The notes under the pieces: generated by a model | Databases searched by the model: none | The model's input: only the letters and a program-made list of their open reading frames with translations | Told to the model about the DNA's origin: nothing | In this document: positions 1 to 64,000 of the stretch, one piece after another | Position numbering within the stretch: position 1 is the first letter of the stretch | How the letters are laid out: each line of letters opens with the position of its first letter | Program-made: the position numbers and the translations under genes | NCBI RefSeq assembly: GCF_030605225.1 | Contig: NZ_JAUWAV010000005.1 | Span: 1 to 64,000 of the forward strand | Source: Geoalkalibacter sp. | GTDB taxonomy: Bacteria; Desulfobacterota; Desulfuromonadia; Desulfuromonadales; Geoalkalibacteraceae | Reading direction: 5' to 3' | Length of the DNA stretch: 64,000 bases

Positions 1-138
1 CTCGCCCTGGCCGAGGTCGGCGGAATAGGCGATGACCTCGCAGCCGTACTCTTCCACCAGCCACTTGAGGATGATCGAGGTGTCAAGGCCCCCCGAGTAG
101 GCCAGAACGACTTTGTTGACGCTTCCCTTCTTGGACAT
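1..138 (-). CDS. argG: Argininosuccinate synthase, N-terminal fragment (runs off the window)
   Basis: Joins citrulline and aspartate using ATP in the penultimate step of arginine synthesis. Only the first 46 residues lie in the window; the reading frame is open to base 1. The ATP-binding loop AYSGGLDTS is visible at residues 13-21, followed by the conserved [17 protein letters not shown] stretch. The gene lies downstream of argB, argD, argF and the RDD gene on the same strand, so it closes an arginine cluster. ATG start at 138; the 51 bases between it and the RDD gene show no clear promoter. The family call is secure from the motif and the context. Confidence 0.95.
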
Positions 139-189
139 GAATGGAGTCTCCTGAGGTTGAAATGGGAAGGATGAAAAGCCAGAGCCTTC

Positions 190-843
190 CTAGAGTTTGA
201 TCACCAGGGTGGCCGCCAGGCGGTCGTGCAGACCCTGTTTGCGACGGTCGAAGGCGACCATGAGAAAGCCGATACCGAGCAGCGCGCCGGAGATGAACTT
301 GCCGATCACCTCGCGCACGAAAGCCCGTGGGTAGCCGACGGGCCGACCATCCTCCCGCACCACTTGGATGCGCAGAACCATCTTGCCCGGCGTCTGCCCG
401 CAATAGCCGGTGAAAAACACCTTGTAGGTCTGCCACAGGGCGAAATTGAACAGGCCCAGGGTCAGGACCAGCAGGTGGGTGGTTTCCGGACCCGGCCCCA
501 GGGCGGCGCGTCCCGCCCAGCCGAGCAGGCCGCCAAGCACCATCTGCACCAGGCTGACCAGAATAACATCAATCAGCGCGGCCGTGACCCGCAGCCAGAA
601 GCCAGCGGGAAGTGCTGCGGCCGCTGACGTCAGCGATCCGTCCGGTAATGTTCTGACCTTAGCATATTCCGCCGAGGATTCCGGCGGCGCGGCGGGCTCG
701 GTCGATCCGCCGGGTACCGGCACCGCGCCCGGATAGCGAAAGACCCGCGCGCAGCGTGGGCAGGTCACTCGTGCCGGGCCTTCGGGCAGGCGCTCCGGCG
801 CGATCTCGCGGCTCAAGCCGCAGGTGGGGCAGGTCAGGATCAT
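190..843 (-). CDS. RDD-family membrane protein with N-terminal zinc ribbon
   Basis: A 217-residue protein. Residues 5-31 hold two CxxC pairs (C5/C8 and C28/C31) of the MJ0042-type zinc-ribbon kind. A proline/alanine-rich linker follows, then an RDD domain with hydrophobic segments at about 82-108, 120-145 and 185-200. It ends with a basic DRRKQGLHDRLAATLVI stretch typical of RDD proteins. RDD domains sit in the inner membrane and their role is mostly unknown; ion or metabolite transport has been proposed. The start overlaps the argF stop by 4 bases, so it is translated with argF, but nothing in it points to arginine metabolism. Function is not assigned. Confidence 0.8.
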   Translation of the reverse strand: MILTCPTCGLSREIAPERLPEGPARVTCPRCARVFRYPGAVPVPGGSTEPAAPPESSAEYAKVRTLPDGSLTSAAAALPAGFWLRVTAALIDVILVSLVQMVLGGLLGWAGRAALGPGPETTHLLVLTLGLFNFALWQTYKVFFTGYCGQTPGKMVLRIQVVREDGRPVGYPRAFVREVIGKFISGALLGIGFLMVAFDRRKQGLHDRLAATLVIKL

Positions 844-1748
844 CCCATCAGCGTCGCGAGAATGGCTTTCTGCACATGCAGGCGGTTTTCCGCTTCGTCA
901 AAGATGATGGAGTGCGGCCCCTCGATGACCTCGTCGGTGATCTCCTCGCCGCGATGCGCCGGCAGGCAGTGCATGACCAGGCAATCGGCGGCGGCGCTTT
1001 TCAGCAGATCGGCATTGATCTGGTAGCCCTGGAAAGCGATTTCGCGCTCTTTCTGCTCGGCTTCCTGTCCCATGCTCGCCCACACATCGGTGTTGAGCAC
1101 CTGGGCGCCGCGCGCGGCCTCGGCGGGGCTGTCGGTGTAGCTGACGCGCGCCCCCAGCTTGCGCGCCCGTTCCATGACGACGGCGTCGGGGCGGTAATTT
1201 CCAGGCGTGGCGACGCGCAGCTCAAAGCCGAACACGGCGGCCGCGTTGATCCAGGAGTTGGCCATGTTGTTGCCGTCGCCGATCCAGCAGTATGTCAGAT
1301 CGCGCCAGTTGGCGCGATGCTCGCTGACGGTGAAGAGATCGGCCATCACCTGGCAGGGATGGTAGAGGTCGGTGAGGCCGTTGACCACCGGCACACTGCT
1401 GCACGCGGCGAATTCTTCCACGGCCGCCTGGGAAAAGGTGCGGATCATCACCCCGTCGACATAGCGCGCCATGCAGCGCGCCGTGTCCTTGATGGGCTCG
1501 CCGCGTCCCATCTGGGTGTTGCCCGAGGACAGAAACAGGGCGTGCCCGCCCAACTGGAACATGCCGACCTCAAATGACACGCGGGTGCGCGTCGAACTCT
1601 TCTCGAAAATCATGCCCAGGGTCTTGCCCTTGAGCAGGCGATGCTCCTCGCCGCGCTTCTGCTTGGCCTTGAGCTCGCGGGTCAGATCAAAAATCGCTTC
1701 CAGCTCCTCGCGGCTCCAATCGGTCAAACACAAAAAGTCTTTTTTCAC
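840..1748 (-). CDS. argF: Ornithine carbamoyltransferase
   Basis: Transfers the carbamoyl group to ornithine, giving citrulline. It is 302 residues long, normal for the family. The carbamoyl-phosphate loop STRTR is at residues 52-56, the HCLP motif at about 260-263, and a DVWASMGQE segment corresponds to the ornithine-binding DxxxSMG motif. The start is GTG at 1748, chosen because a GAGGAG ribosome site lies 5-6 bases upstream; no better ATG exists. It follows argD across a 111-bp gap that contains an imperfect inverted repeat. Cytosolic; part of the argB-argD-argF-argG run. Confidence 0.96.
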   Translation of the reverse strand: MKKDFLCLTDWSREELEAIFDLTRELKAKQKRGEEHRLLKGKTLGMIFEKSSTRTRVSFEVGMFQLGGHALFLSSGNTQMGRGEPIKDTARCMARYVDGVMIRTFSQAAVEEFAACSSVPVVNGLTDLYHPCQVMADLFTVSEHRANWRDLTYCWIGDGNNMANSWINAAAVFGFELRVATPGNYRPDAVVMERARKLGARVSYTDSPAEAARGAQVLNTDVWASMGQEAEQKEREIAFQGYQINADLLKSAAADCLVMHCLPAHRGEEITDEVIEGPHSIIFDEAENRLHVQKAILATLMG

Positions 1749-1771
1749 TACGAACTCCTCAAACTCTTTTG

Positions 1772-1849
1772 CACCGCAGAGGTCGCCGAGATCGCTGAGA
1801 ATGCCGGTTGAATTTTTTCCCCTCGGCGTTCTCCGCGGTCTCTGCGGTG
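1772..1849. repeat. Imperfect inverted repeat between argD and argF
   Basis: The arms CACCGCAGAG (1772-1781) and CTCTGCGGTG (1840-1849) are perfect complements. Inner bases extend the match to about 29 positions with around six differences, separated by a short spacer. The right arm is followed by a run of T that reaches the argD stop codon. It occupies almost the whole argD-argF gap. It could fold in the transcript and uncouple argF expression from argD, or be a mobile-type intergenic repeat. No second copy was seen in this window. Confidence 0.6.
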
Positions 1850-1859
1850 AAAGGTTTTT

Positions 1860-4042
<2,183 letters not shown>

Positions 4043-4046
<4 letters not shown>

Positions 4047-5374
4047 AAGATGTATCGGGACAGATCCTCGTCCTTGACGATGTCGGCCAGTTTGTCGCGC
4101 ACGTAGGCGGCGTCGATGCTTATCTGCTTGGCTCCCAGCTCCGGGGCGCGAAAGGAGAGATCCTCGAGCATCTTCTCCAAAATGGTGTGCAGACGCCGCG
4201 CGCCGATGTTCTCGGTGCGCTCGTTGACCAACTGCGCGGTGCGGGCGATTTCGCGCACCGCATCCTCGGTAAACGTCAGATCCACCCCTTCGGTGGCCAA
4301 AAGCGCCTTGTACTGGCGGGTCAGGGCGTTTTTCGGCTCGCTGAGAATGCGCACGAACTCGGCTTCGCCGAGGCTTTCGAGTTCCACGCGGATGGGAAAA
4401 CGGCCCTGGAGTTCGGGGATCAGATCCGAGGGCTTGCTGATATGAAAGGCGCCCGCCGCGATGAACAGCACATGGTCGGTGCGCACCGGCCCGCACTTGG
4501 TGTTGACCGTGCTGCCCTCGACGATGGGCAGGATGTCGCGCTGCACCCCTTCGCGCGAAACGTCGGGCCCTCGGCCGTGCTCGGCGCTGGCGATCTTGTC
4601 GATTTCGTCGATGAAGATGATGCCGCTCTGCTCGACGCGTTCCTTGGCCAGGGCCTTGACCTTGTCCATGTCCACCAGGCGTTCGGCCTCGCTTTCGATG
4701 AGCAGCTCGCGTGCCTCGGCGACGCGCACCCGGCGGCGCTTGTTCTTTTTCGGGAAGAGATTGCCGAACATTTCCTTGAAGCTCGAGCCCAGCTCCTCCA
4801 TGCCCTGGGGGGTAAAGACCTCCAGGGAAGGGGTCTTGCTCACCTGAATGTCGACCTCGACCAGGCGATCGTCGAGCTCGCCCATGCGCAGCTTGCGCCG
4901 CAGCTTGTCGCGGGTGGTCTCGCGCCCTTCGCTTTCGCTGATCTGCAAAGCCGCGCTCTCGCCGGGCAGCAGCAGGTCGAGAAGGCGCTCCTCGGCCATA
5001 TCCTCGGCCTTGAGGCGCACTTTATCGGCTTCTTCCTCGCGCACCATGATGACGGCCAGATCGACCAGGTCGCGCACCATGCTCTCCACGTCGCGGCCGA
5101 CATAGCCGACCTCGGTGAACTTGCTCGCCTCGACCTTGATGAAGGGTGCCTGGGCGAGCTTGGCCAGGCGCCGCGCGATTTCGGTCTTGCCCACGCCCGT
5201 GGGGCCGATCATGATGATGTTCTTCGGGGCGATTTCATCCCGCAGCTCGGCGTGCACCTGCTGGCGGCGCCAGCGGTTGCGCAGGGCGATGGCCACGGCG
5301 CGCTTGGCGGCGTTCTGCCCCACGATGTAGCGGTCGAGCTCGGAGACGATCTCCCGGGGGGTGAAGTTGTTCAC
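4043..5374 (-). CDS. hslU: ATP-dependent protease ATPase subunit HslU (ClpY)
   Basis: AAA+ unfoldase that feeds substrates to the HslV protease. From a GTG start at 5374 it is 443 residues, the same as the E. coli protein. The GTG overlaps the hslV stop (GTGA), which decides this start over a longer frame running into hslV. Motifs: N-terminal [17 protein letters not shown], Walker [14 protein letters not shown] at about 54-66, a Walker [11 protein letters not shown] segment, the variable I-domain rich in charged residues, and the C-terminal tail EDLSRYIL that inserts into HslV. The stop codon TAG lies inside the palindromic element copy A. Confidence 0.97.
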
Positions 5375-5901
5375 GACAGGGTCTCCAGCTTGATCTGGTC
5401 GTTGGTGTAAATGCAGATGCCGGCGGCGATGCGCATGGCCTGCTCGGCGATCTCCCCGGCGCTCAGGGGCGAATGGGCCGCCAGGGCGCGCGCCGCGGCC
5501 AGGGCATAGGGGCCGCCCGAGCCGATGGCGGCGATGCCGTCGTCGGGCTCGATGACGTCGCCCGCGCCGGAAATCACCAGGGTCGCCTCGCGGTCGGCGA
5601 CCACCAGCAGGGCTTCGAGGCGGCGCAGCACCCGGTCGGTGCGCCAATCCTTCGCCAGGGACACCGCCGCGCGGGTCAGGTTGCCGCGAAACTCCTGCAG
5701 TTTGCCCTCGAATTTCTCGAACAGGGTGAAGGCGTCGGCGGCACTGCCGGCAAAGCCGGCAAGGACCTTGCCGTCGTTCATGGTGCGGATTTTGCGCGCG
5801 GAATGCTTCATCACCGTGTTGCCGAAGGTCACCTGGCCGTCGCCGGCCAAGGCGACGATGCCGTCCTTGCGCACGCACAGGATGGTGGTGGCGTGGAACA
5901 T
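5371..5901 (-). CDS. hslV: ATP-dependent protease peptidase subunit HslV (ClpQ)
   Basis: N-terminal-nucleophile threonine peptidase forming a double hexamer capped by HslU. It has 176 residues. The sequence begins MFHATT; removal of the four-residue propeptide would expose Thr5 as catalytic Thr1, and the downstream [13 protein letters not shown] and [17 protein letters not shown] segments are typical. A GGGAGG ribosome site lies 6 bases before the ATG. A predicted promoter and a terminator-like hairpin lie just upstream. HslVU degrades misfolded and regulatory proteins in the cytosol. Confidence 0.97.
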
Positions 5902-5916
5902 GAATCCTCCCGGATG

Positions 5917-5937
5917 AAAAAAAGCGGCCCGGCCGCC
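5917..5937 (-). terminator. Terminator-like hairpin in the hslV leader
   Basis: On the minus strand a GC-only 5-bp stem (GCGGC / GCCGC, 3-base loop) is followed directly by seven T. It ends about 16 bases before the hslV ATG and lies downstream of the predicted hslV promoter. It could stop read-through from the upstream kinase gene or attenuate hslVU transcription. The stem is short, so strength is uncertain. Confidence 0.5.
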
Positions 5938-5950
5938 GAAAAATATCGAG

Positions 5951-5978
5951 AATATAACACAGCGTCCTGAGGTTACAA
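5951..5978 (-). promoter_or_regulatory. Predicted sigma70-type promoter of hslV
   Basis: Read on the minus strand: TTGTAA (5978-5973), 16-base spacer, TATATT (5956-5951; five of six match TATAAT). A start near 5944 would give a leader of about 43 bases containing the terminator-like hairpin. It lies in the gap after the response regulator/kinase gene. Confidence 0.6.
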
Positions 5979-6002
5979 AGGCAAAATGCGGCGGCAGGGC
6001 AA

Positions 6003-7124
6003 TCAGCAGGGAAGGGTCAGGGTGACGGTGGTGCCGCGGCCGGGCTCGCTATCCAGGACCAGGCTGCCGCCCAGGTTCTGCACGAAGCCGCGAGCATAGA
6101 ACAGGCCGAGACCGAAGCCCCGCACCTGCCCGGTGCGGGCGGGGTCGATCTGGTAAAACTTCTCGAAAACGCGCGGCAACTCTTCGGCGGCGATACCCAC
6201 GCCCGTATCGCGCACCCGCAGGCGCAGGCCAAAGTCGCCGCGCTGCGCCGCCAGGCTGACGCGGCCGCCGCCGTTGGTGAATTTGATGGCGTTGTCGAGC
6301 AGCGCGAACAGGGCGAAGCTCAGCTGCTCGCGGTCGGTATGCAAAGAGCCGAGTTCCTCGGCGAGTTCCAGGTCCAGGGCGACGCCCTTGGCCTGGGCGC
6401 GCGGACGCAGAGTATCCAAAAGTTCGCGGCACAGCGCAGCCGCATCGACCTCGCTCAGGCGCGGCGGTCCCTCGCGCAGAAGCACCTGGCTGAAGGCGAG
6501 CAGATCCTGAATCAGGCTTTCCAGATAGGCTGATTCCTCGAGGATCATTTTCAGGGTGGTCTGAAAGGCGGGAGCCTGGGTATCGCCGATGCCCTGCGCC
6601 AGATTCTGGATGAACAGGGAAATGGCGGTGGTCGGGGTTTTGAGCTTGTGGGAGATGAGGCCGAGAAATTCGGTCTTGAGGCGATCCATGCGCTTCAAGG
6701 ACACCAGTTCGGCGCGCAGGGCCTTTTTTTCCAGGACGCGGTTGATGGTGGTGCGCAGTTGCAGCAGGTTGATGGGTTTGCTGATGAAATCGTCGGCGGC
6801 GGCCTGCAGGGCCTGCAGGATGATCTCCTTGTCGGTGTAGCCGGTCATGATCACCACCGGCATGTCGGGCGCCTGCTCCTTGATGCGGCGCAGCAGATCG
6901 AGGCCGCTCATGGGCGTCATCATCACGTCGGTGAGGATGACGTCGACGGGTTCTTGCGCCCACAGGCTCAGGGCTTCCTCGCCGCCCGAGGCGTGCAGAA
7001 CCCGGCAGTCCTTGAGGATCTTCGCGCAGAGATCGCGAATGATGGCCTCATCGTCGACCACCAGCACCGTGCGCCCCCGCAGTTCCTGGCGCAGGGCGGG
7101 TTCTTCGCGCATTTCAAGGCGCAA
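6003..7124 (-). CDS. Soluble response regulator-histidine kinase hybrid
   Basis: A 373-residue protein with an N-terminal receiver domain at about 17-135 (acidic pocket VVDDE, phosphoacceptor in [12 protein letters not shown], lysine in FISKPIN). HisKA follows at about 150-215 and HATPase_c at about 255-372 (DNAIKFTN N-box, DTGVGI G1 box, [12 protein letters not shown]2 box). The H-box reads [13 protein letters not shown]: the residue after the histidine is lysine rather than the usual Glu or Asp. No membrane segment is present. The start is TTG at 7124, preceded by GGAGGG at a good distance; the first internal ATG lacks a ribosome site. It is the last gene of the alaS-side operon. Confidence 0.85.
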
Positions 7125-7142
7125 TCAGTGCCCTCCGGGTGT

Positions 7143-7493
7143 TTACTTGAGCGGTGGCGTGAACAGCGCCAGCAGGGTCACGGGGGCGGCGCTGTCGTTT
7201 CTGAGTCCATGGGGAACCCCGGGCGGCGCCATGCCGCAGGAGCCGGCGGGAAAGGCGAGCCGCTCCTCGCCCATGGTGCACACGGCTTCGCCGGAGAGAA
7301 TGTAGAAGGTCTCGCTCTGGCCCTCATGGGTATGGACGTAAATCTCGCCGCCGGGTTCGAGCCGCCCCAGATGCATGGACAGGGCGGGGTTGCCGGCGGC
7401 GGTGACGAGATCGCGCAGATGGTAGTTCTTGTGTTTCGGATGCAGGTATTCGGCCTGTTCGCTGTCCTTGAGGGTGATGCCCTTGAGGTTCAT
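7143..7493 (-). CDS. Small cupin-domain protein
   Basis: A 116-residue single-domain cupin. The metal-binding motif 1 is visible as HLGRLEPGGEIYVHTHEGQSE (histidines at about 54-56 and Glu near 60), and motif 2 as PAGSCGMAPPGVPHGLRN. Such proteins bind a metal and small ligands or act as sugar isomerases or dioxygenases, and the sequence does not say which. It lies 19 bases after alaS and 18 bases before the kinase gene, within the same operon. An AGGAGA ribosome site precedes the ATG. Function is unassigned. Confidence 0.8.
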   Translation of the reverse strand: MNLKGITLKDSEQAEYLHPKHKNYHLRDLVTAAGNPALSMHLGRLEPGGEIYVHTHEGQSETFYILSGEAVCTMGEERLAFPAGSCGMAPPGVPHGLRNDSAAPVTLLALFTPPLK

Positions 7494-7512
7494 GGCGCGG
7501 TTGTCTCCTGAA

Positions 7513-10173
<2,661 letters not shown>

Positions 10174-10179
10174 GGTGAG

Positions 10180-10644
10180 CTAGAGATCCTTTTCTTCTCG
10201 AAATAGGGCGAAAATCTGTGCCGGGCTGAAACCGCGGCGTTGCAGAAAGGCGATAACCCGTCGTTTGTCGCGCGCCTCGGCACGGGCGTAGTCGAAATCG
10301 GGAAAGCGTCTCGCGAGCAGTTCGCGCAGCACCTGCTCGGGGGCCGCTTCGACCTCGGCGGCGCGCAGGGCCTCCTGCGCCAGTTCGGGGTCGATGCCGC
10401 GGCGGCGCAAATCAAGGCGGATGCGCGCGCCCGCCGCGCGGCCGTCGCGCAACAGGGCGCGGGCGCGCTCCAGGGCGTAGCGGCGGTCATCCACATAGCC
10501 CAACTCGCGGCAGCGCTCCAGAACCTCGGCGATGTCCGAGGCGGCGATGCCGCGACGCTCCAGGGCGGCGGCGAGCTCGGCCTGGCTGCGATCCCGCGCG
10601 GCGAGCAGGCGCAGCGCCAGGGCGAGGGGTTCAGAAGCGCTCAA
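10180..10644 (-). CDS. recX: RecX regulatory protein
   Basis: Modulates RecA by limiting growth of the RecA filament. It has 154 residues with three-helix repeats typical of RecX: ALRLLAARDRSQAELAAALERRG, then CRELGYVDDRRYALERARALL, then ARRFPDFDYARAEARDKRRVIAFLQRRGFS. The start is TTG at 10644, overlapping the pilT 3' end by 14 bases. recA itself lies one gene upstream beyond pilT, so the regulator is near its target but not adjacent. Confidence 0.9.
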   Translation of the reverse strand: MSASEPLALALRLLAARDRSQAELAAALERRGIAASDIAEVLERCRELGYVDDRRYALERARALLRDGRAAGARIRLDLRRRGIDPELAQEALRAAEVEAAPEQVLRELLARRFPDFDYARAEARDKRRVIAFLQRRGFSPAQIFALFREEKDL

Positions 10645-11791
10645 TGCTCGATTCGTCCGCCGGTTTGTTCGCGGCGGGCGGCGCCTCCTTGTCGAAGTCC
10701 TCCCAGGTCAGGTCCGAGGTGGAGCTGATCCCCGACATCTTGAGCTTGAAGTCGTCGGGGTTGGACGCCTGGCGCAGCGCCTCGTCGAAGGTGATGAGAT
10801 TCTGCTTGAGCAGCGACATGAGTGATTGATCAAAAGTCTGCATCCCGTAGGACACATAGCCCTGCTGGATGGAATCGCGCAGCAGCTTGGTCTTGTCCTT
10901 GTCCTCCACCAGCTCGCGGGTGCGCGCGGTGGACACCAGCACCTCGACGGCCGGCACCCGGCCCTGACCGTCGGCGCGCGGCACCAGACGCTGGGAGACG
11001 ACCCCGCGCAACACGCTGGCCAGCTGGATGCGGATCTGGCGCTGCTGGTAAGGGGGGAATACCGCGACGATGCGGTTGATGGTCTCGGGCGCGTCGATGG
11101 TGTGCAGGGTGGAGAGCACCAGGTGTCCGGTCTCGGCGGCGGTCAGGGCGGTCTCGATGGTTTCGTAGTCGCGCATCTCGCCGACCAGAATGACGTCCGG
11201 GTCCTGACGCAGGGCGCTTTTCAGGGCGACATCGAAGCCTTCGGTATCAAAGCCCACCTCGCGCTGATTGACGATGCTCTTCTTGTCGCGGTGGAGGTAC
11301 TCGATGGGATCCTCGATGGTGACGATGTGGCAGGTGCGCTGGCTGTTGATATGATCAATCATCGCTGCCAGGGTGGTGGATTTGCCCGAGCCCGTGGCGC
11401 CGGTGACCAGCACCAGGCCGCGCTGCTCCATGGCGATTTTTTTCAGCACGTCGGGCAGCAGCAGTTCGTCGAGATTCTGCACCTTGAAGGGGATCACGCG
11501 AAACACCATGGACACCGAGCCGCGCTGGGAAAAAACGTTGACGCGAAAGCGCCCCAGCCCCGGCACGCCATAGGCGAGGTCGACCTCGTGGGTGTCGGCG
11601 AATTTCTTGCGCTGTGCCTCGTTCATCACGCCTTCGGCCATCTGCGCGATGGTCTCGGAGACCATGCGCGGCGCATTGGGCAGCGGGCGCAGGGCGCCGT
11701 CGATGCGGTAGACCGGCGGCAGGCCGGCCTTGATGTGGATATCGGAGGCGCGGGCGCGCAGGGCCAGCTTGAGAATGTCGTTGAGCTCCAT
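10631..11791 (-). CDS. pilT: PilT-type twitching motility ATPase
   Basis: Hexameric ATPase that retracts type IV pili. It has 386 residues. An N-terminal PAS-like region is followed by the RecA-like ATPase: Walker [11 protein letters not shown] at about 131-140, Asp box [10 protein letters not shown], Walker [11 protein letters not shown], and His box [17 protein letters not shown]. The C-terminal tail extends beyond the core by some 35 acidic and Ser-rich residues ([13 protein letters not shown]...), as in several Geobacter-type PilT paralogues. No other pilus genes lie in the window. A GAGGAG site precedes the ATG. Which paralogue it is cannot be told from sequence alone. Confidence 0.92.
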
Positions 11792-11806
11792 GGGCGCTCC
11801 TCGGGA

Positions 11807-12829
11807 TTAGCCCTCGTGGGTCGGAACAGCCGCGTTCTTGAGACCGAAGTGCTCGAGCAGACGTTGCTCGATGGCCTGGGCGGTTTCGGCGTGCTCCTTG
11901 AGGAAGGTCTTGGCGTTTTCCCGGCCCTGGCCGATGCGCTCGCCCTGGAAGGAGTACCAGGCGCCGCTTTTCTCGATGATATCGCAGGCGGCGCCGAGGT
12001 CGACGAGATCGCCGACGCGCGAAATCCCCTCGCCGTACATGATGTCGAACTCGGCCTCCTTGAAGGGCGGCGCGACCTTGTTCTTGACCACCTTGACGCG
12101 GGTGCGGCTGCCGATGACGTCCTGGCCCTGCTTGAGGGAGGCGATGCGGCGGATGTCGAGGCGCACCGAGGCGTAGAACTTGAGGGCGTTGCCGCCGGTG
12201 GTGGTTTCGGGGTTGCCGAACATGACGCCGATCTTCATGCGGATCTGGTTGATGAAGATCACGCAGCATTTGGATTTGCTGATGGTGGCGGTGAGCTTGC
12301 GCAGGGCCTGGGACATGAGCCGCGCCTGCAGGCCGACGTGGGCGTCGCCCATTTCGCCTTCGATCTCGGCGCGCGGCGTGAGCGCGGCCACCGAATCGAC
12401 GACCAGCACGTCGATGGCGCCGCTGCGCACCAGGACTTCGGCGATTTCCAGGGCCTGCTCGCCGGTGTCGGGCTGGGAGACGAGCAGGTCCTCGGCCATG
12501 ACGCCGAGCTTCTTGGCGTAGGTGATGTCGAGGGCGTGCTCGGCGTCGACGAAGGCGGCGATGCCGCCTTTTTTCTGGGCCTCGGCGATGATGTGCAGGG
12601 CCAGGGTGGTCTTGCCCGAGGATTCCGGGCCGAAAATCTCGATGATGCGCCCGCGCGGCACGCCGCCCACGCCCAGGGCGATGTCGAGGGACAGGGCGCC
12701 GGTGGAGATGGTCTCGACCTCGGGCAGGACGGCGTTTTCGCCGAGGCGCATGATGCTGCCCTTGCCGAATTGTTTTTCGATCTGGCTGAAGGCCAGATCG
12801 ACGGCGCGGTTGCGGTTGTCGTCCGCCAT
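11807..12829 (-). CDS. recA: Recombinase A
   Basis: DNA strand-exchange protein and co-protease for SOS induction. It has 340 residues, slightly shorter than the E. coli protein because of a short C-terminal tail. Walker [14 protein letters not shown] at about 65-77, the loop L1/L2 regions ([14 protein letters not shown] and [19 protein letters not shown]) and the FINQIR segment are intact. It lies 37 bases after thpR, with no clear SOS-type operator in the short gap, so transcription probably comes at least partly from upstream. Confidence 0.98.
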
Positions 12830-12866
12830 GATGGGTAAAGCCTCCGAAAGGTTGTCGTTAGGAAAG

Positions 12867-13436
12867 TCAGGATGTCTTCACGTTGCCCAGCGTTGCCTGA
12901 AAGAGCGGTGTGTGAAGGGCGCCGGCCGCGCTCAGCCGGCTCTGGTAGCAGACCAGTTCCCCGATCTCCCAGGCGCCGCCCCGCCAGGATTGAAACGCGG
13001 CGAGGGGGGCCGGCGACCGGTGATGGCCCTCCTTGGCGCGACCCAGGGTCAGGTGCGGCTTGAAGGGTCGTCCCTCGCCGCCCAGGCCTCGCTCCCTGAG
13101 GCCCCGGTCGAGGCGCTGCTGCAAGGCGAGCAGAGGCGTTTCCGGGGAAAGAGCCAGCCAGAAAACCCGGGGACGGGCAAGGTTGGGAAAGGCGCCGAGG
13201 CCACCAATGTCCACCCTGAACGGCGCATGGAAATTCCCTACCGATAGCATAGTCTCCCGCACCTGATCAAGGCATTCTTCGGGCAGCTCGGCAAAGAAGC
13301 GCAGGGTCAGGTGCAACTGCTCGGACTTGACCCAGCGCACCTGCGGAAGCACCGCGCCGAGCTCGGTCTGCAGCCGCGCGACGCGTCGGCGCAGCGGCTC
13401 GGGCAAGGGCAGGGCGATGAAGGCGCGCAGGCTCAC
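12867..13436 (-). CDS. thpR: RNA 2',3'-cyclic phosphodiesterase (2H family)
   Basis: Hydrolyses 2',3'-cyclic phosphates on RNA ends; older name LigT. It has 189 residues with the two catalytic HxTx motifs: HLTL at 42-45 and HLTL at 128-131, about 85 residues apart as the fold requires. GTG start at 13436 overlaps the stop of the upstream kinase (GTGA). In many bacteria this gene lies near cinA and recA, as here. Cytosolic. The in vivo substrate is not known. Confidence 0.92.
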
Positions 13437-15499
13437 GGACCGGCCTCGGCGCCGCCGCTCAGGGCGGCGGGCAACAGCACATGGAAGGCGCTGCCACCGG
13501 CGGGCGGGCTTTCCACCCAGACCATGCCGCCGTGGGCCTCGATCATCCCCTTGACCAGGGTCAGACCCAGGCCCACGCCCTTGCCGCCGAAATCGGTGCG
13601 CGAGGAAAAGTGGGCATCGATGTCGCCGACCTCGTAAAACTTGTCGAAGATGCGCAGCTGCTCCTCGGGCGCGATGCCGATGCCGCTGTCGGCGACGGTG
13701 ATCTGGATGAGCGGTCCGCCGAGGGTATCGGCGAAAAACGTCGGCGAAAACCGGGTGAGGCGCTCCCTGTCGCCGTGCAGTTCGGCGAAACAGCGCAGCT
13801 GGCCGCGAATTTCGATGCCGCCGCCGGTGGGCGTGAATTTGATGGCATTTTCCAGCAGGCGGCCGAAGGTGCGGCGCAGATGATAGGCGTCGCCGGTGAG
13901 CTCGACCCCGGAAGGCAGCGGATGCAGGTGAAAGTTGAGGCGGCGTTCCTCGAGGATCGGCTGGAATTCGCCGTGCACGGCGCCGAGGATCGTGCCCAGG
14001 TCGATCTTTTCCCGTGCCAGGTACAGGCTGTCCGATTCCAGGCGGGCCGCTTCGAGCATGTCGCGCACGATGGACTCAAGGCGCGCTCCGCCCTGCTGGA
14101 TGGCGCCGAAGAGTTGCCGCTCGTCGGCGTCGAGCCGCTCGCCGAGCTGTTGCGCGAGAAGCTGGGTTCCCGAGAGGATGCAGGTCAACGGGGTGCGCAG
14201 CTCATGGGAGGCCAAGGCCATGAAGTTGCTTTTCATGCGCTCCAGGCGCGCCAGCTCGCGGTTGTGGCGCTGCGCCTGGTCGAGGTTGTCCCGCAGTTGG
14301 CGGCGCGAGCGCTCCAGTTCGCGGTTGCCGGCTTCGGTGAGGCGGTTCTGCCAGCGCAGGGCCTCGTAGAGCTCGGCGCCCTGGATGGCGCTGCCGACCT
14401 GATGGCCGATGGCCAGCAGCAGGTGCACCTCCTCGCGGCTGAGCACCCGGTGGTCGCGGTTGTAGAGAAACAGCACCCCCACCGTCTGCTCCTGGGCGTG
14501 CAGCGGGATCGCCTGGAAGCCGCGCCAGCCGGCGTTGCGGATCGCCTGGCTGCGCAGGCGCAGATCATTTTGCAGATCGGCGGAGCCTTGCGGCTGGCCG
14601 GTCGCGGCGACCCGCGCGGCCATGCCCGTGCCCGGCGGCACGCGGCGAATATCCTCGAGCACTTCGGGCTCGATGTTGCGGTGAGCGGCCAGGTGCAGGT
14701 CGTTGCCGCCCTGCTGCACCAGGAAGATGCCGCCGCCGTGCGCCTCGAAAACGTGGATCACATCCTCGAGAATGGTCTGCAGCAGTTCGTCGAGGCGCCG
14801 GTGTCCGGCGATGCGCCGCGCGATCTCGTTGAGCAGGGTGAGTTCGCGGTTCTTGCGGCGCAGCTGCTGCTCGGCCAGGCGCACGCGGGTCACATCGCGG
14901 ATCGCGCCGTGGACCACGGTCTCCTCGTCGAACCGGCCGAGGCGTGCCTGGACCGCGCCGATCAGGCGCTGACCGTTTTTGTGGCGCAAGTGCAGGTTGG
15001 GTTCCTCGCCGTAGCCGTCGCGCAGGACACGGCGCATGAGCCGAAGGTAGCGGCGCTCATGGCGGCCGGGAAACAGCGCGGTGAGCGCCTGACCCTGGAT
15101 TTCCCCGGCGCTGTAGCCGAGCATCTCCTCGGCCTGGCGATTGACCAGCAGCAAGCGGCCATCCTTGGGGTCGATGAAGAAGATGGCGTCGCCGGCATGG
15201 TCCAGCAGCTGCTGAAAACGGCGTTGCGCATGTTCCTGGTCGCGAAGCCCGGCGGCGAGGCGCTGTTCCTGGTCGGCAAGTTGCGCCTTGAGAGCGCGCA
15301 GGCGGCGGCGCTGATAGGCCAGGAGCACGCCCGCCCCGAGCGCCGGCAAACCCAATTGAAGCAGCAAGGCATGGCGCGTCGGGCGCGCGTTGCCGCGCTG
15401 TTCCTCCAGAGCCTGGGCCGCCGGGGGCAGAAAGGCCAGGGCGGTCAGCAGGGCTGCCGTCAGCCATTTCCTCGAGTTGTGCGATGCTCTGGCGATCAT
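13433..15499 (-). CDS. Membrane sensor histidine kinase with PAS and GAF domains
   Basis: A 688-residue protein from the ATG at 15499, which has an AGAGGA site; the longer frame to 15589 reads into cinA. Order: a signal-like or first membrane segment at about 12-31 (ending PPAAQA), a short outside loop, a second hydrophobic segment at about 46-62, a coiled stretch, PAS with PAC at about 90-215 (DHAGDAIFFIDPKDGRLLLVN), GAF at about 235-385, HisKA (MALASHELRTPLTCIL), and HATPase_c with ENAIKFTPTGG and DSGIGI. The phosphoacceptor H is followed by Glu as usual. No receiver domain or partner regulator is adjacent. The ligand is unknown. Confidence 0.88.
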   Translation of the reverse strand: MIARASHNSRKWLTAALLTALAFLPPAAQALEEQRGNARPTRHALLLQLGLPALGAGVLLAYQRRRLRALKAQLADQEQRLAAGLRDQEHAQRRFQQLLDHAGDAIFFIDPKDGRLLLVNRQAEEMLGYSAGEIQGQALTALFPGRHERRYLRLMRRVLRDGYGEEPNLHLRHKNGQRLIGAVQARLGRFDEETVVHGAIRDVTRVRLAEQQLRRKNRELTLLNEIARRIAGHRRLDELLQTILEDVIHVFEAHGGGIFLVQQGGNDLHLAAHRNIEPEVLEDIRRVPPGTGMAARVAATGQPQGSADLQNDLRLRSQAIRNAGWRGFQAIPLHAQEQTVGVLFLYNRDHRVLSREEVHLLLAIGHQVGSAIQGAELYEALRWQNRLTEAGNRELERSRRQLRDNLDQAQRHNRELARLERMKSNFMALASHELRTPLTCILSGTQLLAQQLGERLDADERQLFGAIQQGGARLESIVRDMLEAARLESDSLYLAREKIDLGTILGAVHGEFQPILEERRLNFHLHPLPSGVELTGDAYHLRRTFGRLLENAIKFTPTGGGIEIRGQLRCFAELHGDRERLTRFSPTFFADTLGGPLIQITVADSGIGIAPEEQLRIFDKFYEVGDIDAHFSSRTDFGGKGVGLGLTLVKGMIEAHGGMVWVESPPAGGSAFHVLLPAALSGGAEAGP

Positions 15500-15543
15500 G
15501 ACGTCCTCTGGCAGGTGAGGTTGCGGATCGCTGCGGCGCGGGC

Positions 15544-16821
15544 TCAGCTCTTGGGCTGCGCCCGCTCCATCAGATAGCGGCGGATCCATTCCAGGGCCAT
15601 GCAGGCGCTCAGTTTGCGGATCTGCTCGCGATTGCCGCCGAAGCGGTAGCCCTTGGCCTGTTCGGCGTCGTTGGCCGAAAGGGCGATGAACACCGTGCCC
15701 ACGGGTTTTTCGTCGGTGCCGCCGTCGGGGCCGGCGATGCCGGTGACGGCCACGGTGATGTCGGTGCGGGTGCTCTGGCGCAGGCCGGTGGCCATGGCGC
15801 GGGCGCAGGCTTCGCTGACCGCGCCCTGCTCGTGCAGAATGCGCTTGGAGACGCCCAGCCAGTCGTTTTTCGCCTGATTGGAATAGGTGACGGCGCCGCG
15901 CTCGAGAAACGCCGAGGCTCCGGGAATTTCCGTAAGCCAGGCGGCCACCAGCCCGCCGGTGCAGGATTCGGCCAGGGACAGGCTCAGGCCGTGGGCGGTC
16001 AGCAGGCGCGCCACGGTCTGAGCCAGGGTGTCGCGGCCGCGGGCGACGATGAAATCCCCCATACGGCGCTGCACCAGGACTTCGGCCTGGTCGAGGCGCT
16101 CCTCGGCATCCTCGCCGCGGGCGCGCAGCTTGAGATGCACCAGGGGAAAATCAACGCCGAAGGCGATGGCGACACCCGTCGGCAGGGGCTGGCCGTCGAG
16201 CAGGCTTTCAATGCGCGGTTCGGAAAGGCCGAAAATCTTAAGGATGCGCTCGCACTGGGGCGGCCGATCGCCGCTCAGCGCTTCCAGGCGCGGCAGGAGC
16301 TCGGCTTCGGCCATGGCCTGCATTTCCACGGGCACGCCGGGGAAAAACAGCAGCAGGCAGCGCCCCTCCTGCAAGAGAAAACCGGGGGCGGTGCCCAGGG
16401 GATTGGGCAGCACCGTGCATTTTTGTGGCAGCAGCGCCTGTTTTTCGTTGCGCGGCTCCATCTCCAGGGCGTGATCACGGAAAAACGCCCGGATCAGGGC
16501 CAGGGCCTCGTCGTTGAGCACCAGGGGGCGGTCGAAGGCCTGGGCCGCCGCGCGCGCCGTGAGGTCGTCGCGGGTCGGGCCGAGGCCGCCGGTCACCGCC
16601 ACCACCCCATGGCGGCTCGCCAGCTCACGCAGGGCGGCGATGATGGCCGCCTCGTCGTCGGGCACCGTGCGCCCTTCGCGCAGGCGATAGCCGTGGGCGT
16701 TGAGCAGCCGCCCGATGGCCGCCGTATTGGTGTCGGCCAGTTCGCCGTTGAGCAGCTCATCGCCGATGGCGAGAACCGCGATGTCGAGATCCACATCCGC
16801 CTCCGGAGCCAGGGGATTCAT
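15544..16821 (-). CDS. cinA: CinA-family protein: molybdopterin-binding-like domain plus NMN deamidase
   Basis: A 425-residue two-domain CinA. The N-terminal COG1058 (MoaB-like) domain starts at AVLAIGDELLNGELADTNTAAIG, with a VVAVTGGLGPTRDDLTA loop. The C-terminal PncC domain (about 265-420) has LSLAESCTGGLVAAWLTEIPGAS and GIAGPDGGTDEKPVGTVFIA, typical of nicotinamide-mononucleotide deamidase, which yields nicotinate mononucleotide. ATG at 16821 overlaps the pgpA stop (ATGA); an ATG nine bases earlier is also possible. It is placed after larB-larC, whose pathway begins from nicotinate adenine dinucleotide. Confidence 0.93.
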   Translation of the reverse strand: MNPLAPEADVDLDIAVLAIGDELLNGELADTNTAAIGRLLNAHGYRLREGRTVPDDEAAIIAALRELASRHGVVAVTGGLGPTRDDLTARAAAQAFDRPLVLNDEALALIRAFFRDHALEMEPRNEKQALLPQKCTVLPNPLGTAPGFLLQEGRCLLLFFPGVPVEMQAMAEAELLPRLEALSGDRPPQCERILKIFGLSEPRIESLLDGQPLPTGVAIAFGVDFPLVHLKLRARGEDAEERLDQAEVLVQRRMGDFIVARGRDTLAQTVARLLTAHGLSLSLAESCTGGLVAAWLTEIPGASAFLERGAVTYSNQAKNDWLGVSKRILHEQGAVSEACARAMATGLRQSTRTDITVAVTGIAGPDGGTDEKPVGTVFIALSANDAEQAKGYRFGGNREQIRKLSACMALEWIRRYLMERAQPKS

Positions 16822-17291
16822 CCGAGCCATGCCAGGCACAGGCGCAAGGCGAGAGCCGCGTAGAAACCCGCCGCGACATCGTCGAGAACCACGCCGACGC
16901 CGTTCTTCAGGCGCTGGTCGCACCAGCTGGCGGGCCAGATCTTGACCACGTCGAAGAACCGGAAAAACACGAAGCCGAGCAGCGCCGTCGTCCAGGAAAA
17001 GGGCAGAAACGCCACCGTCACAAGATACCCCACCAACTCGTCGATGACAATGCGCCGATCATCGACCACCCCGTAGAGGCGCCCCGCCCCGGCCGCGACC
17101 CAGCAGGCCAGACACAGCAGGGCGACCCAGGTGAGGGCATAGAGGGGGCCGGAAAACCGCGCCAGCAGCCAGAAGGCGGGAATGCCCGCGAGGGTTCCGA
17201 CGGTGCCCGGCGCCCAGGGGAAATAACCGAGGCCGCCGTTGCTGGCGAGCAGCAGAATCAGGCGCTGTTCGAGAGTGCGCGCGTGCTTCAT
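16818..17291 (-). CDS. pgpA: Phosphatidylglycerophosphatase A
   Basis: Removes phosphate from phosphatidylglycerophosphate, making phosphatidylglycerol in the inner membrane. It has 157 residues. Conserved motifs are GYFPWAPGTVGTLAGIP near the N-terminus, VVDDRRIVIDELVGYLV in the middle and FRFFDVVKIWPASW, with three to four hydrophobic segments. The start overlaps the larC stop by 4 bases and the stop overlaps cinA by 4. The longer open frame upstream reads through larC and is rejected. Confidence 0.94.
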   Translation of the reverse strand: MKHARTLEQRLILLLASNGGLGYFPWAPGTVGTLAGIPAFWLLARFSGPLYALTWVALLCLACWVAAGAGRLYGVVDDRRIVIDELVGYLVTVAFLPFSWTTALLGFVFFRFFDVVKIWPASWCDQRLKNGVGVVLDDVAAGFYAALALRLCLAWLG

Positions 17292-18469
17292 TCCCGATCC
17301 CTGAAAAAGTCGTCGGCGGCGCGCTCCACCAGCCGGTACACCTCGGGCAGGGGCCGACCGCTGGCCTGGGCGAGACGGCGGCAACTTTCGTACTCGGCGC
17401 TCACGCGCAGCAGCTTGCCATCGCGGCGCAGCAGCTTGACCGCCGCCGGGCCCAGGGGGGTCTCGACCTCGGCCGCTTCGCGCTCCAGCTTGAAGCGCTC
17501 GGCGACCTGGCGGCGCACGCCGATGGCGCTGCACGCGCGCAGCAGGCGTTCGGCCAGCGTCGCGCCGTCTTTCGGGGCGGCGATGACGCGCACGCCGACG
17601 CCGGGACGGTTCTTCTTCATCTGCAAAGGCAGGTAGGCGACATCCAGGGCGCCGGCGGCGAGCAGATCCTCCATGAGCGCGCCGAGCCATTCCGGATTGC
17701 TGTCGTCGAGATGGGTTTCGAGCACCTCGACCTGATCCCGGTCGCCGCCGTCAGCGCAGCTTTCGCCGAGGATGCCGCGCAGCAGGTTGGGGCGATCGGC
17801 AAGTTGGCGGGTGCCCACGCCATAGCCGCTGCGCAGCACGCGCATGGGCGGCAGCGCGCCGAAGCGGGCGACCTCGGCGGCAATCGCCGCGCCCGTCGGG
17901 GTGACCAACTCGAATTCACAGCGGCCGTCCATGACCGGCGCGCCCCGCAGAATTTCCAGCGTCGCCGGCGCCGGCAGGGGGAAATTGCCGTGGGCGCAGC
18001 GCACAAAGCCCTGACTCAGGGGCAGGGGGGCGCAGATCACCTGGTCGACGCCCAGGGCGAGAAGGCCGGCGGCGGCGCCGACGATGTCGACGATGGAATC
18101 AAGGGCGCCGACTTCATGGAAGTGCACCTCCTCCAGGGCGATGCCGTGGATTTTGGCCTCGGCCGCGCCGATGCGGCGAAAGATGCGCCGTGCCAGGGCC
18201 GCCGTCTCCGGGGGGAGGCCGGCGGCGGCCAGCATCTTGTCGATGTCCTGCCAGGTGCGGTGATGATGGCTTTCCTCGGTTTCGACCAGCAGACGCGTGC
18301 CGGCGATGCCCTGGCGGCGCTCCGGTTGGGCGCGTAGCCGCCAGCCGCTCACGGGCAGGGCGGCCAGGGCCTCTTCCAGAGTGGCGATACTCACCCCGAG
18401 ATCAAGAAGCAGACCGAGAAACATGTCGCCGGAGATGCCGGCGAAGGGATCAAGATAGAGGGTTTTCAT
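17288..18469 (-). CDS. larC: LarC, nickel-insertion enzyme for the nickel-pincer cofactor
   Basis: CTP-dependent cyclometallase that puts nickel into the pyridinium-dithiocarboxylate cofactor first found in lactate racemase. It has 393 residues starting MKTLYLDPFAGISGDMFLG, the family hallmark. Conserved inner blocks are VHFHEVGALDSIVDIVGAA and ELVTPTGAAIAAE. The C-terminal half has LETHLDDSNPEWLG. In some species the protein is split by a programmed frameshift; here it is one continuous frame. It is coupled to larB by a 4-base overlap. Neither LarA racemase nor LarE sulfur transferase lies in the window. Confidence 0.93.
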   Translation of the reverse strand: MKTLYLDPFAGISGDMFLGLLLDLGVSIATLEEALAALPVSGWRLRAQPERRQGIAGTRLLVETEESHHHRTWQDIDKMLAAAGLPPETAALARRIFRRIGAAEAKIHGIALEEVHFHEVGALDSIVDIVGAAAGLLALGVDQVICAPLPLSQGFVRCAHGNFPLPAPATLEILRGAPVMDGRCEFELVTPTGAAIAAEVARFGALPPMRVLRSGYGVGTRQLADRPNLLRGILGESCADGGDRDQVEVLETHLDDSNPEWLGALMEDLLAAGALDVAYLPLQMKKNRPGVGVRVIAAPKDGATLAERLLRACSAIGVRRQVAERFKLEREAAEVETPLGPAAVKLLRRDGKLLRVSAEYESCRRLAQASGRPLPEVYRLVERAADDFFRDRE

Positions 18470-19224
18470 GGGGCCTCGCCGCGGTTGATGCGGTGAGCGG
18501 CAAAGGCCGCGCCGAAGCCGTTGTCGATGTTGACCACGGTGACGCCCGCCGCGCAGGAGTTGAGCATGCCGAGCAGCGCCGCCACCCCGCCGAAGGCCGC
18601 GCCGTAGCCCACCGAAGTCGGCACGGCGATGACCGGTGCCGCCACCAGGCCGCCGACCACCGAGGGCAGCGCCCCTTCCATGCCGGCCACGACGATGATC
18701 ACCGCGGCGCGCCGCAAGACTTCGGCGCGGGCGAACAGCCGATGCAGGCCGGCGACGCCCACATCCACCAGTTCCTCCACGGGATGGCCGAGGAGCCGGG
18801 CGGTGACGGCGGCCTCGCGGGCCACGGGCAGATCGGAGGTCCCTGCGGCGACCACCACGATGGTGCCGCGCCCGGCCGTCGGCACCGCCTTTTGCACCAG
18901 GGTGAAGGTGCGGCCGTCGGGGTCGAAACTGCCTGCGGGATGGAGGGCGAGCAGTGCCGCGCCCTTGGCCGCGTCGAGGCGGGTGAGGAGGATGTTGCCG
19001 CCGCGCTCCTGCCTGCGCGCGACGATGTCTTCGCGTTGGGCGCTGCTCTTGCCCTCGCCGAAGACCACCTCGGGCGCGCCCTGGCGCAATTCGCGGTGGT
19101 GATCGATCATGGCCACGCCGATGTCCTCGAAGGGCAGGCGCTGCAAGCGTTCCAGGGCCTGGTCGAGGCTGACGCGCCCCTCCTGCAGGGCGCCGAGCAG
19201 TTCCTTGAGTTCGGTGCTGTTCAT
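18466..19224 (-). CDS. larB: LarB, pyridinium-3,5-biscarboxylate mononucleotide synthase
   Basis: Carboxylates the pyridine ring of nicotinate adenine dinucleotide and splits off AMP, the first step of nickel-pincer cofactor synthesis. It has 252 residues. The N-terminal helical region (ELKELLGALQEGRVSLDQAL...) precedes a PurE-like AIR-carboxylase domain with VVAAGTSDLPVAREAA, VDVGVAGLHRL and AVPTSVGYGAAFGG. The stop overlaps larC and the start overlaps the AbiEi-like gene, each by 4 bases, giving a tightly coupled trio. Confidence 0.93.
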   Translation of the reverse strand: MNSTELKELLGALQEGRVSLDQALERLQRLPFEDIGVAMIDHHRELRQGAPEVVFGEGKSSAQREDIVARRQERGGNILLTRLDAAKGAALLALHPAGSFDPDGRTFTLVQKAVPTAGRGTIVVVAAGTSDLPVAREAAVTARLLGHPVEELVDVGVAGLHRLFARAEVLRRAAVIIVVAGMEGALPSVVGGLVAAPVIAVPTSVGYGAAFGGVAALLGMLNSCAAGVTVVNIDNGFGAAFAAHRINRGEAP

Positions 19225-20291
19225 GGAAACCTTTCCGCGCTCGCCGCGACATCGCGCTGTTGCAGATGGCGCGCGAGAAAGCGCTCATAGATTTGCGCGG
19301 CCAGGGCGTCGCCCGCGTCGCCCGCCGCCAGCAGCTCGGCGTGCAGCAGCAGGGGATCGGCCAGGGTGAGCCGCTCGCCGTGCGGCGCGGCGCGCCCGCC
19401 CAGGGCCTGCAACAGAACCACCTCGCCCTCGGGATCGGGGACCAGCCGCAGCCGCAGCATGATGGCCAGGGGATCGCCCTTGACGTGCAGACTCGCCCGG
19501 CGGGGCCGGCTGCCTTCCAGGGCCAGGGCGGCGCCCAGTTCGCCGCCGATCTGGATCTGCCCGTGCAGATTCTGCTGGCGGATCAAATCCGGCAGGGCGG
19601 CGAGGCCGAGGTCGCCCGCGGGCCGACAGTGCTCCACGAGCAGCTTGGGGCGCAGCCGCTCCAGGTAGCCGATTTCCCAGCGCCGAAACAGGTCGAGGCG
19701 GTTGCGCAGGCGGCGCTTGCCGGTTTCGTCCTCCAGGCTGAAGCCGCGCGCGGCGAGTTCCTTGAGCACCGGACCGACCGCCCCCAGCGCCAGCCCCGCT
19801 TCCTCCGCCAGGCGGCGGTAGGTCCAGTTGAGGGCTTCGGGCTTGCGCAGCAGCAGGTGGATGAGGCGCAGGCCCGAGGGTTGAAAGCCGCGGCTGGTGC
19901 GAGCCGGGCGGACACGGCGCTTGCGGCCGCTGATTTCGACGAGCAGGGCGCTCTGATGCAGGGAGGCGTTGCCCGCGGTGTCGAGAAAGGCGATTCCCGC
20001 CCCCCGTAGTTGGGCGGCGAGGCGCTCGGAGACGAAATCGGCGAGCAGCAGCAGGGGCTCACCCCCCGCTGTCGGGGCCTGGTGCATGATCAGTTGCGCG
20101 GCGAGGGGCGTGAGGCGCGCCACCACCCGCACCTGGTAGCGGCACTCACCCCAGGGTCCGCTCAGGACGAGCGTGCCGCCCGCGGCCGTGCCCGGCGCCG
20201 GGGCATACGCCGGTCGGCAACCCGGCAGGGCATGCAGGGAGGCCATGCACAGCTCGATGATGTCCTGATCCTGGTCCTTGCGGTTGGCCAT
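19221..20291 (-). CDS. AbiEi/COG4861-like winged-helix protein, no toxin partner
   Basis: A 356-residue protein. The middle resembles the AbiEi-type antitoxin/transcription regulator family: LADFVSERLAAQLRGAGIAFLDTAGNA followed by a basic RKRRVRPART linker. A winged-helix-like region comes at about 150-200 (SGLRLIHLLLRKPEALNWTYRRLAEEAGLALGAVGPVLKELAARGF). The C-terminal half is nucleotidyltransferase-like or substrate-binding in relatives. No AbiEii nucleotidyltransferase toxin is adjacent. Instead the gene overlaps larB by 4 bases and lies 12 bases after ftsK. It may regulate the lar genes or be a stand-alone member. The family call is from memory of the FLDTAGNA pattern and is moderate. Confidence 0.6.
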   Translation of the reverse strand: MANRKDQDQDIIELCMASLHALPGCRPAYAPAPGTAAGGTLVLSGPWGECRYQVRVVARLTPLAAQLIMHQAPTAGGEPLLLLADFVSERLAAQLRGAGIAFLDTAGNASLHQSALLVEISGRKRRVRPARTSRGFQPSGLRLIHLLLRKPEALNWTYRRLAEEAGLALGAVGPVLKELAARGFSLEDETGKRRLRNRLDLFRRWEIGYLERLRPKLLVEHCRPAGDLGLAALPDLIRQQNLHGQIQIGGELGAALALEGSRPRRASLHVKGDPLAIMLRLRLVPDPEGEVVLLQALGGRAAPHGERLTLADPLLLHAELLAAGDAGDALAAQIYERFLARHLQQRDVAASAERFP

Positions 20292-20303
20292 AAACGATCG
20301 ATT

Positions 20304-22583
<2,280 letters not shown>

Positions 22584-22593
22584 CGGGCGAGAC

Positions 22594-23385
22594 TCAAAGA
22601 GAAATCGTCAGAAACAGCGCGCCGGCCGCCCAGCAGTAAAGGGCGAAGGCGAACAGCCGGCGACGGCGGATGACGGCCAGCAGAAAGCGAATCGACAGAT
22701 AGCCGGAAACAAAGGCCATGGCGGTGCCGGCCAGATACAAAGGCAGCTCCCCGGCGGGCACCGCCGAGAAGTGGCGCAGGGACAGGAGCGCCGCGCCGAA
22801 CACCGCCGGCAGGGCCAGCAAAAAAGAAAAGCGCGCGGCGGTTTCGCCATCGACGCCTTTGAGCAGCAGGGCGGCGATGGTCGAGCCCGAGCGGCTGATG
22901 CCGGGGATGATGGCCAGGCCCTGCACCGTGCCGACCACCAGGGCGTCGCCCAGGGTCAGCTGCCCCTGCTTGCGGGTGCCGCGGCGGAAGCGCTCCGAAA
23001 CGAAGAGCAGGGTGCCGGTGACCAGCAGCATGGATGACACCACCGTCATATTGTCGAACAGCCCTTCAAAAAAATCCTTGAAGCTCAACCCGATCAGGGC
23101 GGTGGGCACGGAGCCGACAAGGATCAGCAGCAGCATTTTGCGATGCACCCCCGAATCCCCGCCGCGGCGAAAGGGCGAGACGGCGATGGCCTGGATGTCG
23201 CGCCAGAAATAAATGATGACCGCCACCATGGTGCCGACGTGCAGCATGACATCGAACAGAACGCCCGGCTGCTCGAAGCCGTCGAGAAAATGCTGGGCGA
23301 TGGCCAGATGGCCCGAGGACGAAACGGGCAGAAATTCGGTCACTCCCTGCAGGAGGCCGAGAAACAGGGCTTGCAAAAGGGTCAT
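22594..23385 (-). CDS. uppP: Undecaprenyl-diphosphate phosphatase
   Basis: Recycles the lipid carrier for peptidoglycan and other envelope polymers; loss gives bacitracin sensitivity. It has 263 residues, an all-membrane BacA/UppP fold with about eight segments. The catalytic motifs are [18 protein letters not shown] near residues 15-32 and the [10 protein letters not shown] motif near 155-165. It lies between rnj (65-base gap) and ftsK (10 bases) on the same strand. Confidence 0.96.
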
Positions 23386-23450
23386 GTCGTTTCAACTGCT
23401 TTCCGGGTGATGGCACTGGCCTCTCAGGGGCAGCGACGGCCGATTGCCGA

Positions 23451-25133
23451 TTACAATTCCAGAATGACCGGCACGATCAGCGGGCGGCGCTGGATGGTGC
23501 GGTTGAAGAAGCGGCGCAGGGCCTTGCGCACCTCGACGCGCAGCTCCTCCCATTCGGCGATGGCCTCCAGGCTGTGCTCGTGGAGCACCTGGCGGATGAC
23601 CTGGCGCATTTCCTCCAGGTAGGCGCCGCTGTTTTCCTCGGGAATGAAGCCGCGGGTAAAAACTTCGGGTCCGTAGAGGATTTCGCCGCTTTTCTGGTTG
23701 ACGGCCAGGATCGCCATGACCAGGCCGTGGTTGGCCAGATGGCGGCGGTCGCGCAGCTCCATGGCGCCCACATCGCCCACCCCCTTGCCGTCGACCAGCA
23801 CCCGGCCGCTTTCCACCCGCGGTTCCAGGCGCAGGCCGTTGGGCCCCACCACCAGCGGTTGGCCGTTGTCGAGCACCCGGACGTAGTCCGGCGGCACCCC
23901 CATGGCGCGCGCCAGCTGCGCGTGACGCATCAGATGGCGGTATTCGCCGTGAATCGGCACGAAATAGCGCGGCCGGGTCAGGGCCAGCATCAGCTTGAGT
24001 TCCTCCTGGCTGGCGTGGCCCGACACGTGGATTTCACTGGTGGTCTCGTAGAACACCTCGGCGCCGCGCCGGTAGAGATGGTTGATCAGGTTGCTGATCG
24101 CCTTCTCGTTGCCGGGGATGAACTTGGAGGACAGAATCACCGTATCGCCGGGCTCGAGTTCAAGCTGTTTGTGGTCGGCCATGGCGATGCGCATCAGGGC
24201 CGAGAGGGGCTCGGCCTGGCTGCCGGTGGTGATGACCATGACCTCCCGACGCGGCAGATCGCGCAGATCGCGCAGATCGATGAGCGCCGCGTCGGGGATG
24301 CGCAGATACCCGAGCTGGCGCGCCACGGCGCAGTTGGCCACCATGCTGCGGCCGTGCAGCAGCACCTTGCGCCCGCAGGCGAGAGCCGCGTCCACCGCCT
24401 GCTGGACGCGATGGATGTTGGAGGAAAAGGTCGAGACCAGCACCAGTTGTCGGCACTGGGGCAGAATCTCGGCAAAGGCATCGCCCACCACCCGCTCGGA
24501 GAGGGTCATGCCCGGACGCTCGACGTTGGTCGAGTCGGAGAGAAGCAGCAGCACCCCCTCGTCGCCGTAGCCGGCGAGGCGCGCCAGATCGGTGCGGCTG
24601 CCGTCCACCGGGGTGTTGTCCAGCTTGAAGTCACCCGTGTGGACGATGAGCCCCGCCGGAGTGCGGATGGCCAGACCCGCGCCGTCGACGATGGAATGGG
24701 TGACGCGGAAAAACTCCACGGAAAAAGCGCCCAGGGCGACCTCTTCGGGAACACGCACCTGATGCAGCTTGGCGCGGTTCAGCAGGCCGTGCTCCTCGAG
24801 CTTGTTGCGCAGCAGCCCCAGGGTCAGGCCGGTGCCGTGGATGGGTGGAAAACCCAGTTGCGGCAGCAGATAGGGGATGGCGCCGATGTGATCCTCGTGG
24901 CCGTGGGTCAGCACCAGGGCGCGAATATCCTTGATCCGGCCGCGAATCGGGGCGATGTCGGGCAGCACCAGGTCGATGCCCAGCATGTAGGCCTCGGGGA
25001 ACATCAGGCCGCAGTCGATGAGCAGCAACTCCGAGCCGCTTTCGAGAACCATCATGTTCAGGCCGATTTCGCCCAGGCCGCCCAGGGCGAACAGTCGCAC
25101 CTCGGCGGGCTGCAATTCGAGTCTCTCGCTCAT
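23451..25133 (-). CDS. rnj: Ribonuclease J
   Basis: Metallo-beta-lactamase-fold ribonuclease with endo- and 5'-exonuclease activity. It has 560 residues. Zinc ligands are visible in LVLTHGHEDHIGAIPYLL; further beta-CASP motifs are IVHTGDFKLDNTPVDG, STFSSNIHRVQQAVDAA and the HVSGHASQEELKLML region. A C-terminal domain (about 450-560) completes the usual architecture. It overlaps plsC by 4 bases. The presence of RNase J rather than an RNase E in this region fits a delta-proteobacterial-type genome but is not diagnostic. Confidence 0.95.
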   Translation of the reverse strand: MSERLELQPAEVRLFALGGLGEIGLNMMVLESGSELLLIDCGLMFPEAYMLGIDLVLPDIAPIRGRIKDIRALVLTHGHEDHIGAIPYLLPQLGFPPIHGTGLTLGLLRNKLEEHGLLNRAKLHQVRVPEEVALGAFSVEFFRVTHSIVDGAGLAIRTPAGLIVHTGDFKLDNTPVDGSRTDLARLAGYGDEGVLLLLSDSTNVERPGMTLSERVVGDAFAEILPQCRQLVLVSTFSSNIHRVQQAVDAALACGRKVLLHGRSMVANCAVARQLGYLRIPDAALIDLRDLRDLPRREVMVITTGSQAEPLSALMRIAMADHKQLELEPGDTVILSSKFIPGNEKAISNLINHLYRRGAEVFYETTSEIHVSGHASQEELKLMLALTRPRYFVPIHGEYRHLMRHAQLARAMGVPPDYVRVLDNGQPLVVGPNGLRLEPRVESGRVLVDGKGVGDVGAMELRDRRHLANHGLVMAILAVNQKSGEILYGPEVFTRGFIPEENSGAYLEEMRQVIRQVLHEHSLEAIAEWEELRVEVRKALRRFFNRTIQRRPLIVPVILEL

Positions 25134-25843
25134 GTCGCTTCCGCTTCCGCCGCCGGAAGAATGTTCTCGAGGTTTTGGCGGACCCGCTCCATGAGCAGAT
25201 CGCGGTCGTCGAGACTCATGGCGCGGGTGTCGATGGGCGGCAGAACGGTGACGGCGATGGTGCCCGGACGCAGGCAGCGGGCATGCTTGGGCAAGATGGA
25301 GCCGCTGCCGGTGATGGCGATGGGCACGATGGGTGCCTGGGCCTTGATGGCCGTGACGAAGCCGCCTTTCTTGAAGGGTTGCAGGCGCCCGTTCAACGAG
25401 CGCGTCCCCTCGGGGAAAATCATGACCGCCTCACCGGCGCGGATGCGGCGCGCCGCCTCGTCCATGCTGGCCATGGCGCTCTGGTGATCGGCGCGATCCA
25501 CGGCGATGCAGCCCGCGCGGCGCATGGCCGTGCCGAACAGCGGGATGGCGAAGAGCTCCTTCTTGGCCAGCCAGCGAAAGGGCGGGCGGATACAGGCGAG
25601 CAGGGCGAGGATGTCGAAATTGCTTTGATGGTTGGGCATGTATACCACCGCCGCGCCGGGACGCAGGTGCTCCGCGCCCGCGCAGCGCACCTTGACGCCG
25701 GCCAACCACAGGCTGCCGCGCGCCCAGAGATGCGCCCAGTGATGGAGAGTGTCGGGACCCAGCAGCGAGAGGGGCAGGCCGGCCAGCAGCACGAAAAGCG
25801 TCCAGGGGAAAAAGCCGGCCAGGAAAAACAGGGTTCGCAACAT
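25130..25843 (-). CDS. plsC: 1-acyl-sn-glycerol-3-phosphate acyltransferase
   Basis: Adds the second acyl chain in phosphatidic acid synthesis. It has 237 residues from the ATG at 25843. A frame open to 25918 exists, but the predicted promoter lies inside that extension, which rules it out. N-terminal membrane segment(s) at about 3-35, then the catalytic NHQSNFDIL (HX4D-type block I) and FPEGTRSLNGRLQPFKKGG (block III). It is the first gene of the long minus-strand block reaching to alaS and beyond. Confidence 0.93.
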   Translation of the reverse strand: MLRTLFFLAGFFPWTLFVLLAGLPLSLLGPDTLHHWAHLWARGSLWLAGVKVRCAGAEHLRPGAAVVYMPNHQSNFDILALLACIRPPFRWLAKKELFAIPLFGTAMRRAGCIAVDRADHQSAMASMDEAARRIRAGEAVMIFPEGTRSLNGRLQPFKKGGFVTAIKAQAPIVPIAITGSGSILPKHARCLRPGTIAVTVLPPIDTRAMSLDDRDLLMERVRQNLENILPAAEAEAT

Positions 25844-25874
25844 GCCTTGAGCCTTGGAGTTGAACAAAAAAGTT

Positions 25875-25903
25875 AGTGTAAATGAGTTGTTGTAGGCAGT
25901 CAA
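25875..25903 (-). promoter_or_regulatory. Predicted sigma70 promoter of plsC-rnj and the following block
   Basis: Minus strand TTGACT (25903-25898), 17-base spacer, TACACT (25880-25875). The expected start near 25868 leaves a leader of about 25 bases before the plsC ATG. It is divergent from the ssb promoter 20-50 bases away. Confidence 0.7.
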
Positions 25904-25923
25904 ACCCTTTTCCCGCAAGGCGC

Positions 25924-25952
25924 TTTACAGCCCGCGGCAATTGGGCTAGACT
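25924..25952 (+). promoter_or_regulatory. Predicted sigma70 promoter of ssb
   Basis: TTTACA (25924-25929), 17-base spacer, TAGACT (25947-25952). The likely start is near 25959, about 26 bases before the ssb ATG, with AGGGAGG in between. Confidence 0.65.
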
Positions 25953-25984
25953 CGTGGCCGATTGCAACCAAGGGAGGTATGCGG

Positions 25985-26467
25985 ATGTCCATCAACAAGG
26001 TGATTCTGGTCGGCAATCTGGGCAAGGACCCCGAGTTGCGCTACACGCCGTCCGGCGTGCCGGTGGCGACCTTTTCCCTGGCGACCAGCGAGCGCTTCAA
26101 GAATAAAGACGGCCAGATGCAGGACAAGACCGAGTGGCACAACATCGTCGCCTGGCGCCAGCTGGCCGAGATTTGCGGCAAGTATCTGCACAAGGGCAAG
26201 CAGGTCTATATCGAGGGCAAGATCCAGACCCGCAAGTACCAGGATCGCGACGGCAACGACCGCTACATCACCGAAATCGTCGCCGACCAGATGCAGATGC
26301 TCGGCGGGCGCGGCGAGGAAGGCGGCGGCTACGCGCCGAGCCAGCGCGGCGACTTCGCGCCTCGCGGCGAAAACCGTCCGGCGGGCGGCGGCGCGCCGAA
26401 AAAGGAACCCAGCTACAGCGACTTCGAAGAGCCGCCCTTCAATCCCGACGATGAAATTCCCTTTTGA
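25985..26467 (+). CDS. ssb: Single-stranded DNA-binding protein
   Basis: Coats single-stranded DNA in replication and repair and recruits partners by its acidic tail. It has 160 residues. The OB fold spans about 1-110 (SINKVILVGNLGKDPELRYT, ending EIVADQMQML), followed by a Gly/Arg-rich flexible linker and the acidic C-terminal tip FNPDDEIPF. Two in-frame ATGs lie at 25979 and 25985. The AGGGAGG site ends at 25977, so the second ATG has a normal 7-base spacing and is chosen. It stands alone under its own promoter. Confidence 0.97.
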   Translation: MSINKVILVGNLGKDPELRYTPSGVPVATFSLATSERFKNKDGQMQDKTEWHNIVAWRQLAEICGKYLHKGKQVYIEGKIQTRKYQDRDGNDRYITEIVADQMQMLGGRGEEGGGYAPSQRGDFAPRGENRPAGGGAPKKEPSYSDFEEPPFNPDDEIPF

Positions 26468-26473
26468 TTCTCC

Positions 26474-26500
26474 TTGACAGCCGGATGTTTTTGGGATAGT
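26474..26500 (+). promoter_or_regulatory. Predicted promoter of rplU-rpmA
   Basis: A perfect TTGACA at 26474-26479, seven bases after the ssb stop, with GATAGT at 26495-26500 (15-base spacer) or TAGTTT at 26497-26502 (17-base spacer) as the -10 element. It is in the right place for the ribosomal-protein pair. The -35 is strong and the -10 ambiguous. Confidence 0.6.
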
Positions 26501-26554
26501 TTCCAGCGTTCTGGGAAAAATATCAACGCAGTCGAGAGCGAGGTGAATGTCAGT

Positions 26555-26863
26555 ATGTACGCGGTTATCAAGACCGGAGGCAAGCAGTACAAAGTTTCCG
26601 AAGGCGACCTGGTGAAGGTCGAGAAGCTCGTGGGTGCGGTGGGCGATACCATCGAACTCGGCGAAGTCCTCATGGTCGGCGGTGAAGAGGTCAAAATCGG
26701 AACACCTCTGCTGCAGGGCGCCAAGGTGAAAGCGCAGATCGTCGAGCAGGACAAGGACAAGAAGATCCTGGTCTTCAAGATGAGGCGGCGCAAAAACCAG
26801 CGCAAGTTGAACGGGCACCGCCAACCCATTACCCGCCTGAAGATCACGGGCATTGAAGCTTAA
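26555..26863 (+). CDS. rplU: 50S ribosomal protein L21
   Basis: Large-subunit protein bound to 23S rRNA domain regions near L20. It has 102 residues from the ATG at 26555, with AGGTGA eight bases upstream. The sequence begins MYAVIKTGGKQYKVSEGD, the L21 signature, and ends in a basic RRKNQRKLNGHRQPITRLKI stretch. A longer frame from TTG at 26474 starts inside the promoter and is rejected. It pairs with rpmA 19 bases downstream, the standard L21-L27-obg order. Confidence 0.98.
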   Translation: MYAVIKTGGKQYKVSEGDLVKVEKLVGAVGDTIELGEVLMVGGEEVKIGTPLLQGAKVKAQIVEQDKDKKILVFKMRRRKNQRKLNGHRQPITRLKITGIEA

Positions 26864-26882
26864 GGTTTGAGGAGGTTGATCC

Positions 26883-27137
26883 ATGGCTCACAAAAAAGGG
26901 GTCGGCAGTTCCCGCAACGGCCGCGACAGTGCGGGCAAGCGTCTCGGCGTCAAGCGTTTCGGCGGCGAGCAGGTGACCGCCGGATCGATTCTGGTGCGTC
27001 AGCGCGGCACCACCTTCCATGCCGGTGAAAACGTCGGCGTGGGCAAGGACTACACCCTGTTCGCCCTCATCGACGGCGTGGTGAAGTTCGAGCGCAAGGA
27101 CCGCGACCGCAAGAAGATCAGCGTTTACGCCGCCTGA
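26883..27137 (+). CDS. rpmA: 50S ribosomal protein L27
   Basis: Large-subunit protein whose N-terminus reaches the peptidyl-transferase centre. It has 84 residues, beginning [16 protein letters not shown] with no N-terminal extension, so no Prp-type processing is needed. [17 protein letters not shown] is conserved. GAGG at 26869-26872 is the ribosome site. A clear terminator follows 25 bases after the stop. Confidence 0.98.
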
Positions 27138-27161
27138 TTGCCGTACCAATAACCAACAGGG

Positions 27162-27198
27162 AAGCCCGGTTCCGCATCAAGGACACCGGGCTTTTTTT
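27162..27198 (+). terminator. Rho-independent terminator of rplU-rpmA
   Basis: A perfect 9-bp stem AAGCCCGGT (27162-27170) / ACCGGGCTT (27185-27193) with a 14-base loop, followed by a T run to 27198. It separates the ribosomal-protein pair from obgE, so obgE is likely transcribed on its own or by read-through. Confidence 0.9.
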
Positions 27199-27203
27199 CT
27201 TAG

Positions 27204-28334
<1,131 letters not shown>

Positions 28335-28380
28335 AGCGACTCTTTTTCACAAATCTTATGTAGTTCAGGTAGTTTGCGCC

Positions 28381-29523
28381 ATGCGTCAGAATTTTCTCAA
28401 GCGGGTGCGCCGGGCGGTCGTCAAGATCGGCAGCAACGTCATTTCCAACGGCGAGGGCCTGCTGCCGTCGCGCATCGCGGCGATCAGCGAGGATGTCTGT
28501 CGTCTGCGCGCCCAGGGCCTGGAAGTCATTCTGGTCTCCTCGGGGGCGGTGGCCGCCGGCAAGGGCGTGCTCGGCATCAGCGGCCGGCCCCAGACCATAC
28601 CCCTCAAGCAGGCCGCGGCCGCCATCGGCCAGCCGCGCCTCATGCGCGCCTACAAGGAATGCTTCCAGTCCCAGGGCTATCTGGCCGCCCAAGTGCTCTT
28701 GACCCGCGACGATCTCGCCAACCGGCGCCGTTATCTCAATGCCCGCAATACCCTGTTGACCCTGCTCGAATTCGGCGTGACGCCGATCATCAATGAAAAC
28801 GACACGGTGGTGGTCGAGGAAATCCGCTTCGGCGACAACGACAACCTCTCCGCCCTGGTGACGACCCTGCTCGAAGCCGATCTGCTGGTGATTCTCTCCG
28901 ACGTGGACGGACTCTACGACCGCAATCCCGCGACGAACCCCGAGGCGCGCCTGATTCCCCTGGTCGAGCGCGTCACCGACGAGATCGAGGCCATGGCGGG
29001 CGGCGAGGGCTCGGCCCTGGGCACCGGCGGCATGGCGACCAAGGTCAAGGCGGCGCGCCGCGCCTGTCTCAACGGCGTCGGCACCCTGATCGTCAACGGT
29101 CGCGAGCCGCGGATTCTGGAGCGCGCCTTTGCCGGCGAGGAGCTGGGCACCTATTTTCTGCCGGCGCGCGACCGCATGGCCGCCAAGAAGCACTGGATCG
29201 CCTTCACCAAGAAGCCGCGCGGCAAGATCTTTGTCGACGAGGGCGCGCGCCGCGCCCTGGTGGAGGGCGGCAAGAGCCTGCTGCCCTCGGGCATCAAGGG
29301 CGTCGAGGGGCGTTTCGAGCGCGGCGATTCGGTGCGGCTGTGCGATCTGGACGGCGTGGAGTTCGCCAAGGGCGTGATCGGCTATAATCTCATGGAACTG
29401 CTGCGCATCATGGGCAAGAAAACCTCCGAAATCGAGGCGACCCTGGGCTACAAATACGGCGACGAGGTGATCCATCGCGATAATCTGGTCATTTCCGCCG
29501 GCTCCGAAGCGGACGAGGATTGA
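28381..29523 (+). CDS. proB: Glutamate 5-kinase
   Basis: First step of proline synthesis, phosphorylating glutamate; normally feedback-inhibited by proline. It has 380 residues: an amino-acid kinase domain at about 1-260 ([50 protein letters not shown]) and a C-terminal PUA domain at about 280-365. ATG at 28381; an upstream frame from TTG 28306 starts in the promoter and is rejected. proA follows 32 bases later. Confidence 0.97.
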
Positions 29524-29555
29524 ATGCAGGGCAAACTTTGGGAAAGGACATCGCC

Positions 29556-30812
29556 ATGACCATCGCCGAGCAGATGCTTGAAGTGGCCCGCGCGGCCCGC
29601 CGGGCTTCGCGCACTCTGGCCAACCTCTCCACGGCCGTCAAGAACGAGATGCTGCTGCGCATGGCCGACGCCCTCGAAAAGGCCGTCGCGGCGCTGATGG
29701 AGGCCAACGAGAAGGATCTGGCCGCCGCGCGTGAGCGCGGCTTGTCGCCCGCCATGATCGATCGTTTAATACTCGATGAAAAACGCATCGCCGCCATGGC
29801 CGAGGGCCTGCGCGAAGTCGCCGCCCTGCCCGATCCGGTGGGTGAGGTGACGGGCATGTGGCGCCGTCCCAGCGGTATTCAGGTGGGCCGGGTGCGCATT
29901 CCCCTGGGGGTGATCGGCATCGTCTACGAATCACGCCCCAACGTCACCGCCGACGCCGCGGGCCTGTGCCTCAAGAGCGGCAATGCCGTGGTGCTGCGCG
30001 GCGGCTCCGAGGCGATTCACTCCAACACCGCCATCGGCGCGGTGCTCAAGGGCGAACTCAAGCGCCTGGGGCTGCCCGAGGCGGCGGTGCAGATCGTCGC
30101 CACCACCGATCGCCAGGCGGTGCTCGAACTGCTCAAGTGCGAGGAGCACATCGATCTCATCATCCCGCGCGGCGGCGAGAGCCTGATCCGCTTTGTCGCC
30201 GAGCATTCGCGCATTCCGGTGATCAAGCACTACAAGGGCGTATGTCACACCTTCATCGACGCCAGCGCTGATTTCGACATGGCGGAGAAGATCTGCATCA
30301 ACGCCAAGGTGCAGCGCCCCGGGGTGTGCAACGCCATGGAAACCCTGCTCATCCACAAGGATATCGCCGAAACTTTCGTGCCGCGCATCGCCCATGCCCT
30401 GCGCGCCCAGGGCGTGGAGCTACGCGGCTGCCCCATCACCCGCGCATTCGCTCCCGAGGTCAAGGCGGCCGTCGCGGAGGATTGGGGCGCCGAATTTCTC
30501 GATCTGATTCTCGCGGTGCGGGTGGTGGACGATCTCGACGAGGCCATCGCCCATATCGAGCGCTACGGTTCGCTGCACACCGAGGTGATCGTCACCCGCG
30601 ACTATGCCAACAGCCAGCGCTTTTTGCGCGAGGTCAATTCGAGCGTGGTCATGGTCAATGCCTCCTCGCGCTTTTCCGACGGCAATCAGTTCGGCCTGGG
30701 CGCCGAAATCGGCATTTCCACCACCAAGCTGCATTCCTTCGGCCCCATGGGGCTGGAGGATCTGACCACGCGCAAATTCATCGTCCTCGGCGACGGTCAG
30801 ATCCGGGCGTAG
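29556..30812 (+). CDS. proA: Glutamate-5-semialdehyde dehydrogenase
   Basis: Reduces glutamyl 5-phosphate to the semialdehyde with NADPH in proline synthesis. It has 418 residues. Aldehyde-dehydrogenase fold with [18 protein letters not shown], the catalytic cysteine in [10 protein letters not shown], and the C-terminal [11 protein letters not shown] block. ATG at 29556 with GGAAAGG before it is preferred over a TTG that overlaps the proB stop. The TAG stop is the first part of a GTAGGGG element (copy C). Confidence 0.97.
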
Positions 30813-30834
30813 GGGCGCGTATATGCCGCGCCCC
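30809..30834. repeat. GTAGGGG-edged palindromic element, copy C (short)
   Basis: Starts GTAGGGG like the two longer copies, and folds as GGGGCGCG (30812-30819) / CGCGCCCC (30827-30834) with a 7-base loop. The left edge contains the proA stop codon TAG (30810-30812). There is no closing CCCCTAC. It sits between proA and nadD. Confidence 0.6.
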
Positions 30835-30842
30835 CTGAGCTT

Positions 30843-31499
30843 ATGAAAACCGGGATTCTCGGCGGCACCTTCAATCCCATCCATCTGGCGCACCTGCGCA
30901 TCGCCGAGGAAGTGCGCGAGGCTCTCGGTCTGGATCGGGTGCTCTTTGTTCCGGCGGCCACCCCCCCGCACAAGGCTCTGAGCGGCGAGGTGGCCTTTCA
31001 CCACCGGCTGGCCATGGTGCGGGCGGCCATCGCCGACAATACCGCCTTTGCCGTGAGCGATCTGGAGAGCCGGCGCGGCGGCAAGAGTTATTCGGTGGAT
31101 ACCTTGCGCATTTTGCGCGAGGAGGCGCCCGGGGAAGAGTTTTTCTTCATCATGGGGATGGATTCCTTTCGCGAGATCCACACCTGGTACGCATATACGC
31201 GGCTCTTCGAGCTGTGCCACATCGTCGTGACGGCGCGTCCGGGCAGTGCCGGGGGGCCGCCCCGGACGCTGCTGCCGGTTGCGGTGGCCGATCAGTTCTG
31301 TTATGATGGCGCCGCCGAAAGGCTCGTACACCGCTCGGGATTTTCCGTATTTTTTCTCGAAGAAACGTTTCTCGACATTTCCTCGACCCGGATCCGGCAA
31401 CTGGTCGCGGCGGGGCGTTCGGTGCGCTATCTGGTGCCGCCGGCGGTGGAATCCTATCTGCATCATCACGCCCTCTATCAGGGCTCCGCGAGGTTCTGA
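30843..31499 (+). CDS. nadD: Nicotinate-nucleotide adenylyltransferase
   Basis: Makes nicotinate adenine dinucleotide from NaMN and ATP on the way to NAD. It has 218 residues with the nucleotidyltransferase motif GGTFNPIHLAHLRIAEE at 7-23 and the ISSTRIRQLVAAG motif near 180-192. It is followed by rsfS and rlmH, an order common in bacteria. Its product is also the substrate of LarB encoded elsewhere in the window. Confidence 0.96.
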   Translation: MKTGILGGTFNPIHLAHLRIAEEVREALGLDRVLFVPAATPPHKALSGEVAFHHRLAMVRAAIADNTAFAVSDLESRRGGKSYSVDTLRILREEAPGEEFFFIMGMDSFREIHTWYAYTRLFELCHIVVTARPGSAGGPPRTLLPVAVADQFCYDGAAERLVHRSGFSVFFLEETFLDISSTRIRQLVAAGRSVRYLVPPAVESYLHHHALYQGSARF

Positions 31500-31502
31500 A
31501 TT

Positions 31503-31883
31503 TTGCAATCCGACAAGCGGGCGCTGCTCTGCGCCGCCCATGCCCTGGAAAAAAAAGCCTCCGACGTGCGTCTGATCGACGTGCGCAAACTGTCTTCGCT
31601 GACGGATTTTCTGGTGATCGCCACGGGTCGCTCCGATCGGCAGGTGCAAGCCATTGCCGAGGGGGTGCGCCTTGGCCTGAAGAAGGAGCACCAGACTCTG
31701 CCCCTGGCCGTGGAAGGGGTGAACGAGGGCCGCTGGGTGCTCATCGACTACGGCGATGTCATGGTCCATGTGTTTCAACCGGCGGTGCGCGAATTCTACG
31801 ACCTGGACGGGCTTTGGCGCGAGGCGCCCGAGGTGGAGATCCCCGCCGAGTACCACTGGGAGAGCAGGGCCGTCGCGCGGTGA
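31503..31883 (+). CDS. rsfS: Ribosomal silencing factor RsfS
   Basis: Binds L14 and blocks joining of the 30S and 50S subunits during slow growth. It has 126 residues from a TTG start. Typical pattern: DVRLIDVRKLSSLTDFLVIATGRSDRQVQAIAEGV and WVLIDYGDVMVHVFQPAVREFYDLDGLW. The TTG lies 4 bases after the nadD stop with no ATG nearby. The stop overlaps the rlmH GTG start (GTGA), so the two are coupled. Confidence 0.94.
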   Translation: MQSDKRALLCAAHALEKKASDVRLIDVRKLSSLTDFLVIATGRSDRQVQAIAEGVRLGLKKEHQTLPLAVEGVNEGRWVLIDYGDVMVHVFQPAVREFYDLDGLWREAPEVEIPAEYHWESRAVAR

Positions 31884-32356
31884 AAATCCGCCTGTTGTGC
31901 GTCGGACGCATGAGCGATGCCGCGTTGCGCTCCGGCGTTGAGGATTTCACGGCTCGGATCCGCCGCTACCTGCCCCTGGAGGTCATCGAGCTCAAGGAAG
32001 AAAAGGTCGGTGGGCGCAGGCCCGAGGCGGCGCGCATCCGCGAGCTTGAGGCCGAGCGGCTGCTGGCGAAAATCGGTGCGGCGGCTTTCGTGGTCGCCCT
32101 GGATGAAACCGGGCGGCGCATGACCTCGGAGGGCTTCGCGCGGCTGCTGGAGCAGCACATGGTACATGCCACCGCAGAGATGCTCTTCGTGCTCGGCGGC
32201 GCCTATGGCCTTGGCGCCGGAGTGAAAGAGCGCAGCGATCTGCTGCTGTCTCTTTCGGATATGACCTTTACCCATCAGATGGCGCGGCTCTTTCTGCTGG
32301 AGCAGATCTACCGGGGCCTGACCATCGTGCGCAATGAGCCCTACCACAACCGCTGA
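31880..32356 (+). CDS. rlmH: 23S rRNA (pseudouridine-1915-N3)-methyltransferase
   Basis: SPOUT-class methyltransferase acting on 23S rRNA in the assembled 70S ribosome. It has 158 residues with MKIRLLCVGRM-type start (here GTG) and the knotted-site region VLGGAYGLGAGVKERSDLLLSLSDMTFTHQMARL. The C-terminal YRGLTIVRNEPYHNR is characteristic. Coupled to rsfS by a 4-base overlap. Confidence 0.96.
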   Translation: MKIRLLCVGRMSDAALRSGVEDFTARIRRYLPLEVIELKEEKVGGRRPEAARIRELEAERLLAKIGAAAFVVALDETGRRMTSEGFARLLEQHMVHATAEMLFVLGGAYGLGAGVKERSDLLLSLSDMTFTHQMARLFLLEQIYRGLTIVRNEPYHNR

Positions 32357-32387
32357 GGGGCTCGCGCCCCGCGAGGGAGTTTTTTTC

Positions 32388-32741
32388 ATGGATCAGCAAC
32401 AGGTCGAGCAGGCGCGGCAGCGGCTGCTCAAGATGCGCCGCGAAACCCTTCAGGAAGTCCAGGACTCCCGGCAGGCCTGCCGGGACCTCGGACAGGACGG
32501 CGTCGGCGACATCGGCGATATTTCTTCCAACACCTATCATCGCGACGTGCTGATGAATCTCAGCGAGACCCAGCGTCAGTTGATTCGCGACATCGATGCG
32601 GCACTCGAGCGCATCGAGCAGGGCGAATACGGCGAATGCCTGCGCTGCGGCGAGGAAATTGCTCCGCGGCGCATGGAAGTGCGGCCCTTTTCCCGCTATT
32701 GTGTAGAATGCAAAACCGAGGTGGAAAAATTCGGCGAATAG
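32388..32741 (+). CDS. DksA/TraR-family zinc-finger protein
   Basis: A 117-residue protein: a coiled-coil hairpin at about 1-75 and a four-cysteine finger (CLRC...CVEC) at about 85-110 near the C-terminus. The tip residues characteristic of DksA (DxxDxA) appear here as DIGDISSNTY, so it is a relative rather than a certain DksA. Such proteins bind the RNA polymerase secondary channel and alter promoter response to ppGpp. ATG at 32388 with GAGGGAG upstream. It lies 31 bases after rlmH. Confidence 0.88.
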   Translation: MDQQQVEQARQRLLKMRRETLQEVQDSRQACRDLGQDGVGDIGDISSNTYHRDVLMNLSETQRQLIRDIDAALERIEQGEYGECLRCGEEIAPRRMEVRPFSRYCVECKTEVEKFGE

Positions 32742-32782
32742 AAATTCGATCCTGATCTGGGCCCGCGCCCGGGGAGACTGCC

Positions 32783-34141
32783 ATGACCCTGATGTCCTTC
32801 CTGCTGCTTGTCATTCTGTTTCTCGTCTTTTTCATTTATTTCGCCTATCTCAACCCCGACGCCGTCACCTTCTATTATTTCAGCGGCAAGGCGTTCACCG
32901 TTTCGCCGGTGGTGCTGGTGGTGGCGGCGATTCTCCTCGGCCTGATCTTTGGGCTGCTGGCCTATTCCTGGGCCCTGACCAGCACCCGCATGCGCGACTG
33001 GCGCAAGGAGCGCAAGGACAAGAAAATCCGGGAGAATTTCGCCATGTATCGCGAAGGGGTGGGGCGCCTGCTGTCGGGGGACCTGAAAAAAGCCCGGGTG
33101 CTGCTGCAGAAGGCCCTGGATCAGGAGCCGCGGCGCAGCGACACGCTGATCGCCATGGCCAGCCTGTGCCTGCAGGAAGGAAAGCCCCAGGAGGGCGTGA
33201 ATCATCTGCTCAAGGCGCGCGAGTATGAGCCGCGCAGCCTCGAGGTGCTGTTCAAGCTGGCCGGAACCTACGAGGAGTTGGGGCAGGACGTCGAGGCCGA
33301 GCAGGTCTACGGGGAAATTCTCGGCATCGACAAGGACAACCGCAAGGCCATGCGCGGCGTGCGCGACCTGGCCATGAAGCAGGGGCGCTGGCGCGAGGCC
33401 CTCGATCTGCAGAAACGCCTGATCAAGGTGTCCCAGGGCAGTCCGCGCCTTGCCGAGGAAAAGAAGAAGCTGCTCTACATCAAGTATGAAATCGCCTGCA
33501 TGGATCTGGCGGCCGGGCAAATCGAGCCGGCCAAGGCCGAGTTCACCGAGGTGATCCGCCAGGATCCCGAATTCGTCCCGGCGCGGGTGTCCCTGGGCGA
33601 CGCCAACCGGCAGCAGGGGCGCAAGGACGATGCCGCGCGCATCTGGCAGGAAGGCTACCGCAGTCTGCGGCGGGGCATCTTTCTGGCGCGTCTGGAAGAT
33701 CTCTATCTGGAAGCCGAGGATCCCGCCAGCCTGTTGGCCTTCTATCGCAACGCCCTGGCGCAGAACGACACGGACGTGATCCTGCGCCTGTACTACGCCC
33801 GGCTGTGCCTGCGGCTGGAACTGGTGGAGGAGGCCGCGGAACACGTGTTCGCCCTGGAAAGCGCCGGTGCCGACCATCCGCTGGTGCACTTTCTTGCCGC
33901 CGAGGTGCATCGGCGTCGTCGTCGCATCGACGAAGCCCTCGACGAGTACCGCCTGGCCATGGGCATGGACAACCGTCTGCAGGTCACTTTTGAATGCGAA
34001 AGCTGCGGCGAGACTTATCCCGAGTGGCTCAGCCGCTGCACCGCCTGCGGGCTCTGGGGCAGTCTGGTGCTGAGCGGGCGCAGCGATCTGGGTACCATCA
34101 CGCCCCTGGATCGCGGCGCGATTCCCCACGGAGGGCTCTAG
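32783..34141 (+). CDS. LapA-LapB fusion: membrane anchor, TPR repeats and zinc ribbon
   Basis: A 452-residue protein. The first ~75 residues look like LapA/DUF1049: two membrane segments at about 4-22 and 37-62 around [19 protein letters not shown]. Then come tandem TPR repeats at about 90-395 ([30 protein letters not shown] and similar). The end has the rubredoxin-like ribbon CESCG...CTACG at about 405-425, as in LapB (YciM). In enterobacteria lapA and lapB are separate adjacent genes and LapB promotes FtsH breakdown of LpxC, setting lipopolysaccharide level. The fusion suggests the two work together here. The role is inferred. Confidence 0.85.
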
Positions 34142-34145
34142 GCGC

Positions 34146-35693
34146 ATGGTTGGCGCGCGCAAACGGCCGGTGGCCCTGGTGATCCTCGATGGCTGGGGGA
34201 TCAATCCCCAGTGCGACGAAAACGCCGTGTGCAAGGCGCGCACGCCGCGTCTCGATCAGCTGTTCGCCGAATTTCCCCATACCCGCATCGGCGCCTCGGG
34301 CATGGACGTCGGGCTTCCCGACGGCCAGATGGGCAACTCGGAAGTCGGCCACCTCAATATCGGCGCCGGGCGCATCGTCTATCAGGATCTCACCCGCATC
34401 AGCAAGAGCATCGCCGACGGCGATTTCTTCACCAATCCGGTGCTTCTCGACGCCCTGGCCAAAGTTCGGCGCACGGGAGGTAAGCTGCATCTTATGGGCC
34501 TGCTCTCCGACGGCGGCGTCCATTCCCACAACACTCACCTCTACGCGCTGCTGCAACTGGCCAAGCAGCAAGGCCTCGATCGGGTCTTCGTGCATGCTTT
34601 TCTCGACGGGCGCGACACCCCGCCGCGCAGCGCCGTCGATTTTCTGGCTGAACTGGAAACGCAGATCGAGCACATCGGCTGTGGCCGCGTGGCCGGCATC
34701 ATCGGCCGCTATTACGCCATGGATCGCGACAATCGCTGGGATCGCGTCGAGCGGGCCTATCGCGCGCTTACCGAAGGCGTCGGCACGCCTGCCGCGAGCA
34801 GCGCGGAGGCGATTCGCGCGGCCTATGCCGCCGAGCAGGGCGATGAATTCGTCGAGCCGCGCGTCATTCAGATCGAGGGGCGGCCGGTGGGCACGGTGGA
34901 TGACGGCGATGCCGTGATCTTTTTCAATTTCCGCAGCGATCGCGCCCGTGAACTGACCCGCGCCTTCACCGTCGGCGATTTTCAGGGGTTTGCGCGGCGC
35001 AAGCATCCGGCTTTGGCCGCCTATGTGTGCATGACCGAGTATGATGCCACTTTCGCCCTGCCCGTCGCCTTCGCCCCCGTCGCGCTGACCAACCTGCTCG
35101 GCGAGGTGGTGGCCGGGGCCGGTCTGCGGCAACTGCGCATCGCCGAAACGGAAAAGTATGCCCATGTCACCTTCTTCTTCAACGGCGGCAACGAGGAGCC
35201 TTTTCCCGGCGAGGATCGCTGCTTGATTCCCTCGCCGCGCGACGTGGCGACCTACGATCAGAAACCGGCCATGAGCGCCGTGGAGGTGACCGACGAGGTC
35301 GTGCGGCGGGTGCAGGCCGACACCTATGATCTGATCGTGCTCAACTACGCCAACTGCGACATGGTCGGTCACACCGGCATTCTCTCCGCGGCGGTGGCGG
35401 CCATGGAAACCGTCGATGCCTGCGTCGGCCGGGTGGTGGATGCCGTTCTGCAGCAGGGCGGCGCGCTGCTCATCACCGCCGATCACGGCAATTGCGAGCA
35501 GATGAGCGACGGGCACGGCGGAGCGCACACCGCCCATACCTCGAACCCCGTTCCGCTGATTCTCGTCGATGACGACCGCCGTGCCGCGCGCCTTCGTTCG
35601 GGGATTCTGGCCGATCTCGCCCCCACGGTGCTTGCGCTCATGGAACTGCCCGTGCCCGGTGAGATGACCGGAAAATCCCTGCTGGCGAGCTGA
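34146..35693 (+). CDS. gpmI: 2,3-bisphosphoglycerate-independent phosphoglycerate mutase
   Basis: Interconverts 3- and 2-phosphoglycerate in glycolysis and gluconeogenesis using two Mn ions. It has 515 residues. The phosphatase-like core has VILDGWG at 12-18 with a metal-binding Asp, and the catalytic serine is Ser65 in [10 protein letters not shown]. The transferase domain has [14 protein letters not shown] and [14 protein letters not shown], and the C-terminal metal sites are in [12 protein letters not shown] and [11 protein letters not shown]. It lies 4 bases after the LapA-LapB gene. Confidence 0.97.
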
Positions 35694-35694
35694 T

Positions 35695-36462
35695 TTGTCC
35701 CTGCCTCGTTTCCTGCCTCCCTTTTTCGGCAGCCTGTTGCGCCTGCTTCTGCCGCCCTGCTGCCCTTTCTGCGAGGCTCTCCTGGAAGATCAGGCGGGTT
35801 TTTCCTCCGGGTTCTGCGCCGTCTGTCGCGAAAGTTTCCGTTCCCCGGCTTCGCCTTGTTGCCCGCGTTGCTGCCTGCCCTATCCCACCCAAGGGGGGAC
35901 GGATCATCTCTGCGAGCCTTGTCAGCGGCGCGAACCGCCATTTTGCTGGGTGGCGGCGGCCGCTCTCTATGAAGGGGAGCTGCGCGAGGCGGTGCATCGC
36001 TTCAAGTTCGGAGGGCGCCTGGATCTGGATCGGCCCCTGGGGCGTCTCATGCTCGAGCGGCTCGGCGAGCGCCTGCGCGCCTTTGCGCCGCAGGCGGTGG
36101 TGGCGGTGCCGCTGCATCCCCGGCGGTTGCGCGAGCGCGGCTACAACCAGGCGCTGCTCCTGGCGCGGGTCCTGGGCAAGGAACTCGGCGTGGCGGTGCC
36201 GTCCGCCGGCCTGGTGCGGTCGCGGGAGACGCAAAGTCAGCAGCGCCTCTCCCGGGATGAGCGCTGGCGCAACCTGCAAGGGATCTTTGTCGCCGGTGCT
36301 GGGATCGCGGGGCGCAGAATCCTGCTGGTGGACGATGTCGTGACGACGGGGGCCACCGCGGCTGAATGCGCACGGTCGCTGCTTGCCGCGGGAGCCGCGA
36401 GCGTGGCGGTTGCGGCCTTGGCGCGCGCACCCCGCCATGGACGGCCGGTGATCCAGGCATAA
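35695..36462 (+). CDS. comF: ComF-family phosphoribosyltransferase-like protein
   Basis: A 255-residue protein from a TTG start one base after the gpmI stop. The N-terminus has four CxxC-type pairs (CPFC, CAVC, CPRC, CEPC) forming double zinc fingers. The C-terminal PRTase domain has the PRPP loop ILLVDDVVTTGATAAE at about 204-219. ComF proteins act in DNA uptake in competent bacteria, but homologues are widespread and may serve nucleotide salvage or repair. No other competence genes are near except cinA (remote in the window). Confidence 0.9.
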   Translation: MSLPRFLPPFFGSLLRLLLPPCCPFCEALLEDQAGFSSGFCAVCRESFRSPASPCCPRCCLPYPTQGGTDHLCEPCQRREPPFCWVAAAALYEGELREAVHRFKFGGRLDLDRPLGRLMLERLGERLRAFAPQAVVAVPLHPRRLRERGYNQALLLARVLGKELGVAVPSAGLVRSRETQSQQRLSRDERWRNLQGIFVAGAGIAGRRILLVDDVVTTGATAAECARSLLAAGAASVAVAALARAPRHGRPVIQA

Positions 36463-36554
36463 TCCTTGCTCGTCAAGGATCGAAGGATTTCTCCCTGCCC
36501 TGCGCAGGCCATGGGAACGTTCAACCCCCTCTGCTGAAGCGGAGATCCGCGACG

Positions 36555-37700
36555 ATGACGGTTCAATCGAGTTCCTTTCTCTCCGCACTTTCCCTCACCG
36601 GGATCCTGGAAAGCCTACCCTTCGGTCTGTTTCTGGTCGATTGCAATCAGCAAATCGTCTACTGGAACCCGGCCGCCGCGCGCATCACCGGCTTTGCCGC
36701 CGCCGAGGCGGTGGGCCGGCATTGCTCCTTTCTCGAGGGCATCCCCTGCGGACGGCGCTGCGGCCTGTTTGATCCCAAGGTGCCCAAGCCGGTGACGGGG
36801 GTGGTCTGTTCCATCCGGGGGCGTGACGGACGGCGCATCACCCTGAGCAAAAGTGTCGATCTGCTGCGCGGCGCCGACGGCGCGGTGATCGGCGGCGTCG
36901 AGTCCTTCGTCGATATCAGCCTCATGACGGAACTGGAAAAGCAGTTGCGGCGTCATGCCCTGGAGCGCGAACAGGAGGTGCGCAAGCGCACCCGCGAACT
37001 CGAGGCGGAGCGCGCGCAGTTGCGCGAGGTCAATCGCGAGTTGGAGGCTTTCGCCGCCACCGTCGCGCATGACCTGCGCACGCCCCTGACGCCCATCATC
37101 GGCTATGCCGAGTTTCTTCAGGAACAATACGCCGAGTGTCTTGACGCCCAGGCCCGGAACGTCCTCAGCGAGATCCAAAGCCAGGGGCGGCGCATGCTCC
37201 ATCTCATGGAAGACCTGCTGACCCTGGCGCGCTTGGGACGCCTGGACCCGCCCCGGGAACCGGTGCCCCTGGCGGAAGTCCTCGCCGAAGTTCTTGCTGA
37301 ACTGCGCGCCGCGCGCGAGGCGGCGGGTCTCGACATTCGCATCGGCACCCTGCCGCACCTGGCTCTGCCCCGCACCCTGCTCAGCGAACTGCTCGCCAAC
37401 CTGATCGGCAACGCCCTGCGGTATGCCGGCCCCCAGGGCGGCCCCATTGAAATCGACCGCCCTCCCCAGGGCGGGCGGCGGTTCTTCGTGCGCGACCACG
37501 GTCCCGGGGTGGCGCCGGAGGAGACCGAGCGGATTTTCGATCCCTTCTATCGCGGTACCCACTCCAAGAGCCTCGGCGGCACCGGCATCGGCTTGACCAT
37601 CGCGCGCAAGGTGGTACGGCTTTATGGCGGGCGCATCTGGGTGGAGGAGACGCCGGGCGGCGGCGCTACCTTTCAGGTCGAATTTCCCGAAGCCGACTGA
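36555..37700 (+). CDS. Soluble PAS histidine kinase
   Basis: A 381-residue protein from the ATG at 36555, which has a GGAGA site; the longer frame to 36366 overlaps comF. PAS domain at about 18-140 (LPFGLFLVDCNQQIVYWNPAAARITGF) with a cysteine-rich insert CSFLEGIPCGRRCGLF. A coiled-coil linker is followed by HisKA (TVAHDLRTPLTPIIGYAEFL) with Asp after the phosphohistidine, and HATPase_c with NLIGNALRYAGPQGG, DHGPGVAPEE and GGTGIGLTIARK. There is no membrane segment. The cysteines could bind haem, metal or a redox signal. It is followed by cheV after a short AT-rich gap. Confidence 0.88.
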   Translation: MTVQSSSFLSALSLTGILESLPFGLFLVDCNQQIVYWNPAAARITGFAAAEAVGRHCSFLEGIPCGRRCGLFDPKVPKPVTGVVCSIRGRDGRRITLSKSVDLLRGADGAVIGGVESFVDISLMTELEKQLRRHALEREQEVRKRTRELEAERAQLREVNRELEAFAATVAHDLRTPLTPIIGYAEFLQEQYAECLDAQARNVLSEIQSQGRRMLHLMEDLLTLARLGRLDPPREPVPLAEVLAEVLAELRAAREAAGLDIRIGTLPHLALPRTLLSELLANLIGNALRYAGPQGGPIEIDRPPQGGRRFFVRDHGPGVAPEETERIFDPFYRGTHSKSLGGTGIGLTIARKVVRLYGGRIWVEETPGGGATFQVEFPEAD

Positions 37701-37743
37701 TCCGCTTCTGTCCCATGCGAGAACCTGCCCGGGAATTTTTCGT

Positions 37744-37772
37744 TTGAAAAATATAATTTTTTAGAATAAGAT
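37744..37772 (+). promoter_or_regulatory. Predicted cheV promoter in an AT-rich gap
   Basis: TTGAAA (37744-37749), 17-base spacer, TAAGAT (37767-37772). A perfect TATAAT also occurs at 37752-37757 but lacks a -35 at the right distance. The region 37735-37790 is strikingly AT-rich for this window. A start near 37779 gives a leader of about 48 bases. Confidence 0.65.
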
Positions 37773-37826
37773 AAGTTTAATTTTTTGTTGCAACCAATCC
37801 TTACGCGGCGGGGGCTGAGGACACTC

Positions 37827-38774
37827 ATGGGATTGCTGGAAAAACAGGAAATTCTTCTCGAAAGCGGGACCAACGAGGTCGAGATCATCGAGTTCTATCT
37901 CGGCAGCCAGTCCTTCGGCATCAACGTGCACAAGCTGCGCGAGATCGTGCCCTACGAGGCCGAGGCGGTCACCACCCTCCCCGAAAGCGGTCCCTCCATG
38001 AAGGGCATGCTGCTGCTGCGCGGCAAGACCGTGCCGCTCATCGACCTGGGTTGTCACCTGCGCAAGCGCGAGACGGCGGTCGAGGGACGCAAGGTGGTGC
38101 TGGTGTGCGAATTCAACCGCGAGGTCAACAGCTTCCTGGTCGATGGCGTCAATCAGATTCACCGTATTTCCTGGAAGGACGTCAAGCCCCTGGATGATTT
38201 CTTCACGCCCTACAAGCCGCGCTTTACGGGGTGCATCACGGTGGATGGCCGCGAGGTGATGATCGTCGACCTGGAGCACGTGATCACCGAGATCTTCCCG
38301 GAACAGACCATCATGAACACGGAGGATCAGGTCGCGGCGGTCGATGACTTCAAGCGCGGCAGCCGCCAGGAGGTGCGCATCCTGGTGGCGGAGGATTCCA
38401 CCATCATTCGCAACCAGATGGTGAGTATCCTGAAAAACGCGGGCTACGTGCAGGTCAGCACCTTCATCAACGGCGAGGAATGCTACAACGGCCTGCAACT
38501 GCTCAAGGCCGAGGCGGCGCATCAGGGTCGCGACCTGCGCGCCTTCGCCGATCTGCTGATCTCCGACATCGAGATGCCGAGCCTCGATGGGCTAACCCTG
38601 TGCAAGCGCATCAAATCCGATCCGGTGCTAAAGAACCTCACCGTGATCATGTTTTCTTCCCTGATCAATGACCAACTCGCCCACAAATGCGACGAGGTCG
38701 GCGCCGACGGCCACATCAGCAAGCCGCAGATCCATGCCCTGGTGCAGATGATCGACGATTACTGCCTGAAATAG
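37827..38774 (+). CDS. cheV: Chemotaxis protein CheV (CheW plus receiver)
   Basis: A 315-residue coupling protein: CheW-like domain at about 15-160 (EIIEFYLGSQSFGINVHKLREIV, LIDLGCHL, DGREVMIVDLEHV), linker, then a receiver domain at about 185-310 with ILVAEDSTIIRN, phosphoacceptor Asp in LLISDIEMPSLDG and the GHISKPQ lysine. CheV links chemoreceptors to CheA and may act as a phosphate sink. ATG at 37827 is used; upstream TTGs fall in the AT-rich leader. No other che genes are nearby, so it serves a remote array. Confidence 0.93.
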   Translation: MGLLEKQEILLESGTNEVEIIEFYLGSQSFGINVHKLREIVPYEAEAVTTLPESGPSMKGMLLLRGKTVPLIDLGCHLRKRETAVEGRKVVLVCEFNREVNSFLVDGVNQIHRISWKDVKPLDDFFTPYKPRFTGCITVDGREVMIVDLEHVITEIFPEQTIMNTEDQVAAVDDFKRGSRQEVRILVAEDSTIIRNQMVSILKNAGYVQVSTFINGEECYNGLQLLKAEAAHQGRDLRAFADLLISDIEMPSLDGLTLCKRIKSDPVLKNLTVIMFSSLINDQLAHKCDEVGADGHISKPQIHALVQMIDDYCLK

Positions 38775-38800
38775 CGGGTTTGCTTAGCGGTTGAGACGAC

Positions 38801-38840
38801 AACGCCCCCGGTCTTGGTGAAACAAGGCCGGGGGCGTTTT
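38801..38840 (+). terminator. Terminator between cheV and the lut genes
   Basis: An 11-bp perfect stem AACGCCCCCGG (38801-38811) / CCGGGGGCGTT (38828-38838) with a 16-base loop, ending in TTTT. It is oriented for cheV; the lut operon ends 24 bases away on the other strand and has no separate terminator, so the stem may serve both. Confidence 0.88.
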
Positions 38841-38863
38841 GCGTTTAACGGGGCGCGGCGCGG

Positions 38864-41017
38864 CTATTTGCCGGCAAGGCGCTCGGCGAGCAGTTCGATG
38901 GTGTGCGCGGCGCGCACCGGCAAGCCGCGCTTCTCCAGGGCGCCGCGCAGCATGATCAGGCAACCCGGGCAATCCATGGCGACCACGGCGGCGCCGCTGG
39001 CATCAATGTCGTTGACCTTGTCCTTGGTGATCTCGCGGGAAATCGGCGGATGGCTGGTGAAGGAATAGGATCCGCCGAAACCGCAGCAACGATCGGCATG
39101 GGCCATTTCCTTGAGCTCAAAACCGGCCGCCTCAAGCAAGGCGCGCGGTTCGCGCCAGACTCCGGCGCCGCGGCGCAGGTGGCAGGAGTCATGATAGGTC
39201 ACCGTTTTCTCGCCGGGCCCGGCGCCCGGCGGCAAGGCGCCCTGCAGCACGTTGTGAATGAAGGCCGAGACATCCAGAGTTTTTGCGGCCAGGGTTTCCG
39301 CTTTTTGCGCCCAGGCCGGATTGTCCTTGAGATGCTCGACGAAATCGCGGCGCAGCGCCATGGTGCAGGTCGGGCAGGTCGTTACCACGTAATCGGGATT
39401 TTCGGCAAGCAGGGCCTTGACGTTTTGCTCGGCAAGTTCCACGGCCGTTTCGCGATCACCGGAATAAAGCGCCGGTATGCCGCAGCAGTTCTGCTCCTGC
39501 GGATAATAGACCTCGACGCCGAGGTGGTTGAGCACCTTGACCAGATCCAGGCCCATTTCCGGATAGATGAAATCGTTGCCGCAGCCGCCGAAGAACGCCA
39601 CCCGGTAGCGCGGCTGGTTCAACTCTTGCCGAATTTGCGGCAAGAGATCGCGCAGGGGCTTGGCGGCGATGGTCGGCAGGGTGCGCCATTCAGTGAAGGA
39701 GGAAAAATAGGCGGGCAGGTGGCGGATGGTCCGCTCGCCCTTGCTCACCGGCTTTTGCAGCAGGCTCGCCGCGCGCACCAGGCTGTGGAACAGCTTGCGG
39801 TTGCGCATCACTTTCTTAAAGACGATGGATTTGGCCGCGCCGATGCCTTCCTCTTGTCCGATCACCGAACGCAGATGCAGGATGATGCCCTCGAGATCAA
39901 TGTGGCTCGGGCAGATGGCGACGCAGGCGCGACAGCCGATGCAGGCGCGCACGATCTCGGCGGCCTTGTCGAGGCCGTGAAAAAAGGCGGTGAGGATGAT
40001 GCCGATGGCGCCGATGTAGATGTGCCCGAAGACATGGCCGCCCACCGTCTGGTAAACCGGGCAGACATTGGCGCAGGCGCCGCAGCGGATGCAGCGCAGG
40101 GCGTCGCGGCAATGGGGCGATTCGGCGAGGGCGCCGCGGCCGTTGTCGAGCAGCACGATGTGCAACTCCTTGTCGGTCTCGCCGCAGGGCACCGCGCCGG
40201 TGATCCAGGTGACGTAGCTGGTGAGGAACTGCCCGGTGGCGTTTTTCGGCAGCACACGGATCACCTTGGCCGCATCCTCCAGGGTCGGCACCAGCTTTTC
40301 GATGCCCACCAGGGCCACATGAATTTTCGGCAGGGTCGCCGCCAGACGCGCGTTGCCCTCGTTGGTCACCAGGGCCAGCCCACCCGTTTCGGCCACGGCG
40401 ATATTGGCGCCGGTGATGCCCATCTCGGCATCGAAATAGGTCTGGCGCAGTTGCTCGCGCGCCACGCGCACCAGGTGCGCAATCTCGGCGGGTTCGTCCT
40501 TGCCGGTGACCTTGCCGAAGAGCTGCGCCACCTCCTCCTTGAACATGTGGATGGCCGGCATCACCATGTGACTCGGGCGTTGCCCGGCCAACTGGATGAT
40601 CCACTCGCCCAGATCGGTTTCCACCGCCTTGACGCCGACTTTGGCCAGGGCGTCGTTGAGATGGATTTCCTCGCTTGCCATGCTCTTGCTCTTGGCGACC
40701 AGCTTCACACCACGCTTTTTCGCCAGATCGGCGATGTAATGGTTGGCGTCCTCGGCCGTCTTGGCCAGATGGACGACGGCGCCCGCCGCGCGCGCATTCT
40801 CCATGAAGCGCGCCAGCAGTTCCTCACGGTTCTCCCGCACCTCATCCTTCATGGCGCCGATTTCGCGGCGCAAAGCCTCGAAATCGAGTCCCGCGAAAGC
40901 GTTGGCCCGCGAGACCAGATAGGCGTCGCCGAACTTGTGCAGGGCCTCCTGCAACCTGGGCGTGGCCAGGGCCTGGTCGATGCGCTGCTTGTATTGCTGG
41001 GTGCGCTGCTTGCTCAT
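38864..41017 (-). CDS. Fused LutB-LutA-type L-lactate oxidation Fe-S protein
   Basis: A 717-residue fusion. An LUD domain at about 65-300 (GITGANIAVAETGGLALVTNEGN) and two 4Fe-4S motifs (CIRCGACANVCPVYQ and CIGCRACVAICPSHID) at about 310-375 match LutB/YkgF. Two CCG domains follow at about 475-700 (EQNCCGIPALYSGDRETA and ADRCCGFGGSYSFTSHPP), matching LutA/YkgE. In most bacteria these are separate proteins that, with LutC, oxidise L-lactate to pyruvate. No membrane segment is present. It is 47 bases downstream of lutC. The electron acceptor is not shown by the sequence. Confidence 0.9.
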   Translation of the reverse strand: MSKQRTQQYKQRIDQALATPRLQEALHKFGDAYLVSRANAFAGLDFEALRREIGAMKDEVRENREELLARFMENARAAGAVVHLAKTAEDANHYIADLAKKRGVKLVAKSKSMASEEIHLNDALAKVGVKAVETDLGEWIIQLAGQRPSHMVMPAIHMFKEEVAQLFGKVTGKDEPAEIAHLVRVAREQLRQTYFDAEMGITGANIAVAETGGLALVTNEGNARLAATLPKIHVALVGIEKLVPTLEDAAKVIRVLPKNATGQFLTSYVTWITGAVPCGETDKELHIVLLDNGRGALAESPHCRDALRCIRCGACANVCPVYQTVGGHVFGHIYIGAIGIILTAFFHGLDKAAEIVRACIGCRACVAICPSHIDLEGIILHLRSVIGQEEGIGAAKSIVFKKVMRNRKLFHSLVRAASLLQKPVSKGERTIRHLPAYFSSFTEWRTLPTIAAKPLRDLLPQIRQELNQPRYRVAFFGGCGNDFIYPEMGLDLVKVLNHLGVEVYYPQEQNCCGIPALYSGDRETAVELAEQNVKALLAENPDYVVTTCPTCTMALRRDFVEHLKDNPAWAQKAETLAAKTLDVSAFIHNVLQGALPPGAGPGEKTVTYHDSCHLRRGAGVWREPRALLEAAGFELKEMAHADRCCGFGGSYSFTSHPPISREITKDKVNDIDASGAAVVAMDCPGCLIMLRGALEKRGLPVRAAHTIELLAERLAGK

Positions 41018-41064
41018 GGGAGCTCTCCAGGTTCTAGGTGTCGGCCGGGGCCGACGGGTCTGAC

Positions 41065-41628
41065 TTAATTCTCCAGGGGATCGTCCGAAAGGCCGTCGAG
41101 CAGCAGGATGTGCAGCTCGCAGGGGCCGTGCACGCCGATGGTCAGCACCCGCTCGATGTCGGCGGTGCGGCTGGGGCCGGAGATGTAGGCGAGAAAGCTG
41201 CGCGGGTTCTGCTGCTGCAGGCGGCGCACCAGCGGAACGGCGGCCAGTCCGTCGGCGACGATCTTGCGCGGGTCGAGCAGCGCGAAATGGCGCTCGGGCA
41301 GGGTGGTGGCCAGGCGCGTCGCCTCGGCGGTGCTCTCCAGCACCAGGGTGCCGGTGTCGGCGATGGCGAAATTGGCGCCGGACAGTCCGGCGGCGGCATA
41401 CGGGGCATGGGCGCGCAGATCCTCCGTGACCAGATCGCAGCCGGCGCGGCGCAGGTCGGCGGCAAGTCCCATTTTGTGCAGCGACGTACTCGGAGCCATG
41501 GCGATCCTGCCCCGCGAGTGCCGCTGAATGTATTCACGGGCCTCGCCGGGCGATGTCGCATGAAAGACCGTGGCGCCGACCCGTTGCGCGTTTTGCGAAA
41601 AAGCATCCTTCAAGGCGATGTCGGCCAT
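41065..41628 (-). CDS. lutC: LutC/YkgG-family LUD-domain protein
   Basis: A 187-residue LUD domain protein, third component of the LutABC L-lactate oxidase. Motifs: GLSGANFAIADTGTLVLESTAEATRLATTLPERHFALL and a C-terminal GPSRTADIERVLTIGVHGPCELHILLL, where the Gly/Pro-rich and Cys/Glu residues are typical. It is the first gene of the minus-strand lut pair, preceded by a promoter with a GntR-type operator directly downstream of the -10. Confidence 0.92.
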   Translation of the reverse strand: MADIALKDAFSQNAQRVGATVFHATSPGEAREYIQRHSRGRIAMAPSTSLHKMGLAADLRRAGCDLVTEDLRAHAPYAAAGLSGANFAIADTGTLVLESTAEATRLATTLPERHFALLDPRKIVADGLAAVPLVRRLQQQNPRSFLAYISGPSRTADIERVLTIGVHGPCELHILLLDGLSDDPLEN

Positions 41629-41644
41629 GAGCCCTCCCTGGAAG

Positions 41645-41655
41645 TGGTCTTACCA
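41645..41655. promoter_or_regulatory. GntR/FadR-type operator 1, before lutC
   Basis: TGGTCTTACCA is a TGGT-N3-ACCA palindrome, the core recognised by PdhR/LldR/FadR-subfamily GntR repressors. It lies about +5 to +15 relative to the predicted lutC start, a position that blocks transcription. An identical 11-mer in opposite orientation lies at 45413-45423. No GntR gene is in the window. Confidence 0.75.
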
Positions 41656-41666
41656 TTTTGTTGACA

Positions 41667-41696
41667 ATCCTAGTTTAGCGTATACCCTTGTGTCAA
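41667..41696 (-). promoter_or_regulatory. Predicted lutC promoter
   Basis: Minus strand TTGACA (41696-41691), 18-base spacer, TAGGAT (41672-41667). The start near 41660 gives a leader of about 32 bases that includes the operator. A second TTGACA on the plus strand (41661-41666) with TATACC at 41681 has only a 14-base spacer; it may be a weak promoter for the thiolase gene. Confidence 0.65.
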
Positions 41697-41794
41697 GGAT
41701 GACAACCGATGTTTTTAATTTTCGGGCCGCCCACCTCGGGCGGACTCGTGGTTGCGCTGTGTGGAACCCAACGCCCTTGGGCACGGAGGAAGAA

Positions 41795-42970
41795 ATGAAC
41801 GACGTTTTTATCGTGAAGGCATTGCGTACACCCTTTGGTTCCCTGGGGGGTGCGCTTAGCGCCGTCGCGGCCCCTCAGCTGGCCGCTCAGGTCATGAGCG
41901 CCCTGCTTGATTCCAGTCGGCTCGCGCCGTCGCAAATCGGCGAGGTGATCATCGGCCAGGTGCTGCAGGGCGGCTGCGGTCAGGCTCCGGCGCGCCAGGC
42001 CCTGCGGGCGGCGGGCATCCCCGATGCGGTCCCGGCCATGACCATCAACAAGGTCTGCGGCAGCGGACTCAAGGCGATCATGCTGGCCGCCGACAGCATT
42101 CGCCTGGGTGAAACCTCACTGGCTCTGGCCGGGGGCATGGAAAATATGTCCATGGCGCCCCATGTTCTCTCCCGGGCCCGTTTTGGCTATCGCCTCGGAG
42201 ACGGCACCCTGAGCGATCTGATGATTCTCGACGGTCTGCGCGACCCCTACAGCGGTCGGCACATGGGTGAGATCACCGATGCCTGGGTCGAAAAGCACGG
42301 CCTGAGCCGCGAGCATCAGGATGAGTTCGCCCTGCGCTCCTATCGTCTGGCGCAGGCGGCGGTCAATGACGGTGTCTTTGCCGAGGAACTGGCTGCGGTG
42401 GTGATCAAGGGCAGCAAGGGCGAGCAGCGCGTGGAGCAGGATGAGGAGCCCTTTAAGGTTGATTTTGACCGCTTGCCCCAGCTCAAACCGGTGTTCAGCA
42501 AAACCGGCACCCTGACCGCAGGCAACGCTTCCACCATCAATGACGGCGCGGCCCTTTGCTTGGTGGCCTCCGAGCGAGGGCTCAAGGATCAGGGGCTGGC
42601 ACCCCTGGCCCGCCTGATGGCGCAGGCCACCCACAGCACCGATCCGGCGCTCTTTGCCGAAGCGCCGGTGGAGGCCATCCGGCGCGTGGTGGCGCGCGCG
42701 GGACTCAAGATCGGCGACATTGATCTGTTTGAAATCAATGAGGCCTTTGCCGCCGTGCCGCTGGTGGCCATGCGCCTGTTGAATCTGGACCCCGAGAAAG
42801 TCAACGTCAACGGCGGCGCGGTCGCCATCGGTCATCCCATCGGCGCGAGCGGCGCCCGGCTTCTGGCAACGCTGGTGCGCGAACTCAGGCGGCGCGGCCT
42901 GAGATACGGCGTGGCCACCCTGTGCATCGGCGGCGGAGAAGCGGTGGCGGTTTGCATCGAGGCGCTGTAA
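41795..42970 (+). CDS. Acetyl-CoA acetyltransferase (thiolase)
   Basis: A 391-residue thiolase II. The acyl-accepting cysteine lies in [18 protein letters not shown] near residue 88-90. The catalytic base His is in [16 protein letters not shown] and the second cysteine in [10 protein letters not shown] at the C-terminus. It interconverts acetoacetyl-CoA and two acetyl-CoA. ATG at 41795 with GGAGGA eight bases upstream. With the fused CoA-transferase and the dehydrogenase that follow, it completes conversion of 3-hydroxybutyrate to acetyl-CoA. The symbol atoB/phaA is not assigned because paralogues are usual. Confidence 0.93.
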
Positions 42971-43016
42971 AGCGCGTTTCGGCCTGAATCATTCCAGTTT
43001 TTGCGCGGAGGAACCC

Positions 43017-44381
43017 ATGAAACCCATTTATACCCAGGCCGCCGAGGCCCTGAAGGGACTGGTGCATGACGGCATGACGATTGCCGCCGGGGGCTTTGGC
43101 CTGTGCGGCATTCCGGAAAATCTCATCCTGGCGCTGCGCGACAGCGGCGTCAAGGACCTCACCGTGCTCAGCAACAACGCCGGCGTCGACGACTTTGGGC
43201 TGGGTCTGCTGCTGCAGCGCCGCCAGATCCGCAAGATGGTTTCGTCCTATGTGGGCGAAAATGCCATTTTTGAAAAACAGTTTCTCAGCGGCGAGTTGGA
43301 ACTGGAACTGACGCCGCAGGGGACGCTGGCGGAAAAGCTGCGCGCCGGCGGCGCGGGCATCCCGGCTTTTTTCACCCGCACCGCCTTCGGGACGATGCTG
43401 GCCGAAGGCAAGCCGGTGCAGAACTTCGGCGGCCGCGACTATGTTTTGGAGGAAAGCCTCACCGCCGATCTGGCCATCGTCAAGGCGTGGAAGGCGGATA
43501 AGGCGGGCAATCTCCTTTTCCGCAAAACTTCGCGCAATTTCAATCCGCTGTGCGCCAAGGCGGCCCGGTTGTGCGTGGCCGAGGTGGAAGAACTGGTGGA
43601 GATCGGCGAGCTGGACCCGCACCACATCCATACCCCGGGCATTTATGTCGATCGCCTGCTGGTGGGGCAAAGCTACGAGAAGCGCATCGAGCAGCGCACC
43701 CTGGCCGGGCAGGGAACGGCCAAGGGCTTTTCACCCCGGCGCGAGTGGATGGCGCGGCGCGTCGCCAGCGAATTCAAGGACGGCATGTACGCCAACCTCG
43801 GCATCGGCATGCCCACGCTAGTGGCCAATTACATCCCAGAGACCATCACCGTGACCCTGCATGCCGAGAACGGCCTGCTCGGCGTCGGCCCCTTTCCCGA
43901 TGAAACCCAGCTGGATGCGGATCTGATCAACGCCGGCAAGCAGACCGTCACCGCCTTGCCCGGTGCTTCCTATTTCGACAATGCCGAATCCTTCGCCATG
44001 GTGCGCGGCGGCCATATCGATCTGTCGGTGCTCGGCGCCATGCAGGTCAGCCGACGCGGCGATCTGGCCAACTGGATGATTCCCGGCACCATGGTCAAAG
44101 GGCCCGGCGGCGCCATGGATCTGGTGGCCGGAGTCAAGAAAATCATCGTCATGATGGAGCACTGCGCCAAAAACGGCGAGGCCAAGATTCTCGAAGAGTG
44201 CTCCCTGCCCCTGACCGGGAAGCAGGTGGTCGATCTGCTGGTGACCGATCTGGGGGTCTTCGAGGTGGATGAGAAAAGGGGTTTGACGTTGATCGAGGTT
44301 GCGCCGGGCTCCTCCCTGGAGGAGATCCGCGCCAAGACCGGTTGCGCTTTTGCCGTGGCGGACAACCTGATTCTGGGTTGA
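43017..44381 (+). CDS. Fused 3-oxoacid CoA-transferase (A and B subunits in one chain)
   Basis: A 454-residue protein joining both halves of a class-I CoA-transferase. Residues 1-215 are the A-type half ([33 protein letters not shown]) and about 240-454 the B-type half. The catalytic Glu is in [13 protein letters not shown]. Most bacterial ScoA/ScoB or AtoD/AtoA pairs are separate genes; the fused form resembles mitochondrial SCOT. It activates acetoacetate with CoA from succinyl-CoA or another acyl-CoA. The ribosome site is GCGGAGG. It lies 46 bases after the thiolase and 38 before the dehydrogenase. Confidence 0.92.
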
Positions 44382-44419
44382 TCTTCGACATGTTTTACTG
44401 GTTTCAGCGAGGAGCAAAT

Positions 44420-45178
44420 ATGAAAGACAAGGTAGCGATTGTGACGGGCGCGGCCAGCGGCATCGGTTTGGCGGTTGCGCAGACGCTGGCCGCCGAGGGC
44501 TGCCGGGTGGTCATGGCCGATGTCAATGCGGCCGCCGGGGAAAAGGAAGCAAGCGCCATCGGCGCCCTGTTTCACTCGGCCGATCTCAGCCGTCGCCAGG
44601 GTTGTCGTGACCTGGTGGATGCCGCCCTGGCGCACTTTGGGCGAGTCGATATCCTGATCAACAACGCAGGCATTCAGCATGTCGCCCCAGCCGTCGATTT
44701 TCCTGAGGACAAATGGGATTTCATGATCGCGCTGATGCTCACGGCGCCTTTTCTGCTGAGCAAATACTGCTGGCCCTCCATGCAGGAGCGCCGCTGGGGG
44801 CGCATCATCCATATCAATTCGGTGCACGGCCTGGTCGCCTCGCCCTTCAAATCAGCCTACATCAGCGCCAAGCACGGGCTCTCGGGGCTTACCAAGACCC
44901 TGGCCCTGGAAGGGGGCAAGGACGGCATCACGGTCAATTCCATCTGTCCCGCCTATGTGCGCACGCCCCTGGTGGACAATCAGATCGCCGACCAGGCCAG
45001 GGTGCACGGCCTGAGCGAAGCGCAGGTCATCGAAACCATCATGCTCAAGAATGCCGCCGTCAAGCGCCTGATCGAGCCGGCGGAAATCGGCAAATTCGTG
45101 CTGTATCTGTGCTCGGATGCCGCCGCCTGTTTCACCGGTTCCCTGCTGACCATGGATTGCGGCTGGACCGCCACCTGA
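44420..45178 (+). CDS. bdhA: 3-hydroxybutyrate dehydrogenase (SDR)
   Basis: A 252-residue short-chain dehydrogenase. NAD site VTGAASGIGLAVAQTLA at 8-24, NNAG motif, catalytic Ser in INSVHG and YxxxK as YISAKHG, and the TPLVDNQIADQARVHGLSEAQVIE segment characteristic of 3-hydroxybutyrate dehydrogenases. It oxidises 3-hydroxybutyrate to acetoacetate, which the preceding transferase and thiolase convert to acetyl-CoA, or it runs in reverse. ATG at 44420 with AGGAG upstream. Last gene of its operon. Confidence 0.88.
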   Translation: MKDKVAIVTGAASGIGLAVAQTLAAEGCRVVMADVNAAAGEKEASAIGALFHSADLSRRQGCRDLVDAALAHFGRVDILINNAGIQHVAPAVDFPEDKWDFMIALMLTAPFLLSKYCWPSMQERRWGRIIHINSVHGLVASPFKSAYISAKHGLSGLTKTLALEGGKDGITVNSICPAYVRTPLVDNQIADQARVHGLSEAQVIETIMLKNAAVKRLIEPAEIGKFVLYLCSDAAACFTGSLLTMDCGWTAT

Positions 45179-45368
45179 TCGCGACGGTGCCCTGGGGAAA
45201 GAGGCCCATCGAGCAGAAAGCCGTTCCCGATCATCGGGCTCCCGCCGATCGGCACAGATCCCGGGGATCCGTCAGGCCGCCGCGCCGCGTCGGTCGTGCC
45301 AGATTAAATGGGATACCTTATCGGGTAAAACCGACGAGTTTTGGGCAAACATTGTTCTGTTTTTGCTC
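45179..45368. other. Intergenic stretch after bdhA
   Basis: About 190 bases before the TRAP promoter. I see no open frame with a ribosome site and no clear terminator, only weak GGG/CCC complementarities (for example CCCGATCATCGGG at 45227-45239). Transcription from the bdhA operon might enter the TRAP operon. Confidence 0.5.
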
Positions 45369-45397
45369 TTGACGGAGAGGGGTTGTTCGGCTATCGT
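45369..45397 (+). promoter_or_regulatory. Predicted promoter of the TRAP-glcDF operon
   Basis: TTGACG (45369-45374), 17-base spacer, TATCGT (45392-45397). The likely start is near 45404. The GntR-type operator at 45413-45423 lies at about +10 to +20, so a bound repressor would block this promoter. The leader to dctP is about 94 bases. Confidence 0.7.
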
Positions 45398-45412
45398 TTT
45401 GTCTACGTAATA

Positions 45413-45423
45413 TGGTAAGACCA
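45413..45423. promoter_or_regulatory. GntR/FadR-type operator 2, before the TRAP operon
   Basis: TGGTAAGACCA, the reverse complement of operator 1, flanked as TATGGTAAGACCAATT, which is close to known PdhR/LldR boxes (ATTGGTNNNACCAAT). Its spacing from the promoter is like that at lutC. Confidence 0.78.
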
Positions 45424-45497
45424 ATTTAAGGTCTTATCTGGCGCAGGGGAGAGCGGCCTCGGCGCCATTTCAACCCTGAGAGGCATAGGAGGAAACA

Positions 45498-46664
45498 ATG
45501 AGAAGGTTTCGCATGCTGGTGGGATTGATCACCGTTTTGACGCTGGTCTGGGCGCCTCAATCCTTCGCCCAGGAACGAAAGCAGCGGGAAAAATTCGGCG
45601 CCGACAAGCGCTCCGAGCAAGTCAAGAACGAATTGCGCACCATCAAGCCCAGCACCGAGACGCATCGCTGGAAAATGGTCATGCCGTGGAGCAAGGGCCT
45701 TCTGTTCTACGATATGGCGGTGCATTTCGCCGAAAGCGTCAAGCTCGCCTCGGGCGGTCGCCTCGACATCCGGGTCTTTTCCGCCGGTGAGCTGGTCGGC
45801 GCAATGGAATCCTTCGACGCCGTGAGCCGAGGCTCCGCGGAAATCGGCCATGACTGGCCGGGCTACTGGGCCGGCAAGAATGAAAACTTCAACTCCTTCG
45901 GCTCGGTGCCTTTCGGCCTCGACAACGAAGGCTACAACATCTGGCTCTATGAGCGCGGCGGTCTCGAGCAGATGCAGGAACTCTACGGGCGCTACAACCT
46001 GGTGGCGTTCCCGGCCGGCAACGGTGGTCAGGAAATGGGCCTGTTCTCCAACAAGAAAGCAACCACCATGGCCGATTTCAAAGGGATGCGCATCCGCACC
46101 GTCGGCTGGTATCAGGACATCATGAATTCCCTGGGCGCGTCGGTCACCCCGCTGCCCGGCGGCGAAATCTATCTGGCCCTGGAGCGCGGCGTCATCGATG
46201 CCGCCGAATTCAGCACCCCGGCCATCAACTACCCCATGGGCTTCGACGAAATCACCAAGTATGTCATCCAGCCCGGTGTGCATCAGCCCTCCGTGCAGTG
46301 CGCCATCTTCATCAACAAGAATGCCTGGGACAAGCTGGCTCCCGATCTGCAGTGGATCGTGCGCATCGCCGCCGCCGAAACCCAGCTCTGGTCCAACGCC
46401 TGGCAGGAAAACCTCAACATCGAGGCGATCAAGCTCTTCAAGGAGAAGGTCGAGTTCGTGCACATGGATGAGGCGGCGATCACCGAATTCGCCCAGAAGA
46501 CCAGGGAATACCTGGACACCGTCAAGGCGAGAAACCCCGACGTGAAGAAGACTCTCGATTCCCAGGAGCAGTTCAAGAAGGATTTCGCCGAGTGGCGGCA
46601 GATCCGCAGCGGCGTGACCCCCTGGCCCCTGGATGAATACATCAAGGGCAAGCGTCTGCAGTAA
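45498..46664 (+). CDS. TRAP transporter substrate-binding protein (DctP family, TakP-like)
   Basis: Periplasmic receptor of 388 residues. A signal peptide at 1-25 (MRRFRMLVGLITVLTLVWAPQSFAQ, cut after the Ala-Gln region) is followed by the mature part. Family motifs: GGRLDIRVFSAGELVGAMESFDAVSRG, GMRIRTVGWYQDIMNSLGASVTPLPGGEIYLALERGVIDAAEF, and PGVHQPSVQCAIF. This pattern resembles TakP and the calcium-lactate-binding TRAP receptors for 2-oxo and 2-hydroxy acids. Together with glcD/glcF downstream, lactate or glycolate is the likely ligand. AGGAGG precedes the ATG. Confidence 0.88.
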   Translation: MRRFRMLVGLITVLTLVWAPQSFAQERKQREKFGADKRSEQVKNELRTIKPSTETHRWKMVMPWSKGLLFYDMAVHFAESVKLASGGRLDIRVFSAGELVGAMESFDAVSRGSAEIGHDWPGYWAGKNENFNSFGSVPFGLDNEGYNIWLYERGGLEQMQELYGRYNLVAFPAGNGGQEMGLFSNKKATTMADFKGMRIRTVGWYQDIMNSLGASVTPLPGGEIYLALERGVIDAAEFSTPAINYPMGFDEITKYVIQPGVHQPSVQCAIFINKNAWDKLAPDLQWIVRIAAAETQLWSNAWQENLNIEAIKLFKEKVEFVHMDEAAITEFAQKTREYLDTVKARNPDVKKTLDSQEQFKKDFAEWRQIRSGVTPWPLDEYIKGKRLQ

Positions 46665-46670
46665 TGGACA

Positions 46671-46706
46671 AAAACCCGGCGGGGCACGGGGCTCCCGCCG
46701 GGTTTT
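46671..46706 (+). terminator. Strong hairpin between dctP and dctQ
   Basis: A perfect 13-bp stem AAAACCCGGCGGG (46671-46683) / CCCGCCGGGTTTT (46694-46706) with a 10-base loop. It starts 7 bases after the dctP stop. The T run is short, so it is probably a partial terminator or a 3' mRNA stabiliser that makes the receptor more abundant than the membrane subunits. It lies inside a possible longer dctQ frame, which argues for the later dctQ start. Confidence 0.8.
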
Positions 46707-46741
46707 CGCCAAGACCGCGACAGTTTGATTGTGAGGCGAAG

Positions 46742-47239
46742 ATGCAACTGATAGCCCGCTCGATCGATGGTCTCAACGATTATGTGGGGCGTTATACGTC
46801 CTTTTTGATCCTCCCCCTGATCCTGGTGGTCACTTATGAGGTTTTGATGCGCTACGTTCTGAATGCGCCGACCTCCTGGGCCTTTGAGATGACCACCTTC
46901 ATTTACGGCGTGCATTTCATGCTGGCCCTCGGCTACACCCACAAGCTCGATGGGCATGTGACCATCGATGTGTTCGAGGCCCGCTTGCCGAAAAAGCCGC
47001 GGACGCTGCTGCGCATTCTTGCCAACCTGGTCATCTTCATCCCGGCCATGGGTTTTCTCGCCTACGGATCGGTGATTTACGCGTGGACGTCCTGGGGCTA
47101 CCGGGAGCTCTCCTGGTCGTCCTGGCAGCCCAAGATCTATCCCTACAAGGCGCTCATGGCGCTGGGTTTCGTGCTGTTTTTCCTGCAGGGTCTGTCCAAG
47201 CTGATCCAGGATTTGCGTTCCCTGCGCGACACTGAATAG
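46742..47239 (+). CDS. TRAP transporter small permease (DctQ)
   Basis: A 165-residue membrane protein with four hydrophobic segments at about 20-40, 50-70, 92-112 and 130-150. The pattern TYEVLMRYVLNAPTSWAFEMTTFIYGVHFMLALGYTHKLDGHVTIDVF is characteristic of DctQ. ATG at 46742 with GAGGCGAAG upstream is preferred. An ATG overlapping the dctP stop at 46664 would place the strong hairpin within coding sequence and has no ribosome site. Confidence 0.9.
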   Translation: MQLIARSIDGLNDYVGRYTSFLILPLILVVTYEVLMRYVLNAPTSWAFEMTTFIYGVHFMLALGYTHKLDGHVTIDVFEARLPKKPRTLLRILANLVIFIPAMGFLAYGSVIYAWTSWGYRELSWSSWQPKIYPYKALMALGFVLFFLQGLSKLIQDLRSLRDTE

Positions 47240-47260
47240 AGCACAGCCTCCGGAGAGTCT

Positions 47261-48601
47261 ATGTCCCCCGAAATTCTTACCGTACTCATGTTCGGCACCC
47301 TGGTGGTCGCAATTGCCCTGGGGCATCCCCTGGCGGTGACCCTCACGGCGGTGGCAACCCTGTTCGGCCTGATTGAATACGGGTTCAATCTGCGCATCGT
47401 CATCGACCTGTTCACCAACAACGCCTGGGGGATCTTCCTCAACTACACCCTGGTGGCGGTCCCGCTGTTTATCTTCATGGCGCAGATTCTCGATCGCTCC
47501 AAGGTTTCCGAGGGGCTTTTCGATGCGCTCTACATCGTGCTCGGCGGTCTGCGTGGCGGCTTGGGCATGTCGGTCATCATCGTGTCCACGGTGTTTGCCG
47601 CGACTACCGGCATCATCGGCGCCTCGGTGGTCGCCATGGGGCTGATGGCCGGGCCCGCGCTGCTGCGGCGCGGCTATGACCGGGGCATGTCGGCGGGGAT
47701 CATCTGCTCGTCGGGGACTCTGGGTATTCTCATTCCCCCCAGCATCATGCTGGTCGTCTATGGCGGCCTCACCGGCATGCGGGAAACCTCGGTCGGCAAT
47801 CTCTTTGCCGCAGCCATTCTGCCGGGCCTGCTGCTCTCCGGGCTTTATCTGGTGTACGTTCTGATTCGCTGCACCCTCAATCCCAAGCTCGGCCCGCCCA
47901 TCCCCAGCGCGGATCGCACCGCGACCCTCGGGCAGAAAATCACCATGACCCTGAAGAATTTCGTGCCGCCCTTCGGCCTGATTCTCATCGTCATGGGCAC
48001 CATCCTCGCGGGCATCGCCACGCCCACCGAGGCCGCCGCCCTGGGGTGCATGGGCGCCCTGCTGCTCGCGCTGGTCAGTCGCAAGCTCACCTGGGAGGTC
48101 ATCAAGCAGGCCTCCCTGTCCACGGCGCGCACCACCGCCATGATCATGGCCCTGTTCGTCGGCGGCAAGCTGTTCAGCGTGGTGTTCGTCAGCATGGGCG
48201 GCGGCGATGTGGTCTCCGATGTTCTGCTGGGGATGGAGGTCAATCCCTACGTGGTGCTCTTCATCATGATGGCCGTGGTCTTTTTCCTGGGCATGTTCAT
48301 CGACTGGGCGGCGATTTTGCTGATCGTGGTGCCGATCTTCACCCCCATCGCCATGGATCTCGGTTTCAACCCGCTGTGGTTCGCCATGCTCATCTGCATC
48401 AATCTGCAGACCTCTTTTCTCACGCCGCCTTTTGGCTACGCCCTGTTTTATTTCAAGGGCGTCGCGCCGCCGGAATACACCATGGGGGATATTTACAAGG
48501 GAATTCTGCCCTTCGTGATGATTCAGATCGTGGGCCTGATCATCATGATCCTGTTCCCGGGCATCATCACCTATCTCCCGGAGGTTTTCTTCGGCCGATA
48601 A
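47261..48601 (+). CDS. TRAP transporter large permease (DctM)
   Basis: A 446-residue ion-transporter-superfamily protein with about 12 membrane segments. Conserved blocks: FVVPLFIFMAQIL-type region, AATTGIIGASVVAMGLM, CSSGTLGILIPPSIMLVVYG and TPTEAAALGCMGALLLAL. It uses the sodium or proton gradient to move the receptor-bound acid into the cytosol. It lies 21 bases after dctQ. The C-terminal FLTPPFGYALFYFKGVAPPEYTMGDIY is typical. Confidence 0.95.
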   Translation: MSPEILTVLMFGTLVVAIALGHPLAVTLTAVATLFGLIEYGFNLRIVIDLFTNNAWGIFLNYTLVAVPLFIFMAQILDRSKVSEGLFDALYIVLGGLRGGLGMSVIIVSTVFAATTGIIGASVVAMGLMAGPALLRRGYDRGMSAGIICSSGTLGILIPPSIMLVVYGGLTGMRETSVGNLFAAAILPGLLLSGLYLVYVLIRCTLNPKLGPPIPSADRTATLGQKITMTLKNFVPPFGLILIVMGTILAGIATPTEAAALGCMGALLLALVSRKLTWEVIKQASLSTARTTAMIMALFVGGKLFSVVFVSMGGGDVVSDVLLGMEVNPYVVLFIMMAVVFFLGMFIDWAAILLIVVPIFTPIAMDLGFNPLWFAMLICINLQTSFLTPPFGYALFYFKGVAPPEYTMGDIYKGILPFVMIQIVGLIIMILFPGIITYLPEVFFGR

Positions 48602-48643
48602 GGCGATGGATCTTTTGCCACCAAATGCACAGGAGAACGCGCG

Positions 48644-49153
48644 ATGCTTCCCGAGATCAAGACCATTCTTTACGCGACCGACCTTGGCGCCGGCGCCCCC
48701 CATGTGTTTCGCTACGCCCTGGCGGAGGCGGAAAAGCATGATGCCCGCATAGTCGTGCTGCACGCCCTGGAACCGCTGTCCTCCTTTGGTCAGCAGCTGG
48801 TTGAACTGCATATCTCCCATGAACAGTCCGAGCAGATTCACCGGCAGGCCCGTGAGCACGCGCGCAAGAAGATCGAGGAGCGCGTGCGGCGCCTGTGCGA
48901 CAAGGAAGTCTGCCACGCGCCGAGCGGCGCCGCACTGGTCAAGGAGATTCGCGTCGTGGAGGGCAATCCCGCCGTGGAGATCATCGAGCAGGCGCGAGCC
49001 GTCAAGGCCGATCTGATCATCATGGGCACCCATCGCCACACGGTGCTCGGCGATGCCGTGCTCGGCCACACCGCCAACAAGGTGATGCATCGCGCCGAGA
49101 TTCCGGTGCTGCTGGTGCGCATTCCCGAGGGATTTCGCGAGGAAGGATTCTAG
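48644..49153 (+). CDS. Universal stress protein (UspA family)
   Basis: A 169-residue Usp fold beginning IKTILYATDLGAGAPHVFRYALAEA. The C-terminal nucleotide motif is MGTHRHTVLGDAVLGHTANKVMHRAEIPVLLVR, in which the usual G-2x-G spacing is altered to GTHRHT, so ATP binding is doubtful. An insertion of about 25 residues (EQSEQIHRQAREHARKKIEERV) lengthens the middle. Usp genes are often found in TRAP transporter operons, where some bind the transporter. It lies 42 bases after dctM. Confidence 0.85.
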   Translation: MLPEIKTILYATDLGAGAPHVFRYALAEAEKHDARIVVLHALEPLSSFGQQLVELHISHEQSEQIHRQAREHARKKIEERVRRLCDKEVCHAPSGAALVKEIRVVEGNPAVEIIEQARAVKADLIIMGTHRHTVLGDAVLGHTANKVMHRAEIPVLLVRIPEGFREEGF

Positions 49154-49177
49154 GCGTCGCGCAGGAAGGGGCCATTC

Positions 49178-50611
49178 ATGATTTCCAAGACAGCCATCGA
49201 TCATCTGGCGGAAAAGCTCGGCCGCGACAACGTTCTCCACGAAAAGGAGGATCTGCTCACCCTGGGCTATGATTCAACCCCCGGTGTGCACCATCTGCCC
49301 GAGGTGGTGGCCTATCCGACCACGACGGAGCAGCTGATCGCCGCCATGGAGATCGCCGAGCGCGAGGGACTGCCGCTGACGCCGCGCGGTTCGGGCACGG
49401 GGCTTTCGGGAGGCAGCGTGCCGGTCAAGGGCGGCATGGTGCTGTGCCTGACGCGCATGAACCGCATTCTTGAAATCGACGAGGAAAACCTCACCGCCAC
49501 CGCCGAAGCCGGGGTCGTCACCCTGGATCTGTTCAACGCGGTGGCGGCCAAGGGGCTGTTCTATCCCCCCGATCCGGGCTCGCAGAAAATCTCCACCCTG
49601 GGCGGCAACGTCGCCGAGAACGCCGGCGGCCTGCGCGGCCTCAAGTACGGCGTGACGCGCGACTACGTCATGGGCCTCAAGGGGGTGCTGGCCGATCGCA
49701 GCCTCATCGCCACCGGCGGCAAGAGCGTCAAGGACGTGGCGGGTTACGGCTTCAAGGATCTGCTGGTGGGCAGCGAGGGAACGCTGGGCATCATCACCGA
49801 GATCACTGTCAAGCTGATCCCGCCGCCGCAGGACAAGCGCACCATCCTTGCCTACTTCAACGACGTGCGCACCGCCGGCGAGGCGGTGTCGCGCATCATC
49901 GCCGCCAAGATCATCCCCTCGACCATGGAGATCATGGATCGGGCCACCATCAACTGCGTGGAGGATTACGTCAACATCGGCCTGCCGCGCGAGATGGCGG
50001 CGCTCTTGCTCATCGAGGTCGACGGCCATCCGTCGCCCGTGGCCGAGGAAGCCGAGGGCGTGCGCAAAATCCTCGAACAGGTCAAGGCCGCCGAGGTCCA
50101 CGTGGCGCGCGACGCCGCCCATGCCTCAAGCCTCGCCGCGGCGCGGCGCACGGCCCTCTCGGCCCTGGCGCGGGTGTCGCCCACCACCCTGCTCGAGGAT
50201 GCCACGGTGCCGCGCTCGCGCCTTGCCGAAACCTTCGACGATATCGAACGGCTCAAGGCAAAATATCAGCTCAAGGTCGGCACCTTCGGCCATGCCGGCG
50301 ACGGCAACCTGCATCCCACGGTGCTCTGCGACGAGCGCGATCAGGACGAGATGGCGCGCGCCCACGCCTTCTACCATGACCTCTACGAGCAGGTGCTTGC
50401 CTGGGGCGGCACGGTGTCCGGCGAGCACGGCATCGGGTTGGCCAAGAAGGAATATCTCGCCCGCCAGATCGGTCCGGGCGGCGTGCAGGTGATGAAGCGC
50501 ATCAAGCAGACCTTCGACCCCGAGGGTATTCTCAACCCCGGCAAGATCTTCGACGAAGGCGATCCCTGCACCCACAGCCACGTGGAGGAGGGTTTCCGTG
50601 TCTCGCACTGA
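49178..50611 (+). CDS. FAD-binding D-2-hydroxyacid oxidase subunit (GlcD/D-lactate dehydrogenase type)
   Basis: A 477-residue VAO-family flavoprotein. FAD domain at about 40-215 (PEVVAYPTTTEQLIAAMEIAE, TPRGSGTGLSGGSVPVKGG, PPDPGSQKISTLGGNVAENAGG). C-terminal domain includes KVGTFGHAGDGNLHPT and ends SGEHGIGLAKKEYL...IKQTFDPEGILNPGKIF. It oxidises glycolate or D-lactate; the family cannot separate them. No GlcE is present. It overlaps the Fe-S subunit gene by 14 bases. Confidence 0.93.
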   Translation: MISKTAIDHLAEKLGRDNVLHEKEDLLTLGYDSTPGVHHLPEVVAYPTTTEQLIAAMEIAEREGLPLTPRGSGTGLSGGSVPVKGGMVLCLTRMNRILEIDEENLTATAEAGVVTLDLFNAVAAKGLFYPPDPGSQKISTLGGNVAENAGGLRGLKYGVTRDYVMGLKGVLADRSLIATGGKSVKDVAGYGFKDLLVGSEGTLGIITEITVKLIPPPQDKRTILAYFNDVRTAGEAVSRIIAAKIIPSTMEIMDRATINCVEDYVNIGLPREMAALLLIEVDGHPSPVAEEAEGVRKILEQVKAAEVHVARDAAHASSLAAARRTALSALARVSPTTLLEDATVPRSRLAETFDDIERLKAKYQLKVGTFGHAGDGNLHPTVLCDERDQDEMARAHAFYHDLYEQVLAWGGTVSGEHGIGLAKKEYLARQIGPGGVQVMKRIKQTFDPEGILNPGKIFDEGDPCTHSHVEEGFRVSH

Positions 50612-51902
50612 ACCGCTGGGCAACTTCAAGCCGCAGGACGCGCCCCCTTACGACGATGTTCTGCAATGCATGCGCTGCGGTTTTTGTCTGCCGACCTGCC
50701 CGACCTATGCCCTGACCGGTCGCGAGCGCTCCAGCCCGCGCGGGCGGGTGGCCCTGGCGCGCGCCGTGGCCGAGAAAAAGCTCGAATTCACCCCGGCCAT
50801 CAAGGAGGAGGCGTTTTTCTGCCTGGATTGCCGTGCCTGCACCAGCGCCTGCCCCTCGGGGGTGCGCGCCGGTGAAGTGATGGAGATGTGTCGCAGCCAG
50901 GCCCATGAATTCTATCCCCTGGGCAAGGTGGGCAAGGCCTTTCGCGAATTCATTTTGCAGAAAATGGTGCCCTCGCCTGGGTTGATGGAAGCCTCCATGC
51001 TGCCGACGCGTTTGTATCAGCGGCTCGGCATTCAATGGCTGGTGCGCCATTCCAAGGTGCTCAAGCTGGGCCCCGAATGGATGCAAAAAGCCGAAGGCAT
51101 GCTGCCGCGCCTGGAAAAGCCCTTGCGTCCGCAGCTGCCCGCGGTGGTCGCGGCCCAGGGAGAAAAGCGCGGACGCGTCGGCTTTTTCCTCGGCTGCGTG
51201 ATGACGCTGATGTATCCCAATGTGTCGCGCAATACGGTGCGCGTGCTCTCCCACCAGGGATTTGAGGTGGTCACGCCCAAGGCGGCCAAATGCTGCGGCG
51301 CACCGCACCTCTCCGAGGGGGATCGCGAAACCGCGCGGCAACTGGCGCTGTTCAATCTCGATCTGTTTCTCGCCGAGGATGTGGATTACATCGTCACGGA
51401 TTGCGCAGGCTGCGGCGCCGCCCTCAAGGAATACGAGGAACTGCTCGAAGAGCGCGCCGCGCACGAAAAACTGGCGCGCTTTCGCGCCAAGATTCGCGAC
51501 ATCTCGGAGTTTCTCGCCGAGGTCGGCCTGCGCGCCGAGGGCTTGCGCGAAGTGCGCGCCCGCGTCACCTACCATGAGCCCTGCCATCTGTGCCATGCCC
51601 AGGGCATCAGCGCCCAGCCGCGCCAGCTCATCCGCCGGATTCCCGGCGTGGAGTTGCGCGAGATGGCAGAAGCCAGCTGGTGCTGCGGCTCGGCGGCCAC
51701 CTGGGGGCTCAAATATTCCGAGGACAGCCGCAAGGTGCTCGACCGCAAGCTGAACAACGTGAAGGCCACCGGCGCCGAGATTCTGGTCACCGCCAATCCC
51801 GGCTGTCATCTGCAACTGGCTTGGGGCGTGCGCGAAGCCGGCATGCCGCAAGAGGTGCTGCACCTCATGGAATTGCTCGGCCGCGCGCTCCCCCCTGAGT
51901 GA
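50598..51902 (+). CDS. Fe-S subunit of glycolate/D-lactate oxidase (GlcF type)
   Basis: A 434-residue protein from GTG at 50598. Two 4Fe-4S motifs: C24, C27, C30, C34 (CMRCGFCLPTC) and C75, C78, C81, C85 (CLDCRACTSAC). Two CCG domains follow, with AAKCCGAPHLSEGDRETA at about 230-247 and the second around EPCHLCHAQGIS...ASWCCGSAATWG. It passes electrons from the flavoprotein to the quinone pool or another acceptor. The last gene of the TRAP operon; a terminator follows at 51932. Confidence 0.93.
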   Translation: MSRTEPLGNFKPQDAPPYDDVLQCMRCGFCLPTCPTYALTGRERSSPRGRVALARAVAEKKLEFTPAIKEEAFFCLDCRACTSACPSGVRAGEVMEMCRSQAHEFYPLGKVGKAFREFILQKMVPSPGLMEASMLPTRLYQRLGIQWLVRHSKVLKLGPEWMQKAEGMLPRLEKPLRPQLPAVVAAQGEKRGRVGFFLGCVMTLMYPNVSRNTVRVLSHQGFEVVTPKAAKCCGAPHLSEGDRETARQLALFNLDLFLAEDVDYIVTDCAGCGAALKEYEELLEERAAHEKLARFRAKIRDISEFLAEVGLRAEGLREVRARVTYHEPCHLCHAQGISAQPRQLIRRIPGVELREMAEASWCCGSAATWGLKYSEDSRKVLDRKLNNVKATGAEILVTANPGCHLQLAWGVREAGMPQEVLHLMELLGRALPPE

Positions 51903-51931
51903 TTTCGCAGCAGGTGCGTCTCTCCCCCCTG

Positions 51932-51965
51932 GCCCGGCGTATCTGCTTACGTCGGGCATTTTTTT
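51932..51965 (+). terminator. Terminator of the TRAP-glcDF operon
   Basis: A 10-bp stem GCCCGGCGTA (51932-51941) / TACGTCGGGC (51948-51957), with one G-U pair and a 6-base loop, then seven T. It lies between the convergent glcF-type gene and the selenoprotein gene. Confidence 0.85.
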
Positions 51966-51967
51966 CC

Positions 51968-52231
51968 TCAGGACGGTTCGTCCAGTTCCAATTGTTCCCG
52001 CAGGCTCAACACGAAATTCTTGGCGCGGCCGGCCGGGGCGATGATGCCGTAGGCCATTGCCTCGCGCAGTTCCGCCGGGGTGGCGCCCTGTTCCTTCGCG
52101 ACCGCGAAGTGTTTTTTCAGTCAGTCGGGGCAGCCCACCGCCACGGCGCAGGCCACGCGGATCAGTTCGCGGGTTTTGATGTCCAGCACTTCCTCGTAGT
52201 CGAATTCAAAGACTTTCTTGCGCGTTTTCAT
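51968..52231 (-). CDS. AhpD-like (carboxymuconolactone decarboxylase family) putative selenoprotein
   Basis: An 87-residue frame interrupted by one TGA at codon 37. It starts at ATG 52231, with AAGGAGA seven bases upstream. Residues 28-41 read C-A-V-A-V-G-C34-P-D-(UGA)37-L-K-K-H41, so the UGA replaces the second cysteine of the AhpD CxxC redox pair, with the downstream histidine in place (CxxUxxxH). After the UGA the frame continues with FAVAKEQGATPAELREAMAYGI, typical of this family, to a TGA at 51970-51968. A SECIS-like hairpin follows the UGA. Related proteins are thiol peroxidases or oxidoreductases. The alternative is a broken gene; the intact frame after UGA, hairpin and ribosome site argue against that. 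Confidence 0.82.
52094..52123 (-). promoter_or_regulatory. UGA codon and bacterial SECIS-like hairpin
   Basis: Minus strand: TGA at 52123-52121, then 17 bases to the apical loop. Stem CTTCGC (52109-52104) / GCGAAG (52099-52094), loop GGTC. Bacterial SECIS elements have a short stem just after the UGA with G in the first loop positions; the GGUC loop matches that of E. coli fdhF (GGUCU), and the distance is also close. Confidence 0.75.
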
Positions 52232-52272
52232 CGGCGGTCTCCTTGGCTTGGGTCATTGTTCGCGCGGGCCCT

Positions 52273-52301
52273 TTGACATGAAACACAGACTAAAGCAGAA
52301 T
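52273..52301 (+). promoter_or_regulatory. Predicted promoter of the acetyltransferase-like gene
   Basis: TTGACA (52273-52278), 17-base spacer, CAGAAT (52296-52301). It is divergent from the selenoprotein gene, whose own promoter is less clear (TTGCGA-16-TAGTCT on the minus strand within 52291-52318). Confidence 0.5.
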
Positions 52302-52381
52302 TCAGCGATCGCAACCGCGGCGTGCCCGGCAAGTCTTGCCGAGGTCGAGTCTTTGCCGCGCCACGAAGGAGAACGCAAGCA

Positions 52382-53071
52382 ATGTTTCAGATGGAGTTGG
52401 CTCAGTTTGAACAGGCGGCGCGCGAGCGCCTGCCCGATGAGGCGCGGGTGGTAAGCGGCCGGCAGTGGGACGCGCCGCATCGCGAGCTTTGGGGGGTCGT
52501 CGCCGCGCGTACCCTGCGCCTGGCGCTCTTGCCGCATCTCGAATGCCGGGTGGCGGAACTCTGGCCGCTGCTGTTTTTCGACCGAGAACTCGCGGAGGTG
52601 GATGACCATTTGAGCGCGGGGCTGGGGTTCAGCCGCGTCAATCGTTTCTTTCTGGTGGTCGACCGGGAACGCGGCAAATGCCGGTTCGGTCCGCCCCATG
52701 GCACCCTGGCCCTGGATCGCGCCTGGCGCGGCCATGGATTGGGGAGTTATCTCCTGGCGCAGCTGATTTCCTGGGGCATCGCCCATTATCCCGGCAGCGC
52801 CGTCACCACCGAGCATTTTGATGCGCGGGCTCTCGACATCGACCGGGCCGTTCTCAACGCTTTTTGCCGCCGGGCGGGGATTGAGCTGATTTTTCATGCG
52901 CCCGACGGCGCCACCTGCTGCGCCAAGCGCATGAATCTGCTGCATCCGCACTTTGACCGGCAGCGGGTCGAGGAACAGGCTCCGGGCAATCCCGGCGACT
53001 GGTTCACCCCAATGTTTCAGGGCGCGAAAGTCGCGGAGCTGATCCGCGCGACCTGGCTGCGGGGTTTGTGA
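52382..53071 (+). CDS. GNAT-like acetyltransferase domain protein, function unknown
   Basis: A 229-residue protein. The central part FFLVVDRERGKCRFGPPHGTLALDRAWRGHGLGSYLLAQLISWGI has the RGHGLG pattern of the acetyl-CoA loop (motif A, R/Q-x-x-G-x-G/A) of GNAT acetyltransferases. The N-terminal 80 residues do not suggest a known domain. The C-terminus has paired cysteines (CCAKRM). ATG at 52382 with AAGGAG ten bases upstream; an ATG nine bases later is possible. It is divergent from the selenoprotein gene. The substrate is unknown. Confidence 0.65.
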   Translation: MFQMELAQFEQAARERLPDEARVVSGRQWDAPHRELWGVVAARTLRLALLPHLECRVAELWPLLFFDRELAEVDDHLSAGLGFSRVNRFFLVVDRERGKCRFGPPHGTLALDRAWRGHGLGSYLLAQLISWGIAHYPGSAVTTEHFDARALDIDRAVLNAFCRRAGIELIFHAPDGATCCAKRMNLLHPHFDRQRVEEQAPGNPGDWFTPMFQGAKVAELIRATWLRGL

Positions 53072-53182
53072 CCCTGGTGTTTGTGATTGTGGAAACGGCG
53101 GGCCGAGGGTTTACTTTTTGCGGTTTTCGGGTCTAATTTTCGGGTACCCCGAATTATTCGTCCATCCGCCATGAGGAGTTGC

Positions 53183-54775
53183 ATGAACAGGGCGCGCAAA
53201 AACGATCCCCTCGGCTTTCTCGGCTTGGACAACCGTTTTGCCCGCAGCCTCGTCGAAACGGCGCAGGTCGTCATTCTGGTGCTCGATGCCCAGGGCGACG
53301 TGGTTTATTTCAATCCCTATACCGAGCGGCTGACCGGTTGGAGCTTGCGCGAAGCGGCCGGTCGCAACTGGGTGGAGACCTTCGTGCCTGCCGAGGAGCG
53401 GCAACGCATCGGCAGCCTGCTGCAAGAGGTGTTGGCGGGCGAGCCGCAGCGCGGCAACGTCAATGGCGTTCTGACCCGCGACGGGCGCAGTGTGCCTGTC
53501 GAGTGGCACGACGACAAACTCCTCGACGAAGCGGGGCGCCTGGTGGGTCTGCTCAGCATCGGCTGCGACGTCAGCGAGCGCCTGGCCTGCGAGCGGGCCC
53601 TCGGCGAACATCAGCAGCGCCTTGAAGCCGAGGTCGCGGCGCGCACCGCCGAACTGCGCGCCGCCAACCGCGAGCTGCGGCGCGAAGTGGCCGAGCGGCG
53701 TCGCGCCCAGAAGGAGCTGGCGCAGACTTCCCTGCAACTGGAGGCGATTCTGGATGCCATCCCCGACGTCATCGGGGTGCTGACCCCGGATTTCCAGGTG
53801 GTGCGCTTCAATCGCGCCGGCTGCGAGTTTTTCGGCAAAACCGCCGAGGAACTGATCGGTCGGCATTGTTACGGCCTGATCGGGCAGGACGAGCCCTGCG
53901 CCATCTGCCCCGCCCGGGATGTGCTGGAAACCCGACGTCCGGCGCGCAAGGAAGTGTACGATCCGCTGCGCAAGGCCTGGTTCGATGTGCGCATTTATCC
54001 GGTCTTCGATAAACGCAAGCGCATCCGCTATCTCATCGAGCACCTGCGCGACGTCAGCCGTCAGCGGCAGATCGATCGGCTCAAGTCCGAATTCATCTCC
54101 ACCGCCGCCCACGAATTGCGCACCCCCTTGGCGGCGGTGACGGGTTTTTCCGAGCTGCTGCTGTCGCGCGGCGATCTGACGCCCGCCGAGCAGCGCGAGT
54201 TTCTCAGCTACATCCACGACAAGTCCTGGGCGCTGACGCGCATCGTGGATAATCTTCTAGAAATCAGCCGCGCCGAATCGGGGAAAGCCCCCGCCCTCAA
54301 CCCCTTTCCGTGCCGGGTGGGTGATCTGGCGGGCGCGGTCAAGTCCCTGCTCCAGAGTGTCGCGTCTTGCCATGCATCCCGCATCGAGCTGCAGGAGGAG
54401 GATCTGGAGCTCATCATCGATCGGCAACGCATCGTTCAGGTGTTCGACAATCTGATTTCCAATGCCTGTAAGTATTCTCCGGGGGGCGGGATGATCCGGG
54501 TGACGGGTCGCAGGCGAAACGGCGATTACCTGCTGAGCGTGAGCGACGAGGGCATCGGCATGACGCCCGAGGAAGTGGAGTGCGTCTTCGACAAGTTCTA
54601 TCGCGCCGACGGCTCGAACACCGCCGTGGCCGGCATCGGTCTCGGCATGAGCATGGCCAAGACCCTGGTGGAGGCCCATGGCGGCCGCATCTGGGTGGAG
54701 AGTTCCCCCGGCCTCGGCACCACCGTCTCTTTTACCCTGCCCCTGGAGTTTCCCGGGCTGCCTTCCGTCGGCTGA
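53183..54775 (+). CDS. Soluble histidine kinase with two PAS domains
   Basis: A 530-residue protein from the ATG at 53183 (GAGGAG four bases upstream; an ATG at 53171 is the alternative). PAS 1 at about 20-135 (VVILVLDAQGDVVYFNPYTERLTGW), a coiled coil at about 140-185, PAS 2 at about 185-300 with the cysteine set CYGLIGQDEPCAICPARD, HisKA with STAAHELRTPLAAVTGFSELLL at about 315-380, and HATPase_c with NLISNACKYSPGGG, DEGIGMTPEE and GIGLGMSMAKTLV. There is no membrane segment, so it senses a cytosolic, perhaps redox, signal. No receiver partner is adjacent. Confidence 0.88.
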   Translation: MNRARKNDPLGFLGLDNRFARSLVETAQVVILVLDAQGDVVYFNPYTERLTGWSLREAAGRNWVETFVPAEERQRIGSLLQEVLAGEPQRGNVNGVLTRDGRSVPVEWHDDKLLDEAGRLVGLLSIGCDVSERLACERALGEHQQRLEAEVAARTAELRAANRELRREVAERRRAQKELAQTSLQLEAILDAIPDVIGVLTPDFQVVRFNRAGCEFFGKTAEELIGRHCYGLIGQDEPCAICPARDVLETRRPARKEVYDPLRKAWFDVRIYPVFDKRKRIRYLIEHLRDVSRQRQIDRLKSEFISTAAHELRTPLAAVTGFSELLLSRGDLTPAEQREFLSYIHDKSWALTRIVDNLLEISRAESGKAPALNPFPCRVGDLAGAVKSLLQSVASCHASRIELQEEDLELIIDRQRIVQVFDNLISNACKYSPGGGMIRVTGRRRNGDYLLSVSDEGIGMTPEEVECVFDKFYRADGSNTAVAGIGLGMSMAKTLVEAHGGRIWVESSPGLGTTVSFTLPLEFPGLPSVG

Positions 54776-54783
54776 ATTCTCTT

Positions 54784-55632
54784 CTAGTTTCCTTCGAGAA
54801 AGCGCTCCAGGTGCTGACTGAGGGTGCGTAGATGGGCCTGCTCTTCCTCGGCGAGCAGGGCGAAGATTTCGCGGCTCTTGTTCTCCTTGAGGTGACGACG
54901 CAGCAGCAGGTAATGATCGAAGGCGTTGGCTTCCATGCCCATGGCGAATTCGATGATCACCCGCGCCGACTTGTCGCGCATCCAGTCGAGCAGTTCATCC
55001 AGGGGCAGGCCGCCTTCGACGAGGATACTCTCGTCTTCGCTCCCGAGAAACGAGCGGGGGAAGGCGGGTTGGGGAAATTCTCCGGTGAGCTCGCGATAGA
55101 CGCTGGCCAGGGAGGCCTTGTGATGTTCTTCGGTGGCGGCCATCTGGCGCATGAAATTGGCTTCGCCGAGATCCTCGAACTGTTCGGCGGCCGCGGCGTA
55201 GAAGGCGCGGCTGCCTTCCTCGAGCAGCCAGGCCAGGGCCAGATGCTCCAGGGGCGAGCGCTGCGGGGAGAACCAGGCCATCTGCGTGGCCGGATCGCCC
55301 GTGGCGGTCCCCCCCTCCCAGGCGCGGATTCCGCCGGCCATGTTGGATACCTTGGCGAAGCCGGCATTGCGTAAAATGGCGGCCGCCGCCCGCGAACGCG
55401 GACCCGCGGCGCAGTAGGTGATGGTGGTGCGCGCCGGATCCAACTCGCCCAGGCGCTCCTGGATCTGATCAAGGGGCATGAGCAGGGCGCCGGGCAGGTG
55501 TCCCTGCTGGTATTCCTTGGGTTGGCGCACATCGAGCAGATGAAACTGCTCGGGATCGTGCTCCAGCAGATAGCGACGCACCCCGTCGGCGTCAAGGCTG
55601 GGTACGGGCCGGAAAAAATCGAGAAATCCCAT
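54784..55632 (-). CDS. Rhodanese-ferritin-like (rubrerythrin-type) fusion protein
   Basis: A 282-residue fusion. Residues 1-115 form a rhodanese domain with active loop CAAGPRSRAAA (Cys at about 78). Residues 125-280 form a four-helix ferritin-like domain with carboxylate/histidine motifs: LEEGSRAFYAAAAEQF, MAATEEHHKAS, FAMGMEANAFDHYL and LLAEEEQAHLRTLSQHLE. The diiron site thus looks intact. The sulfurtransferase could pass sulfane sulfur (or selenium) and the diiron part reduce peroxide or act in iron or persulfide handling. Its ATG at 55632 follows the flavoprotein gene by 26 bases. A longer frame to 56091 is rejected. Confidence 0.88.
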   Translation of the reverse strand: MGFLDFFRPVPSLDADGVRRYLLEHDPEQFHLLDVRQPKEYQQGHLPGALLMPLDQIQERLGELDPARTTITYCAAGPRSRAAAAILRNAGFAKVSNMAGGIRAWEGGTATGDPATQMAWFSPQRSPLEHLALAWLLEEGSRAFYAAAAEQFEDLGEANFMRQMAATEEHHKASLASVYRELTGEFPQPAFPRSFLGSEDESILVEGGLPLDELLDWMRDKSARVIIEFAMGMEANAFDHYLLLRRHLKENKSREIFALLAEEEQAHLRTLSQHLERFLEGN

Positions 55633-55658
55633 GGTTGTATGCTCTCCCCCCGGCGCTT

Positions 55659-56792
55659 TCAGATGCCGGGCCTGAGGTCCTTGGCTTCCCCGCTCACCTG
55701 AAAGCGGTGCATGAAGCGGCGGTCGATCCAGTGCTTGAGATGCAGGAGGCCGCTGCCGCCGCCGGAGAAGGCGCCGCGGCGCGCGATGCCGGTCTCGTCG
55801 CCGAGATTGAGAATCAGCAGAAAGTTTTTCCGCGGCCGAAAACTGTGCAAGGGGCGCTCCTCCAGGGCCGCGAGCAGGTTGCGGCGCAATACCGGATTTT
55901 GCCGCACCGCATGCACGCCCACCCGCGGCAGGCGTGCTCCGGCCAGGCTGATGCAGTCGCCGCCGCCGAAAATCCGGGGATCGGCGATACTTTGCAGACA
56001 GTCGTTGACGAGCAGCCCCCCGTCCTCGGGATCGGCCAGACCAGCTTGGCGAAATAGCGGCGGCGGAGCGACCCCGGAGGCGAGAAAACACAGATCGCAG
56101 CTCAGGTGCGCGCCGCTTTCGAGTTTTACTTGCCCCGCTCTGAAAGCAAGCGCCCGCTCGCCCTCCCGAAGGTGGATCCCGCGTTGCGTCAAGGAGCGCC
56201 GCGCCAGATCCTGGGCCCGGATCGGCCAGCCGTCGAGCAGGCCGCCGCCCGCCACCAGCACAATGTCCGCTCGGGCCTCGCAGCTTCGGGCAAGGTGCCA
56301 GAGATTGCCGGCGATTTCCACGCCGGCCGCGCCGCCGCCGATCACCACCAGGCGCAGGGGCCGCGCGCGCCGCGCGCGAATCGCTTCGCGGGCATGATAG
56401 AGGTTTTCAATGGGTTTGACCGGCACCAGCCAAGGACCCTCTTCGGTGTCAGCGGGCAGACGGATGCCGCTGCCGATGTTGAAGGACACCACGTCATAGG
56501 CGATCTCGTTCCCCGAGTGCAGTTTGAGCAGGCGCCGCGCCGCATCGATGCCCGCGACCCGGTCCTGCACAAAAGCGCCGCCGCGCTCCTGCACCATGCG
56601 GCGGATGTGAAAACGGGTGTCGCGCGGCTCATAGGTGCCGGCCAGCAGGCCCGGTCCCATGCCCGAGTAGTAGTGATAGGCCGAGGGGCTGACCAGGGTG
56701 AGGCCATGGCCGCGCTTGACGAAATCCGCCGTTTTCGACAGGGTGGTCAGGTGGGCGTGACCGCCGCCGACCAGAACCAGGTGCTTGCCCAT
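55659..56792 (-). CDS. NDH-like/SelD-associated-type FAD oxidoreductase
   Basis: A 377-residue pyridine-nucleotide-disulfide-type flavoprotein from the ATG at 56792 (AAGGAG upstream; a start at 56837 would overlap the promoter). FAD-binding LVLVGGGHAHLTTL at 5-18, then SAYHYYSGMGPGLLAGTYEPRD, YDVVSFNIGSG, a second dinucleotide site RLVVIGGGAAGVEIAGNL, and IFGGGDCISL. The YSGMxPGxxAGxY segment resembles the NDH-like domain fused to SelD in some organisms and related sulfide-quinone or NDH-2 enzymes. It lies 26 bases before the rhodanese-ferritin gene. The electron donor is unknown. Confidence 0.85.
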   Translation of the reverse strand: MGKHLVLVGGGHAHLTTLSKTADFVKRGHGLTLVSPSAYHYYSGMGPGLLAGTYEPRDTRFHIRRMVQERGGAFVQDRVAGIDAARRLLKLHSGNEIAYDVVSFNIGSGIRLPADTEEGPWLVPVKPIENLYHAREAIRARRARPLRLVVIGGGAAGVEIAGNLWHLARSCEARADIVLVAGGGLLDGWPIRAQDLARRSLTQRGIHLREGERALAFRAGQVKLESGAHLSCDLCFLASGVAPPPLFRQAGLADPEDGGLLVNDCLQSIADPRIFGGGDCISLAGARLPRVGVHAVRQNPVLRRNLLAALEERPLHSFRPRKNFLLILNLGDETGIARRGAFSGGGSGLLHLKHWIDRRFMHRFQVSGEAKDLRPGI

Positions 56793-56814
56793 GAACTTCT
56801 CCTTGCTTGCTAAA

Positions 56815-56842
56815 AGGATAGACAGCCGCCCCGCCATGTCAA
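56815..56842 (-). promoter_or_regulatory. Predicted promoter of the flavoprotein/rhodanese-ferritin operon
   Basis: Minus strand TTGACA (56842-56837), 16-base spacer, TATCCT (56820-56815). The start near 56808 gives a leader of about 16 bases with AAGGAG. Confidence 0.7.
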
Positions 56843-56897
56843 TTCAGGCGGTTTCGGCATCCGGGCGCGGCGGGGCGGTCCTTGGAACGAATGGGGA

Positions 56898-56925
56898 TTG
56901 ACTCGGGCGCCGGATTTGCTACCCT
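56898..56925 (+). promoter_or_regulatory. Predicted promoter of the small membrane-protein gene
   Basis: TTGACT (56898-56903), 16-base spacer, TACCCT (56920-56925). It is divergent from the flavoprotein promoter; the -10 is weak. Confidence 0.45.
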
Positions 56926-56961
56926 GCCTGGAATTCGGCCAAAAGGGAAGGGCGATTTGCC

Positions 56962-57252
56962 ATGAACCATCTGATCCTGACCGTGGATGCGGTGACCCAG
57001 ATCGCCCTGCACCTGTTTGCCCTGACCATCGTCTGGATCATCATCGCCGGGCACCGGGCGCGGAAGAAAGATCCCGAGGAACCCGAGGCGCGCGGTTTTT
57101 GGGGGCGTACCAACAATCTGCTGCTCTGGCCGCACCGTGAATACGCCCTGCGCAAACACAATCATTGGCTGATCTGGATCAACCTGGTGTGCGCGGGATT
57201 GACGCTGCTCGGCTTTGTAATGCTGCCGCTGCTGGCCTGGCTGAGCCGCTAA
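56962..57252 (+). CDS. Small two-segment membrane protein, unknown function
   Basis: A 96-residue protein with hydrophobic segments at about 10-28 (TQIALHLFALTIVWIIIAG) and 68-92 (LIWINLVCAGLTLLGFVMLPLLAWL). The loop between is charged and holds HREYALRKHNHW. An AAGGG site precedes the ATG, and a clear terminator lies 8 bases after the stop. I do not recognise a family. It is divergent from the flavoprotein operon and could be an accessory to it. Confidence 0.75.
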   Translation: MNHLILTVDAVTQIALHLFALTIVWIIIAGHRARKKDPEEPEARGFWGRTNNLLLWPHREYALRKHNHWLIWINLVCAGLTLLGFVMLPLLAWLSR

Positions 57253-57259
57253 AACGCGA

Positions 57260-57285
57260 AAACCCCGTTCCGAGGAACGGGGTTT
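57260..57285. terminator. Shared terminator for the small membrane-protein gene and 6S RNA
   Basis: Stem AAACCCCGTTC (57260-57270) / GAACGGGGTTT (57275-57285), loop CGAG. T runs are short on both sides. It is placed at the 3' end of the plus-strand gene and at the 3' end of the minus-strand 6S RNA. Confidence 0.8.
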
Positions 57286-57290
57286 CTCTC

Positions 57291-57498
57291 TGACTTGTCT
57301 CCGGGATGCCGAGGGTGCGTTGGAAATTCTCGCCCTTCAGTAGAAGGACTGGCCTCTGAACGGCGCTTCAGGCTTCCCGCTGCTTGGCGGTCCTGCTCAC
57401 CACGACGTTACGCGAGGTTTAGAGGTTCTTGGTGTCGGCGAGGGTTTCGTCGGCGCCCATCGTGCATCCCAGAGAATCAAGGATCACTTTGTCTTTCT
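57291..57498 (-). ncRNA. ssrS: 6S RNA
   Basis: Minus-strand RNA of roughly 190-205 bases that holds RNA polymerase in stationary phase by mimicking an open promoter. The closing stem is TCTCTGGGATGC (57475-57464) with GCATCCCGGAGA (57309-57298), 12 pairs with one G-U. Inner sequences typical of 6S are GGTGAGCAGGACCG, AAGCAGCGGGAAGCCTGA and GAGGCCAGTCC, close to the conserved blocks of E. coli ssrS (GGUGAGCAUGCUCGGUCCG, AGAAGCCUUA, GGCCAGUCC). A terminator-like hairpin follows. Exact ends are estimated. A 63-codon frame on this strand is a by-product. Confidence 0.88.
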
Positions 57499-57504
57499 GA
57501 GAAT

Positions 57505-57533
57505 ATGCTAACAAAAGTCGGGGCCTTGGGCAA
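57505..57533 (-). promoter_or_regulatory. Predicted 6S RNA promoter
   Basis: Minus strand TTGCCC (57533-57528), 17-base spacer, TAGCAT (57510-57505). The start near 57498 fits the 5' end of the 6S closing stem. It is divergent from ettA. Confidence 0.5.
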
Positions 57534-57584
57534 GCACTTTTTTTGCCGGGGCCGCCGCCATTTCCGGAGGTCAAACGCCATCGC

Positions 57585-59264
<1,680 letters not shown>

Positions 59265-59290
59265 TTCCATCGCGTCGAACCGCAGCATGA

Positions 59291-59331
59291 AAAAAGGCCG
59301 GATTCCTTCGCGGGAACCCGGCCTTTTTTTT
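59291..59331. terminator. Bidirectional terminator between ettA and htpX
   Basis: Stem AAAAAGGCCGG (59291-59301) / CCGGCCTTTTT (59318-59328), extended by inner pairing of ATTCC with GGAA, followed by T to 59331. The A run on the left provides a T run on the opposite strand, so it can serve both convergent genes. Confidence 0.9.
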
Positions 59332-59349
59332 ACCGATCGATATTCACTC

Positions 59350-60237
59350 TCAATAGGCGCGCTTGAGCGCTTCGATCCGCTCATCCAGGGGCGGATGCGT
59401 CATGAACAGGCGCATGAAGCTCGAGCCTTTGCCGCCAGAGATGCCGAAGGCGGCCATCTGGTCGGGCAGGTGTGGCTGATTGACGCTGCGCTTGAGTTTT
59501 TCGAGCGCGGCGATCATCTTTTCGCGGCCGGCCAGTCGCGCGCCGCCGGCATCGGCGCGGAATTCACGCTGGCGGCTGAACCACATGACGATGATGCTGG
59601 CGAGAATGCCGAAGACGATTTGGGTGACGATGGAGGTGATATAGAAGGCCGGGCCGTGGCCTTCCTCGGTCTTGAACACGGCGCGGTCGACGAAATGGCC
59701 GACGACGCGCGAGGCGACGATGACGAAAGTGTTGACCACCCCCTGGATGAGGGCCAGGGTGATCATGTCGCCGTTGGCCACGTGGCTCACCTCGTGGGCG
59801 AGGACCGCTTCGGCCTCGTCGCGGTTCATGGACTGGAGCAGCCCGGTGCTCACCGCGACCAGGGCGTTGTTGCGCCGCGCGCCGGTGGCGAAGGCATTGA
59901 CGTCGGGGGCGTTGTAGATGGCCACTTCGGGCATGCCGATGCCGGCGATTTCCGCCTGCTTGCGCACGGTCTGCACCAGCCAGGCTTCCACCTCGTTGCG
60001 CGGCGTGGTGATGACCTGGGCGCCGGTGAGGCGCTTGGCCGTCCACTTGGAAATGGCCAAGGAAATGAGCGAGCCGCCGAAGCCGAAGACCGCGGCGAAC
60101 ACGGTGAGATTGTAGAGATCGAGGCCGACGCCCTGCTCATCGAGAATGCGGCCGACGCCGAGCAGACTCAGCACAATGCTGAGGACGAAGACGATCGCCA
60201 GGTTGGTGATGATAAACAGAACAACTCTCTTCAACAT
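59350..60237 (-). CDS. htpX: Protease HtpX (membrane zinc metalloprotease)
   Basis: A 295-residue M48-family protease that degrades misfolded membrane proteins, working with FtsH. Two N-terminal hydrophobic segments (about 4-24 and 35-55), zinc motif [14 protein letters not shown] with HExxH near residues 142-146, two more hydrophobic segments at about 160-180 and 195-215, and the third ligand in the [14 protein letters not shown] region. The end [15 protein letters not shown]-type ([18 protein letters not shown]) is conserved. GGAGGAAG precedes the ATG. The promoter looks heat-shock-like. Confidence 0.96.
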
Positions 60238-60360
60238 CGTTTTTCTTCCTCCACGGAGAATGTTTCATGGGAGGCGCCGGGCGTCTTTCCTTCCCCGGTG
60301 CCGGAAATGCGCGTGCCGCCTGTGTAGTGTCCCAAGGGGTCTGCACGGCGGCACTTATTA

Positions 60361-60388
60361 ATTATGGGGCCTGACCCCCGGGTGTCAA
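60361..60388 (-). promoter_or_regulatory. htpX promoter with sigma32-like features
   Basis: Minus strand CTTGACA (60389-60383), then CCCCATAATT. Read as sigma70 it is TTGACA-16-CATAAT; read as sigma32 it is CTTGA(C)A, 13-base spacer, CCCCAT (60369-60364), which matches the sigma32 -10 core. The start near 60354 leaves a leader of about 117 bases. Confidence 0.65.
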
Positions 60389-60668
60389 GAAAAACCGGGA
60401 TGAAAAGCGTCGGGTTCTCCCGCGCCCCTTTTGACCTCGGGGGCCGGGCATGGCCAAGGGGCGTCGGAAAGGGTTTTCGCGCCAGGGTTCCGACGAAACC
60501 CTGTTTATTATTTGAAGAATACAATGATTTTGTGCAAATTTTCTTCCCTTTGCTTTCCCTTTGCCGGGGACAGGCAACCGCGCGACAACACAGGGAAGCC
60601 GCCTGAATCCCGCTGGCGGCAGGGGGCGTGCAAACCTTGTTCATCAAACCTTGTTCCAGAAAAAACCG
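60389..60668. other. Intergenic stretch upstream of htpX
   Basis: About 280 bases with no supported gene. It holds a perfect 7-bp inverted repeat CAGGGTT (60483-60489) / AACCCTG (60497-60503) followed by an AT-rich run (TTTATTATTTG), which may be a weak terminator or a protein-binding site. Frames of 70-219 codons crossing it lack ribosome sites and family resemblance. Confidence 0.4.
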
Positions 60669-60697
60669 TTGAAAAACAAAAGGTTGTCCGTGATAAT
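60669..60697 (+). promoter_or_regulatory. Predicted sigma70 promoter of the 32-residue peptide gene
   Basis: TTGAAA (60669-60674), 17-base spacer, GATAAT (60692-60697); each element has five of six consensus bases. A start near 60704 gives a leader of about 49 bases before the ATG at 60753. Confidence 0.7.
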
Positions 60698-60752
60698 GGG
60701 CCAAGTGTGAGCTTTTTCTAACCAGGCGTTTGTTCACGAAAGGAGCACGGAG

Positions 60753-60851
60753 ATGTTGGAAAGTTTTTCCCTGTCCCTGACCCTGTATGCTGCCTTGCTG
60801 GTGACCGCATGGATCGGTCGTTGTTTCGAGGGGCGCCGCATTCTGGGCTGA
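60753..60851 (+). CDS. Predicted 32-residue single-pass membrane peptide
   Basis: A short frame beginning MLESFSLSLTLYAALLVTAWI and ending with a charged GRCFEGRRILG tail. Residues 5-21 are hydrophobic, enough for one membrane span, with the basic end probably inside the cell. It has an AAAGGAG ribosome site eight to ten bases upstream, its own good promoter and a strong terminator downstream, which together make it more likely to be real than a chance frame. I know no family. Small hydrophobic peptides of this size can be transporter or kinase modulators or type I toxins; nothing here decides. Confidence 0.55.
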   Translation: MLESFSLSLTLYAALLVTAWIGRCFEGRRILG

Positions 60852-60872
60852 GAGGTCCCGGGCAAGATGAAC

Positions 60873-60910
60873 AAAAAGCCCGCGCGGCACAGCGTCCGCG
60901 CGGGCTTTTT
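60873..60910. terminator. Strong bidirectional terminator
   Basis: A perfect 15-bp stem AAAAAGCCCGCGCGG (60873-60887) / CCGCGCGGGCTTTTT (60896-60910) with an 8-base loop. It lies between the 32-residue peptide gene (plus strand) and the lipoprotein gene (minus strand), and A/T runs allow stopping in both directions. Confidence 0.93.
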
Positions 60911-60929
60911 GCGTAGACCGCGGCTTGAA

Positions 60930-61580
60930 TCAGCCCTGCGGGGTGATGGTGATTTCCACGCGACGGTTGAGTTGACGGCCGGCCTCGGTGTTGTTGTCGG
61001 CGATGGGACGGCTTTCGCCGTAGCCGACGGTGCGCATGCGCATGGGGCTCACGCCGTTGCTCATCAGCGCGTTCTTGACCGCTTCGGCGCGTCGCTCGGA
61101 AAGCTGCTGATTGTGGCTTTCGCTGCCGGTGCTGTCGGTATGGCCGGCAATGAGGATGTTGGTCTGGGGATACTGGTTGAGCACGTTGGACACGCGGTTG
61201 ATTTCGTCGTAGGCTCCCGGCTTGATGGTGGCCGAATTGACGTCGAAGAGCACGTCGGACTTGAAGGTCAGGGCGATGGTGTTGACGTTGCGCTGCACGC
61301 TAGCCCCTTCCACCCCGGCCACGGCCTGCTGCAGGGCCGCTTCCTGGTTTTCCATGTAGCGGCCGATGGCGCCGCCTGCCATGCCGCCCACCACCGCGCC
61401 GATGCCGGCGCCGATAAGGGTACCTTTGGTGTCGCCGCCGATGGCCTGGCCGAGACCCGCGCCGGCGAGGGCGCCGACGCCGGTGCCGACGGCCGCACCC
61501 TGCTGGGTCTTGGTGGGGGGCTGGGCGCAACCCGCCGCGGCGAGCATGGCGATCATCAGCACTATCAGGGTTCTTTTCAT
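60930..61580 (-). CDS. OmpA-family lipoprotein with glycine-zipper domain
   Basis: A 216-residue lipoprotein. Signal peptide with lipobox AAAGC, the lipidated Cys at 18. Residues 28-75 are a glycine-zipper region (GAAVGTGVGALAGAGLGQAIGGD and IGAGIGAVVGGMAGGAIG). The C-terminal OmpA domain (about 100-214) has the peptidoglycan-binding pattern NILIAGHTDSTGSESHNQQLSERRAEAVKNAL and VGYGESRPIADN. It resembles the Pal/YiaD group and probably tethers the outer membrane to peptidoglycan. AGGAGGAGC precedes the ATG. Confidence 0.92.
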   Translation of the reverse strand: MKRTLIVLMIAMLAAAGCAQPPTKTQQGAAVGTGVGALAGAGLGQAIGGDTKGTLIGAGIGAVVGGMAGGAIGRYMENQEAALQQAVAGVEGASVQRNVNTIALTFKSDVLFDVNSATIKPGAYDEINRVSNVLNQYPQTNILIAGHTDSTGSESHNQQLSERRAEAVKNALMSNGVSPMRMRTVGYGESRPIADNNTEAGRQLNRRVEITITPQG

Positions 61581-61633
61581 GATTCTTGCTCCTCCTGTCG
61601 ATACATTCTGAGTTGTTTGAACATCTTGCGGCC

Positions 61634-61661
61634 ATTATACTCCCTTGATCGCCCGTCGCAA
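61634..61661 (-). promoter_or_regulatory. Predicted promoter of the OmpA-type lipoprotein gene
   Basis: Minus strand TTGCGA (61661-61656), 16-base spacer, perfect TATAAT (61639-61634). The start near 61627 gives a leader of about 47 bases. Confidence 0.75.
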
Positions 61662-61738
61662 AGCACGAAGCGTCGTCATGTCGTCCGATGTCGTGCGATG
61701 TCCGGCGGCTCGAGGGGGCCTCGGGCGGGCCTTAAGCC

Positions 61739-61767
61739 TTGATCGGCGCCGGTCGCCATGGTACTTT
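61739..61767 (+). promoter_or_regulatory. Possible gatC promoter
   Basis: TTGATC (61739-61744), 17-base spacer, TACTTT (61762-61767). The elements are poor matches but the position, about 34 bases before the gatC ATG from the expected start, is suitable. Confidence 0.35.
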
Positions 61768-61807
61768 TGCCCCCTTCACCAGGTTTTTCCAGATCCGGGA
61801 GCTGCCC

Positions 61808-62095
61808 ATGAAAATCACTCCAGAGCAGGTACGCAACGTCGCCAGGTTGGCGCGGCTGGCGCTGCCCGCGGAAGAAATCCAGACCCTCACCGGACAAATG
61901 GACGCCATCTTGTCCTATGTCGCCAAGCTCGATGAGCTCGACGTCGCCGACATCGTGCCCACCGCCCATGCCGTGCCGGTGGAAAACGCCCTGCGCGCGG
62001 ACGTGGAGCGCCCCTCCATCGGCCTGGACAAGGCCCTGGCCAATGCGCCGGCGGCGGTCAACGGCTGTTTCCGCGTGCCGCGGGTCATCGAATGA
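61808..62095 (+). CDS. gatC: Asp-tRNA(Asn)/Glu-tRNA(Gln) amidotransferase subunit C
   Basis: Small subunit that holds GatA and GatB together in the tRNA amidotransferase. It has 95 residues, beginning [19 protein letters not shown], and includes [17 protein letters not shown], both typical. ATG at 61808; a frame back to 61739 begins in the promoter area and is rejected. gatA follows 22 bases later. Confidence 0.95.
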
Positions 62096-62117
62096 TGAAG
62101 GAAAGGATGATACGTCC

Positions 62118-63575
62118 ATGAGCCTGACCGAGCTTTCCCTGCGCGAGCTCCAGCAGCAACTGCGGACCCGCAAGCTGTCCTCCGTGGAGCTGACCCGTGC
62201 TTTTTTCGCTCGCATCGCCGCCACCGACGAGCGCGTCAATGCCTTCATCACTTTGTGCGAGGAGCAGGCCCTGGCAGCCGCCGCGGCGGCCGATCGCCGA
62301 TTGGCGGCGGGTGATGTCGCGCCCCTGACCGGCATCCCCCTGGCGGTCAAGGACATCTTCAACACCGAAGGGGTGCGCACCACCTGCGCCTCGAAGATCC
62401 TCGCCGACTACGTCGCCCCCTATGACGCCACCGCGGTGGCGCGGCTCAAGGCGCAAGGCGCGGTGCTGCTCGGCAAGCTCAACATGGATGAGTTCGCCAT
62501 GGGCAGTTCCAACGAAACCTCGGCCTTCGGCGCGGTGAACAATCCCTGGAATCCGCGGTGCGTGGCGGGGGGCTCCTCGGGCGGTTCGGCGGCGGCGGTG
62601 GCCGCCTGCCAGGTGCCCGCGTCCCTGGGCACTGATACGGGCGGCTCCATTCGCCAGCCGGCGAGTCACTGCGGGGTGGTCGGCTTGAAGCCCACCTACG
62701 GCCGGGTGTCGCGCTACGGGGTGATCGCCTATGCCTCCTCTTTGGATCAGGTCGGGCCCCTGGCGCGCAACGTCGAAGACTGCGCCCTGCTGCTGCAGGC
62801 GGTGGCGGGGCATGACCCGCTCGATTCGACCTCCGTTGAGCTGGACGTGCCGGATTACTCGGCCGGCCTGGGCGAGGGAGTCAGGGGCTTGCGCATCGGC
62901 CTGCCGCGCGAATATTTCATCGACGGCCTCGACCCCGAGGTGCAGCGGGCGCTGGAGGCGGCCATCGCCGTTTATCGCGCTCTGGGCGCCGAGATCGTCG
63001 AGGTGAGCCTGCCCCACACGGATTACGCCCTTGCCTGCTACTATCTCATCGCCACCGCCGAGGCCTCCAGCAACCTGGCGCGCTACGACGGGGTGCGCTA
63101 CGGGTTGCGCGCCGAATCGGCCCAGGGCCTGCTTGACATGTATATGCAAAGCCGCGGCCAGGGTTTTGGCGCCGAGGTCAAGCGCCGCATCATGCTCGGC
63201 ACTTACGCCCTGTCCTCGGGCTATTACGATGCCTATTACCTCAAGGCGCAAAAGGTGCGCACCCTGATCCTGCGCGATTTTCTTCAGGCCTTTGAACGCT
63301 GCGACGTGCTGTTGACGCCCGTGGCGCCGACTCCGGCCTTTCGCCTCGGTGAGAAAACAGCCGATCCGCTGCAGATGTATCTCTCGGATATTTTCACCAT
63401 TCCCGTGAATCTCGCCGGCACCTGCGGTCTGTCGCTGCCCTGCGGGCTTTCCGAAGCGGGGCTGCCCATCGGCCTGCAACTGGTGGGCAAGCCTTTCGAT
63501 GAGGCGACGCTGCTGCGCGTCGCCCAGGCTTTCGAGCAGGCCACGGACTGGCATCAGAAAAGGGCGCCGCTTTAA
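62118..63575 (+). CDS. gatA: Asp-tRNA(Asn)/Glu-tRNA(Gln) amidotransferase subunit A
   Basis: Glutaminase subunit of 485 residues with the amidase-signature triad: Lys in [13 protein letters not shown] at about 77-80, cis-Ser in [16 protein letters not shown] and nucleophilic Ser in [15 protein letters not shown]. It supplies ammonia to GatB for conversion of Glu-tRNA(Gln) and/or Asp-tRNA(Asn). Its presence suggests the genome lacks glutaminyl- and/or asparaginyl-tRNA synthetase, though this cannot be seen here. GAAAGGATGA precedes the ATG. Confidence 0.97.
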
Positions 63576-63582
63576 TAGGCCC

Positions 63583-63633
63583 GTAGGGGCGACCCGGTGG
63601 GTCGCCCTGGGCGAGGCACCGCCTCGCCCCTAC
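63583..63633. repeat. GTAGGGG-edged palindromic element, copy B
   Basis: Bounded by GTAGGGG (63583-63589) and CCCCTAC (63627-63633). It contains the same GGGCGACCC/GGGTCGCCC hairpin as copy A, then a GGGCGAGGCACCGCCTCGCCC hairpin. The first 31 bases equal those of copy A. It fills the gatA-gatB gap, 8 bases after the gatA stop. Confidence 0.85.
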
Positions 63634-63664
63634 ACCGTCAGGATCCCTTCGCGAGGACGAATTT

Positions 63665-64000
63665 ATGCTCTCCAAATACGAAACGGTCATCGGCCTTGAG
63701 GTCCACGTCCAGCTGACCACCGCCACCAAGATCTTCTGCGGCTGCTCGACGCGCTTCGGCGCGGCGCCCAACAGCCAGACCTGTCCGGTGTGCCTGGCCT
63801 TGCCGGGGGCGCTGCCGGTGCTCAACGGCAAGGCGGTGGATTTCGCCATCCTCGCCGGCCTGGCCACCCACTGCCGCATCGCGCCGCGCTCCATTTTCGC
63901 GCGCAAGAACTATTTCTATCCCGATCTGCCCAAGGGTTATCAGATCAGCCAGTACGAGCTGCCCATCTGCGAGCACGGCCATCTCGACATCACCCTGGAG
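63665..64000 (+). CDS. gatB: Asp-tRNA(Asn)/Glu-tRNA(Gln) amidotransferase subunit B, N-terminal part
   Basis: The first 112 residues are in the window and the frame runs off its end. It starts [19 protein letters not shown], the GatB signature, with the zinc site Cys residues in [10 protein letters not shown] and [13 protein letters not shown], then [21 protein letters not shown], which belongs to the kinase/amidotransferase active region. It activates the tRNA-bound carboxylate with ATP. GCGAGGA lies upstream of the ATG. Confidence 0.97.

Follow-up and report, generated by a model that had tools for sequence, protein, structure and literature searches.

The window, by which we mean the whole 64,000-nucleotide stretch of DNA that was analysed, holds on its minus strand a frame of 88 codons, consisting of 87 residues and a TGA stop as codon 88. 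The frame starts with ATG and has its sole internal TGA at codon 37 (Table 1). Its translation is MKTRKKVFEFDYEEVLDIKTRELIRVACAVAVGCPDULKKHFAVAKEQGATPAELREAMAYGIIAPAGRAKNFVLSLREQLELDEPS, with the motif CPDU at codons 34-37. An earlier sequence-only reading of this DNA had described the same frame, start codon, single TGA and normal stop, together with a ribosome-binding site before the ATG and a hairpin that begins 11 bases past the UGA and has its GGUC loop 17 bases past it, and all of these were found where it had placed them. It had also expected ordinary ORF calling to split or miss the gene, and the 87-residue frame is indeed absent from the plain stop-to-stop ORF list of the window. Purine-rich sites were seen by eye upstream of most of 31 genes inspected.

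Table 1. Features at the locus. Alignment A1 holds 16 of 27 distinct proteins and alignment A2 holds 13 sequences.
Feature	Position	Strand	Basis
Predicted gene for a selenoprotein of 87 aa (Sec37) in the GSU3128 family, CMD/AhpD kind	51968..52231	-	Frame, family matches
In-frame TGA at codon 37, predicted selenocysteine codon and second member of the CxxU pair	52121..52123	-	TGA in 111/111 homologous loci
Cys codon 34 (CPDU), presumed to encode the resolving partner of Sec37	52130..52132	-	Invariant in alignments A1 and A2
Predicted SECIS hairpin CUUCGC-GGUC-GCGAAG, loop 52100-52103	52094..52109	-	Fold, synonymous freeze, covariation, 3/3 distant relatives read
Ribosome-binding site AAGGAG, 7 bases 5' of the ATG	52239..52244	-	Sequence

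In profile searches the protein matched the NCBIfam model NF041047, 'GSU3128 family (seleno)protein', with 158 bits over residues 1-82 (curated cut-off 110). The Pfam CMD model (PF02627; 52.5 bits, gathering cut-off 23) and the AhpD core domain model TIGR00778 (37.9 bits, cut-off 27.8) were also passed. The score for the AhpD subfamily model TIGR00777 was 14.3 bits against a cut-off of 191.95, and the protein was therefore not filed as AhpD itself; TIGR01926 also stayed below its cut-off (12.4 bits vs 81.8). From the AhpD-like identity proposed in the sequence-only reading, kinship with CMD/AhpD proteins was thus upheld by profiles and by fold, whereas the AhpD subfamily model failed. An LCM match of 12.2 bits, under its cut-off, was set aside. 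The window's own genome has a single match that exceeds the NF041047 cut-off and contains one TGA, and a second, weak match (L010, 22.5 bits) with no internal stop. The closest named locus is that of Geoalkalibacter sp. CSMAG_1185, with 90% identity.

The gene stands alone, with a plus-strand ORF on either side (50598-51902 and 52322-53071); no Pfam match was obtained for the second of these ORFs. Neighbours were counted at those 59 of 81 loci (80 named loci and the window) that had 2.5 kb on both sides. No generally conserved neighbour was found among these 59 loci, and the neighbours vary by lineage. The commonest was a same-strand gene just downstream (16/59; MatE in one scanned representative), which is absent from the window, and a GlnE gene (one representative scanned) was located upstream in 10 of the 59 loci. 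A Pfam scan of seven neighbours in the window gave no AhpC-like match. The minus strand of the window also carries a 6S RNA gene at 57294-57478 (58.6 bits) and an ORF at 54784-56091 in which a rhodanese domain (73.3 bits) precedes a rubrerythrin match of lower score (32.5 bits).

Conservation of the in-frame UGA

In the class search 136 of 277 genomes had a match above the NF041047 cut-off, and a TGA was present inside every over-cut-off match listed (136 genomes, with two matches from G133). The two G133 copies of the gene, L149 on contig C112 and L150 on contig C107, closely resemble each other, and the one located at a contig end contains a TAG in addition. Codon 37 was read in 111 loci: 30 came from the class search and 80, out of 103 relatives, from a scan of named genomes, and one was the locus of the window itself; these sets overlap and hold 93 distinct sequences. 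TGA was found at this codon in all 111 loci, mostly within CPDU (57) or CPTU (49). The peptide patterns used in the scan of named genomes avoid the Sec codon, so that Cys forms should have been equally findable, and no Cys form of the family was seen in the 111 loci. The sequence-only reading had staked its case on homologues with Cys or UGA at this position. The alignment that it proposed gave UGA throughout, and the identical UGA in many separate assemblies excludes a sequencing error in place of TGC or TGT.

A sample of the phylum yielded matches at E <= 1e-10 in 34 of 395 genomes. Sixteen of these passed the cut-off, all of them already met in the class search, and five came from outside the class, with 65.6-71.1 bits and one TGA each (L142-L146). 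The remaining 13 matches, at 44-50 bits, were without TGA. In L142, L143, L145 and L146, which are 40-45% identical, the position of the UGA is unchanged; two of these four relatives have CSHU, one has CPTU and one CAHU. The hairpin was found at the same place, with the loop GGGC or GGCC, in each of the three distant relatives whose DNA was read, and selB was above cut-off in the three distant-relative genomes tested. These four distant relatives fall below the NF041047 cut-off and may lie outside what the family model now captures.

The predicted SECIS hairpin

The RNA past the UGA folded into a hairpin with a stem of 6 bp and a GGUC loop. Its energy was not beyond chance as compared to shuffled sequences (z -0.16, -0.11 and -0.91 for three lengths), and with a bSECIS-like rule an equally stable hairpin followed 223 of the 1735 TGA trinucleotides in the window. 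Based on these two results, hairpin energy was ruled out as proof of a SECIS element. The bSECIS model, as given in excerpts of PMC13188914, has a loop of 3-9 nt, a stem of 4-16 bp, a G at loop position 1 or 2, a spacing of 16-37 nt and an energy of at most -7.5 kcal/mol. The sequence-only reading had proposed such a prediction, and the loop, stem and spacing of the window hairpin (GGUC, 6 bp, 17 nt) fit the model, whereas the energy is borderline: the bare 16 bases fail at -7.1, and only with one flanking base on each side does the hairpin pass, at -8.7. With the flanking bases it registers as 5 bp with the loop CGGUCG. The bare-hairpin rule was passed by 19 of 111 family members and by 238 of 1735 window TGAs, and the flanked-hairpin rule by 106 and 333, respectively. 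As the rule is sensitive to the choice of flanking bases, it was given little weight. A search with a pattern derived from the family matched the window solely at the gene's own site; this is no independent proof, since the pattern was built from the family.

Comparison between homologues gave a different picture from energy. The mean normalised synonymous entropy was 0.16 in the hairpin codons (+4 to +9) and 0.77 in the 56 others, with all six hairpin codons below all 56 others (Mann-Whitney p 3e-5; 93 sequences, kinship uncorrected). Pairing was kept in 98.8% of 504 cells (84 distinct sequences). Two of the six pairs covary, one from C-G to U-A in three sequences and one from U-A to C-G in three, and the covariation score was reached by none of 500 shuffles. 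The statistic for further pair types was ordinary, being reached by 125 of 500 shuffles, and a hairpin slid by +1 scored slightly higher on covariation (0.053 vs 0.050); the synonymous freeze was for these reasons taken as the stronger argument. Together the UGA codon, the synonymous freeze and the pairing raise the predicted hairpin far above chance. At the level of sequence comparison they demonstrate selection on the putative RNA signal, and the maintenance of UGA codon 37 together with a predicted SECIS hairpin beginning 11 bases past it.

The GGUC loop was present in 73 of the 93 sequences, and eight had a CUUG or CCUG loop, in which neither of the first two bases is the G of the bSECIS model. 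Homologues with a CUUG or CCUG loop include L043, L053, L113, L117, L122 and L141, and L095 from Trichlorobacter lovleyi has the same loop as L043. Two of the six stem pairs are broken in L113, L117 and L122. Some of the CUUG/CCUG-loop homologues have a broken stem and may instead rely on a hairpin at a shifted position, which would be a SECIS variant that could escape the bSECIS model.

Selenocysteine machinery

The genome of the window (3.71 Mb in 89 contigs, 99.96% complete) was searched for selA, selB, selC and selD as the sequence-only reading had suggested, and all of them were found. The genes selA, selB and selD adjoin one another on contig C21. For tRNA-Sec a model match of 75.6 bits was obtained, and ARAGORN named the same site tRNA-SeC with the anticodon tca. 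The tRNA-Sec model alone is unspecific: it also matches other tRNAs and had matches at E <= 0.001 in 14 of 14 control genomes, and the tRNA-Leu of the window's genome passes its cut-off at 48.9 bits. The tRNA-Sec assignment was therefore based on the 75.6-bit match, for which ARAGORN gives the same identity. The selD gene (L020:1480-2622) itself has an in-frame TGA at residue 18 (SRSAGUAAKIG), which we take to be the usual Sec site of SelD, and is an independent selenoprotein gene. With this machinery present, none of the three findings that the sequence-only reading had named as speaking against it was made, and the selenoprotein reading is supported.

Among the 136 gene-bearing genomes, 129 had a selA match at E <= 0.001, a few of them below the curated cut-off of selA. 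The association between the family and selA had a Fisher p of 1.2e-5, a nominal value uncorrected for relatedness and genome completeness. No selA match was found in seven of the 136 genomes (G010, G045, G106, G208, G217, G227 and G236). Despite this, a tRNA-Sec match of 75-78 bits was detected in G236, G045 and G106, and selB was above cut-off in G208. In G010, which is 59% complete, the tRNA-Sec match was 48.2 bits, which does not surpass the tRNA-Leu in the genome of the window. In the genomes G217 (96% complete) and G227 (99%) neither a selA match nor an above-cut-off selB was detected, and tRNA-Sec matches did not exceed 42 bits; selD was above cut-off in G227 and not in G217. The UGA gene and the hairpin are intact in both (L147 and L148, respectively, from one genus). 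The lack of machinery in these two genomes is probably due to gaps in metagenome-assembled genomes (MAGs), missing bins being the simplest reading, and possibly due to a recent loss of Sec decoding. As a wider proposal, which we regard as possible and still rather doubtful, the GSU3128 family may be obligately Sec-containing, with Sec never replaced by Cys in the class and its distant relatives. Its genes would then outlast a loss of the machinery for a time, as in G217 and G227, either orphaned or with the UGA decoded otherwise. If the absence of a Cys form holds more widely, this small protein would be a clean test case for selenium retention.

Fold, proposed role and known relatives

The AlphaFold model, for which an alignment of 13 chosen sequences with Cys in place of Sec was used as input, had a mean pLDDT of 92.9. 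Its top PDB match was RclX (7y4r_E; TM 0.76, rmsd 1.1, E 1.4e-3), followed by 3bey_C (TM 0.68, rmsd 1.0), and no PDB match at E 0.001 or better was obtained in the structure search. The Mycobacterium tuberculosis AhpD (1gu9) ranked lower, with a TM of 0.5-0.6 by query and E of at least 0.7. The same two structures, 7y4r and 3bey, led a sequence-profile search. According to excerpts of PMC3141380, the proton relay of AhpD consists of Glu118, Cys130, His132, Cys133 and His137. E22, C34, D36, U37 and H41 of the window protein are spaced like these residues; four of the five relay positions are preserved, the second Cys being replaced by Sec, and D36 is found where AhpD has His132. The in-frame TGA thus takes the place of the second Cys of the AhpD CxxC pair, as had been said from the sequence, with U37 spaced as Cys133. 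E22, C34, U37 and H41 did not vary among 13 sequences with identities as low as 40%.

The explanation that we hold to be best, and consider highly probable, is that a single gene here encodes a functional selenoprotein of the GSU3128 family (NF041047), in which UGA37 is kept with a SECIS element, selenocysteine would be inserted and the product would act as a redox adaptor or weak peroxidase of the CMD/AhpD type. By established bacterial biology, SelB with Sec-tRNA would bind the hairpin and insert selenocysteine at UGA 37, which would give the 87-residue protein rather than a 36-residue stub. The fold and the conserved residues suggest that the helical CMD/AhpD-type protein does thiol/selenol redox chemistry. 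Sec37, in the place of AhpD Cys133, would be the attacking selenolate and Cys34 the resolving thiol, with Glu22 and His41 in a proton relay. From the model and the sequence we infer that it may act on a putative partner as a thiol/selenol redox adaptor or weak peroxidase. Literature searches found no functional study of the GSU3128 family and no assay of its redox function.

A normal Cys codon (TGC or TGT) that was point-mutated in an otherwise ordinary AhpD-like gene, by decay to a pseudogene or by sequencing error, would give the same frame, as TGA is one base away from both codons, and a small stand-alone gene could decay unnoticed. This reading is already refuted by the same TGA in 111 of 111 loci and also has against it the four of four distant relatives read from outside the class and the synonymous freeze adjoining the TGA; we give it practically no credence. 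It is also very improbable that the UGA is decoded as another residue, or by plain readthrough, instead of as selenocysteine. Such decoding would agree with G217 and G227, which keep an open gene and the hairpin without selA, selB over cut-off or a convincing tRNA-Sec. However, both are apparently MAGs, in which bins are often missing. The complete Sec machinery is present in the genome of the window, and selA was matched in nearly all gene-bearing genomes (129/136).

The protein could also be a selenoprotein with the CMD fold that serves as a redox protein for another substrate, and not as an AhpD-type adaptor or peroxidase. The failed TIGR00777 model, the closest folds being RclX and 3bey and not AhpD, and the neighbourhoods, which differ between lineages and in the window include no AhpC-like match among seven genes, are in line with this. 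Against it, the AhpD spacing of Glu, Cys, Sec and His is preserved, and two distant UGA relatives have CSHU, which is the CSHC of AhpD with Sec last. We consider another substrate unlikely.

The preferred reading, a functional GSU3128 selenoprotein, has precedents in the literature. Excerpts of the 2026 review PMC13188914 include a 'Distant alkylhydroperoxidase (AhpD) homolog, NF041047, CxxU' in the selenoprotein table, and those of PMC9312934 a distant AhpD homolog entry with COG0599, CxxU and AAR36519.2. For G. sulfurreducens and G. uraniumreducens, excerpts of PMC1794560 name a 'distant AhpD homolog' as one of the selenoproteins, and reviews credit the GSU3128 family to Kryukov and Gladyshev 2004. 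The gene is a correct rediscovery of this published family and is not new, and the biological news is small since the family was already described. The result confirms that reading raw sequence can uncover a genuine selenoprotein gene which is fragmented in a plain stop-to-stop ORF list.

In comparison to AhpD of M. tuberculosis and the AhpD-like PA0269, the window protein has the same spacing of Glu, Cys, Cys/Sec and His and a weak fold match to 1gu9, but it is a single domain of 87 residues with Sec for the second Cys and Asp for His132. The predicted hairpin resembles the consensus bacterial SECIS in being a stem-loop directly past the UGA with a GGUC loop and 17-nt spacing, and differs from it in its short stem of six base pairs and in having no bulged U in the predicted stem. 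The SECIS of E. coli fdhF has a bulged U. The AhpD-like (COG2128/TIGR01926) and CMD-like (PF02627) selenoproteins from marine metagenomes are likewise of the AhpD/CMD type with CxxU, but appear as separate families in excerpts of PMC13188914. The likeness to the GSU3128 family NF041047 extends to a whole-length equivalog match, the same CxxU motif and reports of the family from Geobacter species, which belong to the same bacterial group; no substantive difference was found, and the window protein is one more member of this family.
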